From: Candidatus Saccharimonadota bacterium
GTDB lineage: Bacteria; Patescibacteriota; Saccharimonadia; Saccharimonadales; Saccharimonadaceae
NCBI GenBank assembly: GCA_017510425.1
Contig: JAFWNJ010000006.1
Location: forward strand, 1-44,652
Direction: 5' to 3'
Length of the DNA stretch: 44,652 bases
The notes under the pieces are model-generated. The model searched no databases. It saw only the letters and a list, made by a program, of their open reading frames with translations, and was not told the DNA's origin. Every line of letters starts with the position of its first letter. The stretch's first letter is position 1. The position numbers and the translations under genes are program-made. Shown here in pieces: positions 1-44,652 of this stretch.

Positions 1-144
1 TGTCTTTTATAATACCAAAAGGCCACATTTCAGCCATCGCGATCCTAATGATAAAACTATGCAAATTCCACCGCTCAAAGCCTATGTTTATATGTTAAAA
101 TTGAACCAGGAAAAGTCCAATATGTTATGGACGCATACAAAGTG

Positions 145-173
145 TTGACAAATATAACAAAGCACGATACAAC
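145..173 (+). promoter_or_regulatory. promoter of the first gene
   Basis: A -35 box TTGACA (145-150) and a -10-like TACAAC (168-173) are separated by 17 bp. The predicted transcription start falls at or next to the ATG at 181, so the transcript would be leaderless. This excludes the upstream ATG at 127 as the main start. Confidence 0.6.
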
Positions 174-180
174 AATAAAT

Positions 181-528
181 ATGAATAATGAAACAATAAA
201 AAACAACTCCGAAAACAAACCCGAAAAAAAATCCTTTGATACTATTCTAACCGGCAGGAGGGGCAACATAACAATGATGGCCGCGAGATTCGCTAAAAGC
301 AGTTTTGACGAAGATCCTGAAGACACTATAAGAAGAGCTAACGAGATTGCAAAAGCTATAGGAATTGAATCTTACGAGATTGTAGGAAATCGTGTAATCT
401 TCACCCTAAAAGGAGCTAGCAACCGTAAAAAAGGCCTAATAATGAACCAAATGAGAGAAAGTATAGGCCTACCTCCAGACAGAAAAAACTTTCGTACTAA
501 ATCCAACCCCCCACAAAACGAAAGTTGA
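181..528 (+). CDS. hypothetical small protein
   Basis: I do not recognise a family. The protein is about 115 aa: an Asn/Lys/Glu-rich, probably disordered N-terminus (about 30 residues), then a basic globular-looking part with the motif TGRRGNITMMAARFA and a helical stretch (RRANEIAKAIGIESYEIVG). It has no signal peptide or membrane segment, so it is probably cytoplasmic. An in-frame ATG exists at 127, but the promoter at 145-173 lies downstream of it and places the start at 181. The TGA stop lies inside a perfect 12-bp inverted repeat (524-548). It converges with rpsO. Confidence 0.55.
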   Translation: MNNETIKNNSENKPEKKSFDTILTGRRGNITMMAARFAKSSFDEDPEDTIRRANEIAKAIGIESYEIVGNRVIFTLKGASNRKKGLIMNQMRESIGLPPDRKNFRTKSNPPQNES

Positions 529-548
529 CACACCCAGGGTGTGTCAAC
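524..548. repeat. perfect 12-bp inverted repeat over the stop codon
   Basis: Left arm GTTGACACACCC (524-535), one central base, right arm GGGTGTGTCAAC (537-548). The arms are exact reverse complements and the left arm contains the stop codon of the upstream gene. There is no T-run directly after it, so it is not a classical terminator. It could be an operator, a protein-binding site or an mRNA-end hairpin. Confidence 0.7.
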
Positions 549-558
549 TAACTATCGC

Positions 559-590
559 AAACTACAATAAGCAGAAGCTTATTGTAGTTT
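559..590. terminator. hairpin terminator between convergent genes
   Basis: A 14-bp perfect stem AAACTACAATAAGC (559-572) and GCTTATTGTAGTTT (577-590) with a 4-nt loop. It touches the rpsO stop codon and lies between two convergent genes, with A-rich/T-rich arms on either side, so it may serve both strands. Confidence 0.7.
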
Positions 591-855
591 ATTTCCTTAG
601 TCCGAGTTTCTTCACAGTCTTCTTATATAGCTCAAAATCGGTCTCTTCAAGATATTTCAGCAAGCGCTTGCGCTTCCCTACCATCTGCATTAAGCCTCTT
701 TTGGCCATAAAGTCATGTTTGTTATTCTTGACATGCTCGGTTACTTCTTTAATCCGCTCAGTCAAGATCGAAACTTGAACTTCAGGAGAACCAACGTCCG
801 CCTTGTTACGAGCGACCTTGGCAATAGCCTTGTCCTTATTCTCTTTTGTTATCAT
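589..855 (-). CDS. rpsO: 30S ribosomal protein S15
   Basis: Ribosomal protein uS15 binds 16S rRNA in the platform of the small subunit and is an early assembly protein. The 88-aa product has the usual length and family motifs, including GSPEVQVSILTERI and RKRLLKYL near the C-terminal half, with a basic C-terminus (KKTVKKLGLRK). A TATAAT box (complement of 863-868) ends 7 nt before the ATG, which predicts a leaderless mRNA. It stands alone as a single-gene unit, ended by the hairpin at 559-590. Confidence 0.96.
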   Translation of the reverse strand: MITKENKDKAIAKVARNKADVGSPEVQVSILTERIKEVTEHVKNNKHDFMAKRGLMQMVGKRKRLLKYLEETDFELYKKTVKKLGLRK

Positions 856-909
856 ATTACGTATTATATCATATCTCTATGAATCTTACAACATCGTCGT
901 ACAGCTCTG

Positions 910-938
910 TTGCATTATTCAAATTGAAATAATATAAT
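910..938 (+). promoter_or_regulatory. truB promoter (leaderless type)
   Basis: TTGCAT (910-915), 17-bp spacer, TATAAT (933-938). Only 6 nt separate the -10 box from the truB ATG at 945, so transcription should start at the ATG itself. Confidence 0.7.
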
Positions 939-944
939 AATCTT

Positions 945-1712
945 ATGGAAAATCAAATCATCCTAGTCGATAAACCAGCCGGCGTTTCCAGCTTCGGTGT
1001 CGTCGCCAAAATCCGTGGCAGATTGAAGGCCGAGCTTGGCCACAAAGTCAAAGTCGGCCATACCGGCACTCTGGACCCTTTCGCAACCGGCCTCCTCATC
1101 ATCCTGACTGGTCAAATGACTAAGAAATCCAACGAATTCTTGAAACTCGACAAAGTCTACGAAGCGACCCTAAAACTCGGCTACGCCTCCACCACCGGTG
1201 ACCCCGAAGGAGAGATTACAAAGCATACCCAAAGTATAAAATCCACTAAAATCGAGGAACATAAAGGCAAAATCTGCCAAGGGCAGATTCTTGCCGCCGA
1301 AGGGGCGAAGCAATGTGATAAAATCTCCGATTTATCACATTGCGAAGCTTCCGAGATTAGTGGATTTTATACTTTAAATACTATAGAATCTACCCTGAAG
1401 CGTTTTCTCGGTACTATCACTCAAACCCCTCCGCGCTTCAGCGCCATCAAAATAAACGGCGAGCGCGCTTATAAGCTAGCGAGAAAGAACCAAGATTTTG
1501 AAATCCCATCCAGGCAAGTTGAAATCTACAGTATCGATATCCTTGATTACCATTATCCTAATCTCACAATCAGAACCCACGTCAGTTCCGGTACCTACAT
1601 CCGCACTCTAGCCGAAGACATCGGCAAGGCCCTAAATACCGGCGCCTACCTCACCGCCCTCCGCCGCACCAGAATCGGAAATTATAGTGTCGATAACGCA
1701 ATTATGCTATAA
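945..1712 (+). CDS. truB: tRNA pseudouridine(55) synthase, with palindromic insert
   Basis: TruB isomerises U55 in the T-loop of tRNAs. The N-terminus has the family motif DKPAGVSSFGVV and the catalytic motif GHTGTLDPFATGLL with the nucleophilic Asp (about residue 45). PRFSAIKINGERAYKLAR and SSGTYIRTLAEDIG follow later. The 255-aa protein ends right after the catalytic domain (RRTRIGNYS), so there is no C-terminal PUA domain. About 40-48 residues between EGEI (about residue 87) and TLKRFLG have no counterpart in usual TruB. This stretch corresponds to the nested inverted repeat at 1231-1375, which keeps the frame open. The start is leaderless (TATAAT 6 nt upstream). The 3' end overlaps the promoter of the next gene. 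Confidence 0.95.
   Translation: MENQIILVDKPAGVSSFGVVAKIRGRLKAELGHKVKVGHTGTLDPFATGLLIILTGQMTKKSNEFLKLDKVYEATLKLGYASTTGDPEGEITKHTQSIKSTKIEEHKGKICQGQILAAEGAKQCDKISDLSHCEASEISGFYTLNTIESTLKRFLGTITQTPPRFSAIKINGERAYKLARKNQDFEIPSRQVEIYSIDILDYHYPNLTIRTHVSSGTYIRTLAEDIGKALNTGAYLTALRRTRIGNYSVDNAIML
1231..1375. repeat. nested palindromic element inside truB
   Basis: The outer arms are a perfect 19-bp inverted repeat (1231-1249 and 1357-1375). Inside are two further hairpins: 1266-1295 (GGCAA + AATCTGCC pairing with GGCAGATT + TTGCC, one bulge) and 1310-1343 (GCAATGTGATAAA pairing with TTTATCACATTGC). The whole 145-bp unit is translated in frame and coincides with the extra residues in TruB. Structure and location resemble the protein-coding palindromic elements described in Rickettsia, though no sequence relation is claimed. 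Confidence 0.85.
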
Positions 1713-1713
1713 T
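1708..1713 (+). promoter_or_regulatory. -10 box of the PRC-barrel gene
   Basis: TATAAT at 1708-1713 overlaps the truB stop codon and ends 6 nt before the ATG at 1720. It could give a separate leaderless transcript, although the gene is close enough to truB to be co-transcribed too. No clear -35 box was identified. Confidence 0.5.
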
Positions 1714-1719
1714 TAAACT

Positions 1720-2307
1720 ATGTTAGTGACTAATTCCAGTCTCATCGGCACACCAATCCTAAGTCTTCAATCCGGCTCCGCCGTCGGGTACATTTCCGAA
1801 CCCATTATCGATCCCGACACTCTAAAGATTATCGCCTTCAGACTCTCCGGCCCACTAGTTAGAGCTGCCGATATTCTAGATGTTAAATCCGTCCGCGAGT
1901 ACTCTCAGCTTGGCATGGTTATTGATAGTATTGACGAACTCTCCACCCCCGAAGATGTCATCAATATTAGCAAAATCCTTAAACTCAATTTTAGTCTCAT
2001 CGGCCTCAAAGTTGAAACCAAGAAACATTCTAAACTCGGCAAAATCACCGGTTACACTCTCACCTCCGACGATTTCATGATTCAGCAGATTATTGTCCAG
2101 CGCCCCATCCTTAAAGCCCTCATTGACCCCGAGCTCACCATTTCTCGCAAAGAAATTGTTGAAATCACCGACTATAAAGTCATCGTCAAAGATGAAGAGA
2201 AAACTCTCAAATCCCGCGCCGAGCACGAAGATTTTATTCCCAATTTCGTTAATCCATTCCGCAAACAAGAGCCGGATTATAATCCGTCCAAGACCGATAA
2301 TAGTTAA
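1720..2307 (+). CDS. PRC-barrel domain protein
   Basis: This 195-aa protein looks like two PRC-barrel-type beta domains in tandem: one at about residues 5-80 (SLIGTPILSLQSGSAVGYIS, then PDTLKIIAFRLSG) and one at about 90-150 (LIGLKVETKKHSKLGKI, then DDFMIQQIIVQRP). PRC barrels occur in RimM (ribosome maturation), photosystem reaction centres and small stress or sporulation proteins. This one lacks the RimM N-terminal domain, so its role is unknown. The C-terminus is charged and probably disordered (about 170-195). No signal peptide or membrane segment is visible. It follows truB by 7 nt, so a link to RNA or ribosome maturation is possible, but that is inference only. Confidence 0.75.
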   Translation: MLVTNSSLIGTPILSLQSGSAVGYISEPIIDPDTLKIIAFRLSGPLVRAADILDVKSVREYSQLGMVIDSIDELSTPEDVINISKILKLNFSLIGLKVETKKHSKLGKITGYTLTSDDFMIQQIIVQRPILKALIDPELTISRKEIVEITDYKVIVKDEEKTLKSRAEHEDFIPNFVNPFRKQEPDYNPSKTDNS

Positions 2308-2353
2308 CACTCCAACCCACAACGCCAAACACGCTCATCTAAAACTAAGCCCA

Positions 2354-3079
2354 TCACACCGAAGGCTCATCCCCCAATTCTTTTGATACAATCTCTCTTA
2401 CCAGTTCATACGAGAATCCTTGCCGACATAGATATGCCATCAATTTCTCGTTATCATATTTCCCTCGTTTTTTAGCCACAATCTTACGTATTTCATCTTC
2501 ATCGTTACGCCCGTTTAACACTTCGTCCACCACCGCAGCGCAAATACCTTTTTTCATTAGCTCCATCCTCAGTCTCTTTCGCGAAATCCCTTTTTTCACA
2601 AACCGATTCTCCACGTAATACTCAGAAAACCTACGATCATCTACATAACCATTGTCCTTTAATCTACAAATCACATCTTCAATAAACCCCTGCTCCAGCC
2701 CCTTCTCATAAACTTTCTTCCTGAGATAATCAGATAATTCTCTCTCGCTTCGTGGCCTAAGTAGCGTCCACTCTAGCGCTCGCTGATACAATTTTCCAAA
2801 TTCCGAAGCACTCTTAAATTGCTCTAGTTCGTCCTTATCAATTACCCGCCCGACCTTCACGCCTAGTTCTACCACCTGCGAAACATCAAGCGAGAAAGCG
2901 AATTTACTATTTACATAGACATTCACCCGCTCTGGATTTTTCAGACCCTGCTTCAAATCCGTGATTTTCAGCACATCACCACAATCGCTAACCATATTCC
3001 CCCGTTCCGACCGCTTACCCGGCTCTTTAGACACGCACCGTTCTTTTGGCACCTCATCCCTGAGCTTATAAATCTCCAT
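2354..3079 (-). CDS. recX: regulatory protein RecX
   Basis: RecX binds RecA filaments and limits their extension or activity. The protein has the RecX three-helix repeats: RALEWTLLRPRSERELSDYL, then VICRLKDNGYVDDRRFSEYY, then KRLRMELMKKGI and KLMAYLCRQGFSYELVREIV. An N-terminal extension of about 40-50 residues carries a beta segment (NVYVNSKFAFSLD) seen in some RecX proteins. An upstream ATG at 3106 exists, but the ATG at 3079 forms a TGATG overlap with the stop of the Nudix gene, typical of translational coupling, and is preferred. It is the last gene of the recA operon, matching the common recA-recX arrangement. Confidence 0.9.
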   Translation of the reverse strand: MEIYKLRDEVPKERCVSKEPGKRSERGNMVSDCGDVLKITDLKQGLKNPERVNVYVNSKFAFSLDVSQVVELGVKVGRVIDKDELEQFKSASEFGKLYQRALEWTLLRPRSERELSDYLRKKVYEKGLEQGFIEDVICRLKDNGYVDDRRFSEYYVENRFVKKGISRKRLRMELMKKGICAAVVDEVLNGRNDEDEIRKIVAKKRGKYDNEKLMAYLCRQGFSYELVREIVSKELGDEPSV

Positions 3080-3636
3080 CAAATCACCCCGTGCATCACC
3101 AACCAATCATCTAGATTAATAAGCGTAATCTCATCTTTAGCTAGTGGCGGCTTCGCGTAATGTTTCCAGAAATCCTTCAATTCACCATACGGCACCCATT
3201 TCACTTCCGACACTTCCTTATCGTTAAAATGAAATTCCTCTGGCTTTCCCGTCCAGTCCACCATAAACACCCACGCAAACCTTTGCTTACTAAAAGGCTT
3301 AGTAAAAGCAAATTGTAAATCAGAAGGCTTAATTGCCAACCCGATTTCCTCTCGCGCCTCACGTATCGCACCTTCGACTATCGTCTCGCCCAGATTGATA
3401 TGTCCGCCTGCCGATAAATCATAGTATCCTGGCGACCGGTCGACAGTCTCGGCTCGCTTCTGCCACAAAAATTCCAATTCTCCATCTTTATTACACCGAT
3501 ATAAAAACACCACTGCCACCCCCACAATCGCATCCGCACCAGTCTTCTCCGGATTATCTAAAGCCGAGTCCCATCCCTTCCCCGGAATCGGCTCACCATT
3601 CGGATAATAAGTCTGCCAGAGTTCATCATGATGCAT
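3079..3636 (-). CDS. Nudix hydrolase, IDI-like type
   Basis: Nudix enzymes hydrolyse nucleoside diphosphates linked to another moiety. The complete Nudix box is present: [15 protein letters not shown] followed by REAREEIGL (G-x5-E-x7-REUxEExGU). The N-terminus ([19 protein letters not shown]) resembles the YfcD/isopentenyl-diphosphate-isomerase-like branch, where substrates are often unknown. The cytoplasmic protein is about 185 aa. An upstream ATG at 3669 would overlap recA by 44 bp. The ATG at 3636 begins the conserved part, overlaps recA by 11 bp and has an AAAGG-like site upstream. Being between recA and recX suggests co-expression with DNA repair, for example clean-up of the nucleotide pool; this is inference. 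Confidence 0.88.
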
Positions 3637-4678
3637 CGTTTGCCGCCTTTTCACGCACTTTGGCTTCAACCTCCGCCATTAGTTCCGGTCTCTCGCGGAA
3701 TAGCTTTTTCACTGCCTCACGCCCCTGCCCTAGAGTCTCACCATTATATTTGATAAACGCACCTGCCTTGTCAAGCACCCCATACTGCACGCCGAGGTCT
3801 AGTACATCGCCAGATTTCGATATTCCTTCATTGTACATAATATCGAACTCCGCCGTCCTAAATGGCGCCGCTATTTTATTCTTTACCACCTTAATCTTGG
3901 TTCGGTTTCCTGAAATATTATCACCTTCCTTAATCTGTCCAATTCTCCGAATGTCTACACGCACCGATGCATAAAATTTTAAAGCGTTACCGCCGGTCGT
4001 CGTCTCCGGATTACCAAACATCACACCAATCTTCATGCGAATCTGATTAATAAAGATGACCGTTGCGCGAGATTTTGAAATAATACCGGTTAGTTTACGC
4101 ATCGCCTGCGACATTAATCTCGCTTGGAGGCCCATCTGTGCCTCACCCATATCACCATCAATCTCGGCCTGTGGCACTAAAGCCGCCACCGAGTCTACCA
4201 CAATAAGATCCACCGCATTAGACCTCACCAAAGTTTCACAAATCTCTAGTGCTTGTTCACCATTATCCGGCTGCGAAATCAACAAATTCGCCGTATCTAC
4301 ACCAATTTTCTTCGCATAAGCCGGATCGAGTGCATGCTCCGCATCGATAAATGCCGCCTGGCCGCCCTGTTTCTGAATCTCCGCTATCGCATGAAGAGCT
4401 AGAGTCGTCTTACCAGAAGATTCTGGTCCATAGATTTCAATGATTCTACCCTTTGGCCAACCACCGCCTAGTGCAAGGTCAAGAGATAGCGACCCCGAGG
4501 GGAGAAGCTCCACATCCATCTTCGGAGTCTCACCTAGTTTCATAATCGAACCGTCACCAAACTGCTTTGTAATCTGAGCAATCGCCAGCTTCAATGCTTC
4601 GCTCTTGCCATCCGAGACTTTTGATTCCCCAGTTTCGGCTTTAGTATTTTTCTTCTCCACCGCATCTTTTTTAGTCAT
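3626..4678 (-). CDS. recA: recombinase RecA
   Basis: RecA forms filaments on single-stranded DNA and catalyses strand exchange and LexA-type co-proteolysis. The 350-aa protein has Walker [10 protein letters not shown] (about residues 84-92), Walker B-like [10 protein letters not shown], the L1/L2 loop region with [15 protein letters not shown] and [19 protein letters not shown], and the C-terminal [18 protein letters not shown]. The N-terminus has about 25 extra Lys/Glu-rich residues. Unlike most neighbours it has a leader and a Shine-Dalgarno-like site (AAGGAAAGG) upstream of the ATG, with TATAAT boxes in the AT-rich stretch at 4695-4725. It is the first gene of recA-Nudix-recX. In this genome it probably also processes DNA taken up through ComEC. 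I saw no convincing LexA box. Confidence 0.98.
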
Positions 4679-4732
4679 AGTATTACCTTTCCTTTACTAT
4701 ATTATAATATATTGCTATAATAGAAAGTAGAG

Positions 4733-4812
4733 TTGACTTTTACACTTGTGTATGATAGAATCAATTCAAGGTTTTAAGATTTCTCTTCGGCTTTCGGTCG
4801 AAGAGATTTTTT
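4733..4812 (+). ncRNA. orphan promoter with terminator: candidate small RNA
   Basis: A good promoter (TTGACT 4733-4738, 17-bp spacer, TAGAAT 4756-4761) points away from recA. About 20-45 nt downstream is a terminator-like hairpin (TCTCTTCG 4782-4789 pairing with CGAAGAGA 4799-4806, then a T-run to 4812). No gene on this strand starts here; the next + strand gene is at 7167. The predicted transcript is only about 45 nt (about 4768-4812). It may be a small RNA or the remains of an attenuated unit. Confidence 0.4.
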
Positions 4813-4819
4813 AAGCTTG

Positions 4820-5164
4820 ATTATGACATAGTCAAGTTCTAGCTCATCCATAACCCCTCCATTCTTCTAATCATGTTTATTTAAACTTCACCAACCCTAC
4901 TTTCTAGCCACCTTATAACACACCCACAAAATAATTACAACCGCCCAACCCGCTTGAGGTTATTTAGTCACAATATGCTCGCATCACATTACCGCTTCAA
5001 CATATTAATTATATATTAGATGAATCTAGGTCTAGATTCTGTGTCATCCAGATGTTTCCGTCAGCTAGTTTGGATACTGTATAGGTTTTTTATTACGTTT
5101 GTCAGTTAGGATTAGATTTAGTTTATTTGTGTTCATTATATGACCTTTTATTAATTTAAAAGCT
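4820..5164. other. AT-rich intergenic stretch with gene debris
   Basis: This region between recA and the BspA-like gene holds no intact open gene. Apart from the FISUMP-like fragment at 5009-5115 (minus strand), I see only AT-rich sequence without clear hairpins or promoters. It is probably decaying coding DNA from a lost surface-protein gene. Confidence 0.5.
5009..5115 (-). pseudogene. fragment of a FISUMP-type surface-protein gene
   Basis: Read on the minus strand, this stretch encodes TYTVSKLADGNIWMTQNLDL followed within a few codons by a stop. It matches the core of the FISUMP-like domain in the intact surface protein at 33123-35084 (AIAKLTDGKCWMIENLRL). The part just upstream (about LTDKRNKK) is in another frame, across an A-run, so a frameshift has broken it. 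No start or signal peptide remains. This is a relic of a paralogous surface protein, directly downstream of a surface protein with the same kind of N-terminus. Confidence 0.65.
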
Positions 5165-6910
5165 TTATGGCTGGGCGATGGTGAAGGATTTGCCGGATAG
5201 GGGAGCTGCGTATGCAGATGTAGTTTGTCCATAAAGAAGACTAGTAGTATTGTTGATACTGTTCCCGTTTGTTTGAGGGATGGTTACAGACCAGGTGGTG
5301 GCGAAGTTGCCGGTAGATTCGAACATGCCGCTCATACTTGTCACACTAGAAGTATTCCAGGAGGAGAGGTCCAAAGTAAAGGTAGTAGCGAAGAAGCCAG
5401 CATAAAGGAACATGTAGCTCATATCTGTTACGTTGGAGGTATTCCAGGAAGAGAGATCCAAAATAAAAGTGGTGGCGGAGCGGCCGGCTTCAGAGAACAT
5501 GTAGCTCATGTTTATCACGTTGGAAGTATTCCAGGAAGAGAGATCGCCAATAGACCAGGTGGCGGCAGAGAAGCCGGCACCAGAGAACATGTAGCTCATA
5601 TTCGTCACGTTGGAAGTGTCCCAAGAAGAGAGATCGCCAATAGACCAGGTGGTGGCGGAGCGGCCGGCGTTAGAGAACATGTAGCTCATGCTTGTCACGT
5701 TAGAAGTATTCCAAGAGGAGAGATCCAAAGTAAAGGTGGTAGCGGAGTTGCCGGCGTTATAGAACATGTAGCTCATATCTGCCACGTTAGTAGTATCCCA
5801 ATCGGAAATACCAGAAATCTCAGAAAGACTGGCGAAGAGATAAAACATAAAGGATGAATCAGAAGGCAGGAAGATTTTTTCTCCTTCTGTATAGAAATGC
5901 ATAATACCAGCATCATTAGTATTATCAAAGATGATATAAATCGGTTTCTTAGATGCTGTAGACGAGATAGTGTTCATTTCGGAGGGATTAAAATCTGCAG
6001 GGGCAGGGGTTTTTAAGTGGATACTGATGGATTTAATATATCTATCATATGCTTGATCATAATCATAATAACCACTTGGGTCAAATTCTGGAGTAATGGT
6101 GGTTTCTTCACCACTTACAACAGAAGCGGCAAGAGATTTCAATTTGGAGTTAACTACTTTTCCGGTATCCAGCACAGCAGGATTAGCAATAGGTGCCTCA
6201 TGATTGCTTGGATGAACCAGAGTATAAATAACTTGCCCACTATACGTATCAGCTGGTTGGGTTTTAGATATGTAGGCAGCATAGGTAGTAGTAAGCTTAA
6301 CTCCGCCAGTAGATTCAGTCATATCGGTGACTGAGTTCTTGTGAGCAACTTTGGTATATTCATTTGGTACTACATGGTATTGTGAGAATGATGCGCTAGT
6401 AGCAGATTGTTCTGCTTGACTAGGTAATGCTACGTTAGGAGCAGAGTCAATGGTAAAAGCATTAGTTCCGGTAGTATCACCAGAATCCTGAGTTATGGCT
6501 AGTTTCATCGCCCAGTTAGATACATCAGGATTTCCTGCTGAGGTAGCTAATCCTGATTCTATAGCGGCATTACCACTGGCAGATGCCCCGACTAGCTTAT
6601 TACTATTAGTTCCACCTATTTCATCTCCTGTATATCCTGCTGCATAGATAGCAAAGCCTTCATTATCATTACAGAATACATGCATAGTAGTAGTACCAAT
6701 ATCTGGTGTATAGGTACCATTATTAATATTAGTATTATGACTATCCATTCCAGTACCAGACATAGTACAGGACATAGGGACGGTGATGTTGATTTCATCC
6801 ACTACATCATCCGCAGACACCTTATTTGATATTAAAGTAGCTCCAGCCAGTATTGTAATGCCAGCAATACCTACGGGAACCATCAAACTTAAATCTAGTT
6901 TTTTCTTCAT
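5165..6910 (-). CDS. BspA-like (DUF285) repeat surface protein
   Basis: A 581-aa exported protein. Residues 1-33 are a signal peptide (LMVPVGIAGITILAGATLIS then SADD). Residues about 35-240 form a module shared with the protein at 33123-35084: ITVPMSCTMSG, HVFCNDNEGFAIYAAGYTG, NWAMKLAIT, TTYAAYISKTQPADTYSG, VIYTLVHP. After a linker, residues about 365-540 hold about six DUF285/BspA-type repeats of 32-39 aa built on LSSWNTSNVTSMSYMFSNAG. Such repeats occur in bacterial adhesins of oral and gut species. There is no C-terminal membrane anchor or sorting signal, so how it stays on the cell is unclear. TATAAT (complement of 6917-6922) ends 6 nt before the ATG, so it is probably leaderless. Codons are more A/T-ending than in housekeeping genes. 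A role in attachment to host or partner bacteria is inferred. Confidence 0.85.
   Translation of the reverse strand: MKKKLDLSLMVPVGIAGITILAGATLISNKVSADDVVDEINITVPMSCTMSGTGMDSHNTNINNGTYTPDIGTTTMHVFCNDNEGFAIYAAGYTGDEIGGTNSNKLVGASASGNAAIESGLATSAGNPDVSNWAMKLAITQDSGDTTGTNAFTIDSAPNVALPSQAEQSATSASFSQYHVVPNEYTKVAHKNSVTDMTESTGGVKLTTTYAAYISKTQPADTYSGQVIYTLVHPSNHEAPIANPAVLDTGKVVNSKLKSLAASVVSGEETTITPEFDPSGYYDYDQAYDRYIKSISIHLKTPAPADFNPSEMNTISSTASKKPIYIIFDNTNDAGIMHFYTEGEKIFLPSDSSFMFYLFASLSEISGISDWDTTNVADMSYMFYNAGNSATTFTLDLSSWNTSNVTSMSYMFSNAGRSATTWSIGDLSSWDTSNVTNMSYMFSGAGFSAATWSIGDLSSWNTSNVINMSYMFSEAGRSATTFILDLSSWNTSNVTDMSYMFLYAGFFATTFTLDLSSWNTSSVTSMSGMFESTGNFATTWSVTIPQTNGNSINNTTSLLYGQTTSAYAAPLSGKSFTIAQP
5290..5810. 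repeat. tandem DUF285 coding repeats
   Basis: About five to six imperfect copies, each about 105-117 bp, of the unit coding for the BspA-like repeat. Copies are similar enough (for example CATGTAGCTCAT recurring on the + strand) to allow recombination and changes in repeat number. Confidence 0.75.
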
Positions 6911-6964
6911 AATTTCATTATATCATGTTTATGGCTTTTGAAAAGTTTTAATGCCATTTTCCAC

Positions 6965-7127
6965 ATGGACGGACGACATAACGCACGTTCCATGAGCGGG
7001 TGACGGACCTGGAGGGGGTCCCCCACGGAGCTTTTGCGACGTGGGGGAGGAGAAGGTCCGGCAGGACCCGCTCAAAGAGAAAGCGCCGGCAGGACCCGTC
7101 CATAATACAGACGACAGGACCCGCTCA
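6965..7127. repeat. GC-rich nested palindrome with short direct repeats
   Basis: Four nested stems are visible: ATGGACGG (6965-6972) with CCGTCCAT (7096-7103); TGAGCGGGT (6993-7001) with ACCCGCTCA (7066-7074); CGGACCT (7004-7010) with AGGTCCG (7054-7060); CCCCCACG (7020-7027) with CGTGGGGG (7040-7047). The motif CAGGACCCG occurs three times (from 7062, 7090 and 7115), about 25-28 nt apart. The region lies between divergent genes and is far richer in GC than its surroundings. It may be a structured RNA or a palindromic mobile element. Confidence 0.7.
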
Positions 7128-7153
7128 GAAATTAAGCATTGATACATCTGTGA

Positions 7154-7159
7154 TATAAT
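7154..7159 (+). promoter_or_regulatory. -10 box of murB
   Basis: TATAAT at 7154-7159 ends 7 nt before the murB ATG at 7167, the leaderless spacing seen throughout the window. No good -35 box is seen. Confidence 0.6.
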
Positions 7160-7166
7160 ATATAGT

Positions 7167-8210
7167 ATGAAGATTAAAGAAAACGTTTTAATATCTACTC
7201 TTACCACTATGCGCCTTGGCGGCCCCGCTCGCTATGTTATCGAAGTTGAATCTCCCGAAGAAGTCCCCGCAGCTTACGATTTCGCTAGAGACCATCACCT
7301 CCCCACTTTCATCCTCGGCGGCGGCGCCAACACCATCGGCCACGACGAAGGTTTCGACGGCGTAATTATCATTAATCGCATGCTCGGCATCCGGCAGGCC
7401 CCGCTCAGCACGATAATTGAGGTTATGGGCGGCGAAATCTGGGATGATGTCGTCCAGTACACCACCGATAGGAACCTCACCGGCATCGAAGCTCTCAGCA
7501 AGATTCCCGGCCTCGCTTCCGCCGCCCCCGTCCAGAACATCGGCGCTTACGGCCAGGAAGTCGCCGACGCCCTCACTGAAATTTACACCTACGACACCAA
7601 GACAACTTCATTCTACACTCTCTCTCGCTCCGATTTACAATTCTCTTATCGTAAAAGCATTCTAAATACCACCGAAAAAAATCGTTATTTTGTCATCTCT
7701 ATCACATTAGCATTAAAACAAGGTCAGATGTCTCGCCCCTTCTATAATTCCATCGAAAGATACATCGAAGCCAATTCCCTTACCGATTTCAGCCCTCAGG
7801 GTATTCGTGAAATCGTCTCCACCATCCGCGCGAATAAGCTTCCCGATCCGAAGGATAAAGCCAGTTCCGGTTCATTTTTCAAAAACATTTACCTAAATGA
7901 GACCGAAGCAGCATCTGCCGAAGCCAAAGGCTATCCAGTCCATCATGGCAAAGACGGCCACAAAATCAATTCTGGTTGGCTTATCGAACAAGCCGGTCTA
8001 GCTGGTCAACTACTCCACGGAATGCGCGTAAGTAGCGCCGCCGCCCTAGTCCTTATTAACGAATCTGCCACTAGCTACGATGATTTAGCTAAGGCTCGCG
8101 ACGAAATCAGAAACACCGTTCACGCCAAATTCGGCTACTGGCTAGAACAAGAGCCGGTCGAAATAATCAATATACACAAAGAATCATCAATAACAAGCCC
8201 AGGAGTCTAA
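7167..8210 (+). CDS. murB: UDP-N-acetylenolpyruvoylglucosamine reductase
   Basis: MurB reduces the enolpyruvyl group of UDP-GlcNAc-enolpyruvate with NADPH and FAD, giving UDP-N-acetylmuramic acid for peptidoglycan. The 347-aa protein has the N-terminal LTTMRLGGPAR, FAD-binding ILGGGANTIG, IPGLASAAPVQNIGAYG, the substrate-binding region YRKSILN, the catalytic serine in SGSFFKN and the C-terminal catalytic Glu in WLEQEPVEI. The domain order and length fit the E. coli type (type I). It forms an operon with folD (stop and next start separated by 1 nt). Presence of murB shows that this small bacterium makes at least part of its own cell wall. Confidence 0.96.
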   Translation: MKIKENVLISTLTTMRLGGPARYVIEVESPEEVPAAYDFARDHHLPTFILGGGANTIGHDEGFDGVIIINRMLGIRQAPLSTIIEVMGGEIWDDVVQYTTDRNLTGIEALSKIPGLASAAPVQNIGAYGQEVADALTEIYTYDTKTTSFYTLSRSDLQFSYRKSILNTTEKNRYFVISITLALKQGQMSRPFYNSIERYIEANSLTDFSPQGIREIVSTIRANKLPDPKDKASSGSFFKNIYLNETEAASAEAKGYPVHHGKDGHKINSGWLIEQAGLAGQLLHGMRVSSAAALVLINESATSYDDLAKARDEIRNTVHAKFGYWLEQEPVEIINIHKESSITSPGV

Positions 8211-8211
8211 C

Positions 8212-9000
8212 GTGAAAATACTATCAGGCAAAGAACTCGCTGGCTTCGTTAAGGAGCGCCAAGCCCATCAAGTTTCATCTATGACAAAAACTCCGAAGCT
8301 CCTCATTATCCGCGATAGCGACAATCCTGTCATTACTAAATACGTCAATCTCAAAATTAAGTACGGCGAAGATATTGGCATTGTGGTCGAAGATTACCGC
8401 GCCAATTCCTCCGAAGATATTGCAAAAAGAATCCAATCCGCCAATGTAGACGACACTATTTCCGGTATTATTTTGCAATTGCCACTCACCGACAAATCTC
8501 AAACCGATACACTTTGTAACATGATTGCCCCCACTAAGGATGTTGATGGCCTTGGGCTAAACAGTGTTTATGATTCAGCCACCGCTACCGCCATTCTTTG
8601 GCTTCTCACTGGCTACGATATTACGCTAACCAATGCAAGAATCGCCCTCGTCGGTCGTGGCAAACTCGTCGGCGCACCATTATATAATATGTTTACCAAA
8701 TCCGGCTACAATGTCACCCTGTTCCATCGTGGCGATGATTTATCAGACCTAATTAACTACAACATTATCATTACCGCTACTGGTGTTCCAGATCTTATCA
8801 CCGACCAAATGGTTAAACCCGGTGCCACCATCATCGATGCCGGCACCGCCAGCGAAGATGGTGTCTTAAAAGGCGATGTCTCCTCATCCGTCAGAGAACG
8901 CCAAGACCTAAATGCTATCACTCCCATCACCGGCGGAGTTGGTCCACTCACGGTTACTTGTCTTTTTGACCACGTTATTCAATCAGCTAGCCAACATTAA
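8212..9000 (+). CDS. folD: bifunctional methylene-THF dehydrogenase/cyclohydrolase
   Basis: FolD interconverts 5,10-methylene-, methenyl- and 10-formyl-tetrahydrofolate, supplying one-carbon units. The 262-aa protein has the catalytic YVNLK (Tyr and Lys), QLPLTDK, TKDVDGLG, the Rossmann motif VGRGKLVGAP and the C-terminal PITGGVGPLTVTCL. The serine usual in GRSxxVGxP is Gly here (GRGKLVGAP), a modest deviation. The start is GTG, one base after the murB stop, so expression depends on murB transcription and probably coupled translation. A terminator hairpin follows (9023-9053). Confidence 0.95.
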   Translation: MKILSGKELAGFVKERQAHQVSSMTKTPKLLIIRDSDNPVITKYVNLKIKYGEDIGIVVEDYRANSSEDIAKRIQSANVDDTISGIILQLPLTDKSQTDTLCNMIAPTKDVDGLGLNSVYDSATATAILWLLTGYDITLTNARIALVGRGKLVGAPLYNMFTKSGYNVTLFHRGDDLSDLINYNIIITATGVPDLITDQMVKPGATIIDAGTASEDGVLKGDVSSSVRERQDLNAITPITGGVGPLTVTCLFDHVIQSASQH

Positions 9001-9022
9001 GCTTAAACATTTTTAGACCAAC

Positions 9023-9053
9023 AAAAAGCGAACCCATTTCAGGTTCGCCTTTT
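9023..9053. terminator. terminator downstream of folD
   Basis: Stem GCGAACC (9028-9034) with GGTTCGC (9042-9048), preceded by AAAAA and followed by CTTTT. It lies between convergent genes and can stop transcription from either side. Confidence 0.7.
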
Positions 9054-9080
9054 GGTTGTACCACCCGTGAAGCGGTCAAC

Positions 9081-10394
9081 TTACTTCTTTAACTCTCTAC
9101 GGCTAGCAATGTAGTAACCAAGTGCAGTTACAACTGCACCAGCACCGATAGCACCAGTCACAATCGTACCAGCACCAGTGTTAACAATTACCTCAGGAGT
9201 TTCAAGTTCTGGCTCTGGCTCCGGAGTTGGTTCTGGTTCTGGAGTTGGCTCTGGTTCTGGAGTTGGCTCCGGTTCCGGCTCAGGAGTAGGCTCTGGAGTC
9301 TTCTTACAACTCTCGTCATCCTTCTTCACCATTACTGAAGCATCGTCCTTATAAATCTTCCCTTTAACTGTGGCACTTGCCCAGTTTACTACCTGGGTAG
9401 AACCACAATCAAGTGTCTTATCAATTATCTTACCAGTGAATCTTACGTAGGCACTTCCTTTAGCATTATAACTATAAATGTTGACACCAGAAGTGGCTAT
9501 AGTATTATCAGATAACTGAACGCCACTCTGATAATTAAAATTATATAGATATGTCGAATCAGTAACATAAGCTATGTTATCCGGCAATACATCACGAATC
9601 ATTACGTCTTTGACAGTTTCGTTGAGCAAGTTAACATACTCTATCTGAAATTCGACTTCATCACCAACCTTAGCCTCGACGGCTTCGTTCCAACCCTTAG
9701 TACCTTTAATGCGTACAGTTTTGGAAACCTTCGCAGCTACAGATTTATGAACCTTGACATCGATAGTTACTACACCAGAGTATTGATAACAACCAGGTAT
9801 TTCACCATTCATCGAAGTATAACCAAGCGTTGCGCCAGAGATAATCACTTCGTTAGGAAGATTGAAAGTGCCCTCGTTGTTTGTATACTTAGCTGAACCA
9901 TCCACGTATTCAAGATACATATCTTCATCAGCTTCTAAGGTTACCTCATCCCAGTAACGACCTGGCTTAGCATTCGAAGAATCGATGTAGCCAATAATCG
10001 TCTGGGACTGTGCAACCGTAGTAGGAATCGAGAAGGTTGCCTTCACGCCAGTTGCGATTGCATCTTCGCCCTTCGGGCTGTTGTTATGGACAAACAAACG
10101 AATCGTATAAGTTTCGCCGTCTTTGACCTTAATCGTATTTGCATTCCAGGTTTCGACACTCGCGCCAGCCACCTTTGCAGCTACGAAATTTTTCTCATCC
10201 CCGATTTTACCGTTTGAAATCGAGTTAAACGTAATAGTGTCCCCTAGTTCACCCTTATTAATCTGATCAAGCGTATAGCTAGGACGACCATCATCAGAAT
10301 CACCCCAAGCCTTCACCATCACAGGAGCAAGTGTACCAGCCAGCATAATCGCAGCAGCCGACACACTAAGCATTGATTTATAGATTGTTTTCAT
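9081..10394 (-). CDS. DUF11-type surface protein with Pro-Glu linker and C-terminal anchor
   Basis: A 437-aa exported protein. Residues 1-30 are a signal peptide (SVSAAAIMLAGTLAPVMVKA). The N-terminal half is beta-rich (TYTIRLFVHNNSPKG, GVKATFSIP). Residues about 235-350 resemble the DUF11 repeat domain (VGDEVEFQIEYVNL, VKDVMIRDVLPDNIAYV). A (PEPT)n linker (about 365-397) would span the wall. The C-terminus has NTGAG, a hydrophobic segment and the basic tail SRRELKK, similar in layout to sortase-type or simple transmembrane anchors. An AAAGGA site lies 5 nt before the ATG, so this gene is led by a normal ribosome binding site. DUF11 domains are common in S-layer-like or adhesive proteins; the exact role here is unknown. 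Confidence 0.8.
   Translation of the reverse strand: MKTIYKSMLSVSAAAIMLAGTLAPVMVKAWGDSDDGRPSYTLDQINKGELGDTITFNSISNGKIGDEKNFVAAKVAGASVETWNANTIKVKDGETYTIRLFVHNNSPKGEDAIATGVKATFSIPTTVAQSQTIIGYIDSSNAKPGRYWDEVTLEADEDMYLEYVDGSAKYTNNEGTFNLPNEVIISGATLGYTSMNGEIPGCYQYSGVVTIDVKVHKSVAAKVSKTVRIKGTKGWNEAVEAKVGDEVEFQIEYVNLLNETVKDVMIRDVLPDNIAYVTDSTYLYNFNYQSGVQLSDNTIATSGVNIYSYNAKGSAYVRFTGKIIDKTLDCGSTQVVNWASATVKGKIYKDDASVMVKKDDESCKKTPEPTPEPEPEPTPEPEPTPEPEPTPEPEPELETPEVIVNTGAGTIVTGAIGAGAVVTALGYYIASRRELKK
9185..9300. repeat. 18-bp tandem repeat coding for the Pro-Glu linker
   Basis: Short tandem repeats of about 18 bp (GGTTCTGGAGTTGGCTCT-like on the + strand) encode the PEPTPE units in the surface protein. Such repeats easily change copy number by slippage. 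Confidence 0.7.
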
Positions 10395-10534
10395 TGTAAT
10401 CCTTTCTTGCTTATTTAGTATTAAATTAATGTTTTATAATTTATGCTTTTGCAAAATTCACTCCAATCGTTGCTTTACCGTAAATTGTTAATTTTCGTCT
10501 CTCGCAACCGAATCATCTCAAATTTCTAATCATG

Positions 10535-10621
10535 GGGTGGAGCCCGACGAACCATGTCGTCGGACTCTATAATGTACTACTTGATGTCGTGTCGTACATC
10601 TCACGATGTACGGCTCCACCC
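10535..10621. repeat. three-way nested palindrome
   Basis: Outer arms GGGTGGAGCC (10535-10544) and GGCTCCACCC (10612-10621) enclose two side hairpins: CCGACGA (10544-10550) with TCGTCGG (10557-10563), and CGTACATC (10593-10600) with GATGTACG (10605-10612). It lies downstream of the gene ending at 10660 and could act as a 3'-end structure for it, but there is no T-run. The same nested layout is seen at 1231-1375 and 6965-7127. Confidence 0.7.
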
Positions 10622-10659
10622 GTTAAGTTTTAGCTATCTACACGGGTCCCCACCCGTTG

Positions 10660-12111
10660 TTAGTCCGGTGGGCCTCCCCATTCGCCCGCCGGTTCTGTTA
10701 TCGGTTCACCGCCAACAATGGCCGCTGGTGGCTGAGTAGGAGTCGGTTCATTGATCGGTGCCGCTGTACCAATCTCAACAACCTCTTCTTCTCCAGCCTC
10801 GTTGGTTACAACCGCCTCAACTGCAGTGTTGCCAGTATCGCCGTTGTTGTCAACAACGGGCGGTGGTAACGTCTCTGGCTCGGCCTTCGGCTCAGGATTC
10901 GTCACATACTCCACGGGTGGCGTATATGACGGAGTGTTATCATCATCTCCAGTCTTCTGACTTTCGTTAATGATTTCAAGCCCCTCAACTACTTCCACAT
11001 ATTCCTCAGGATCGGACATATGGTTGCTATTGGTATCCTGATCTTCCGGTGAGTACACAGCACCTTCACCAGCGTTGGTGTCCGGCCCCGGGCCAGGATC
11101 GTCATTTGGCTCCACATATTCATATGAAGCCAATTCCGGATTCTTTTCCGGGTAGGTCGGCACTTCGGTTGGCGGTTCAGTTGGTGCCTCGGTTGGCGGT
11201 TCAGTTGGTGCCTCGGTTGGCACTTCGGTCGGCGCCTCGGTTGGCGGTTCAGTCGGCGGTTCAGTCGGCGCTTCGGTCGGTGGCTCAGTGGGCAGTTCAG
11301 TTTCTGGTTCAGTTTCCACAATTTCCTCCCCATAAAGTTCGGGGCGTTTATCGTGAATATTAAACCCAATTCTGAACAACTCATCGCCACTTTTCAACCG
11401 ATACGCCAGAATCAGCGCGTCTAGCGGGTACGTATACCCACTAAGCACACCCATCCGGTCATTATTGACCGCTGTATAATTCAGCGCCCAATTAGCCGTA
11501 TTGGAATGTGCTTCCACGCCGACTGGGACTAATCGTTCCAGCAGTATGCAGACGCAGGAAGCCAACGTCCGGTATTCAGTGGTCAGAAACATCGTTTTTC
11601 CCTCACCGGGGCGATATTCCAACCACCTTACCAAACCTTCTTCCTTATCCGGCTCCGACTTCGGATCCGTCAGACGTTCTAACCATGGGTTAATTTCTAC
11701 CATGGTCTTATCTCCGACGGTGAGCCGACTCAAGGCACGCGCCACCGTAATCCCATAGACGGGATTCAGCAGCACTTCCTTTTCCAGCTCAGCCAACATT
11801 TCTGTTGGCTCCGTTACCTCAAACGGAAACGTCAACGCATCCGAAAACCCACACGCTCTCTTCCTTTCTTCATCTTTCGGAGACAAAGAGTTGAAAGAGA
11901 GCTCCTGCCCGATGTCTTTGTATCGCTCATCAAGCAGAGTCTTTTCCAGATCTTCAGCGCGAACCGTTAGGTCTTCCGCCGCCAGCACCAGCTCGTCTTC
12001 TGTCACAGAGCGAACTAATTCGGCGATCTCATCCCTGCATACGTACAACGCGACAAAGATGAGTAAGAGGAATAAAACGAGAATCAACTGTGCCTTAATA
12101 AACCTTTTCAT
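10660..12111 (-). CDS. membrane-anchored protein with Pro-Thr-Glu repeats, unknown function
   Basis: Not recognised. The 483-aa protein has a single N-terminal membrane segment (LILVLFLLLIFVALYVC, about residues 9-25) and is otherwise predicted to be outside the cell. Residues about 30-265 form an acidic, probably folded domain with a few cysteines (CGFSDAL, ASCVCILLERL). Residues about 275-330 are PTEPPTEAP repeats, and the rest is Pro/Glu-rich and probably disordered. The ribosome binding site is strong (AGGAGGTGG, 7 nt before the ATG), with a canonical promoter and a leader of about 135 nt. This style and the richer GC content differ from the leaderless housekeeping genes, and the neighbour at 12417 shares it. 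Both may have been acquired together. Function is unknown. Confidence 0.65.
   Translation of the reverse strand: MKRFIKAQLILVLFLLLIFVALYVCRDEIAELVRSVTEDELVLAAEDLTVRAEDLEKTLLDERYKDIGQELSFNSLSPKDEERKRACGFSDALTFPFEVTEPTEMLAELEKEVLLNPVYGITVARALSRLTVGDKTMVEINPWLERLTDPKSEPDKEEGLVRWLEYRPGEGKTMFLTTEYRTLASCVCILLERLVPVGVEAHSNTANWALNYTAVNNDRMGVLSGYTYPLDALILAYRLKSGDELFRIGFNIHDKRPELYGEEIVETEPETELPTEPPTEAPTEPPTEPPTEAPTEVPTEAPTEPPTEAPTEPPTEVPTYPEKNPELASYEYVEPNDDPGPGPDTNAGEGAVYSPEDQDTNSNHMSDPEEYVEVVEGLEIINESQKTGDDDNTPSYTPPVEYVTNPEPKAEPETLPPPVVDNNGDTGNTAVEAVVTNEAGEEEVVEIGTAAPINEPTPTQPPAAIVGGEPITEPAGEWGGPPD
11155..11310. repeat. 12-bp tandem repeat coding for PTEP/PTEA
   Basis: About a dozen degenerate 12-bp units (GGTTCAGTTGGTGCCTCGGT-like on the + strand) encode the PTEP/PTEA spacer of the surface protein; a slippage-prone low-complexity tract. 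Confidence 0.7.
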
Positions 12112-12170
12112 ACAACCACCTCCTCGTGGTAAATCGAAAACTTTTGGCTACAATAGGGGGGGATAGATAG

Positions 12171-12189
12171 CTCAGGTTACAAACCTGAG
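12171..12189. repeat. hairpin in the 5' leader of the 12111 gene
   Basis: A perfect 8-bp inverted repeat CTCAGGTT (12171-12178) and AACCTGAG (12182-12189) with a 3-nt loop lies about 60 nt before the ATG within the leader. It may be an operator or a leader hairpin. Confidence 0.5.
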
Positions 12190-12253
12190 ATGATTCGATT
12201 GTTAATGGCCTTCGTTGTTTTATCAAGAAACTCCAAAAACTCAGACTACTTAA

Positions 12254-12282
12254 ATAGTATCACACTTTAGGTTATTTGTCAA
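12254..12282 (-). promoter_or_regulatory. promoter of the gene starting at 12111
   Basis: On the minus strand, TTGACA (complement of 12277-12282), 17-bp spacer, TACTAT (complement of 12254-12259). The expected start near 12247 gives a leader of about 135 nt containing a hairpin and an AGGAGG site. Confidence 0.7.
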
Positions 12283-12361
12283 TAATAACAACACTTTTTG
12301 CGCTTATGTCTAATTGTGCTTAATTGGGTTTTAATAAACTAAAGAATACTCACAAAACATG

Positions 12362-12392
12362 AAAAAGCCCGGTCAAAGACCAGGCTTTTTTT
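12362..12392. terminator. terminator of the 12417 gene
   Basis: Stem AAAAAGCCCGGTC (12362-12374) with GACCAGGCTTTTT (12378-12390), one mismatch, 3-nt loop. On the minus strand a T-run follows the hairpin, directly after the gene's stop. Confidence 0.75.
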
Positions 12393-12416
12393 TGGGGGGG
12401 GTGCAAAGACAAAGTT

Positions 12417-13229
12417 TTATTCGTTAGAGTCCGACTCTGCAGTCTGCTGCATCAGCAGAGCGGCCTGCTGCATCAGCAGAGCAGCCTGCTGAACCATCTG
12501 AGTCGCAGACCGAGCCGACTGGCTCGACTGAGCCGTTCGCTGAGTCTGCTGGCCCGACCGAGCTGACTGAGCCGTCCGCTGAGTCTGCTGGCCCGCCTGA
12601 GCCGACTGAGCTGACTGGCCCGGTTGGGCCGTCCGCTGAGTCTGCTGGCCCGACTGAGCTGACTGAGCTGGCTGGCCTGACTGAGTCGACTGAGCTGCCT
12701 GAGCCGTCTGAGCCGTCTGAGCCGATTGAGCCGCAGGTTCTACTGCCGCAGGCGCCGCCTTTTTACGGGCGATAGCCTTGGCGATCCCGACAAATAGAAA
12801 CACCAGGATCGACAACAACGACAACCACAATGGCAAAGCCGTCACCCATGTGGTCAGAGTTCTATTCTCCCACAAAAGTGATGCCTTCCATCCCGCAGCC
12901 GTCGTTGGCGGGACCAACAGCAATAATATCACCATTAGCAATACTGCCTGCCAGAATCTGTCTGTGTTGAAGAACAACACATAATAATACAGATACAGCA
13001 GAATCATTGCAGCGTAAACCACTGCTCCTGCAACTGGACTAACAGTGGACACGCAATATCTAACTGCCGAGACAGCAATCGCAATGATCAGAGAATTCAG
13101 GAAGTTCCGAAAACCATGTCCTTTACGAATCGCATTAAGGACGACACATGTAAATACCAACGTGCACGCCCCAATCACAACAGTTTCGACTAACAGCTGG
13201 TTTCCCAGCAACATGTTAATAATGTTCAT
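12417..13229 (-). CDS. multispanning membrane protein with Gln/Ala/Ser-rich repeat tail
   Basis: Not recognised. With the start at 13229 the protein is about 270 aa. Residues 1-150 contain about five membrane segments (for example LVETVVIGACTLVFTCVVL, AVLLMVILLLLV, LWLSLLSILVFLFVGIAKAI). After a basic stop-transfer stretch (AIARKKAAP), about 110 residues of cytoplasmic or external low-complexity tail repeat SAQSGQQTQRTAQ. The tail ends with a duplicated QQAALLMQQAALLMQQ helix. The start is set by an AAAGGGGG site before ATG 13229 and by the promoter at 13313-13341, which lies downstream of the longer ORF's first ATG (13331). Composition and codon use (many CTG, GCG) differ from the housekeeping genes. 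It and the 10660 gene form a distinct pair. Confidence 0.6.
   Translation of the reverse strand: MNIINMLLGNQLLVETVVIGACTLVFTCVVLNAIRKGHGFRNFLNSLIIAIAVSAVRYCVSTVSPVAGAVVYAAMILLYLYYYVLFFNTDRFWQAVLLMVILLLLVPPTTAAGWKASLLWENRTLTTWVTALPLWLSLLSILVFLFVGIAKAIARKKAAPAAVEPAAQSAQTAQTAQAAQSTQSGQPAQSAQSGQQTQRTAQPGQSAQSAQAGQQTQRTAQSARSGQQTQRTAQSSQSARSATQMVQQAALLMQQAALLMQQTAESDSNE
12440..12745. repeat. low-complexity coding repeat (Gln/Ala/Ser tail)
   Basis: Degenerate repeats of GACTGAGCTGACTGGCCC-like sequence (+ strand) encode SAQSGQQTQRTAQ units. At least three longer copies containing CGCTGAGTCTGCTGGCCC are seen. Confidence 0.7.
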
Positions 13230-13312
13230 CTTTCCCCCTTTCTGCACCCCCCACTTGGCCGAACGAAGAATTTGGCTATTAATGTACCTCTTCATCCTTC
13301 CAAAGTAATTTA

Positions 13313-13341
13313 ATATTAACATATATAACACAATCTGTCAA
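13313..13341 (-). promoter_or_regulatory. promoter of the 12417 gene
   Basis: On the minus strand, TTGACA (complement of 13336-13341), 17-bp spacer, TAATAT (complement of 13313-13318). The start would be near 13306, leaving a leader of about 75 nt to the ATG at 13229. Confidence 0.65.
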
Positions 13342-13361
13342 TTATAAAAACACAAATTAAC

Positions 13362-13386
13362 AAAAAATAACCCTAATCGGTTATTT
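13362..13386 (-). terminator. terminator after tRNA-Gly
   Basis: Minus strand hairpin AATAACC / GGTTATT followed by a run of T (complement of 13362-13367), four bases after the tRNA CCA end. Confidence 0.7.
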
Positions 13387-13389
13387 CAC

Positions 13390-13464
13390 TGGTGCGGGTA
13401 GAGAGAATCGAACTCTCATCTCAAGTTTGGAAAACTTGCATACTAACCACTGTACTATACCCGC
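13390..13464 (-). tRNA. tRNA-Gly(TCC)
   Basis: Cloverleaf on the minus strand with acceptor GCGGGTA/TACCCGC, discriminator A and encoded CCA. The anticodon loop TTTCCAA gives TCC, which reads glycine codons GGA/GGG. It is co-oriented with tRNA-His just upstream, 7 nt away, so both are probably processed from one transcript. Confidence 0.95.
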
Positions 13465-13471
13465 CTAAATC

Positions 13472-13549
13472 TGGGGTGGGATATCGGGATCGAACCGACG
13501 ACCTTCTGGACCACAATCAGACGCTCTAACCATCTGAGCTAATCCCACC
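13472..13549 (-). tRNA. tRNA-His(GTG)
   Basis: Minus strand cloverleaf. The anticodon loop TTGTGGT gives GTG. The 5' end has the extra G(-1) typical of tRNA-His, opposite discriminator C73, and CCA is encoded. The last anticodon-stem pair (31-39) is A-C, a mismatch. The terminator downstream of tRNA-Gly serves both. Confidence 0.93.
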
Positions 13550-13574
13550 AGCCCTCTCATTATACCATATCCCC

Positions 13575-14288
13575 CTATTTTGGCAATAAGAGAAAAGCCA
13601 CCGTCCCCGCTACCGCGCCAAGAATAATCGTAATTATAATCGTCACCACCAAACTCACCCTGCTGTCTTTCTTGGGCTTAGTAATTATAGTGACTGGCCC
13701 CTTCTTCTCTTCCTTAGGAGCTACAGGCTCCTTCTGATACGCATTACCCGATAAAGGTCTCTTTACCACCTTTTCCTGATTAATAAACGGGTTGCTCGGA
13801 ATCTTGAAGGTTCGCTTCTTTACCTTAGTCTCTTTAGTTACCGCCTTATCCGAATTCCTCACTGGGGTCTTCGTCAGAACTTTCTCCTGAACGACCCTAC
13901 TATTCAGTGGTCGCTTCTCCAAGGCACCACCATAGTCACTACCTAAATCCTGTATCACCCCAAATTCCACCTCATCGTCCCGCGCAGACCGTCTCTTCGT
14001 CCTATATTCCACCTCGCCATCTACACTAGAATGCTTTCCCATACCATAGTCCATCCCACCATCTACACCGGACTGCTTCTTCACCCCAAATTCCATTTCA
14101 CTCGCCACATAACGTCTCTCTACACTACTAGCTCTTTCACGCGAACTGGCAGCCCCAGACGACGTATTCACTCGCCTCCGAGCCCCAGACTCCGGTACAG
14201 CCGCATAAACGCCACCTGTATTCGTGGATTTCTTCTCGCTTGATACAACCTTATGTGTTGGGACAAAATCTATATATCTTTTATTCAT
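13575..14288 (-). CDS. tail-anchored membrane protein, unknown function
   Basis: Not recognised. The 237-aa protein has a long charged and probably disordered cytoplasmic part, with repeated short motifs such as YGMGKHSSVDGEVEY and KKQSGVDGGMDYGM. One membrane segment lies at the very C-terminus (VSLVVTIIITIILGAVAGTV then FLLLPK), so the protein is tail-anchored. The start overlaps the tpiA stop by 4 bp, so the two genes are translated together. The disordered basic/acidic region could bind other proteins or nucleic acid. Similar tail-anchored hypothetical proteins are frequent in this lineage; this statement is from general knowledge, not from a search. Confidence 0.65.
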   Translation of the reverse strand: MNKRYIDFVPTHKVVSSEKKSTNTGGVYAAVPESGARRRVNTSSGAASSRERASSVERRYVASEMEFGVKKQSGVDGGMDYGMGKHSSVDGEVEYRTKRRSARDDEVEFGVIQDLGSDYGGALEKRPLNSRVVQEKVLTKTPVRNSDKAVTKETKVKKRTFKIPSNPFINQEKVVKRPLSGNAYQKEPVAPKEEKKGPVTIITKPKKDSRVSLVVTIIITIILGAVAGTVAFLLLPK

Positions 14289-15055
14289 GACCTCACTCTC
14301 TTAGCAGTATCAATTATATCAATAAATTCGCTCAAAATCAAACTCGCGCCACCAATCAATAGCCCATTGACACCTGGCACGGTCAAATAAGCTCCTGCAT
14401 TAGAAGAGTTAACACTACCACCAAATAGCACCGGCACATTCTCTGCCAACTTGGCCCCATATGCTTCAGTCAAGCATTTCCTAATCAATTTCACCACTTC
14501 GCTAATCTCATCTGGTGTCGCCAGCTTCGCCGCCTTCGCAGACGAAATCGCCCACACCGGCTCGTAAGCAATAATCACCTTATCTATCTCATCATCCGAC
14601 ACATCTCTTAAGCCCCCCATCAATTGGTCCCGAATCACATCCGCCGTCTCGCCAAAGGCCCGTTCCGATTCGGTCTCCCCAATGCAAAGAATCGGGGTAA
14701 TCTTATTCCGAATCGCCGCATCGACCTTCTTCGCAATCATCTTGTCGTCTTCACCATAAACGTACCTTCTCTCCGAATGACCGATAATCGCATAGTCCAC
14801 AATTCCCCTCAGTTGCGAAAAAGACACCTCACCTGTAAAAGCCCCATAATCTCGGTAAAATCCATTCTGCGCCGCCAGTTTCAATTTGTGTCGGTCAACC
14901 TGCAAAGACAGTGGCTGCAAAGCCAACAAAGATGGCGCCACTACCACATTAATGTCACGATAAATTGGTAAGCTTTTTAGTATTTTATGAAGATAAATCG
15001 AAGCTTCGCCTACCGTAAAATTAAGCTTCCAATTGCCCACAATATAAGTTTTCAT
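14285..15055 (-). CDS. tpiA: triosephosphate isomerase
   Basis: TpiA interconverts dihydroxyacetone phosphate and glyceraldehyde 3-phosphate in glycolysis. The 256-aa protein has all catalytic signatures: NWKLN near the start (Asn and Lys), GHSERR (catalytic His), IAYEPVWAI (catalytic Glu) and the phosphate-binding FGGSVN and GLLIGGASL. TATAAT (complement of 15062-15067) ends 6 nt before the ATG, so the mRNA is probably leaderless. The -10 sequence overlaps the divergent promoter of the HAD gene at 15089. It acts next to the aldolase encoded at 15909. Confidence 0.97.
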   Translation of the reverse strand: MKTYIVGNWKLNFTVGEASIYLHKILKSLPIYRDINVVVAPSLLALQPLSLQVDRHKLKLAAQNGFYRDYGAFTGEVSFSQLRGIVDYAIIGHSERRYVYGEDDKMIAKKVDAAIRNKITPILCIGETESERAFGETADVIRDQLMGGLRDVSDDEIDKVIIAYEPVWAISSAKAAKLATPDEISEVVKLIRKCLTEAYGAKLAENVPVLFGGSVNSSNAGAYLTVPGVNGLLIGGASLILSEFIDIIDTAKRVRS

Positions 15056-15088
15056 AACCTCATTATACCATGGTATAATAAAAGTATT

Positions 15089-15847
15089 ATGAAAAAAGTA
15101 TTAGCATTCGACATAGATCAAACTCTTAATGTCGCCAAAACCCCCATCACCGACGATATCGCATCGTTACTATTACAATGTTTAGATCATTTCGAAGTCT
15201 GCCCTATTTCTGGCCAGAAATTCGACCAGTTCCTTATTCAAATTGTTGATCGTCTACCTCACCCCACCGAAGAGCAGCTAAGCCATCTTCATCTTTTCGT
15301 TGCCCAGGGTACCCAGTATTACCGCCATGAAGACGGCGAGTGGAAACAGATCTACAATTACCCCCTCACGGACGAACAAGTCAAAAAAATCAGCGAGACC
15401 ATCGAAAAATCCGCTCGCGAGCTCGGCTACTGGGAAGAGGATAAACTGCAAGCGGGCGATGAAATCATCGAGAACCGTCTCTCGCAAGTCACTTTCTCTG
15501 CCCTCGGCCAGAAAGCCGGCACCGAAGAGAAATACGCCTGGGACCCCGACCACAAGAAGCGCGAACAAATCGTCGCACGCTGCAAGGAGCTCGCTCCCGA
15601 GTTTGATTACGAAATCGGTGGCACCACCTCTATTAACGCTATCACCCCTGGCATGAATAAAGTCTTCGGCATGACCCACCTCCTCGAGGAACTACATGTC
15701 AAAAAAGAAGATATCCTATATTTCGGCGACATGACCCAGCCTGGTGGCAATGATTATCCAGTCGTTCAAATGGGCATCGACACCATCACTGTCAGGAACC
15801 ACGAAGACACCGCCTACGCCCTCCGCGGCATATTGGGTGTTATCTAA
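15089..15847 (+). CDS. HAD-family phosphatase, phosphomannomutase-like
   Basis: A 252-aa cytoplasmic protein of the HAD superfamily, subclass IIB. Motif I is FDIDQTL (DxDxT) and motif IV is YFGDMTQPGGNDYPV. The middle part (SQVTFSALGQKAGTEEKYAW) and the end (VRNHEDTAYALRGIL) recall the eukaryotic-type phosphomannomutase group, in which mannose 6-phosphate and mannose 1-phosphate are interconverted. Several bacterial members are instead sugar-phosphate phosphatases, so the exact substrate is open. The ATG at 15089 follows a TATAAT box (15074-15079) by 9 nt, so the longer ORF upstream is not used. It is divergent from tpiA and may supply sugar phosphates for envelope glycans. Confidence 0.8.
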   Translation: MKKVLAFDIDQTLNVAKTPITDDIASLLLQCLDHFEVCPISGQKFDQFLIQIVDRLPHPTEEQLSHLHLFVAQGTQYYRHEDGEWKQIYNYPLTDEQVKKISETIEKSARELGYWEEDKLQAGDEIIENRLSQVTFSALGQKAGTEEKYAWDPDHKKREQIVARCKELAPEFDYEIGGTTSINAITPGMNKVFGMTHLLEELHVKKEDILYFGDMTQPGGNDYPVVQMGIDTITVRNHEDTAYALRGILGVI

Positions 15848-15873
15848 ATAGTTCATAAACAAACTCAACATCG

Positions 15874-15902
15874 TTGAGAAAAACGTGATTTTGGGCTATA
15901 AT
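15874..15902 (+). promoter_or_regulatory. promoter of the aldolase fusion gene
   Basis: TTGAGA (15874-15879), 17-bp spacer, TATAAT (15897-15902), then 6 nt to the ATG at 15909: a leaderless-type promoter. Confidence 0.7.
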
Positions 15903-15908
15903 AACAGC

Positions 15909-17828
15909 ATGAGCATTTTAATCGTAGGCAACATCCTAAAAGACGTTTATCTCAATCTAGATTCTCGTACCGAGCACCTCGAGACTGATAGTCGTAACAC
16001 TAATTGGCTTGACCTTAGTTTCAATGCTAGCGAGCACCATTTTTATAACCGTAGTTCTAATCTCGGTGGCGCTACTGTCTCGCTGGAGGTCCTCACCAAG
16101 CTGGGTCTCGAAGCCACAATCAACGGCTCAAATCTTCATCTTTCCGCAGACGGTCCCACCATCAATGGCCCCGCCGAAACCTACCGTTATATTTTACTAG
16201 CCGACGGCCAGCCTTGCTATTTTGTCCCTACCTCTTATAAAACCACCCATTTCACTCCGACTAACGAGCCCTACGACTACCTTTATATCGACCGCTCCGC
16301 CGAGTTAGACCAAGCCTCTGCCAGTCGCATTTCCGACTACCTTAGCAGTAACCCTAACACCAAGCTTATCATCTATCTAAGAAATCCTAACAATCGGTAT
16401 CTTAATTCCCTCATTCCCAGTGCCGACCTCATCTTTCTCGAAGAAACCAGCAAATCACTCACCACGGCCAATCCCACTTCCCCTGAAGGAACCGCCTCAA
16501 CCGACCTCATCCCTTCCGACATCAAGGACTCCCATAAGCTCGTCCTTATCTCCGAGCACCGTCTCTCTTGCCAAAACATCTCCGAGCCTCTTTCGGTAGA
16601 TCGTATCGACATGCTCACCCATCTTTCCACCTACTCCATCGCCTCCGCCACTATTCTCGGCTGTTTCATTTTAGGATTTTCCATCGAAGACAGCCTCCGC
16701 CTCGCTCGTGCCAATCTCGAAAATTCCAAGCTAAATAGCTCTCTTGGTCTCGACCAGCTCCAGACACTCATCGCTAACACAGCCACCGACAACCTCGAAC
16801 TAATCGCTAGGAATCTCGTCCTCTATCCTAAAGGCATCCTCGCCGCTGACGAGTCTGGTGGCAGCATTCATAAGAAATTCGATCAACTTCAAATTCCCGA
16901 TACCTATAAAAACCGTCGTGACTATCGCAACATTTTCTTCACCACGCCGAATCTCGAATCCTACGTGAATGGCATTATTCTCTTCGACGAGACCGCACAT
17001 CAATTTGCCGACAACGGCCAGAATTTTGTCGACTATCTCACCGCCAAACGCATTATCCCCGGCATTAAAGTCGACCAGGGCCTCGAAAAATTCAGTGACT
17101 CCCTCCCACCCCAATACGACCAAGCTCAGGATTACCACCCCGAAGAGACTTGGACCAAAGGCCTAGACGGCCTGTCGACCCGACTCCAAGATTACTACCA
17201 AATGGGTCTCCGTTTCGCCAAATGGCGTGCCGCCTTCGAAATCCGTCTCGACGACCAAGGTAATATCCTAACCCCTACTGATACCGCCATTAAAATCAAC
17301 TGTCAAATCCTCGCCGAGTACGCCCTGAAATGCCAGGAATCCGGCATTGTCCCCATTGTCGAACCAGAAGTCGTCTACGACGGCTACTACAATATCGAAC
17401 AATCAGCTGCCACCACCAGCAAAATCCTCGACCAGCTTTTCGACAGCCTCAAACAATCTAAAGTTAGTCTCCCTGCCTGCATTCTTAAAGTCAACATGGT
17501 CCTCGCTGGTAAAAAGCTTGAGACTCGGTCCACCTCAGCAGAAATCGGTCAAGCCACTGCCGCAGTTTTAAAAGCCCATGTCCCTACAGACCTCGCTGGC
17601 GTAGTTTTTCTTTCCGGTGGGCAGACTCCCGAGCAGGCCACCGACAATCTTGCTGAAATCATCAAAAACGGTCCTTTCCCTTGGCCCGTCACCTTTTCCT
17701 TCGCCCGCGCCTTGCAAGATCCCGCCCTCTATGCCTGGCAAGGTGACAACCACAACAACGAAAAAGCCCGCCAAGCTTTCCTTGACAGGCTTATCGCCAA
17801 CACTAACGCTTTATCATCTAACAAATAG
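15909..17828 (+). CDS. PfkB-like domain fused to class I fructose-bisphosphate aldolase
   Basis: A 639-aa two-domain protein. The C-terminal half (about 300-639) is a class I (Schiff-base) fructose-bisphosphate aldolase: GILAADESGGSIHKKF, FAKWRAAFEI, VEPEV, the Schiff-base lysine in LKVNMVLAGKK, and FLSGGQTPEQA. It would split fructose 1,6-bisphosphate into two triose phosphates. The N-terminal half (about 1-290) has the ribokinase/PfkB fold: LIVGNILKDVYLNL, SNLGGATVSLEVLTKLGLEA, and near its end TYSIASATILGCFILGFSIE. At that end the family's catalytic GAGD is expected but IASA is found, so the Asp looks lost and kinase activity is doubtful. The domain may have become a regulatory or structural part. 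Neighbouring tpiA takes the aldolase product. Start chosen from the promoter at 15874-15902. Confidence 0.88.
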   Translation: MSILIVGNILKDVYLNLDSRTEHLETDSRNTNWLDLSFNASEHHFYNRSSNLGGATVSLEVLTKLGLEATINGSNLHLSADGPTINGPAETYRYILLADGQPCYFVPTSYKTTHFTPTNEPYDYLYIDRSAELDQASASRISDYLSSNPNTKLIIYLRNPNNRYLNSLIPSADLIFLEETSKSLTTANPTSPEGTASTDLIPSDIKDSHKLVLISEHRLSCQNISEPLSVDRIDMLTHLSTYSIASATILGCFILGFSIEDSLRLARANLENSKLNSSLGLDQLQTLIANTATDNLELIARNLVLYPKGILAADESGGSIHKKFDQLQIPDTYKNRRDYRNIFFTTPNLESYVNGIILFDETAHQFADNGQNFVDYLTAKRIIPGIKVDQGLEKFSDSLPPQYDQAQDYHPEETWTKGLDGLSTRLQDYYQMGLRFAKWRAAFEIRLDDQGNILTPTDTAIKINCQILAEYALKCQESGIVPIVEPEVVYDGYYNIEQSAATTSKILDQLFDSLKQSKVSLPACILKVNMVLAGKKLETRSTSAEIGQATAAVLKAHVPTDLAGVVFLSGGQTPEQATDNLAEIIKNGPFPWPVTFSFARALQDPALYAWQGDNHNNEKARQAFLDRLIANTNALSSNK

Positions 17829-17873
17829 TCGTAGTCGCTCTTACTTAAGAGTCTCCGCGATCCCCTCGGACGA

Positions 17874-18560
17874 TTATTGCTGTCCTTGCTCGGTTGCTTC
17901 TGCAGCTTCCTCAGGCTTCTCACCATTATCGGCCGGAACATCCGCTGCTGCAACTTCTGGCTCTTCGGCTTCAGCTTCACGCTTCTCCGCCTCAGCTGCT
18001 GGATCATATAGTGATACTACCACCTGCTCTGGGTCAAGGCTCTTATCCGCCAGCTCCACGCCACTAGGTAGCTTAATATCCGAAATCGTCAGCTTATCAT
18101 CAATTTCCTTTAATGAGGCAGCATCAAGCTCCAACTTACTCGGTAAATCCGCCGGCTTTGCCTTCACTGCCAGTTCCTCAATCGATTGAATCATCGCAAA
18201 ATGATAAATCTTCGAAGCCTCAGACTCCTCGAAGTTCACAATCACCACTGGGGTAACTGCTTCTACCACAGCATCAGCCGAAATCGCCTGAAACTCAATG
18301 TTGATAATCTTCCGCGATACCGGATCGATATGCACATCCTTTACGATGGCCAGTGTCTTCTTGCCATCAATATCTAGGTCCACCGGTGAGTGATAACCAG
18401 CTTTTGCTAATACCTTCTCAGTCGCCACATATTCTGACGAGGTCAAAACCGATTCTTTTCCACCATAAATCACTGAAGGGATCAAGCCATTAGCTCTTAA
18501 TTCTTTGATTTTTTTGCCTGTAATTTTACGCTCTTTCAAGCCTAACTCATATTCAGCCAT
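17874..18560 (-). CDS. rplY: 50S ribosomal protein L25 (TL5/Ctc form)
   Basis: Ribosomal protein bL25 binds 5S rRNA. This is the long two-domain form: the N-terminal L25 domain (about 1-95; GKKIKELRANGLIPSVIYGG, VKDVHIDPVSRKIINIEFQA) is followed by the TL5/Ctc beta domain (about 100-185; DLPSKLELDAASLKEIDDKL). The last 40 or so residues are an acidic Ala/Glu tail. The 228 aa include that unusually acidic extension. It has a leader with an AGAAAGGA site and a TATAAT box inside the grpE 3' end (complement of 18584-18589). The protein may also serve in stress, as Ctc does in Bacillus. Confidence 0.93.
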   Translation of the reverse strand: MAEYELGLKERKITGKKIKELRANGLIPSVIYGGKESVLTSSEYVATEKVLAKAGYHSPVDLDIDGKKTLAIVKDVHIDPVSRKIINIEFQAISADAVVEAVTPVVIVNFEESEASKIYHFAMIQSIEELAVKAKPADLPSKLELDAASLKEIDDKLTISDIKLPSGVELADKSLDPEQVVVSLYDPAAEAEKREAEAEEPEVAAADVPADNGEKPEEAAEATEQGQQ

Positions 18561-18589
18561 ATTTTTCCTTTCTAATTCTTACTATTATA

Positions 18590-19021
18590 TCATATTTTCT
18601 TAACTTTTACCATAGCCGGCCTTAGTACCACCGAATCGTAATAATACCCCGGCCTCAGAGTCTCACTAATAATCTCTCTCTCGCCCTCTCCTTCGACCAC
18701 CACCGCATCATGTAAATCCGGGTTAAACTCCACTTCACCCTCCGTCACAATCTTAGTAAGACCCAGCTCCTTCAAAGTCTTCGCCATAGTCCCCGCCAGC
18801 GGCTTCAATTCATCATAGGTCGCTATCCCTCTCTCAATATCATCTAGTAAAGGTAATATTTTCATCACGGTCGCCAGCTTAGCCGCTTGCATTGCATTAG
18901 CCTTCTGAATTTCCACCTGTTTACGATAGTTTTCAAAATCCGCCCTCGTCCTCTGTAAATCATTCGTCAGTTCGGCAATTTTCTGCGCGCTTTCTTCAGC
19001 TAATTTCTGCTCTTTTTTCAT
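18590..19021 (-). CDS. grpE: nucleotide exchange factor GrpE
   Basis: GrpE releases ADP from DnaK and drives the chaperone cycle. The 143-aa protein is short for the family: a coiled-coil N-terminus (AEESAQKIAELTNDLQRTRA) and the signature FENYRKQVE are followed by LPLLDDIERGI and the C-terminal beta domain (FNPDLHDAVVV, ISETLRPGYYY, LRPAMVKVKK). It overlaps the end of hrcA by 4 bp (ATGA), so it is translationally coupled to it and shares its CIRCE control. dnaK and dnaJ are not in the window. The usual acidic disordered N-terminal extension is absent. Confidence 0.94.
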   Translation of the reverse strand: MKKEQKLAEESAQKIAELTNDLQRTRADFENYRKQVEIQKANAMQAAKLATVMKILPLLDDIERGIATYDELKPLAGTMAKTLKELGLTKIVTEGEVEFNPDLHDAVVVEGEGEREIISETLRPGYYYDSVVLRPAMVKVKKI

Positions 19022-19746
19022 AATAATTCCTCCAACATATTACCAGTGTATCGCACCAGCGACATTACTTTCGAATAATTCTGACGGGTCGGTCCCAGCA
19101 CGCCTATATAACTCTTATCGGAAAAAGGCGAACGGAATTTCGATATTATCAGCGATACCTCCGAATTCTTACCAATTGGATTCTCCCGCCCAATGAAAAT
19201 ATTCAAAGGCTCGCCCGGCGCCGTCTCGCGCAGCCACGGCTCCAGATTGTCCAGTAGCTTCGCCACCGCCTGCACCCTGCGCGTATCCAAGAACTCCGGC
19301 TGCGTAAATAGCTGTGAAATCCCCGATAAATACAACTGCCCCCCAATCGTCGCTAATCCTAAATTACCCGTTAATTCCACCAAAGAATCCACCGCTCTGC
19401 GAATCGCCGCATCGGCTTGTGACTGCGAAGAGACCCTCACGGTGATCGCATGAGTTCCTCTCTCGTAACCCTTCCTGTCCTGCTCGTACTCCCTCGGCGA
19501 AGACTTCTCATCCTCCAGCCTATTTACATAAAAACGATACCCCGCATCCGTCGGCACTCGCCCCGCCGAAGTGTGTGGCTGCGCAATCAGACCAAGCGAT
19601 TCCAGCTTCGCCATCTCGGCTCTAATCGTCGCTGGCGACACTTTAAAAAGCTTCGCCATCGTCATGCTACCGACCGGCGCCGCCGTCTCCGCGTATTCTT
19701 CAACTATTTGACAAAGAATTTCCTTCTGTCTAGATGTTAATTCCAT
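19018..19746 (-). CDS. hrcA: heat-inducible transcription repressor HrcA
   Basis: HrcA represses chaperone operons by binding CIRCE operators and is inactivated by heat. The protein has the N-terminal winged helix (MELTSRQKEILCQIVEEYAE, then VSPATIRAEMAKLESLGLI), HTSAGRVPTDAGYRFYV and the C-terminal domain ending in GPTRQNYSKVMSLVRY. The start at 19746 is chosen because TATAAT (complement of 19754-19759) ends 7 nt before it and the family N-terminus begins there; the ATG six codons earlier overlaps the promoter. A CIRCE operator (19765-19791) just upstream indicates autoregulation of hrcA-grpE. Confidence 0.95.
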   Translation of the reverse strand: MELTSRQKEILCQIVEEYAETAAPVGSMTMAKLFKVSPATIRAEMAKLESLGLIAQPHTSAGRVPTDAGYRFYVNRLEDEKSSPREYEQDRKGYERGTHAITVRVSSQSQADAAIRRAVDSLVELTGNLGLATIGGQLYLSGISQLFTQPEFLDTRRVQAVAKLLDNLEPWLRETAPGEPLNIFIGRENPIGKNSEVSLIISKFRSPFSDKSYIGVLGPTRQNYSKVMSLVRYTGNMLEELL

Positions 19747-19764
19747 ACCTATAATTATAGTCAA

Positions 19765-19791
19765 TTAGCACTAAAAAGTAAAGAGTGCCAG
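19765..19791. promoter_or_regulatory. CIRCE operator
   Basis: TTAGCACTA (19765-19773), 9-nt spacer, GAGTGCCAG (19783-19791). The CIRCE consensus is TTAGCACTC-N9-GAGTGCTAA, so both arms are kept with a few mismatches. It lies just upstream of the hrcA -10 box, overlapping the -35 area, where HrcA binding would block transcription. Confidence 0.88.
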
Positions 19792-19824
19792 AATCCTCAG
19801 TATACCAAACACATCATCCCGTGC

Positions 19825-19830
19825 TATAAT
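19825..19830 (+). promoter_or_regulatory. -10 box of the adenylate kinase-like gene
   Basis: TATAAT ends 6 nt before the ATG at 19837, again the leaderless spacing. No clear -35 box. Confidence 0.6.
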
Positions 19831-19836
19831 AAAACC

Positions 19837-20460
19837 ATGGAAGAAAAAATCTCAGCTATTAAAACCTGGCTCGGTACTGGCTCGATCAATATTTTCGGCT
19901 TGCCAATGTCCGGCAAAGACACCCAAGGCATCAAGTTGGCCGAAACACTAGATGCCAAATTCATCTCATCCGGCATGATTATCCGCGCCATGGAGAAAAA
20001 AACCAATAATAACTACACCAAACATGGTGAGCTCATCCCCACCAACGTTTTCTACGAGTGGGTACTGCCTTATCTCGAACGCCGTGACCTATTCAACTAT
20101 CCCTTAGTCCTCTCCTCTATTGGCAGGTGGCAAGGCGAAGAAGACCAAGTCATCTCAGTTGCCAAAGGCGCTGGTCACGAAATCAAAGCCGCCATCATCC
20201 TAAACATCTCCGAGGCCGATGTCGAGCAGCGTTTCCACGCCGCTAAAGTCCTCGCCGACCGTGGCGAACGCGAAGATGACAAGGATTTAGAGGTCTTCCG
20301 AGTCCGTATTAAAGAATTCCGCGAGAAAACATTGCCAGTGCTCCAACACTACAAGACCCTCGGATTACTCGTCGAAGTGAACGGCGACCAACCCCGCGAA
20401 GCCGTATTTAACGAAATCGTCGAAAAACTCTACCGCAGAGCCTCCCAATCTCAAGCCTAA
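19837..20460 (+). CDS. adenylate kinase-like nucleoside monophosphate kinase
   Basis: A 207-aa cytoplasmic P-loop kinase. It has the P-loop GLPMSGKDTQG (usual adenylate kinase GxPGSGKGTQ), FISSGMIIRA in the NMP-binding area and the C-terminal RGEREDDKDLEVFRVRIKEF followed by LPVLQHYKTLGLLVEVNG, a typical adenylate kinase ending. The LID domain seems short or absent and the P-loop Gly-to-Met/Asp changes are unusual, so it is probably a divergent adenylate kinase-like paralogue and its substrate is uncertain. Its last 53 bp overlap the end of the convergent lamin-tail gene. Confidence 0.8.
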   Translation: MEEKISAIKTWLGTGSINIFGLPMSGKDTQGIKLAETLDAKFISSGMIIRAMEKKTNNNYTKHGELIPTNVFYEWVLPYLERRDLFNYPLVLSSIGRWQGEEDQVISVAKGAGHEIKAAIILNISEADVEQRFHAAKVLADRGEREDDKDLEVFRVRIKEFREKTLPVLQHYKTLGLLVEVNGDQPREAVFNEIVEKLYRRASQSQA

Positions 20461-21877
20461 ACTCATACACTAGAAACAGTAGTCCGATTATTAAAACACC
20501 AACCACAGCATACAAAGCCACAAAATAAGATTTCTCTTCATATTCTTCTGGCTCCACACTGTAATCAGCGCCACTATTTTCGACCACCTTTCGGCATCTC
20601 CCAGTCTCCGGATTTAAATAATAGCCCTCCTTACAGGTTTTTTCCTTCTGCTCCTGGATTTTCTTACAGCGGCCAGTCAGAATATTCAAGTACTGCCCTT
20701 CCGGGCAAGTTTTTTCCGTGACAACCACAACCTTCACACAATTACCGGTCGCAGCATTAATCACTTTTCCAGCCTCACAAGTCTTGTACTCTTGATAAAC
20801 ATTCGGTTCACCAGGAGTAGGCAAATACGTAGTTCTCCAAATCTCACCCCCTCCTTCATCATAGCCAATTAATGCATAAGAAGTACCTTTCTTTTGCCCA
20901 TTTGGATAGAATAAACTATCTAATTTCGCCCCATCAACATCATATAACTCTATCGTATTCCCATTTGTAGGATTCTTCGTCAAACTAAACTCCACCGGAT
21001 AATAAGTTTTGTATCCATCCGCTTTTATGATTCCCTCCAATTTATAGTTTTTGTTTTTATACCGCAGCACACAACCATCTAGCAGAATCTGTTCAGCCGC
21101 ATAATTATGTAATTCGATGAACTGTTCCGTCCTACTATTGTCATAATAGCTAAGCAGCTCCGAAAACTCCAGTCCAACACACTGCGAAGGAACCTTTGTC
21201 TCCTCATCCGAAGAAGCCTCACTTTGTTCCACATAATAACTACCCGGAGCATATAACGGCTCATAAGAATCCAGACCTAAATGTTCGAACAACCCAGTCT
21301 CATCATTCCGAACTAAAATCGTCGGCTTCGACGAACTAAATTCCCTGTAACACTCTTTCCTTCCGTTCCAGCACACACTATCAATCACCTCTTCCCCGCG
21401 CCTTAAATCAATCCCTCCCTTAAAAGCCAGAGTCTTACTATAAGTCACAGCGGCCAGCTCACTATCCGGTGAGCTGGCCAAGCGAAGGAGGATTGACTCG
21501 CCAGTTATCCAACTGTTCTCGGGAAACTCAAACAATACAGAGTAATTCCCGCTTGAATTAGTATAGCCTACAGTGGCTCCGGCGAGCGAAATCATTTCAT
21601 CGGAGCTATTCTTTCTAATCTCAATCATCTCTCCGACATTTCCCACCCCATCGACAGTGTAGCCAGGATTAATTGCCTTAATATATAGCTCCGGCAACAC
21701 TTCATCTACTCCATCTATCTCATCCACCTCATCCTCACCCTCGTTAACTGTCACGGCAGGTGCATCAATAGCAAACACCTCCACTCCATCCGCACTTGCA
21801 CAAGGTACACTGATACAAGCAAGCCCCATAAAACTCAGCATAACCAAAACCAATCTAATCAAACACTGTTTTTTCAT
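20408..21877 (-). CDS. lamin-tail domain surface protein with Cys-rich repeats
   Basis: A 489-aa exported protein. Residues 1-30 are a signal peptide (LIRLVLVMLSFMGLACISV, then CASADG). Residues about 60-180 and about 240-370 each resemble a lamin-tail (LTD) domain: GEMIEIRKNSSDEMISLAG and EQFIELHNYAAEQILLDGC. Next come three short Cys repeats (CPEGQYLNILTGRCKK, CKEGYYLNPETGRCRK and a first degenerate one, CEAGKVINAATGNCVK). The C-terminal membrane segment (FVALYAVVGVLIIGLLFLVY) and an Arg-rich tail anchor it. LTD domains occur in bacterial exported proteins, often with nucleases, but no catalytic domain is seen here. The 3' end overlaps the convergent kinase gene by 53 bp. Confidence 0.78.
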   Translation of the reverse strand: MKKQCLIRLVLVMLSFMGLACISVPCASADGVEVFAIDAPAVTVNEGEDEVDEIDGVDEVLPELYIKAINPGYTVDGVGNVGEMIEIRKNSSDEMISLAGATVGYTNSSGNYSVLFEFPENSWITGESILLRLASSPDSELAAVTYSKTLAFKGGIDLRRGEEVIDSVCWNGRKECYREFSSSKPTILVRNDETGLFEHLGLDSYEPLYAPGSYYVEQSEASSDEETKVPSQCVGLEFSELLSYYDNSRTEQFIELHNYAAEQILLDGCVLRYKNKNYKLEGIIKADGYKTYYPVEFSLTKNPTNGNTIELYDVDGAKLDSLFYPNGQKKGTSYALIGYDEGGGEIWRTTYLPTPGEPNVYQEYKTCEAGKVINAATGNCVKVVVVTEKTCPEGQYLNILTGRCKKIQEQKEKTCKEGYYLNPETGRCRKVVENSGADYSVEPEEYEEKSYFVALYAVVGVLIIGLLFLVYEFRLEIGRLCGRVFRRFR

Positions 21878-21936
21878 GCTGCCAAGCTATCACGCACCAT
21901 CTGGAAAATCAACCCCATTCATGCTAGAATTAAGGC

Positions 21937-22638
21937 ATGAGCGTTTTCATTTCATTCGCAATTTTAGCTCTAGCGTTGTTAATTATTACTTTTTTGTATC
22001 TCACACCCGGTGTTTTTGCATTTCTTTACCACTATTGCCAAGGTAGATTCAGTCAAACCAAAACGCAAGAATTATCCATTTTCTTCATTCTCGGCGCCGA
22101 AACCATCTCCTCGTGTATTTTCCTGCTAGTTTTTATACTCGTCGCTTTTTTCACGGCCAATTTTCCCCACAATCTCATCCCTTGCCTCGTCTGGTTCATG
22201 TTTGGGCTTCTCATCGCCCTCGCATTCTCCAGCCTATTTTTTTATTTTCGCCGCGGCGCCGGCACCGAACTTTTTATCGCAAGGAAGACCGCTAAAGAAT
22301 ACATCGTCCACGCCAGAACCATCAAAGATAGATCCGGAGCCTTCTGTCTCGGTATCGTTTCTGAAATCCCAGAACTATTATTCACACTACCGCTATATAT
22401 TATAGTATCAAGTGAAATTTTGAGGATGAGCACCACCCACCCAGCTAGCCTTCTGCTTACAATTCTTTATATTATCGTACCAGTAGTCCCTCTCTTCATC
22501 ATAAGATTCCAGTTTAAAAACCACCAGAATCTCGCCGACATTGAACGCTCACGCATCCGCAATAAAAATTTTACTCGCATCATACTAAGTATCAGCTATC
22601 TCATCATCGCATTTTTAATACTATCCTTTAGGACTTAA
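21937..22638 (+). CDS. multispanning membrane protein, unknown function
   Basis: Not recognised. The 233-aa protein has about six membrane segments (ALALLIITFLYLTPGVFAFL, FILGAETISSCIFLLVFILV, LIPCLVWFMFGLLIALAF, ELLFTLPLYIIVSS, LLLTILYIIVPVVPLFIIRF, IILSISYLIIAFLILSF). A conserved-looking loop ERKTAKEY-like (ARKTAKEYIVHARTIKDRSG) and SEIPELLFTLP might be functional. TAGAAT (21925-21930) ends 6 nt before the ATG. It is the first gene of a three-gene unit (next start 1 nt after its stop) with an 80-aa protein and a FAD enzyme, so a linked role in membrane redox or export is conceivable but unproven. Confidence 0.7.
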   Translation: MSVFISFAILALALLIITFLYLTPGVFAFLYHYCQGRFSQTKTQELSIFFILGAETISSCIFLLVFILVAFFTANFPHNLIPCLVWFMFGLLIALAFSSLFFYFRRGAGTELFIARKTAKEYIVHARTIKDRSGAFCLGIVSEIPELLFTLPLYIIVSSEILRMSTTHPASLLLTILYIIVPVVPLFIIRFQFKNHQNLADIERSRIRNKNFTRIILSISYLIIAFLILSFRT

Positions 22639-22639
22639 C

Positions 22640-22882
22640 ATGAAACAAGATTTTGACGAAAACATCATCAGAAAACAATTGACCATCGATGCGAAAGGGC
22701 TCGGCATTCCAAATGGAACCGCTGCAGTTTTCATTGACAAAGTAATTCAATCCACCAAGCAAAAAATCAGCGCAAAATCCATCATCACAAACGGCGACCT
22801 CGAAAGAATCATTGCAAAAGAACTCTCAAAATATCATGCTGATTTTGCTTATATTTATAAAAATCGTGATAAAATAATATAA
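22640..22882 (+). CDS. small hypothetical protein
   Basis: The 80-aa protein is not recognised with certainty. The C-terminal half (TNGDLERIIAKELSKYHADF then AYIYKNRDKII) vaguely recalls ATP-cone-like helices. It begins 1 nt after the membrane protein and ends 2 nt before the FAD enzyme, so it belongs to this operon and may act as a partner of the enzyme. No signal peptide or membrane segment. Confidence 0.65.
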   Translation: MKQDFDENIIRKQLTIDAKGLGIPNGTAAVFIDKVIQSTKQKISAKSIITNGDLERIIAKELSKYHADFAYIYKNRDKII

Positions 22883-22884
22883 GA

Positions 22885-24255
22885 ATGGGAAAAAAGTACG
22901 ATTTTAACTATATTATAATTGGAAGTGGCCCAGCAGGTACTGCTGCAGCACTTACTTTATCAAAATCTAAGAAGCGCATTGCTATTGTCGAAAGCCGTTT
23001 CCTAGGTGGTTCGAACATTAATTCGCGCGATATTCCATATCAAGTAGCGCTTAATTACTCACATCTATATTATCAGGCCATCACTGCGCCAGAGTTTCGC
23101 AATCAAGATTTCAGTGTTAGTTTTCCTAATGCTGTTGCGCACCAGTTAAAGACAGTCATCAGCGCCAGCGATGCCAACAAGGCAATCCTTAAAAAATCCG
23201 GCATTATCACTCTCGAGGGCGCTGCACATTTCATTGACAATCACACCATCGCAATTGGCGACAAGAAATTCACCTCAGCTGAGTTCATCCTCGCCACCGG
23301 CTCCACCCTGAAACATAACGAGATCGCCGGCACCGAATACGTTAATTATCTCACCCCCGAGACCGCTCTTAAAGTTCGTCGCATGCCGAAAGCCGTCCTT
23401 ATCGTCGGCGGTGGCTCCACTGGTTGCGAAATCGCCAGTTATTTTGCCGAACTCGGCACCAAAGTACTCATCATGGAGACTGCCGAGCGCCTACTCCCTC
23501 GTGAAGACAAAGAAGTCGGAGAAGCAATTAGCAATTATTTAAGCAAAGAACTCGGCGTAATGGTCCTACCTAATTGTAAAGTTGTCGCCCTCGAACAAGA
23601 TTCCACTAGTAAACACGTCATTTTCCATAACGGTCGTAACGAAAAAATGGTCCGCGTCGACTGTATCGTCCTCGCGACCGGTAGCCAGCCAGTATTAGAT
23701 TATGGCCTTGAGAATGCCGGCGTGAAATATAAAAACACCGGTATCCTTGTCGATAAACTCTTTCACACTTCAGCCAAAAATATCTACGCCATCGGCGACT
23801 GTATTGGCGGCGATTCCTCTACGGAACGTGCCGAATACGAAGGCGCTCTTCTCGCCTCCAATCTTCTCAATAAATCCAAGAATCTACCAAACTATAACGG
23901 CTTCGCTCGCATCGTCAATACTAATCCGCAAGTTGCAGTCATTGGTCTAAATGAAGATGATCTCTTAAAGCGTGACCGTAAATACAAGAAAGCCATCATC
24001 CCAATTAAAGATTCAACCGCCAGTATTATCGATAACAATACTTACGGTTTCGTCAAACTTCTTGCCGACAAATCCAATCATCTCATCGGCGCAACCATCC
24101 TAGCGCCAAACGCTAGCCAAATGACCGGCGAATTAGCTCTCGCTATTAGGCACGGTGTCACCCTGCTAGAAATCGCCAGCACTCCTCACCTTGCAAATAG
24201 CTACAACGCTCTTATCAAACTCGCCGCCAAGCAATTAATTGACAAGAAGAAATAA
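22885..24255 (+). CDS. FAD/NAD(P)-dependent oxidoreductase without the redox cysteines
   Basis: A 456-aa two-dinucleotide-binding flavoprotein of the dihydrolipoamide dehydrogenase/mercuric reductase fold: FAD site IIIGSGPAGTAAALTLSKS, NAD site VLIVGGGSTGCEIASYFAEL, the second FAD motif KNIYAIGDCIGG, and the C-terminal interface domain. In the family the sequence GGTCLNVGCIPSK carries the redox-active cysteine pair; here it is GGSNINSRDIPYQ, so both cysteines (and the Lys) are gone. The C-terminal His-Pro motif is also altered (STPHLANSYNAL). It is therefore not a classical disulfide reductase. NAD(P)H oxidase-, quinone- or carrier-type chemistry is possible. Last gene of the 21937 operon. 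Confidence 0.85.
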   Translation: MGKKYDFNYIIIGSGPAGTAAALTLSKSKKRIAIVESRFLGGSNINSRDIPYQVALNYSHLYYQAITAPEFRNQDFSVSFPNAVAHQLKTVISASDANKAILKKSGIITLEGAAHFIDNHTIAIGDKKFTSAEFILATGSTLKHNEIAGTEYVNYLTPETALKVRRMPKAVLIVGGGSTGCEIASYFAELGTKVLIMETAERLLPREDKEVGEAISNYLSKELGVMVLPNCKVVALEQDSTSKHVIFHNGRNEKMVRVDCIVLATGSQPVLDYGLENAGVKYKNTGILVDKLFHTSAKNIYAIGDCIGGDSSTERAEYEGALLASNLLNKSKNLPNYNGFARIVNTNPQVAVIGLNEDDLLKRDRKYKKAIIPIKDSTASIIDNNTYGFVKLLADKSNHLIGATILAPNASQMTGELALAIRHGVTLLEIASTPHLANSYNALIKLAAKQLIDKKK

Positions 24256-24257
24256 CT

Positions 24258-24304
24258 AAATCGAACCCCACCAAAAAAGTCGCCACAAGCGACCCTAGAA
24301 TTCA
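24258..24304 (-). repeat. tRNA-fMet trailer: terminator and inverted remnant of the tRNA 3' arm
   Basis: Downstream of tRNA-fMet (minus strand) there is a terminator hairpin GTCGC/GCGAC (24279-24293) with a T-run (complement of 24273-24278). It is followed by TGGTGGGGTTCGATTT (complement of 24258-24273), which matches, with a deletion, the reverse complement of the tRNA's own 3' arm. This looks like the inverted half of the tRNA-tail elements seen elsewhere; no direct copy is visible. Confidence 0.5.
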
Positions 24305-24381
24305 TGGTGGCGGGGGTTGGATTTGAACCAACGACCTTTTGGTTATGAGCCAAACGAGCTACCAGGCTGCTCTACCCCGCG
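24305..24381 (-). tRNA. initiator tRNA-fMet(CAT)
   Basis: Minus strand cloverleaf very close to the E. coli initiator: CGCGGGG start with C1 unpaired against C72, AGAGCAGCCTGGTAGCTC D arm, anticodon loop CTCATAA (CAT), encoded CCA. The anticodon stem is TTTGG/CCAAA, so only two of the three usual consecutive G-C pairs of initiators are present. It follows the FAD enzyme gene, in the opposite direction. Confidence 0.93.
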
Positions 24382-24492
24382 ACGAATACTATATATTATA
24401 TATAACTATAATAATTTTGTCAAATCGAATCGACAATCAAATCAACAACCGAATCAACAATCGAATCGACAATCAAGAACTACCACGTCAGC

Positions 24493-25830
24493 CTAGCACC
24501 CTCTCGCAGGGAAATTCCATTCGCAGACGACACTTAGATTTTTCTTAAGCAGCGTGCCGCCCCCATCACCCAGCAGTTGAATCGCATAAAGTGGATATGG
24601 GAAGTAGGTATCCGTCGACTCCAACCTAGTTTCGACTCGTCGATACAAATCATTCGCCCGCCCAGTAGAATCCACACTTACCTGTACATTTTTCAGTGTC
24701 GCCCTGTCTGTCCCAACAATCTCTTCCGTTCCATCGTCTGCCATCACGACTTTCTCATTGCACATATTATCGCAAATAAACTCTAGCTCGAAGTCAGTGT
24801 TCGGTCGCCCATACGGTAACGAAACCGCAATCATAAACGTATCGTCATTTCGCTTCCCCCCTACCGGCTTCGGCAACATAATGGTCGCACTACACGCATA
24901 CGGTCCATTCATTTCATCCGCACAATACACTACATTTGGTAAATTCTTCGAAATTTTATCATTCGACTTCACCAAAGTACTCGCCGGTATTACATTCTCC
25001 GTTCCATTGTAAGTACCATTGTAAGTCGTCCCGTTCGCAGCCGCCTTTGTGCTATTATTAGTCGGAACCAGGAAGACCGTACCGCGATCAGTCGTATCGT
25101 TCACGCTCACCGTAAAATCACTGAAATTAAATTGCTCGCTAGTCTGTATTAACTGAAAAGACAGCGTAGGTGGAATTGCCGTTTTCTGAGAGACCAAACT
25201 CGGGAACACCACACTTGAGGTTTCCGCTTTAAAATTCGTAAAGCTAAATTTGTCACCATAAGTTTCACTATTAATATCCGAATACCAGCTTATCTTCACA
25301 GCTTTTATCTCATCCGCCGTCACGTCGTCCAGTCTAACGCCAACCAGTCGCATCGTATTAGTACCAGTCAAAGTCGCTCGATAATCGTCTAGCACCGTAT
25401 CCATTTTCACACATGTATATGCCTGCATCATATTATTCGCCACGTTCGTCTCCTGAATTGTCACTTCGCTACCCGCTTCGAACTTCCCAATCCTTCCTAA
25501 AATGTGCGACACCATATCGCAATCAGGATGGTTAATCCAGTAAACAATGTCCTGACATGTTATCTCTGGATCCAGGGTCAGTTCGTCAGCATAAACTTGT
25601 CCATTGCTCGTACAATTCTGGTAGTTATAAAAAGCCACTTTCGAATCCTCGACTCCAGCCAGCGCAGAATCATAAGCGGATTGTGACAAATCGTCATTTA
25701 TTGTCCTGGTTATTTCAGCAATGATAATAGCCGCAAAACTCGTCGCAATGATCACTAAAATCAGTGTGGAAAAAGCCACAATATAAAACGAAGCGGCTCC
25801 TTTTTTAAATGATAGTTTTCTCTTCTTCAT
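24493..25830 (-). CDS. PilX-like pilus-associated protein
   Basis: A 445-aa protein with one N-terminal membrane segment (ASFYIVAFSTLILVIIATSF, then AIIIAEITRTI). It is followed by ISQSAYDSALAGVEDSK-like sequence (SQSAYDSALAGVEDSKVAF), typical of PilX/PilW-type minor pilins near the pilus base. The large exported part has cysteine pairs (NCTSNG, CQDIVYW, CDNMCN) that could form disulfides. The start at 25830 (MKKRKLSFKKGAA) is preferred over an ATG nine codons earlier because it falls 1 nt after the stop of the upstream pilin-like gene. Third gene of the pilin operon; the pilin peptidase and assembly proteins are not in the window. Confidence 0.75.
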   Translation of the reverse strand: MKKRKLSFKKGAASFYIVAFSTLILVIIATSFAAIIIAEITRTINDDLSQSAYDSALAGVEDSKVAFYNYQNCTSNGQVYADELTLDPEITCQDIVYWINHPDCDMVSHILGRIGKFEAGSEVTIQETNVANNMMQAYTCVKMDTVLDDYRATLTGTNTMRLVGVRLDDVTADEIKAVKISWYSDINSETYGDKFSFTNFKAETSSVVFPSLVSQKTAIPPTLSFQLIQTSEQFNFSDFTVSVNDTTDRGTVFLVPTNNSTKAAANGTTYNGTYNGTENVIPASTLVKSNDKISKNLPNVVYCADEMNGPYACSATIMLPKPVGGKRNDDTFMIAVSLPYGRPNTDFELEFICDNMCNEKVVMADDGTEEIVGTDRATLKNVQVSVDSTGRANDLYRRVETRLESTDTYFPYPLYAIQLLGDGGGTLLKKNLSVVCEWNFPARGC

Positions 25831-25831
25831 A

Positions 25832-26809
25832 TTAATCTCCATTCGCCTGCACGGCAATATTAAACTTATTTATCGCACAATAATCAAAATTCTCAATCGT
25901 ATATTCGTCCGGAGTGGCACAGAAATTACCCGAGGCTCTGACATTAATTCCACCCTGGACTGTTCCCAGGATAAACGACATCGAATAAAGCAGCGTATTA
26001 TTTGCGCTGTTATAAGCCGGCGCCGCCGCACTCATATCATATAAAACCAAATTGCTACTAGCACTAGAGGAAAGCGGTTCGTCTATTTCATCAAAAATCG
26101 CATCATTGTCCTCGCCGCTTATATCAAATACATTGCTACCACCAAGAATATTTGTCGAAGACGAAAGGTTATTTGCACTTTTTACCACATAATTCCCACT
26201 AGGCGTATAATTCACCGCCGAAATACAAATCGCTCTGTTGCCATCCGGTATCTTTATAAGCCTAAACCCACTTTCTGTCATCGTAGTGCCGTCCTCACCA
26301 TTCTTGTATTTTAATACCGCCGCACTCACCCCGTCAACCTTATAATCAGAACTAAAGAAATACCCCGAGTTCCAAATATAAGAGTATCGCCCAGTGCAAA
26401 ATGCCCCAAACACCGGCGCATCATTTATCGTCTTCTTATTGAAAGTACCATCACCAATTATTACCTTTGCATATCTTATTACTGACACGAAATTGCTCGC
26501 TCCATCCGTTTTACACTTTTCATATAAGCCAGTCGCACCGGTATCCACATAAAGTTTCGCACACACATCCACCACCGATCTCGAAGGCGAACTCTGAATA
26601 GTCGTCCGGAACTCATCCGCAAGGTCCATACCCATCGTATTAATTTGATTCAGTACAATTCCCCTTCTGTACGAAGCAATCGCATTGATAATTACCATCG
26701 TAACCGTAATCGATAGTATCGCAATAAAAGCAATCGAAAAAGAAAGCTCAATCAAGGTAAACCCCTTCTTGTAGTTCACACGATCAACCTTCTTTTCCCG
26801 CTTCCTCAT
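25832..26809 (-). CDS. type IV pilin-like protein (prepilin)
   Basis: A 325-aa prepilin. It has a short basic leader ending KKG, the processing motif GFTLIELSFSI with the conserved Glu at +5, and a hydrophobic helix (FIAILSITVTMVIINAIASY). The large globular part contains cysteines near the C-terminus (NFCATPD, FDYCAIN). The ATG at 26809 overlaps the upstream stop as ATGA and is preferred over the ATG three codons earlier. It is the second gene of the pilin operon and is expected to be cleaved by a prepilin peptidase and assembled by the PilB-type ATPase at 36152. Confidence 0.85.
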   Translation of the reverse strand: MRKREKKVDRVNYKKGFTLIELSFSIAFIAILSITVTMVIINAIASYRRGIVLNQINTMGMDLADEFRTTIQSSPSRSVVDVCAKLYVDTGATGLYEKCKTDGASNFVSVIRYAKVIIGDGTFNKKTINDAPVFGAFCTGRYSYIWNSGYFFSSDYKVDGVSAAVLKYKNGEDGTTMTESGFRLIKIPDGNRAICISAVNYTPSGNYVVKSANNLSSSTNILGGSNVFDISGEDNDAIFDEIDEPLSSSASSNLVLYDMSAAAPAYNSANNTLLYSMSFILGTVQGGINVRASGNFCATPDEYTIENFDYCAINKFNIAVQANGD

Positions 26810-27627
26810 CTTATACACTTACTTTCATCATCCGGGACAATCTCAATCCCAGAAGCATTTCTTGACCCGCTTACTATTCTGACATTTCGCCTTAAGACCC
26901 CTTCATCCTCACCATATGGATTGACACAGAAATCTACTTCCGCCTTCTCGAAATGCGGCGTATGGGATGAATTCAAGAATCCAGAGTTACTCAAGATGTT
27001 AACCCCTCCGCCACCAACCGCTGCATTGGCCTCAAATATCAAACGATTAACCTCAATCGTCTCACCTTCCAGCACATAAGTATAAACCACCCCAGAGGAC
27101 GGATTCCTCACAATTAGGAGCGCCCCCACAAAAGGTTCATAACTATCTGCCGCCTGAATCGCCGCCGACCATTTCGGCGTATAAGTCTGCACAATCCCGG
27201 CCGGCACAATCTTGCCCGTTCCAAGTTCACTACTTTCGTAGAACGTCACATCTGCACCAAGGTCCGTTAGCGACTGCAAAACACTTCCTGAACCGGTGCT
27301 ACCTATATCCCCAATTACGCTGTAAGTATATACCGTAGTCTGCCCCTCATCCGTCTCTGTCTCGCCGTCTTGTTTATAACTCTGACCAAACGTAACCAAC
27401 TTACCATAAACCGCCTTCTCCGATCTACCGCCACTTAAGCTCTGTACATTCGCCACCTCACCATACACCCCTCTTAGAAATTCCACGAAATTCTGCACCG
27501 AATCATTAAATCTTTGCTGATAAATCGAATTCTGCACGCCCACAGTTACACCCACAAACAAAATCCCAGTCACCGCCAAAAACAATGCTACCTCAATTAA
27601 TGTAAAGCCTTTCTTCATAGTTCTCAT
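26806..27627 (-). CDS. type IV pilin-like protein (prepilin)
   Basis: A 273-aa prepilin with the motif KKGFTLIEVALF near the N-terminus (Glu at +5), followed by the hydrophobic helix VTGILFVGVTVGVQNSIY. The globular part ends with cysteines (DFCVNPYG, SKCIR). TATAAT (complement of 27636-27641) lies 8 nt before the first ATG, which favours the MRTMKKG start, though the fourth codon ATG would give an equally good leader. First gene of the operon pilin-pilin-PilX. The pili would serve attachment and probably DNA uptake with ComEC. Confidence 0.85.
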   Translation of the reverse strand: MRTMKKGFTLIEVALFLAVTGILFVGVTVGVQNSIYQQRFNDSVQNFVEFLRGVYGEVANVQSLSGGRSEKAVYGKLVTFGQSYKQDGETETDEGQTTVYTYSVIGDIGSTGSGSVLQSLTDLGADVTFYESSELGTGKIVPAGIVQTYTPKWSAAIQAADSYEPFVGALLIVRNPSSGVVYTYVLEGETIEVNRLIFEANAAVGGGGVNILSNSGFLNSSHTPHFEKAEVDFCVNPYGEDEGVLRRNVRIVSGSRNASGIEIVPDDESKCIR

Positions 27628-27657
27628 ACTTATATATTATAGCATAATCATTTTAAA

Positions 27658-28086
27658 TTAATAACTTGGAAATAAATACATCATCCACTTTTCAAAATTC
27701 GAATACTGCTTCTCGGCAATTTCCTTACTCTCAACCACATGTTTATTCTTAGCCGCCTCACTATTCTTAGGCAGCACCACCATATTCTCGCCCGGCAATT
27801 GTTTGTCCAAATATTTTCTCGCTAGTAACTCCTGGTATTCATCAGATTTATAATAATCATTCTCTAGCTGATTCGCTTCCGTCTCAATCTTTAATAATTC
27901 CAGTTGCTTTTTTTCTGCACTGAGTTTTTCGGACAAATCCCAGTTCCTAGACATCGCCATAATTGATTGATAGGTTAAAGTCAAGCAAAGTACAATCGCC
28001 GCCACCAGAAAAACATTCTCCACCGTGAAATAATCGTGGCGCAGTTTAAAACCTAACCTCCGGACTCCGGTCTTGATTCCGCTCAT
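27658..28086 (-). CDS. FtsB/DivIC-like septum formation protein
   Basis: A 142-aa bitopic membrane protein. A short cytoplasmic N-terminus precedes a single membrane helix (VFLVAAIVLCLTLTYQSI, about residues 25-42), a coiled coil (LSEKLSAEKKQLELLKIETE, then ANQLEND) and the family's LARKYLDKQLPGENMVVLP. FtsB/DivIC proteins join FtsL and FtsQ in the division complex and activate septal wall synthesis. TATAAT (complement of 28093-28098) ends 6 nt before the ATG. It is separated from the pilin operon by 30 nt. Confidence 0.82.
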   Translation of the reverse strand: MSGIKTGVRRLGFKLRHDYFTVENVFLVAAIVLCLTLTYQSIMAMSRNWDLSEKLSAEKKQLELLKIETEANQLENDYYKSDEYQELLARKYLDKQLPGENMVVLPKNSEAAKNKHVVESKEIAEKQYSNFEKWMMYLFPSY

Positions 28087-28122
28087 AGCTATATTATATC
28101 ATCAAAACCCTACCAAATATGA

Positions 28123-28128
28123 TATAAT
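28123..28128 (+). promoter_or_regulatory. tRNA-Ile -10 box
   Basis: TATAAT (within 28121-28130) about 10 nt upstream of the tRNA 5' end; 30 bp from the divergent FtsB-like promoter. Confidence 0.6.
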
Positions 28129-28137
28129 GTGGAAATC

Positions 28138-28214
28138 GGGGGTATAGCTCAGTTGGTCAGAGCATGCGTCTTATACACGCAGTGTCCTTGGTTCGAATCC
28201 AAGTACCCCCACCA
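28138..28214 (+). tRNA. tRNA-Ile(TAT)
   Basis: Cloverleaf with acceptor GGGGGTA/TACCCCC, discriminator A and encoded CCA. The anticodon stem TGCGT/ACGCA and loop CTTATAC give TAT, which reads AUA. Most bacteria read AUA with a CAT tRNA modified by TilS. A genuine TAT tRNA suggests that this route may be dispensable here. The CCA end abuts a hairpin and a duplicated tail (28215-28391). Confidence 0.93.
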
Positions 28215-28391
28215 TGGAAATCAAAAAGACCTAGAGGTCTTTTTTGATTTCCATAATAGGTACTTGGATGAGAACGAAGTTCGACCTTTCAAGGAAACGA
28301 GTAAAAAAGAAGAGCTAGCTCTTCTTTTTTCGAGTAACGCAGAAAGGAAGACTTTTGCTTTAGCAAAAGTCTAATCCAAGTACCCCCACCA
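28215..28391 (+). repeat. tRNA-tail element of tRNA-Ile
   Basis: Directly after the CCA comes a strong hairpin (28215-28232 with 28235-28253), then an inverted copy of the tRNA 3' arm (28259-28268 and on into the T-loop region), hairpins CCTTTC/GAAAGG, AAAAAAGAAGAGCT/AGCTCTTCTTTTTT and GACTTTTGC/GCAAAAGTC, and finally an exact 19-bp direct copy of the tRNA 3' end with CCA (28373-28391 equals 28196-28214). The unit is 177 bp and has the same layout as the one after tRNA-Arg(TCG). Confidence 0.85.
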
Positions 28392-28402
28392 CCATGACAA
28401 CT

Positions 28403-28434
28403 AAAAACAGTCGGATTGCTCCGACTGTTTTTTT
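28403..28434. terminator. bidirectional terminator
   Basis: AAAAACAGTCGGA with TCCGACTGTTTTTT around a 4-nt loop, with A-run and T-run flanks. It ends the small minus-strand gene at 28448 and probably any transcript leaving the tRNA-Ile unit. Confidence 0.8.
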
Positions 28435-28447
28435 ACAAGAACCAAGA

Positions 28448-28651
28448 TTATTTCTTCTTTAGAGTAAGGAACCCATTGCGTGGATTCTCTACTACCATGC
28501 GATCAGCTGGTAAATCACAAGGAGTACCCTTGCCACCTTTTTCATCTTTAGTAAAGAAATAAATCGTCTGAGGCTTTCCACCGCGGAGCGTCACTTCAGA
28601 TTTGTGTAGATAGTATTTTACACCTTTACCGTTAGTATGTTCGTAAGCCAT
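28448..28651 (-). CDS. small conserved-looking protein, unknown function
   Basis: The 67-aa protein is not recognised with certainty. It is basic and beta-rich, with VKYYLHKSEVTLRGG, TIYFFTKDEKGGKGTPC and DRMVVENPRNGFLTLKKK. No signal or membrane segment. A strong AAGGAGGAAA site lies 5-15 nt before the ATG, so in contrast to most genes here it is translated from a normal leader, which often marks a highly expressed product. A terminator follows directly (28403-28434). Confidence 0.75.
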   Translation of the reverse strand: MAYEHTNGKGVKYYLHKSEVTLRGGKPQTIYFFTKDEKGGKGTPCDLPADRMVVENPRNGFLTLKKK

Positions 28652-28738
28652 TTCAGCTTTCCTCCTTAAGTTAATATACTCCTATCTTATGACCCTTATC
28701 CGAAAAAGTCAAGAGATTTTTCTAAGAAATTAGCATAA

Positions 28739-29413
28739 TCATACAAATATCAGAGACAACCTCAAGAAAATCCAGATTATCATCCTAATAAAAATTACAA
28801 CAAGTATTATCAGGGTCACAAGCAGCATAAACCCTGTTAAAGTCGGCGCCCAAATCGGCGAAGCATAATCTTTTCTATACAGTTCTGTCGACGGAATCTT
28901 CGCCGCCACCTTATCCACCAGCTCATCCGCAGCCGGATACTTTTGGATTTCGCTTAACATACAATTAATATACCCAGGATGATCCCATGTCCATCCGTTA
29001 ACTATCGCCGGCTCCTTGCAAGCCTCTGAAGCTAGAGCATAAATATTCCCATTCGGATTGTTATCCGAAGCCAAATTATCCTTCGCCTCCTGAAGCGCCT
29101 TATTTGCCGCCCTTATATACTGGTGCTCTAAGTAGAATGGTCCCGTCCCAAACGTAATCTTCTTCTCGCCATTATCATCTACGATATTAATTACTATGTT
29201 AGAAAACACAAATTTCTTCAATTCCTCCAGCCCATTCAATATATCTTCATCACTTTCCTCCTCATCAGCCAAAAGCACCGCTTCTCTCAGCTCCGTCATC
29301 TTCACATGATCAAATCTCAGCAGAGTCGCATCGACAAAAAGCAGCGGCACCAGTATCACTAGCAGCTGCCAAGTCTTTACCCTATGAAACTTAATCCGTT
29401 TAAGCTTTTTCAT
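28739..29413 (-). CDS. membrane protein with two membrane segments, unknown function
   Basis: Not recognised. The 224-aa protein has a basic start (KKLKRIKFHRVK), an N-terminal membrane helix (WQLLVILVPLLFVDATLL, about residues 16-33), an external domain of about 140 residues (acidic patch LLADEEESDEDILNG; cysteines in SEACKEP and NCMLSE that may pair), and a long C-terminal hydrophobic segment (GFMLLVTLIILVVIFIRMII). TATAAT (complement of 29421-29426) ends 7 nt before the ATG, so it is leaderless. Its neighbours give no clear hint of its role. Confidence 0.65.
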   Translation of the reverse strand: MKKLKRIKFHRVKTWQLLVILVPLLFVDATLLRFDHVKMTELREAVLLADEEESDEDILNGLEELKKFVFSNIVINIVDDNGEKKITFGTGPFYLEHQYIRAANKALQEAKDNLASDNNPNGNIYALASEACKEPAIVNGWTWDHPGYINCMLSEIQKYPAADELVDKVAAKIPSTELYRKDYASPIWAPTLTGFMLLVTLIILVVIFIRMIIWIFLRLSLIFV

Positions 29414-29469
29414 ACTCTAAATTATATCACAACGCCAGACATAATTCATAAGCCGAGCAATACCATTAA

Positions 29470-29493
29470 CTTAAGCATGCTTAAGTTGATGAC
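29470..29493. promoter_or_regulatory. palindrome plus conserved 19-bp motif upstream of the small-peptide promoter
   Basis: A perfect 16-bp palindrome CTTAAGCATGCTTAAG (29470-29485) runs into TTGATGAC. The 19-bp string GCATGCTTAAGTTGATGAC (29475-29493) occurs again, exactly, upstream of aspS (31200-31218). In both places it lies about 7-11 bp before the -35 box, as expected for an activator or repressor site. Confidence 0.6.
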
Positions 29494-29504
29494 GTTGCAT
29501 ATGC

Positions 29505-29533
29505 TTGCATGATTTTACAATCCTTGCTACAAT
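29505..29533 (+). promoter_or_regulatory. promoter of the 29638 small gene
   Basis: TTGCAT (29505-29510), 17-bp spacer, TACAAT (29528-29533). Start near 29540, giving a 98-nt leader with stem-forming segments (for example CGCTC...GAGCG). Confidence 0.65.
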
Positions 29534-29637
29534 AAGAGCCATCGCTCATTTATTCCCAATGGCTTTATGGCTAAAGTCTTTGCGAGGTGGGTCTGCAAGG
29601 TCGACGAGCGAAAATCATTAAGGAGAATATTAGATAC

Positions 29638-29724
29638 ATGCGTATCAAAGGGCTAAAACGTTCTCAGGAACGCAAAAAGTCAAAAATCGCTCCTGCCGCT
29701 TGGCAAGAGTTCATCGAGATTTAA
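29638..29724 (+). CDS. 28-aa basic peptide
   Basis: ATG to TAA encodes MRIKGLKRSQERKKSKIAPA followed by AWQEFIEI, a strongly basic 28-residue peptide ending in an acidic, hydrophobic tail. It has an AAGGAG site (29620-29625) 12 nt upstream, a dedicated promoter with a 98-nt leader, and a terminator (29731-29759) directly after, so it is a complete unit. The composition recalls tiny ribosome-associated proteins, but I do not recognise a family; it could also be a leader peptide. Confidence 0.55.
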   Translation: MRIKGLKRSQERKKSKIAPAAWQEFIEI

Positions 29725-29730
29725 CTCGCG

Positions 29731-29759
29731 AAAATCCCCCTACCAAATGGGGGATTTTT
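29731..29759 (+). terminator. terminator of the 29638 unit
   Basis: AAAATCCCCC (29731-29740) with GGGGGATTTTT (29749-29759), 8-nt loop. Confidence 0.85.
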
Positions 29760-29806
29760 GACATCAAATTCTCACTATCCTACAAATCGAAATTCACTAC
29801 ACCAAA

Positions 29807-30568
29807 TCACTCCTCACCCAGTTTAGCCGCCACAATCTGCTTTATCACCTTGGCAAACCCACTTCCATCAGTGGTCTCTTCCCAAGAAATCGTCTTCCCG
29901 TCTATCACTATCTCACCTGCACTATTCCACGATATTAGCTGACCGTCAATATAAAACGCCGGGGTCCCAGCCACGTCAATTCTCCGACCAATTCCCATGT
30001 CGAAACTAATCTTTTTCGATACTGCTTCGCTGGCAATGTCTTTATGAAATTTCTCTAGGTCACCTCTTCCCCCAGTCACCTCCGTGAAGTACTTATCGAA
30101 ATACTCCGTCCTCTCCGAGGCTGAAGCATATTCCCATTCTGACTGCTCTTCAAACAACTTATCAGCATAAGGTTTCCAATATCCCTGAAGTCCAGCCGCC
30201 TCAGCCGCTGAAGCCGCCGCCGTGCCATTCTGATGGTATGACAACAGAAAGCTCCTATACACTACCGCTAGTTTACCATCTAGCTCCGTAATCAAATTAT
30301 TTACGCGCTTATTAATCGAAGCACAGCCCGGACACTGATAATCCGCATATTCGAATATAACCACCGGAGCATTTGGGTCGCCCTTCACATGATCACCAAT
30401 ATTCCCGTTACTAGCATCTGGCTCAATGATGGAATAGAAATCATACTCGTTAAAATTAGTCGCCTTATTGTTTCCATCAATCACCAGAAACGCCCCAACC
30501 GCAATCAGTGCCACCACAACCACGACCGCAATCACGCCAGCTACCGAAAAACCTCTCACTTTTTTCAT
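29807..30568 (-). CDS. DsbA-like thiol-disulfide oxidoreductase, membrane-anchored
   Basis: A 253-aa protein with an N-terminal membrane anchor (AGVIAVVVVVALIAVGAFLV, about residues 10-30) and an external thioredoxin-fold domain of the DsbA type: VVIFEYADYQCPGCASIN carries the CPGC active site, and VAGTPAFYIDG carries the cis-proline loop. The domain probably introduces or reshuffles disulfides in exported proteins, such as the Cys-bearing pilins and lamin-tail protein in this window. A large helical insertion (about 120-190) is normal for DsbA. It is divergent from the CBS gene. Confidence 0.92.
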   Translation of the reverse strand: MKKVRGFSVAGVIAVVVVVALIAVGAFLVIDGNNKATNFNEYDFYSIIEPDASNGNIGDHVKGDPNAPVVIFEYADYQCPGCASINKRVNNLITELDGKLAVVYRSFLLSYHQNGTAAASAAEAAGLQGYWKPYADKLFEEQSEWEYASASERTEYFDKYFTEVTGGRGDLEKFHKDIASEAVSKKISFDMGIGRRIDVAGTPAFYIDGQLISWNSAGEIVIDGKTISWEETTDGSGFAKVIKQIVAAKLGEE

Positions 30569-30609
30569 TCATAACTCCTTTTCTAAATAATGATATAATA
30601 TATTATAGC

Positions 30610-31185
30610 ATGTTAGATGATTTATTAAAGAAGTTTGTCCGCTGGCTTGACCCTAAATTAGATAAATATCGCCACACGAATGCACCCTCACGCCCGCCTA
30701 AATACACCCCTAAATCTCTCGAAGATTTCATCGGTGTACTCCAGCGCACACCCAAGTCCATCTTAAGCAGCCGCGACCGTAGTCGTATCGCCGCTATCAT
30801 GAGTTTCGATGACCGCACTGTCGAATCCATCATGGTGCCGAAATCCAAAATGATTTTCGTAAACTCCAAAGAAATCCTCGGCCCACTCGTACTTGATAAA
30901 CTCTACAAATCCGGCTTCACCAATTTCCCCGTGGTGGACAATAATGACAAGGTAAAGGGTATCATCCACACCGAAGCCCTGAACACTCTCGAAATCAAAC
31001 GCACCGATCGCGCCGAGAAGTATCTAGATAAGGACGTTCAATACCTCCACGCCAGCGACTCTTTGAGTCACGCCGTCTCCGAAATCGAACGCACCAACAG
31101 CTATTATTTCCTCGTCCTGGACGACCACGATTCCCTCGCCGGTTTCTTCACCATCCAGATGTTGCTTGATTATCTATTGAACTAG
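30610..31185 (+). CDS. CBS-pair domain protein, CorC/HlyC-like
   Basis: A 191-aa cytoplasmic protein containing two CBS motifs (about 75-190): SIMVPKSKMIFVNSKEILGP, FTNFPVVDNNDKVKGIIHT and SYYFLVLDDHDSLAGFFTI. The N-terminal part (DFIGVLQRTPKSILSSRDRS) matches the linker before the CBS pair in CorC/HlyC proteins. Those carry a CNNM membrane domain in front, which is missing here. CBS pairs sense adenine nucleotides, so a regulatory role is likely. The start at 30610 is chosen because TATAAT-like sequence (30592-30606) directly precedes it. Confidence 0.85.
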   Translation: MLDDLLKKFVRWLDPKLDKYRHTNAPSRPPKYTPKSLEDFIGVLQRTPKSILSSRDRSRIAAIMSFDDRTVESIMVPKSKMIFVNSKEILGPLVLDKLYKSGFTNFPVVDNNDKVKGIIHTEALNTLEIKRTDRAEKYLDKDVQYLHASDSLSHAVSEIERTNSYYFLVLDDHDSLAGFFTIQMLLDYLLN

Positions 31186-31199
31186 TTTTTTGTTGTTAG

Positions 31200-31218
31200 G
31201 CATGCTTAAGTTGATGAC
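31200..31218. promoter_or_regulatory. second copy of the 19-bp upstream motif (aspS)
   Basis: Exactly GCATGCTTAAGTTGATGAC, identical to 29475-29493, 7 bp before the aspS -35-like box. The palindromic part is 14 of 16 identical to the first site. Confidence 0.6.
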
Positions 31219-31225
31219 ATTATTG

Positions 31226-31254
31226 TTTCACTTACCAGAAAAAAGTGATATAAT
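31226..31254 (+). promoter_or_regulatory. aspS promoter
   Basis: TTTCAC (31226-31231), 17-bp spacer, TATAAT (31249-31254), then 7 nt to the ATG at 31262: leaderless type. Confidence 0.65.
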
Positions 31255-31261
31255 AACACAT

Positions 31262-33064
31262 ATGAGAATTTTAGCAAACGAATTAAAAAACCATTTACAA
31301 GACAAATCCGTAACTGTTGCTGGCTGGGTCAACTCCCGCCGCGATCATGGTGGTCTGATTTTTATCGACCTCCGCGATCATACGGGCATCATCCAATTAG
31401 TCATCACTCCAGATACTCCCGACTCATTCAAGCTTGCCGAGTCCGTCCGTGACGAATACGTCCTGAAAGCCACCGGCACTATGCGCGAGCGTGCCAAGGA
31501 TCTAATCAATCCAAACATCGAGACCGGCACCATCGAGCTTGTTGTTAAAGACCTCACTCTCCTAAACAAATCAGAGCCTCTCCCAGTCAACACCCATGAT
31601 GATGGCGAAGAATCATCCGAGGAACTGCGCCTGAAATACAGATTCCTAGATCTTCGTCGACCCAGTATGCAGGGAATTCTGAAGCGCCGCTCTGAATATT
31701 ATCGTTTCATCCGCGACTTCATGTATGATCACGATTTCACCGAAGTCACTACACCGATTCTTGCCAACTCCTCCCCTGAAGGCGCCCGCGACTTCTTGAT
31801 TCCATCTAGATTACATCCAGGCAAGTTCTACGCCCTTCCCCAGGCTCCTCAGCAGTTCAAGCAACTTCTCATGGTCGGCGGTGTCAATAAATATTTTCAA
31901 ATCGCACCCTGCTTCCGCGACGAAGACCCTCGTGCCGACCGACTTTACGGTGATTTCTATCAGCTCGACTGCGAAATCTCCTTCGTCGAAGATGGCGAGA
32001 CCGTGCGCGAGGCGATCGAGCCACTTTATCTATCGCTCGCCACCGATTTTAGCCATAAGAAACTCGTTCTAAAATCCGAGCCAGCCAAGAAATATCTCAT
32101 CAAAGGCTCCCCAGTCCCTCGCCTGCCTTATGATTTCGCCATGGAGACTTACGGTGTTGATAAACCCGACCTTCGTTACGGCATGGAACTGATCGACCTC
32201 ACCGAAATATTTAAAGACACTGATTTTAAAGTCTTCAAGCAGCCCTGTGTCAAAGCAATCTGTGTCAAGGGTGGCGCTACGCTCACTCGCCGCGAGATTG
32301 ACGAGTTCACCGACAAGGCCCGCAAGCTCGGCGCCGGTGGCTTAGCCTACATTCTCTACACCGACGAGGGCGCCAAATCTCCAATCCTGAAATTCATGAC
32401 CGACTCCGAAATCTCCGGTGTCGCGAAATTAACCGGTGCCAAATCCGGCGATGCCGTCTTCTTTGGTGCCGACGACCGTGACAAGGTCAATAAAGTCCTC
32501 GGCCAGCTCCGTATCGAATTTGCCGATCATTTCAATCTTAAAGATCCAGACGAAATTGCCTACACCTGGGTAATCGATTTTCCATTCTACGAATGGGATG
32601 ATAAAGCCAGGAAGCTTGATTTCGGTCACAACCCTTTCAGCATGCCAAAAGGCGGCCTGAAGGCACTAGAAGAAGCCAAGACCGATGCTGATAAATTAGC
32701 CATCAAAGCCGACCAGTACGATATGGTCATGAATGGCATAGAGGTTTGCTCTGGCGCCGTCCGTAACTACAATCCTGAAATCATGTACAAGGTCTTCAAT
32801 ATTCTCGGCTACAATAACGATTATGTCGAAGCTCGTTTCTCCGGCATGTTGAATGCCTTCAAATTCGGTGCACCACCCCACGCTGGCTGCGCCCCTGGTC
32901 TCGACCGTATCTTCATGGTTCTAGAGGGTATCAACAACATTCGCGATATCGTCGCCTTCCCTAAAAACGGCAACGGTGTCGACCTTATGATGAATTCTCC
33001 ATCCCCTGTCGACCAAGCCCAGCTCGACGAACTCCACATCGCCCTCCTACCAGAAGAAGACTAA
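31262..33064 (+). CDS. aspS: aspartyl-tRNA synthetase
   Basis: AspRS charges tRNA-Asp, and in many bacteria also tRNA-Asn. The 600-aa bacterial-type protein has the OB-fold anticodon domain (AGWVNSRRDHGGLIFIDLRD), class II motif 2 (YFQIAPCFRDEDPRADR), the GAD insertion domain (about 285-415), and motif 3 (GAPPHAGCAPGLDRIFM). The start at 31262 is chosen because the N-terminal family sequence (MRILANELKN) begins there and TATAAT ends 7 nt before it. Whether it is discriminating cannot be decided without comparing the anticodon domain and asking whether AsnRS or GatCAB are encoded elsewhere. Expression may be controlled through the 31200-31218 site. Confidence 0.96.
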   Translation: MRILANELKNHLQDKSVTVAGWVNSRRDHGGLIFIDLRDHTGIIQLVITPDTPDSFKLAESVRDEYVLKATGTMRERAKDLINPNIETGTIELVVKDLTLLNKSEPLPVNTHDDGEESSEELRLKYRFLDLRRPSMQGILKRRSEYYRFIRDFMYDHDFTEVTTPILANSSPEGARDFLIPSRLHPGKFYALPQAPQQFKQLLMVGGVNKYFQIAPCFRDEDPRADRLYGDFYQLDCEISFVEDGETVREAIEPLYLSLATDFSHKKLVLKSEPAKKYLIKGSPVPRLPYDFAMETYGVDKPDLRYGMELIDLTEIFKDTDFKVFKQPCVKAICVKGGATLTRREIDEFTDKARKLGAGGLAYILYTDEGAKSPILKFMTDSEISGVAKLTGAKSGDAVFFGADDRDKVNKVLGQLRIEFADHFNLKDPDEIAYTWVIDFPFYEWDDKARKLDFGHNPFSMPKGGLKALEEAKTDADKLAIKADQYDMVMNGIEVCSGAVRNYNPEIMYKVFNILGYNNDYVEARFSGMLNAFKFGAPPHAGCAPGLDRIFMVLEGINNIRDIVAFPKNGNGVDLMMNSPSPVDQAQLDELHIALLPEED

Positions 33065-33122
33065 TTCTGCCCCTTCTCGGGGGCTTCAATTGGACTATAT
33101 CTAATCCGAACTACGCTAAAAA

Positions 33123-35084
33123 CTACTGCGCACTAGCTACACAGCGGGCCGCCCTTCCGTAATACTTGGTGCTGCTGTTTGTACCTGGGTAGATGTTAGA
33201 AGAGCTGAAGTACAGGAGGTAGGCGTAGTTATTACTGCTCGCCGTAGACGACCAATAGCTTCCGTTGCTACCACGACTGTTAATGGAGGCGCCACTCACG
33301 GTGCCCGAGTAGAGAAGATTATTTGGGAAATGACGAATTCTCTTAAGCATTATAGCTACAGTTGGAGAAGTAGAGCTAGTCATTGTTTGTGCCGTGCCAT
33401 TGCTTTGCAAGCCACCAAGGCTATTACTAAGTACACCGAATTCACCAGTACCTGTACCGGTAGGTAGGTGCCATCCATTCGGACAGAGATCTCCCTCTGT
33501 ATTACCACTGGATTTACTATAGGTTCCCCTACCAGCTGTAGCAGAATACCAGTTGTAGTAATTGCCATATGAGTATAGATTTGCACCGGTAGACATGGTT
33601 TGGGTATTGGTGTATGAGACCCTACTAGCAGTATTATCAGTCCTGAGTCTAGACTGGTCATCACAGGCAGCAGAATTAGTGCTACACCAGCCTTCTGGGG
33701 CAGTGTCAGCATTATAAGCCACATTTGATGTTGGGGAAAGGTTAGTGAAGGTTTGCGTGTCGGTATAGTTATGCTTTAGTATGACAGTAGGATTAGTTGG
33801 GTCGTTATCGTTCAATGGATTGTTAGTATTAGCCGTGGTGAGAGTTGTAGGTACAGTATTGGCTCCTTCCTGGTGAGTATCAGCTAGTCTTAAGTTTTCT
33901 ATCATCCAGCACTTACCATCGGTGAGTTTGGCAATAGCATAGGTCTGGTTATCTCGTGTATCAGTCAGAGCTGAGATACTGGATAGATTTGCGGTAATGG
34001 ACCAAGTGGATTCGTCTTGATCGCCTTCATTATTATAGGTAGCAGCAATTAAACTACCATTGACATCGCAGAGTTCAGCGACTTTGCTAGAGTCTTGGAG
34101 ATTACCAGCAGACTTAATCCAGACAGCATAAAGGGCTAGTCCATTAGCTGTAGTACCGGTAGGGACTGTAATATCTTCATTTGGACCATAGAAGTGAGCA
34201 TTTGGATTAATTTCATAATCATAGGCATCAGACCAGCCAGCAAAGCCATAACCTTCGCGGGAGAAATTGGATGCAAATAAAGTTACAGTATTACCGTCCG
34301 TAGCCGCTTGCCTTCCCATCGTACCTTCAGCAGTCTTAGCATTAGCATAGTAATTAATATATCCTGCAGTAGAGGGTTGTGGTCTTAATGGTTCTTCAGA
34401 AGCTGGATGAAGTAGAGTGTATTTAACTTGTCCAATATATGTACCAGCTTTCTGGGTAGAACTAATATAAACAGCATAGGTAGTAGTGACTCTAGCGCCC
34501 TCTGTATAGATACTATTATTATCTACATCAGTACCAGAATTACGATAAGATACTCTGGTGTAGGTAGATGGTACTGCAGCCCAGTCACTATAGTCAGTAT
34601 CACCGGATTGTTTTTCAGAGTCACCAGTACTTCCGGCAATGATGGGAGTATAAGTACCAGACGTTACACCAATCTTCATCGCCCAGGCTGAAGTATTACC
34701 AGTGAATGTAGTACTAGTTAGAATATCACTAGTTTGTCCTAAGGTACTATCTCTAAGATATGTATTTCCTAATGTATCATCACTATATCCTACTGCATAG
34801 ACGGAGAATCCTTCATTATCATTACAATAGACTTTAAGTGTAGTTTGTCCAATACCATCAGGATAATAATCTTGTCCACGGGAATCTATACCATTAGGGA
34901 CTTCTGCTGTATGAGCAGTATCAGTCGTACTAGACATAGAACAGGCCATAGGTACTGTAATGGTAGCTGTAGTTACACTAGAATCATCTGCCATAGCTTT
35001 AGGTAGAGTTAGTATTCCGCCCATTAGTATAGTCACTCCTACCATACCGCCAGGCAACAAGAAGCTCACAAATCTAGATTTCAT
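33123..35084 (-). CDS. modular surface protein with FISUMP-like domain
   Basis: A 653-aa exported protein. Residues 1-32 are a signal peptide (LLPGGMVGVTILMGGILTL, then MADD). Residues about 35-235 are the same module as in the protein at 5165-6910 (ITVPMACSMSS, VYCNDNEGFSVYAVGY, WAMKIGVTSG, TTYAVYISSTQKAGTYIG, VKYTLLHP). Residues about 245-325 look like a Listeria-Bacteroides repeat (FAGWSDAYDY, GLALYAVW). The C-terminal half is a FISUMP-like domain (AIAKLTDGKCWMIENLRL, GDLCPNGWHLPTGTGTGEF, GSNGSYWSSTASSNNYAY, RCVASAQ), typical of large surface protein families. No C-terminal anchor is seen. TATAAA box ends 8 nt before the ATG. Probably adhesion or display; function unproven. Confidence 0.85.
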   Translation of the reverse strand: MKSRFVSFLLPGGMVGVTILMGGILTLPKAMADDSSVTTATITVPMACSMSSTTDTAHTAEVPNGIDSRGQDYYPDGIGQTTLKVYCNDNEGFSVYAVGYSDDTLGNTYLRDSTLGQTSDILTSTTFTGNTSAWAMKIGVTSGTYTPIIAGSTGDSEKQSGDTDYSDWAAVPSTYTRVSYRNSGTDVDNNSIYTEGARVTTTYAVYISSTQKAGTYIGQVKYTLLHPASEEPLRPQPSTAGYINYYANAKTAEGTMGRQAATDGNTVTLFASNFSREGYGFAGWSDAYDYEINPNAHFYGPNEDITVPTGTTANGLALYAVWIKSAGNLQDSSKVAELCDVNGSLIAATYNNEGDQDESTWSITANLSSISALTDTRDNQTYAIAKLTDGKCWMIENLRLADTHQEGANTVPTTLTTANTNNPLNDNDPTNPTVILKHNYTDTQTFTNLSPTSNVAYNADTAPEGWCSTNSAACDDQSRLRTDNTASRVSYTNTQTMSTGANLYSYGNYYNWYSATAGRGTYSKSSGNTEGDLCPNGWHLPTGTGTGEFGVLSNSLGGLQSNGTAQTMTSSTSPTVAIMLKRIRHFPNNLLYSGTVSGASINSRGSNGSYWSSTASSNNYAYLLYFSSSNIYPGTNSSTKYYGRAARCVASAQ

Positions 35085-35171
35085 GTTTTCATTTTATATC
35101 ATAACCATTAAAAAATCAAAAATAAACTGGAATTCACTTCCAGTTCATTTTTCATACTATTCTCCCGATTT

Positions 35172-35281
35172 CCTATTTGAGATTAAAAGCCGGCAGATTG
35201 GTGTTTTCTTCTTGCGAAGTGCGATTATTGATCGAGCAAGCAAGAAAAAACGCCGAGATGCCGGCTTTTAACTCAAATAGG
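35172..35281 (-). repeat. long stem-loop abutting the CCA end of tRNA-Arg(TCT)
   Basis: Outer arms CCTATTTGAG (35172-35181) and CTCAAATAGG (35272-35281), inner arms TAAAAGCCGGCA (35184-35195) and TGCCGGCTTTTA (35259-35270), and a weaker third stem near the tip. The stem begins at the base right after the tRNA CCA, with no trailer. This placement is shared with the hairpins after tRNA-Ile, tRNA-Ser and tRNA-Arg(TCG). Confidence 0.75.
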
Positions 35282-35356
35282 TGGTAGGCCCGGCTGGAAT
35301 CGAACCAGCATTGTATCCTTAGAGGGGATATGTCCTATCCGTTGAACGACGAGCCC
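35282..35356 (-). tRNA. tRNA-Arg(TCT)
   Basis: Minus strand cloverleaf with acceptor GGGCTCG/CGGGCCT (one G-T end pair and one T-G pair), discriminator A, encoded CCA. Anticodon stem TATCC/GGATA and loop CCTCTAA give TCT, reading AGA/AGG. Confidence 0.93.
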
Positions 35357-35391
35357 AAGACTGCCCCCTTACAGACTATCAATATTATACA

Positions 35392-36141
35392 CTATTCTTC
35401 TGGTTTTCTCAACTTATAATAGATTGACGGCGCAAACCGAATCGGTGCCAGTACCTTCTGCGCCTTGTCTTCCATCTTCACAAGATTCTTCGTACCAAGC
35501 ACCTTCTTTAGGCTCCGGCTCCTGAAGTTCGATACCGACAGCACCTTCTCGCACTTAAACCCAGTCTTGTCAAAAATCTCTTCCACGTATTTCGGGTGGT
35601 AATTATAAAACCCGTTCGCCGATATTTCCTTGTAATTCGCCACTGTCTTATCAAACGGATTCACCTTACTTCGCCCCGTCACGAATCGCGCCATCTTCGG
35701 CAGAGTCCGCTTGTTCGCTACCTCAATCACGGCCACTCCCCCCGGCTTCAACACCCGGTATAGTTCCGCCATCGCCTTGTCCAAATACTTCAGGTGATGG
35801 GTCACGCGGACCATCATTAATCCATCCAGTTCGTCATCCTTAAATGGCAGCTCATAAATATCACCCGCCCGAGTCTCAATCTTATCACCGTAGATTTCCT
35901 TCGCCTGCTCCAGCTCAGTTTTCGAATAATCAAATAGGAACACCTTATGCGCCCGCTTCAAATACTCATTTGCTAGTCTCCCGTATCCACCGCCGATATC
36001 GGCAAACTTCCCCATCCGCTTCGGGAGCAACTTCCGAATCGCCATTCTATCCGCCTGATCCTCATACTCTCTGCCAGTATTCTCCCAGAAATCCTTTTTA
36101 TAGTCGTAACCGTTATAATCTGAAACAATTTTTTTACTCAT
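35392..36141 (-). CDS. class I SAM-dependent methyltransferase
   Basis: A 249-aa cytoplasmic protein of the Methyltransf_11 type. Motif I is FADIGGGYGRLANEYL (SAM-binding Gly-rich loop) and the acidic residue after strand beta2 is in VFLFDYSKTELEQA. DIYELPFKDDELDG and ELYRVLKPGGVAVIEVANK complete the core. The substrate is unknown; similar enzymes act on lipids, quinones or small molecules. GAGGGA lies before the ATG, with TATAT sequence just upstream. It is 10 nt downstream of the PilB-like gene, which is on the same strand, but an own promoter seems present. Confidence 0.88.
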   Translation of the reverse strand: MSKKIVSDYNGYDYKKDFWENTGREYEDQADRMAIRKLLPKRMGKFADIGGGYGRLANEYLKRAHKVFLFDYSKTELEQAKEIYGDKIETRAGDIYELPFKDDELDGLMMVRVTHHLKYLDKAMAELYRVLKPGGVAVIEVANKRTLPKMARFVTGRSKVNPFDKTVANYKEISANGFYNYHPKYVEEIFDKTGFKCEKVLSVSNFRSRSLKKVLGTKNLVKMEDKAQKVLAPIRFAPSIYYKLRKPEE

Positions 36142-36151
36142 AGTTCCCTCA

Positions 36152-37774
36152 TTATATCACACGCGACACTTCTTCTAAAGTAGTCTCGCCCTTTAGCGCC
36201 AGAATCACGCCTTTTTGCTCTAAGGTCAACATGCCTTTGTCTCGAGCTGCTTTTTCAATCGCATTCGTATTAATATCGGCTACTTCTCCTCGGATAAACG
36301 CCTGAATCTCTTCCGAGACCACCAGTTGTTCCATTACCACCGTCCGCCCCTCGTAACCAAATGGGGATTCCTCGGTCGGGACAGCCTCATATAGTACGAT
36401 ATTATTCAGATCAACCCCCCGTAGTCTACTTTCCGGTACTCCCGCCAGCACCTCTCTGATGTATTTCGCTTCTGCCTCGGTCGCCAGCCTCTCCTGCTTC
36501 GAATCCGCCAGCTTTCTTACCAATCTCTGCGCAATCACTAATCTAATCGAACTCGAGAAAATCGGATTCGTACCAATCAAATCAATCATTCGTGAGAAAG
36601 CTGCACTCGCCGAATTCGCATGGAATGTCGATAGCACCAAATGCCCGGTAATTGAAGCCTGAATTGCCGTCTTCGCCGTATCTGCATCGCGAATCTCGCC
36701 CACCATTACCACATCTGGATCTAGCCTCAGCACCGAGCGCAGCCCCTCCGCGAAAGAGCCACCCTCTCCAGTATTAATTGGAATTTGCGAAATCCCCGTG
36801 ATACCATATTCAATCGGATCCTCCAGGGTAATAATCTTCTTGTCTGAAGTGTTCAGCGCATTCAACATCGAATACAGTGTTGTAGATTTACCAGAGCCAG
36901 TCGGCCCCACCATTAATACTAGCCCCCGCGGATGTGTAATAATCTCATCAATTTCTTTTCTTTCTTCCTCAGATAGGCCAAGCAAATCCAAATTCAGTAG
37001 CGACTCGTCGAAATTAAACAGTCTCAATACCGCATCCTGTCCATACATCGTCGGAATCGTCTCTACCCTAATGTTGACTAGGTGTGTCACACCGTCACGA
37101 TGAATGTCTTTCTGCATGTGACCAGACTGCGGCTTATTAGTCGCCGTCGACACATTGGCCCGCGAGGATAGCTCACCCATGAAAATCCGGTATTTGTCCT
37201 TATCAATCGTCGCCACCGGGTGCAACAAACCATCCACTCGCATTCTAATTCTAATTTCATTGCGTAGATTCTCAATATGAATATCGCTCGCCCCTAGCTT
37301 ATCCGCCTGATCAATCAGGAAATCAAACACCTTCTCCGGCGACACGCGCGCTAGAGTCTGCGACACCGAAGCAATCGTCTCCGAATCGCCCTCTCCCGCG
37401 ATTTTAATATCATCATATTTTACTTCCTTTGGCGGATCATACCGTAACATCAATACCTGATAAGCCGAATTCGAAATCAAGAAGAAATCCACCCTCTCGC
37501 CATCATCTGCATACTCCCGCCTCATCTTCTGAATTAACGACCGCGGAGTCTGGCTAGTCACCATGAACTGATAATTCGTTTCACCCTCACCCCGCTGCAG
37601 TGGAATAATAAAATTCTGGTGCATTTCGCTAATCGGTAGTAAATCCGGAATCAATGGCAGAGTCTTCTCATATTCCCTCATATCCAGATACGGCAACCCC
37701 AGAATCCTAGCTCTCTCGGCGGTCGCGTTTTCTTCATTTTCACGTCGTTTTAGTTGTATTTCATTCTCATTCAT
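36152..37774 (-). CDS. type IV pilus/type II secretion assembly ATPase (PilB/GspE)
   Basis: A 540-aa hexameric ATPase of the GspE/PilB family that powers pilus extension. The N-terminal domain (about 1-120) is followed by LIDQADKLGASDIHIENL, Walker A VGPTGSGKSTTLYSML, the Asp box ITLEDPIEYGITGISQ, Walker B DPDVVMVGEIRD and the His box ITGHLVLSTFHANSA. The four-cysteine zinc motif of classical GspE is absent (VPESRLRGVDLNNI is in its place). TATAAT (complement of 37782-37787) ends 7 nt before the ATG. With the prepilins (24493-27627) and ComEC it makes up a DNA-uptake or attachment pilus. No PilT- or PilC-like gene is in the window. Confidence 0.95.
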   Translation of the reverse strand: MNENEIQLKRRENEENATAERARILGLPYLDMREYEKTLPLIPDLLPISEMHQNFIIPLQRGEGETNYQFMVTSQTPRSLIQKMRREYADDGERVDFFLISNSAYQVLMLRYDPPKEVKYDDIKIAGEGDSETIASVSQTLARVSPEKVFDFLIDQADKLGASDIHIENLRNEIRIRMRVDGLLHPVATIDKDKYRIFMGELSSRANVSTATNKPQSGHMQKDIHRDGVTHLVNIRVETIPTMYGQDAVLRLFNFDESLLNLDLLGLSEEERKEIDEIITHPRGLVLMVGPTGSGKSTTLYSMLNALNTSDKKIITLEDPIEYGITGISQIPINTGEGGSFAEGLRSVLRLDPDVVMVGEIRDADTAKTAIQASITGHLVLSTFHANSASAAFSRMIDLIGTNPIFSSSIRLVIAQRLVRKLADSKQERLATEAEAKYIREVLAGVPESRLRGVDLNNIVLYEAVPTEESPFGYEGRTVVMEQLVVSEEIQAFIRGEVADINTNAIEKAARDKGMLTLEQKGVILALKGETTLEEVSRVI

Positions 37775-37832
37775 ACCTCAAATTATAGCACAATCGTTTT
37801 CTGTTTTTACCACAATGTGCTATAATTCTTTC

Positions 37833-37937
37833 ATGGCAAGAAAGTTTAAAATGAAAATTGTCGCGAAACAAAATCGCAACAATAATCACAAACACAGCGA
37901 CAAGCGAAAACACCCTCGCTTAAAAAACGGCCGCTAA
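37833..37937 (+). CDS. 34-aa highly basic peptide
   Basis: ATG (37833) to TAA encodes MARKFKMKIVAKQNRNNNHK then HSDKRKHPRLKNGR. Sixteen or so of 34 residues are basic. TATAAT (37821-37826) ends 6 nt before the ATG (leaderless) and a terminator follows at once (37936-37966). The composition is like tiny ribosomal or RNA-binding proteins. No family is recognised. It is separate from the DUF1846 gene, which has its own Shine-Dalgarno site. Confidence 0.6.
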   Translation: MARKFKMKIVAKQNRNNNHKHSDKRKHPRLKNGR

Positions 37938-37966
37938 TCCCCCTTTAATCCAAAGCGGGGATTTTT
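37936..37966 (+). terminator. terminator of the 34-aa peptide gene
   Basis: AATCCCCCTTT with AAAGCGGGGATT around a short loop, followed by T residues. It overlaps the stop codon region and precedes the DUF1846 ribosome binding site. Confidence 0.7.
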
Positions 37967-37991
37967 CTTGTTTTTAAAAAAAGGAGAAATC

Positions 37992-39455
37992 ATGAAAAAG
38001 TGCTTCGATGCCGAAAAATATCTCAAAATCCAAAAGAAAAAAATCAACCAACGCATTAAGATGTTTGACAAGCTCTACATCGAATTTGGCGGCAAGCTCA
38101 TCGACGACCAACACGCCGCCCGCACTCTGCCCGGTTTTCTCCCGGACCTTAAGATTCGTCTCCTCCAAGAATTCAAAGACGATGCCGAAATCATTCTCTG
38201 TATCAATGCCAACGCTATTGAAAAATCCAAAATTCGCGCCGATCACATGATTTCATACGAAACCGAAGTCCTCCGCCTAATCGAATTCTTGCGCGCCCAT
38301 AATCTCTATGTCAGCTCCGTTGTCATCACACTCTACGATGGCCAGAAAAAAGCCAAAGATTTCGCAAATCGCCTGAAAGATTATAAGATCAAGACCTACT
38401 TCCACACCTTCACCAAAGGTTATCCTACCGATGTCGATACCATCGTATCCGACGAAGGCTACGGTGCCAATCCGTATATTGAGACCACGAAGCCACTCGT
38501 CATCGTCTCCGCTCCCGGCCCTTGCTCAGGCAAGCTAGCCACCAGCCTCTCGCAACTTTATCACGAATCCAAGCGCGGCATTAATGCTGGCTATGCTAAA
38601 TTCGAAACCTTCCCAGTCTGGTCTTTGCCACTAAAACATCCGGTCAATGTTGCCTACGAAGCCGCTACTGCCGACCTTGGCGATGTCAACATGATTGATC
38701 ATTTCCATCTCGACAAATACGGTGTCACCGCCGTAAATTACAATCGTGATCTCGAGACTTTCCCAGTTCTTAAAGAAATCTTAACCCGTATCACCGGCAA
38801 AGCAATTTACTATTCTCCCACCGATATGGGCGTTAACGTCATCGGCGAATGTATTACCGACGATAAAGCCGTGCAGCGCGCCGCCAAAAACGAAATCATC
38901 CGCCGCTATTATCGCGCCCTCACCGACTTGAAGAAGGGCGCCGTCACCCCCGAAGTACCAGAACGCATTAAGTTACTCATGAACGAGCTTAATATTTCCG
39001 AATCCGATCGCACCGTCGCGCTCGAAGCCGACAAGAAACGCCAAAGCTCCGGCAACCTCCCCAGCGCCTGCATCCAAATTGGCAAGAATTTCATCCCAGG
39101 CCGCAAGACCGACATTCTCTCACCAATTTCCGCCGCCTTCCTTAACACCCTGAAAACCATCAATCGCATTCCAGATGAAGTCGATCTCATCTCCCCCACC
39201 GTACTAAAACCAATCCTGGAGATCAAGAATAAAACCAGTAATTTTAAAGAAAACTATCTGAAGCTTGGCGAAGTCCTAATTGCGCTCTCTATCTGTTCCA
39301 CCACCAATCCGGTCGTCAAAAAAGCTCTGGAATCTCTTGATAAATTGAAAGACTCCGAGCTTCACTCCACCCACATGATTTCCGATGACGAAATGATTAT
39401 TCTTTCAAATCTCGGCATCAACGCCACCTGCGGCACCGAAATTGATATTGACTAA
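37992..39455 (+). CDS. DUF1846 family protein
   Basis: A 487-aa cytoplasmic protein. The N-terminus (FDAEKYLKIQKKKINQRI, FGGKLIDDQHAARTLPGF, KIRLLQEFKDDAEIILCINA) matches the DUF1846 family, whose structure combines two Rossmann-like domains and whose function is not established. IVSAPGPCSGKLATSLSQLY has the look of a P-loop-like glycine turn. The start at 37992 follows an AAGGAG site by 7 nt. The longer ORF (from 37968) has no such site. The gene lies next to a duplicated tRNA-Ser tail (39459-39537). Confidence 0.88.
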   Translation: MKKCFDAEKYLKIQKKKINQRIKMFDKLYIEFGGKLIDDQHAARTLPGFLPDLKIRLLQEFKDDAEIILCINANAIEKSKIRADHMISYETEVLRLIEFLRAHNLYVSSVVITLYDGQKKAKDFANRLKDYKIKTYFHTFTKGYPTDVDTIVSDEGYGANPYIETTKPLVIVSAPGPCSGKLATSLSQLYHESKRGINAGYAKFETFPVWSLPLKHPVNVAYEAATADLGDVNMIDHFHLDKYGVTAVNYNRDLETFPVLKEILTRITGKAIYYSPTDMGVNVIGECITDDKAVQRAAKNEIIRRYYRALTDLKKGAVTPEVPERIKLLMNELNISESDRTVALEADKKRQSSGNLPSACIQIGKNFIPGRKTDILSPISAAFLNTLKTINRIPDEVDLISPTVLKPILEIKNKTSNFKENYLKLGEVLIALSICSTTNPVVKKALESLDKLKDSELHSTHMISDDEMIILSNLGINATCGTEIDID

Positions 39456-39458
39456 ACT

Positions 39459-39537
39459 TGGCGAAAGACAGGATGGGCCATCCATGTTCCCTTCCTTCAA
39501 ATAACTAAAACCAAAGCAAGCTTTGGTTTCACTTATT
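39459..39537 (-). repeat. tRNA-tail element of tRNA-Ser
   Basis: Starting one base after the tRNA CCA (minus strand) is a perfect-like hairpin (39499-39517 with 39520-39538). It is followed by an inverted copy of the tRNA 3' arm (GGAAGGGAACATGGA, complement of 39481-39495) and a divergent direct copy (ATCCTGTCTTTCGCCA, complement of 39459-39474, against ATCCTGTCCCTTCCGCCA in the tRNA). This is a shorter, older-looking copy of the units after tRNA-Ile and tRNA-Arg(TCG). Confidence 0.65.
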
Positions 39538-39623
39538 TGGCGGAAGGGACAGGATTCGAACCTGCGAGACGTTAATCTGCTGGTTTTCAAGACCAGTGCC
39601 ATCAACCACTCGGCCACCCTTCC
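39538..39623 (-). tRNA. tRNA-Ser(TGA)
   Basis: 86-nt class II tRNA with long variable arm, minus strand. Acceptor GGAAGGG/CCCTTCC, discriminator G, encoded CCA. Anticodon stem CTGGT/ACCAG and loop CTTGAAA give TGA, reading UCA/UCG and related serine codons. Confidence 0.95.
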
Positions 39624-39719
39624 GCTCTAATTATACCATATCTTCTTCAAATTCGAGCAGAAAGCTAGCTTTTCTTCTCTGCTGCTGCCTTTATGAACTC
39701 CATTCACTTAAATATATTA

Positions 39720-40421
39720 TTATTCCGCATTTGTATAGACATTCGTCACATCATCAAGATCATCTACCGCCGATAACAAATTCTCGAGTTTCTCGGCATT
39801 CTCACCCTCAATTGGCACATAAGAAGTCGGCACGTACTGCAACTCTGCCGATGCCACTGTAAAACCACCGTCCATCAACCCTTGTCGCACTTTCATTAAG
39901 TCCGAAGCATCCGTATAAATCACCGTGCCTTCATCTTCATCCGACACATCTTCCGCTCCCGCATCCAGTGCCGCCATCATCACTTCGTCACCCTTCTCGC
40001 TAACTTCAATCACGCCTTTATGCTTGAACTGAAACATCACCGAACCAGATTCTGCCATTCGTCCACCATTTTTATCTAACGTATGTCGGACCTCTGGCAA
40101 AGTCCGATTCTTATTGTCCGTAGCTACTTCAATAATAATACCTACTCCGCCCGGACCATAAGCCTCATATACTTCTTCAATCAATGCCGCTGCCGACTTA
40201 TCCGCCACTCGCTGAATCGCTCTTTCAATATTCGCCTTCGGCATATTTGCCAGTCGCGCCTTTTCCAGCACCATCGCGAGTGATGGATTCATCGCTGGGT
40301 CAGTACCACCTCTTGCCGCAATTGCAATCTGATTACCAATCTTGGTAAAAAGTGCTCCTCGCTTTGCATCCACTACTGCCTTCTGCCGCTTCGTGGTTGC
40401 CCATTTACTATGTCCTGACAT
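39720..40421 (-). CDS. yebC: YebC/PmpR family protein
   Basis: A 233-aa protein of the YebC/TACO1 family. These bind DNA or act on ribosomes stalled at proline stretches. It has the family start SGHSKWATTKRQKAVVDAKR, GLARM-like SLAMVLEKARLANMPKANI, YEAYGPGGVGIIIEVATDN and KNRTLPEVRHTLDKNGGRM. Length and domain order are normal. A leader of about 15-20 nt with a weak GGGAG-like site precedes the ATG, so it is not leaderless. Translation helper or transcription regulator cannot be decided from sequence. Several surface proteins here carry proline-rich linkers, which would fit a translation role. Confidence 0.94.
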   Translation of the reverse strand: MSGHSKWATTKRQKAVVDAKRGALFTKIGNQIAIAARGGTDPAMNPSLAMVLEKARLANMPKANIERAIQRVADKSAAALIEEVYEAYGPGGVGIIIEVATDNKNRTLPEVRHTLDKNGGRMAESGSVMFQFKHKGVIEVSEKGDEVMMAALDAGAEDVSDEDEGTVIYTDASDLMKVRQGLMDGGFTVASAELQYVPTSYVPIEGENAEKLENLLSAVDDLDDVTNVYTNAE

Positions 40422-40537
40422 GTTTTTCTCCCATCAAAATTATAATTCAACTTGCCAATATTTTATCACTTTCTATCTTAGATGTCTATTAGTCTGTACC
40501 AATCCGGCTTACTCTGACTTAGTCCATTTTTTGTTAA

Positions 40538-42004
40538 TTACGGCAACTCTCCACCTCCAGTCCTACACCTCCATGAACATAACATTAGAATCATCACTAC
40601 CCCATAAATCAGAAACACTTGCCACAGATATTGCGGTATCTCCACCAAGAACTCTCGCATTTTACTAAACACCTCCACCATTCCTATATGATAATCTAGT
40701 AATTTAGTAGCTATGAAAGAAGCTACACCAGCAATTACCGGTATTTCTGCTACCATGCCAACCAAAAATACTAACCCCATCGCCCAAGGCAATGTCGGTA
40801 GAATTAATACATTCGCAACCACATTGATAAGAGACACCGAGCCGTAATAGTATAAAGTTATCGGTAAGGTCATTATGGTAGCGCTTAGTGTCGTTATTAT
40901 CATTCCGCCAATCGCATTCGGCTTTCTTGCTCCATAAAAATATTTCGTCACCATCGGCCCCAGAATCATAATGCCAATATACGATGCAAAAGACATCAGC
41001 CATCCCACATTTACCATAAACATTGGCTCCATCATAAGCGTAATCGCCATTACAATAAGAATTACTCTCCATGGCTGAATTTTCCTCCCGAAATACCACG
41101 CTATTAATGTCAAGCTCGCCATCATTCCCGCCCTTAGTATCGATGGTGTCCAACCAATCATACTCATAAATAGCACTATTAATAATAACGATAAAATCAA
41201 GGATAGTAACCTAGATATTTTCTTCAGTATCCTTTTTACTAATTCCACAATAATCGATAAATGCGCCCCGCTCGCTACCACCATATGCACTAGCCCCACA
41301 GTCCTCATCTCTTCCGCCAAATCATTCGGAAGATATGTTTTCATCCCTAAAAGGTACGATATTCCGAGGTCGGCCTCCCTTTCTGGCATTGCTCCCATTA
41401 TTCTCTCCGCAAACCAGTTCCGAATCCTCACCATCAGATTCCCTGGCACCGGCTTCGTCCATTTTTCTACTATTGGCATATATAAATACCCAGCATACAC
41501 TCCAAATCCACCTAGGAGCTTCCCTTTTAGAGTTAAAACATCGTCTCTTTCTATTTCGTTGCCTTTCATTGTCACAAACAAACTACCTCTTACCGTTTGT
41601 TCACCATTTTCATCAAATTGCAAGTCCGCTAGTTTAAATTTCAAGTTCCCTTCATCCAGCTCAGGATCCCCATTAACTCTTCCTGTCACAGTTATTTCGC
41701 CACCAACCAGACCTTCGATTTTTTTCGTATCTACTAGCTCATTAGAAACCCTCACAAATGCCACCATCATCCCAGCAATTAAAGCTATTACAGAAAAAGC
41801 AATCTTTGGTTTTATATACGCTATCACAAGAAGTATGATCACAAAAACAATCCACACCGGCGATACAAAATAGTTTATTCTAAGCACCAAACCCAGTATC
41901 ACTCCGACTATTATCCCCGCCGCCACAAAAACCACGAAATATGACTGATGAATCTCTTGACTTAGGAAATGTCTAATTAGATCGCCTCCATTTTTTATTA
42001 GCAT
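40538..42004 (-). CDS. comEC: DNA uptake channel protein ComEC
   Basis: A 488-aa polytopic protein of the ComEC/Rec2 family, which passes single-stranded DNA through the membrane. Residues about 20-100 contain two or three membrane segments, then an external OB-like domain (about 105-190; ITVTGRVNGDPELDEGNLKF). The competence domain (about 200-480) follows with GLVHMVVASGAHLSIIVELV and SRLLSLILSLLLIVLF. The C-terminal metallo-beta-lactamase nuclease domain found in many ComEC proteins is absent. The start has no clear ribosome binding site. Together with PilB, prepilins and RecA it points to natural competence. Confidence 0.9.
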   Translation of the reverse strand: MLIKNGGDLIRHFLSQEIHQSYFVVFVAAGIIVGVILGLVLRINYFVSPVWIVFVIILLVIAYIKPKIAFSVIALIAGMMVAFVRVSNELVDTKKIEGLVGGEITVTGRVNGDPELDEGNLKFKLADLQFDENGEQTVRGSLFVTMKGNEIERDDVLTLKGKLLGGFGVYAGYLYMPIVEKWTKPVPGNLMVRIRNWFAERIMGAMPEREADLGISYLLGMKTYLPNDLAEEMRTVGLVHMVVASGAHLSIIVELVKRILKKISRLLSLILSLLLIVLFMSMIGWTPSILRAGMMASLTLIAWYFGRKIQPWRVILIVMAITLMMEPMFMVNVGWLMSFASYIGIMILGPMVTKYFYGARKPNAIGGMIITTLSATIMTLPITLYYYGSVSLINVVANVLILPTLPWAMGLVFLVGMVAEIPVIAGVASFIATKLLDYHIGMVEVFSKMREFLVEIPQYLWQVFLIYGVVMILMLCSWRCRTGGGELP

Positions 42005-42082
42005 ACGCTATCCCTAACACAGTTTCACACGCATTACAACCCCCTGTAAAAGCTTGTGGTTTAAAACAAAGCCCAAAAATGT

Positions 42083-42088
42083 TATAAT
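42083..42088 (+). promoter_or_regulatory. tRNA-Arg(TCG) -10 box
   Basis: TATAAT 8 nt upstream of the tRNA 5' end. It lies in the gap between the divergent comEC gene and the tRNA. Confidence 0.6.
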
Positions 42089-42096
42089 TACCCTAT

Positions 42097-42173
42097 GCAC
42101 TCGTAGCTCAGTGGATTAGAGCACTTGTCTTCGGAACAAGGGGTCGTGGGTTCGAATCCCTCCGAGTGTACCA
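42097..42173 (+). tRNA. tRNA-Arg(TCG)
   Basis: Cloverleaf with acceptor GCACTCG/CGAGTGT (one G-T pair), discriminator A and encoded CCA. Anticodon stem CTTGT/ACAAG and loop CTTCGGA give TCG, reading CGA/CGG. Followed directly by a tRNA-tail element. Confidence 0.93.
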
Positions 42174-42354
42174 AGACATTAAAAAAGCCGTCTGGCTTTT
42201 TTTAATGTCTTAATGCACGGGGAGGGATAGAACCCACAGGGTTCGACCGTGGTAGGAGGTGAATAAAAATCTAAAATTTATTTTAGATTTTTTGAACCGA
42301 CGCCCCACGGAAGACTTTTACGCCAGTAAAAGTCTAATCCCTCCGAGTGTACCA
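42174..42354 (+). repeat. tRNA-tail element of tRNA-Arg(TCG)
   Basis: 181 bp: hairpin abutting the CCA (42174-42189 with 42194-42211), an inverted copy of the tRNA 3' arm (GGAGGGAT near 42221-42228, extended by AGAACCCAC), CCGTGG/CCACGG, AAAAATCTAAAATT-type stem, GACTTTTAC/GTAAAAGTC, and an exact 19-bp direct copy of the tRNA 3' end with CCA (42336-42354 equals 42155-42173). The last hairpin shares GGAAGACTTTT and AAAAGTCTAATCC with the tRNA-Ile element. Confidence 0.85.
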
Positions 42355-42421
42355 TTGTGAAACAAAGCCTTCTTTAAGACCTTTTTTGAAAGCCACATTA
42401 AATTGATAAAAACGCTCATGT

Positions 42422-42427
42422 TATAAT
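42422..42427 (+). promoter_or_regulatory. -10 box of the YgjV-like fragment
   Basis: TATAAT 8 nt before the ATG at 42436, as for intact leaderless genes. This supports that the fragment was once a functional gene. Confidence 0.5.
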
Positions 42428-42435
42428 AAATAAGG

Positions 42436-42640
42436 ATGTTTGAAGAGTTTAACCTTACTACTTTTTATATTATTTCGCAAATCTTTGCAATTCTTAGTAT
42501 CATTTTTGACCTAGTTGCTGCACAAAGACGAAAAAAGTAAGCCTCTTACAAATGGACACGCTGGCAGCTCTCTGCTCTTCATTACATTACGCTTTTCTTG
42601 GCGCCTGGTCGGGATTAGTCAGTAACAACTCATTTTCTCA
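42436..42640 (+). pseudogene. broken YgjV-like inner-membrane protein gene
   Basis: ATG 42436 opens a 34-codon reading frame (MFEEFNLTTFYIISQIFAIL, then SIIFDLVAAQRRKK) ended by TAA at 42538. In another frame from about 42552 the sequence continues with LAALCSSLHYAFLGAWSGLV, which fits the next part of YgjV-type membrane proteins (a second helix after a basic loop). A stop plus a frameshift separate the two parts, and nothing recognisable follows before the next gene. The reading is made by eye, so a short functional peptide cannot be ruled out. Confidence 0.5.
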
Positions 42641-42721
42641 ATCTTACCAATACTTGCCTCCTCAATCTAACATTGATGCCACCTCTCACACTAAAGTACA
42701 CCAAGACACTCAAAAAGCTTT

Positions 42722-44065
42722 CTACTTATCTTCTTCAAACTTCTTTACGATTAGTTTTCCCAAATCGTTAACATCCTTACATTCTGGGAATGCCTCAAGT
42801 AGTGCCGAAATCAAAGCCTCCTTTTTGGGACCCATTTTAGGCTTTGGTCTTTCACCATCTATTTGATAAAGACTAGCCTCGTACGCCTTCCCGTATTCAG
42901 GGTCATATTCCGCATAGGCCTCATAAAACATTTGGGGAGAAATTGTCTTATTTCCGCTAGAAGCCAACCATCTCACTACTTCTCGTTCCTTAGCATAAGC
43001 TTTTCCACTCATAAAAGCATAGTCGTCCTCATCAGAAAGAAAATCATCTTGGCCACTTTTCAAAATTACATGACTAATATGCTCAGTCAAAGCCTCATTA
43101 ATAATCTGATTTGCTTCAACATCGCCGAAATCAATTTCGTCACCAGAAGTTATATGAGTTAATTCATGCCAAATGGTTTCAAACTCTCCATAGTCGCCTA
43201 AAATGTCAGCACGTACTCCAATTGGAGCCTTTCGATACGTTGGCAGTTGCTCAAAAAATACTCCCGTCGCAGACGAACCAACCATCATGTCAAACAGCGA
43301 AATATTTAGATTACGTGATCTTGGAGAATCCGGTTCAAAAGAATCCAAATTTCTTACGAAGCCTTCTGGCAAACGCCCCTCTTTAACGGCATCCTCTACA
43401 CCACAAGAATATTCGTATATTCTCGATGGCATCTCTTCATTAAGTTCATGCTGTTGTTTTGCTAAACTTGTCTGATACCACTCAAAAAAATTCTGGAACA
43501 ATTCATCTGAAACTACTGGTTTACCATCTTCATCCAATTCTGTTAGTTTTTCTATAAAATCATACCACATATAATTACCCCCAAACAACCTAGCCAACAT
43601 TTCTTCACCTCTCCTTACTTTTTGGATAGGCTTTATTGTTTTTAAAATAAATTCGCTTTTATAAACATACATTAGCCTTGTAAAGATCTTGTTCTGTATA
43701 CGTCGAGCATCCACAGGCAATTCCGCAAGAGTCACTCTCAGTTCTGCAATGTCCTCATGATTTACTTCACAAACTGTATCTAAAGCAGCCTCCACAAGTT
43801 TCTTTCTGAATTTAATAACCCGAGTGAGTGCTTCTGATGGCTCCTCAAAACTTGAATAAAACGGCATACTCGCAGATCGTTCAAGGTATTTTTGCATTGG
43901 TCTTGCCGCTATTTTCTCCCCAAACGTCGGATAAGTAGTTTCTCCCATCTGTGCATGCTGCTTCGCAAGATTTCTAACTTCATCAGCGTACTTTGACCAA
44001 CCATCCTTATCGTCCCAACTAGGCACATTGTGAAAATTAAAACTACTTTCTTTTTCACTGTTCAT
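42722..44065 (-). CDS. HExxH-containing putative metallopeptidase
   Basis: Not assigned to a named family. The 447-aa protein lacks a signal peptide and membrane segments, so it is probably cytoplasmic or exported by an unusual route. At about residues 297-330 it has ETIWHELTHITSGDE (HExxH) followed about 20 residues later by NEALTEHIS, a layout like gluzincin zinc proteases (third ligand Glu). The N-terminal 290 residues are helical and unfamiliar, with a Cys pair-free composition. TATAAT (complement of 44073-44078) ends 7 nt before the ATG. It could be a housekeeping peptidase or an effector acting on other cells; that is speculative. Confidence 0.65.
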   Translation of the reverse strand: MNSEKESSFNFHNVPSWDDKDGWSKYADEVRNLAKQHAQMGETTYPTFGEKIAARPMQKYLERSASMPFYSSFEEPSEALTRVIKFRKKLVEAALDTVCEVNHEDIAELRVTLAELPVDARRIQNKIFTRLMYVYKSEFILKTIKPIQKVRRGEEMLARLFGGNYMWYDFIEKLTELDEDGKPVVSDELFQNFFEWYQTSLAKQQHELNEEMPSRIYEYSCGVEDAVKEGRLPEGFVRNLDSFEPDSPRSRNLNISLFDMMVGSSATGVFFEQLPTYRKAPIGVRADILGDYGEFETIWHELTHITSGDEIDFGDVEANQIINEALTEHISHVILKSGQDDFLSDEDDYAFMSGKAYAKEREVVRWLASSGNKTISPQMFYEAYAEYDPEYGKAYEASLYQIDGERPKPKMGPKKEALISALLEAFPECKDVNDLGKLIVKKFEEDK

Positions 44066-44143
44066 ATATTATATTATATAGGAAATTTTAAAATTTTTAA
44101 ATCAGATTTTCCCAATGCTAAAATCTCATATTTATTATTAAAA

Positions 44144-44163
44144 CTAGGTCAAAAAACCTAGTA
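44144..44163. repeat. short inverted repeat
   Basis: ACTAGGT and ACCTAGT with a CAAAAA loop in the AT-rich gap upstream of tRNA-Arg(CCG). It may be a weak transcript-end hairpin or operator. Confidence 0.35.
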
Positions 44164-44208
44164 TACCATGGATATATACGTTTTATAGATTTTTCCCTAC
44201 AGATGGGG

Positions 44209-44214
44209 TATAAT
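44209..44214 (+). promoter_or_regulatory. tRNA-Arg(CCG) -10 box
   Basis: TATAAT about 24 nt upstream of the tRNA 5' end, so a short 5' leader is cut off by RNase P. Confidence 0.6.
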
Positions 44215-44237
44215 AACAGGAGAGTATTATTTTCCCT

Positions 44238-44312
44238 GCACCCGTAGTTCAACGGATAGAACGTTGGTTTCCGGAACCAATGATATCGGTTCGATTCCGG
44301 TCGGGTGTACCA
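44238..44312 (+). tRNA. tRNA-Arg(CCG)
   Basis: Cloverleaf with acceptor GCACCCG/CGGGTGT (one G-T pair), discriminator A, encoded CCA. Anticodon stem TTGGT/ACCAA and loop TTCCGGA give CCG, reading CGG. Followed by a short tRNA-tail element. Confidence 0.93.
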
Positions 44313-44356
44313 AATCTATGACCCGAAACGAAAAACCCTTCCGGTCGGGTGTACCA
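44313..44356 (+). repeat. short tRNA-tail element of tRNA-Arg(CCG)
   Basis: 44 bp after the CCA. It contains an inverted-like segment (ACCCGAAACGAA, 44321-44332) and ends with an exact 18-bp direct copy of the tRNA 3' end with CCA (44339-44356 equals 44295-44312). The internal hairpins of the longer elements are missing, so it is a short form or remnant. Confidence 0.7.
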
Positions 44357-44372
44357 ATCTAGGAAATTATGC

Positions 44373-44378
44373 TATAAT
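44373..44378 (+). promoter_or_regulatory. tRNA-Met -10 box
   Basis: TATAAT 9 nt upstream of the tRNA 5' end. Confidence 0.6.
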
Positions 44379-44387
44379 ACTCCACAT

Positions 44388-44464
44388 GGTACCGTAGCTC
44401 AGCTGGTTAGAGCGTGGGACTCATAAGCCCAAGGTCGGTGGTTCGATCCCACCCGGTACCACCA
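44388..44464 (+). tRNA. tRNA-Met(CAT), probably elongator
   Basis: Cloverleaf with acceptor GGTACCG/CGGTACC, discriminator A, encoded CCA and loop CTCATAA (CAT). The paired 1-72 base pair excludes an initiator. It could in principle be the CAT tRNA converted to isoleucine by TilS. Presence of tRNA-Ile(TAT) in this genome makes elongator methionine the better call. The anticodon stem has an A-G mismatch at its last pair. Confidence 0.85.
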
Positions 44465-44474
44465 GGAATTAGAA

Positions 44475-44500
44475 AGCGCGGCTTCACGGCCGGTTTTTTA
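44475..44500 (+). terminator. terminator after tRNA-Met
   Basis: GCGCGGC / GGCCGG-type stem with a TTCA loop, followed by TTTTTT. This tRNA lacks the duplicated tail seen after its neighbours. Confidence 0.6.
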
Positions 44501-44550
44501 ATCTTCAATTCCCTTAAGAATCTTCGGGTTAATAGACATTTTGTGTGTAT

Positions 44551-44652
44551 TTATACCTCTGTTCTTCCAGAGAAGAAAATTCGTGCGAACTGAATTTTTT
44601 GGTTCTTTTTAAGCCCGCGATGGTTATTTAGTCGTCGTTTTAGTTCACTGTG
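44551..44652 (-). CDS. partial reading frame at the window edge
   Basis: An open frame runs in from beyond the window end on the minus strand (SELKRRLNNHRGLKKNQKIQ, then FARIFFSGRTEV) to a TAA at 44551. Only about 32 basic residues are visible. A second open stretch in another frame (KMSINPKILKGIED) follows, so a frameshift is possible. Whether this is a real gene end cannot be decided from the window. Confidence 0.25.
   Translation of the reverse strand, partial: HSELKRRLNNHRGLKKNQKIQFARIFFSGRTEV

Follow-up and report, generated by a model that had tools for sequence, protein, structure and literature searches.

A dispersed palindromic repeat inserted in frame in truB of a Saccharibacteria genome, very probably a short mobile element of the non-autonomous kind

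The truB locus and its nested palindrome

We analysed a stretch of 44,652 nucleotides of Candidatus Saccharimonadota DNA (hereafter the window). It corresponds to contig C12 of a genome of 840 kb that is 94% complete, with 5.4% contamination. On the plus strand of the window, positions 945-1712 hold truB, encoding a tRNA pseudouridine(55) synthase of 255 amino acids with an in-frame insert, as assigned from the ORF translation and from matches to the Pfam TruB_N and TIGR00431 profiles, the latter well above its cut-off. The TruB profile aligned as two stretches separated by a gap, and the content of the gap is a nested palindrome at positions 1231-1375. Between the motifs STTGDPEG and QTPP the window protein has 82 residues, compared with 37-47 in the insert-free TruBs of the genus, an excess of about 43 codons that agrees with the 40-48 extra residues estimated in an earlier note on this DNA.

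The palindrome was delimited by an inverted-repeat search, by folding and as a dispersed repeat, here termed family A, and all its parts are given on the plus strand. Its left outer arm (1231-1249), which comparison of copies showed to be private to this copy, is perfectly complemented over 19 nt by the right outer arm (1357-1375); extended to positions 1254 and 1352, the outer inverted repeat spans 24 nt at 92%. Between the arms lies the conserved and presumably mobile core of 101 nt (1254-1354), defined by core alignment and tree and encoding EEHKGKICQGQILAAEGAKQCDKISDLSHCEASE. The core contains inner hairpin 1 (1266-1295), seen in the fold and in the alignment structure, and inner hairpin 2 (1310-1343), for which the inverted-repeat search also returned perfect 13-bp arms (1310-1322 and 1331-1343). 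As single-stranded DNA the segment folded at -42.1 kcal/mol, compared with -13.4 ± 2.7 kcal/mol in 200 dinucleotide shuffles (z = -10.6). These coordinates and the fold bear out the earlier description of a perfect 19-bp inverted repeat enclosing two hairpins, all within the TruB reading frame.

Judging from the sequence, the insert is translated as part of TruB. The AlphaFold model of the window protein, built with 34 sequences, had a mean pLDDT of 86; scores fell below 50 at residues 105-126 and 130-137, covering most of the insert, and mostly exceeded 90 elsewhere in the fold. When the protein is aligned with E. coli TruB (1r3f), the matched stretches stop at chain residue 98 and restart at 107, hence the insert falls in a short linker of that structure. 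The insert peptide is thus predicted most likely to form a floppy surface loop on an intact TruB fold, the placement that the earlier note had proposed to check.

Dispersal of family A

Family A occurs in six copies in its own genome, the five besides truB being located on contigs 6, 9 (two copies), 17 and 20 and 73-76% identical to the truB copy. Matches (E up to 0.001) were found in 15 of 99 sampled congeneric genomes, a count that includes partial or weak matches (G060, G093 and G094). The presence of the element among congeners is patchy, with many copies or none per genome, and the richest genomes hold 15-21 first-look candidate copies each. In the wider family, matches were limited to one genus except for one partial match of 31 nt. 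Furthermore, a 32-nt core pattern compared with 84,980 species gave 37 hits, all in MAGs, of which 35 were titled Saccharibacteria and two came from a single rumen MAG, "uncultured bacterium isolate RUG10634". The host sources given in the hit titles were ruminant guts (sheep, goat, cattle and buffalo), several titles naming no source, and no copy was found in the viral contigs searched. Because the element recurs in independent assemblies with different prefixes, all of them metagenome assemblies, an assembly artefact is unlikely.

Most family A copies are intergenic. The 101-nt truB core shares 96% identity with the dus copies of genomes G055 and G063 and with the truB copy of G063, and 94% with an intergenic copy in G055; family A therefore moves between unrelated loci. 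In a tree of 72 cores, the truB core and its near-identical relatives formed a tight cluster, separate from the other copies of its own genome. Outside the core, the arms of the truB and dus copies are unrelated despite the 96% identity of what they enclose. The truB insert common to G000 and G063 may reflect shared descent, an exchange of truB or two insertions. Dus of G089 (L171) seems to contain a decayed copy of family A that has kept its arms and lost its inner hairpins.

Among the copies examined, eight lie within long frames of recognisable genes, four genes in all: truB (the window and L122), dus (L057, L059, L184 and L211), ychF (L022) and a gene for a methyltransferase-like protein (L206), which was named by eye. 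All eight agree in strand and frame, and their cores read as the peptide E-[EK]-[HR]-K-G-K-I...A-A-E-G-A.... Four of the six core frames are open in most coding copies, yet one is used. In that frame the coding cores are free of stop codons, and many intergenic copies contain them. The earlier note had asked whether the segment is absent from TruB of relatives and whether copies of it occur elsewhere. We found that many congeneric TruBs are without the insert, and that the segment is dispersed in its own genome and in congeners, in frame in other proteins too. A TruB loop carried by all relatives in a form devoid of inverted repeats was not seen among congeners. The note's proposal that a class of protein-coding selfish repeats operates in this lineage gains support from the dispersal, the in-frame copies and the near-identical cores in non-homologous genes.

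Insertion hotspots and unrelated palindromes

The insertion site in TruB is shared with other repeats. Among 90 congeners, about 36 carry an insert at the same place, and most of these belong to other sequence families. Long TruB inserts folded with z below -3 in 27 of 30 cases tested (mean -5.9), compared with a mean of -1.05 for short loops, 6 of 36 of which were also below -3; the non-palindromic long loops were L099, L107 and L109. Dus is occupied in about 20 of 94 congeners, YchF in 11 of 87 (one insert, in G022, not being palindromic) and Obg in 28 of 95, 20 of the 28 having been fetched for reading. Empty sites were found among congeners at all four proteins, and in other species the truB, dus, ychF and obg sites are occupied by unrelated nested palindromes. 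Moreover, in the genome of the window two further, sister families lie in frame in many essential genes, their proteins being named by eye as Dus, YchF, Obg, GyrA, ArgRS, IleRS, PolA and PBP2. The IleRS-like (L233) and ArgRS-like (L234) proteins apparently contain three palindromic inserts each.

Three short alleles, L066 and L071 of truB and L148 of dus, have palindromic arms without a core, looking like deletion scars of earlier inserts. We also considered insertion into pre-existing host hairpins; a few empty Dus and TruB sites do contain native inverted repeats, some of these sites being scar-like, but most contain none.

Base pairing and the outer arms

An alignment of 42 copies supported a four-helix structure in which 96% of cells are paired. 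Double-sided change was seen in 32 of 41 pairs, and pairing is kept through such change in the outer stem and in both main hairpins. The observed values were reached by none of 500 shuffles, which ignore the relatedness among copies; structures slid along the alignment dropped to 26-49% paired. The element stems contain 36 G:U pairs and 33 A:C mismatches, in contrast to tRNAs of the same loci, with 37 and 0, a generous control since the tRNA finder favours or requires pairing. Because G:U is no commoner than A:C, pairing is kept at the DNA level, and this argues for a process or selection on DNA, or equally on transcripts of both strands. An Rfam search of the copies returned chance matches only and no curated family.

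Each copy has outer arms of its own, which are nevertheless complementary to each other, and in two host genes one arm complements host codons. In YchF, the L-[VI]-x-P linker starts with Leu in 31 of 31 intact alleles and mostly continues as K-P-A. The interrupted YchF of G054 retains the K-P-A codons on the right; its left arm, ATGGTAGCAGGTTTGCAG, reverse-complements them across 18 nt except at a single mismatch and replaces the otherwise invariant Leu with Met. The intact Obg alleles read have a conserved right flank, [IL]-A-D-L. In interrupted alleles the left arm complements the I/L-A-D-L codons and tracks their synonymous variants: where the offset is the same, the third position of the Ala codon (T or C) always finds its match in the arm, and that of the Asp codon mostly does. 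As an automatic search for Obg arms selects the best matches and is biased, this statement relies on a fixed-offset subset (L240, L328, L329, L331, L336, L339, L341 and, by fold, L332). The evidence for arms as inverted host codons comes from ychF and obg, the TruB loop around the window copy being variable. Furthermore, many intergenic copies share an arm consensus, TTGCATAATTCAT, and the arms are therefore not always host-derived.

A proposed mobile core with rewritten arms

Taken together, we consider it highly probable that the truB segment represents a short mobile element, non-autonomous and belonging to one Saccharibacteria genus, whose core is copied to new sites and which is most likely selfish and tolerated; its stems would arise or be maintained through template switching. 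According to the mechanism we propose, an enzyme would move a core of about 95-101 nt, consisting of two hairpins and a basal stem. Most copies would land in spacers, while those established in protein genes would have one orientation and one stop-free frame. There the insert would sit in a surface loop (modelled for TruB only), and the enzyme would gain a disordered peptide while keeping its fold. The outer arms would not be a constant component of the element. Instead, they would be formed or repaired at the replication fork through short-range template switching, whereby one flank, along with any host codons in it, is rewritten to reverse-complement its partner. Such stems have been reported to be generated and repaired by template switching (PMC8794818), and we infer that it could make or repair those of family A. 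As to the putative mobiliser, Y1 transposase was absent from all family A carrier genomes, reverse transcriptase (RVT_1) and rve integrase domains did not clearly track the carriers, and no target-site duplication was recognisable by eye at the dus, ychF or obg sites.

Several other explanations were weighed against the copying of a mobile core. To read the insert as a normal TruB loop, specific to the lineage and with chance inverted repeats, is almost certainly wrong: loop length does vary in the genus even without inserts, and a handful of long loops lack palindromes, but the same core lies outside truB, in spacers, in dus (at up to 96% identity) and in ychF, and the great majority of long TruB inserts are strongly palindromic. 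It is also highly improbable that the inserts are kept because the host protein profits from them, say through a tuning of RNA-binding enzymes, with functional hotspots in TruB, Dus and the tRNA methyltransferase-like protein. Several insert hosts are indeed tRNA-modifying enzymes, aminoacyl-tRNA synthetases and translation GTPases. However, unrelated peptides occupy the same site across species and many species are without any, the insert peptide is predicted to be disordered, scar-like alleles exist, and GyrA-, PolA- and PBP2-like proteins carry inserts as well. Most likely, family A is a selfish element that the host tolerates and not one that serves TruB.

Little more probable is a conserved structured RNA (a riboswitch, small RNA or terminator) with an accidental copy in truB. 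The multibranched structure, the covariation in the long stems and the intergenic location of most copies would suit such an RNA, whereas the lack of an Rfam match, the G:U count, which unlike that of tRNA is not above A:C, the patchy presence and the in-frame copies in four proteins do not. Unlikely, though much less so than the preceding explanations, is an element that is mobile with its outer arms inside the transposing unit, where selection for transposition alone, free of template switching, would keep the arms complementary. The arm consensus common to most intergenic copies is in its favour; against it, the arms are unrelated between coding copies whose cores are 96% identical, and one of the arms is complementary to conserved host codons in ychF and in obg. 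A bolder reading has in our estimate slightly less than an even chance of being correct. It holds that Saccharibacteria host a guild of unrelated protein-coding palindromes that transpose as bare cores and gain their stems by reverse-complement copying of the host flank at the new site; insertion and replication would then produce the palindrome, which would not be inherited cargo, and adjacent host codons would be rewritten.

Relation to known palindromic repeats

Selfish palindromes within protein-coding sequence have, to our knowledge, passed for a peculiarity of Rickettsia and Wolbachia; how they originate and move has been an open question. The Rickettsia palindromic elements (RPE families), reported also from Wolbachia, are the closest known system, and family A is alike in being a palindromic multicopy repeat of 100-150 bp found in frame in genes that keep their frame. 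The Rickettsia elements measure about 100-150 bp, form several families and reside in spacers and in frame in housekeeping genes, including those for tRNA-modification enzymes and tRNA synthetases, with different families at orthologous sites (PMC10969869, PMC3767692). Their repeat identity was reported to be lost over time (PMC6649704), in contrast to the arms of family A, which stay complementary and can be inverted host codons. Family A also belongs to a different phylum, its core pattern matching Saccharibacteria-type MAGs only among the 84,980 species. The likeness to Rickettsia elements suggested earlier stands as an analogy between in-frame palindromic repeats, and the core pattern search speaks indirectly against sequence homology.

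Prokaryotic MITEs, which can make in-frame fusions (PMC10969869), are likewise short, non-autonomous and multicopy with terminal inverted repeats. In family A, by contrast, the terminal repeats differ between copies, target-site duplications are not recognisable and no autonomous partner was found among Y1, RVT_1 and rve. REP elements moved by RAYT (Y1) transposases are also small palindromic repeats dispersed in spacers; unlike them, family A is longer and multibranched, lies also within coding sequence and occurs in carriers lacking Y1 transposase. In nematomorph mitochondria, translated genes contain perfect inverted repeats whose arms are kept identical, and template switching was proposed (PMC6649704). 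Those palindromes were not described as a dispersed sequence family, whereas family A has a conserved mobile core between its arms.

In the open-access literature we found no earlier report of such elements in Saccharibacteria or Patescibacteria. Our data place several independent palindrome families in a distant, reduced lineage, where dozens of species can be compared and a given gene is met in filled, empty and scar-like form. That the arms covary with synonymous host codons makes template switching directly testable as the maker of stems. In addition, insert peptides in Saccharibacteria proteins can pass for domains.

Other repeats in the window

The earlier note had linked the truB insert with two more nested palindromes of the window, neither of which belongs to the same family by sequence. 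The one at 10534-10622, between two genes, gave no second copy in its own genome at the sensitivity used. The other, at 6975-7128, is an intergenic nested palindrome whose separate family has numerous additional matches in the same genome, several of them in frame in proteins such as the PolA-like and PBP2-like ones. This family is one of the two described above as inserted in frame alongside family A. All on the minus strand, large predicted surface proteins are encoded at 5165-6910 and 33123-35084, the first with MSYMF..AG..ATT-type repeats, and predicted proteins with low-complexity PTEPPTEAP and AQSAQ repeats at 10660-12111 and 12417-13331.
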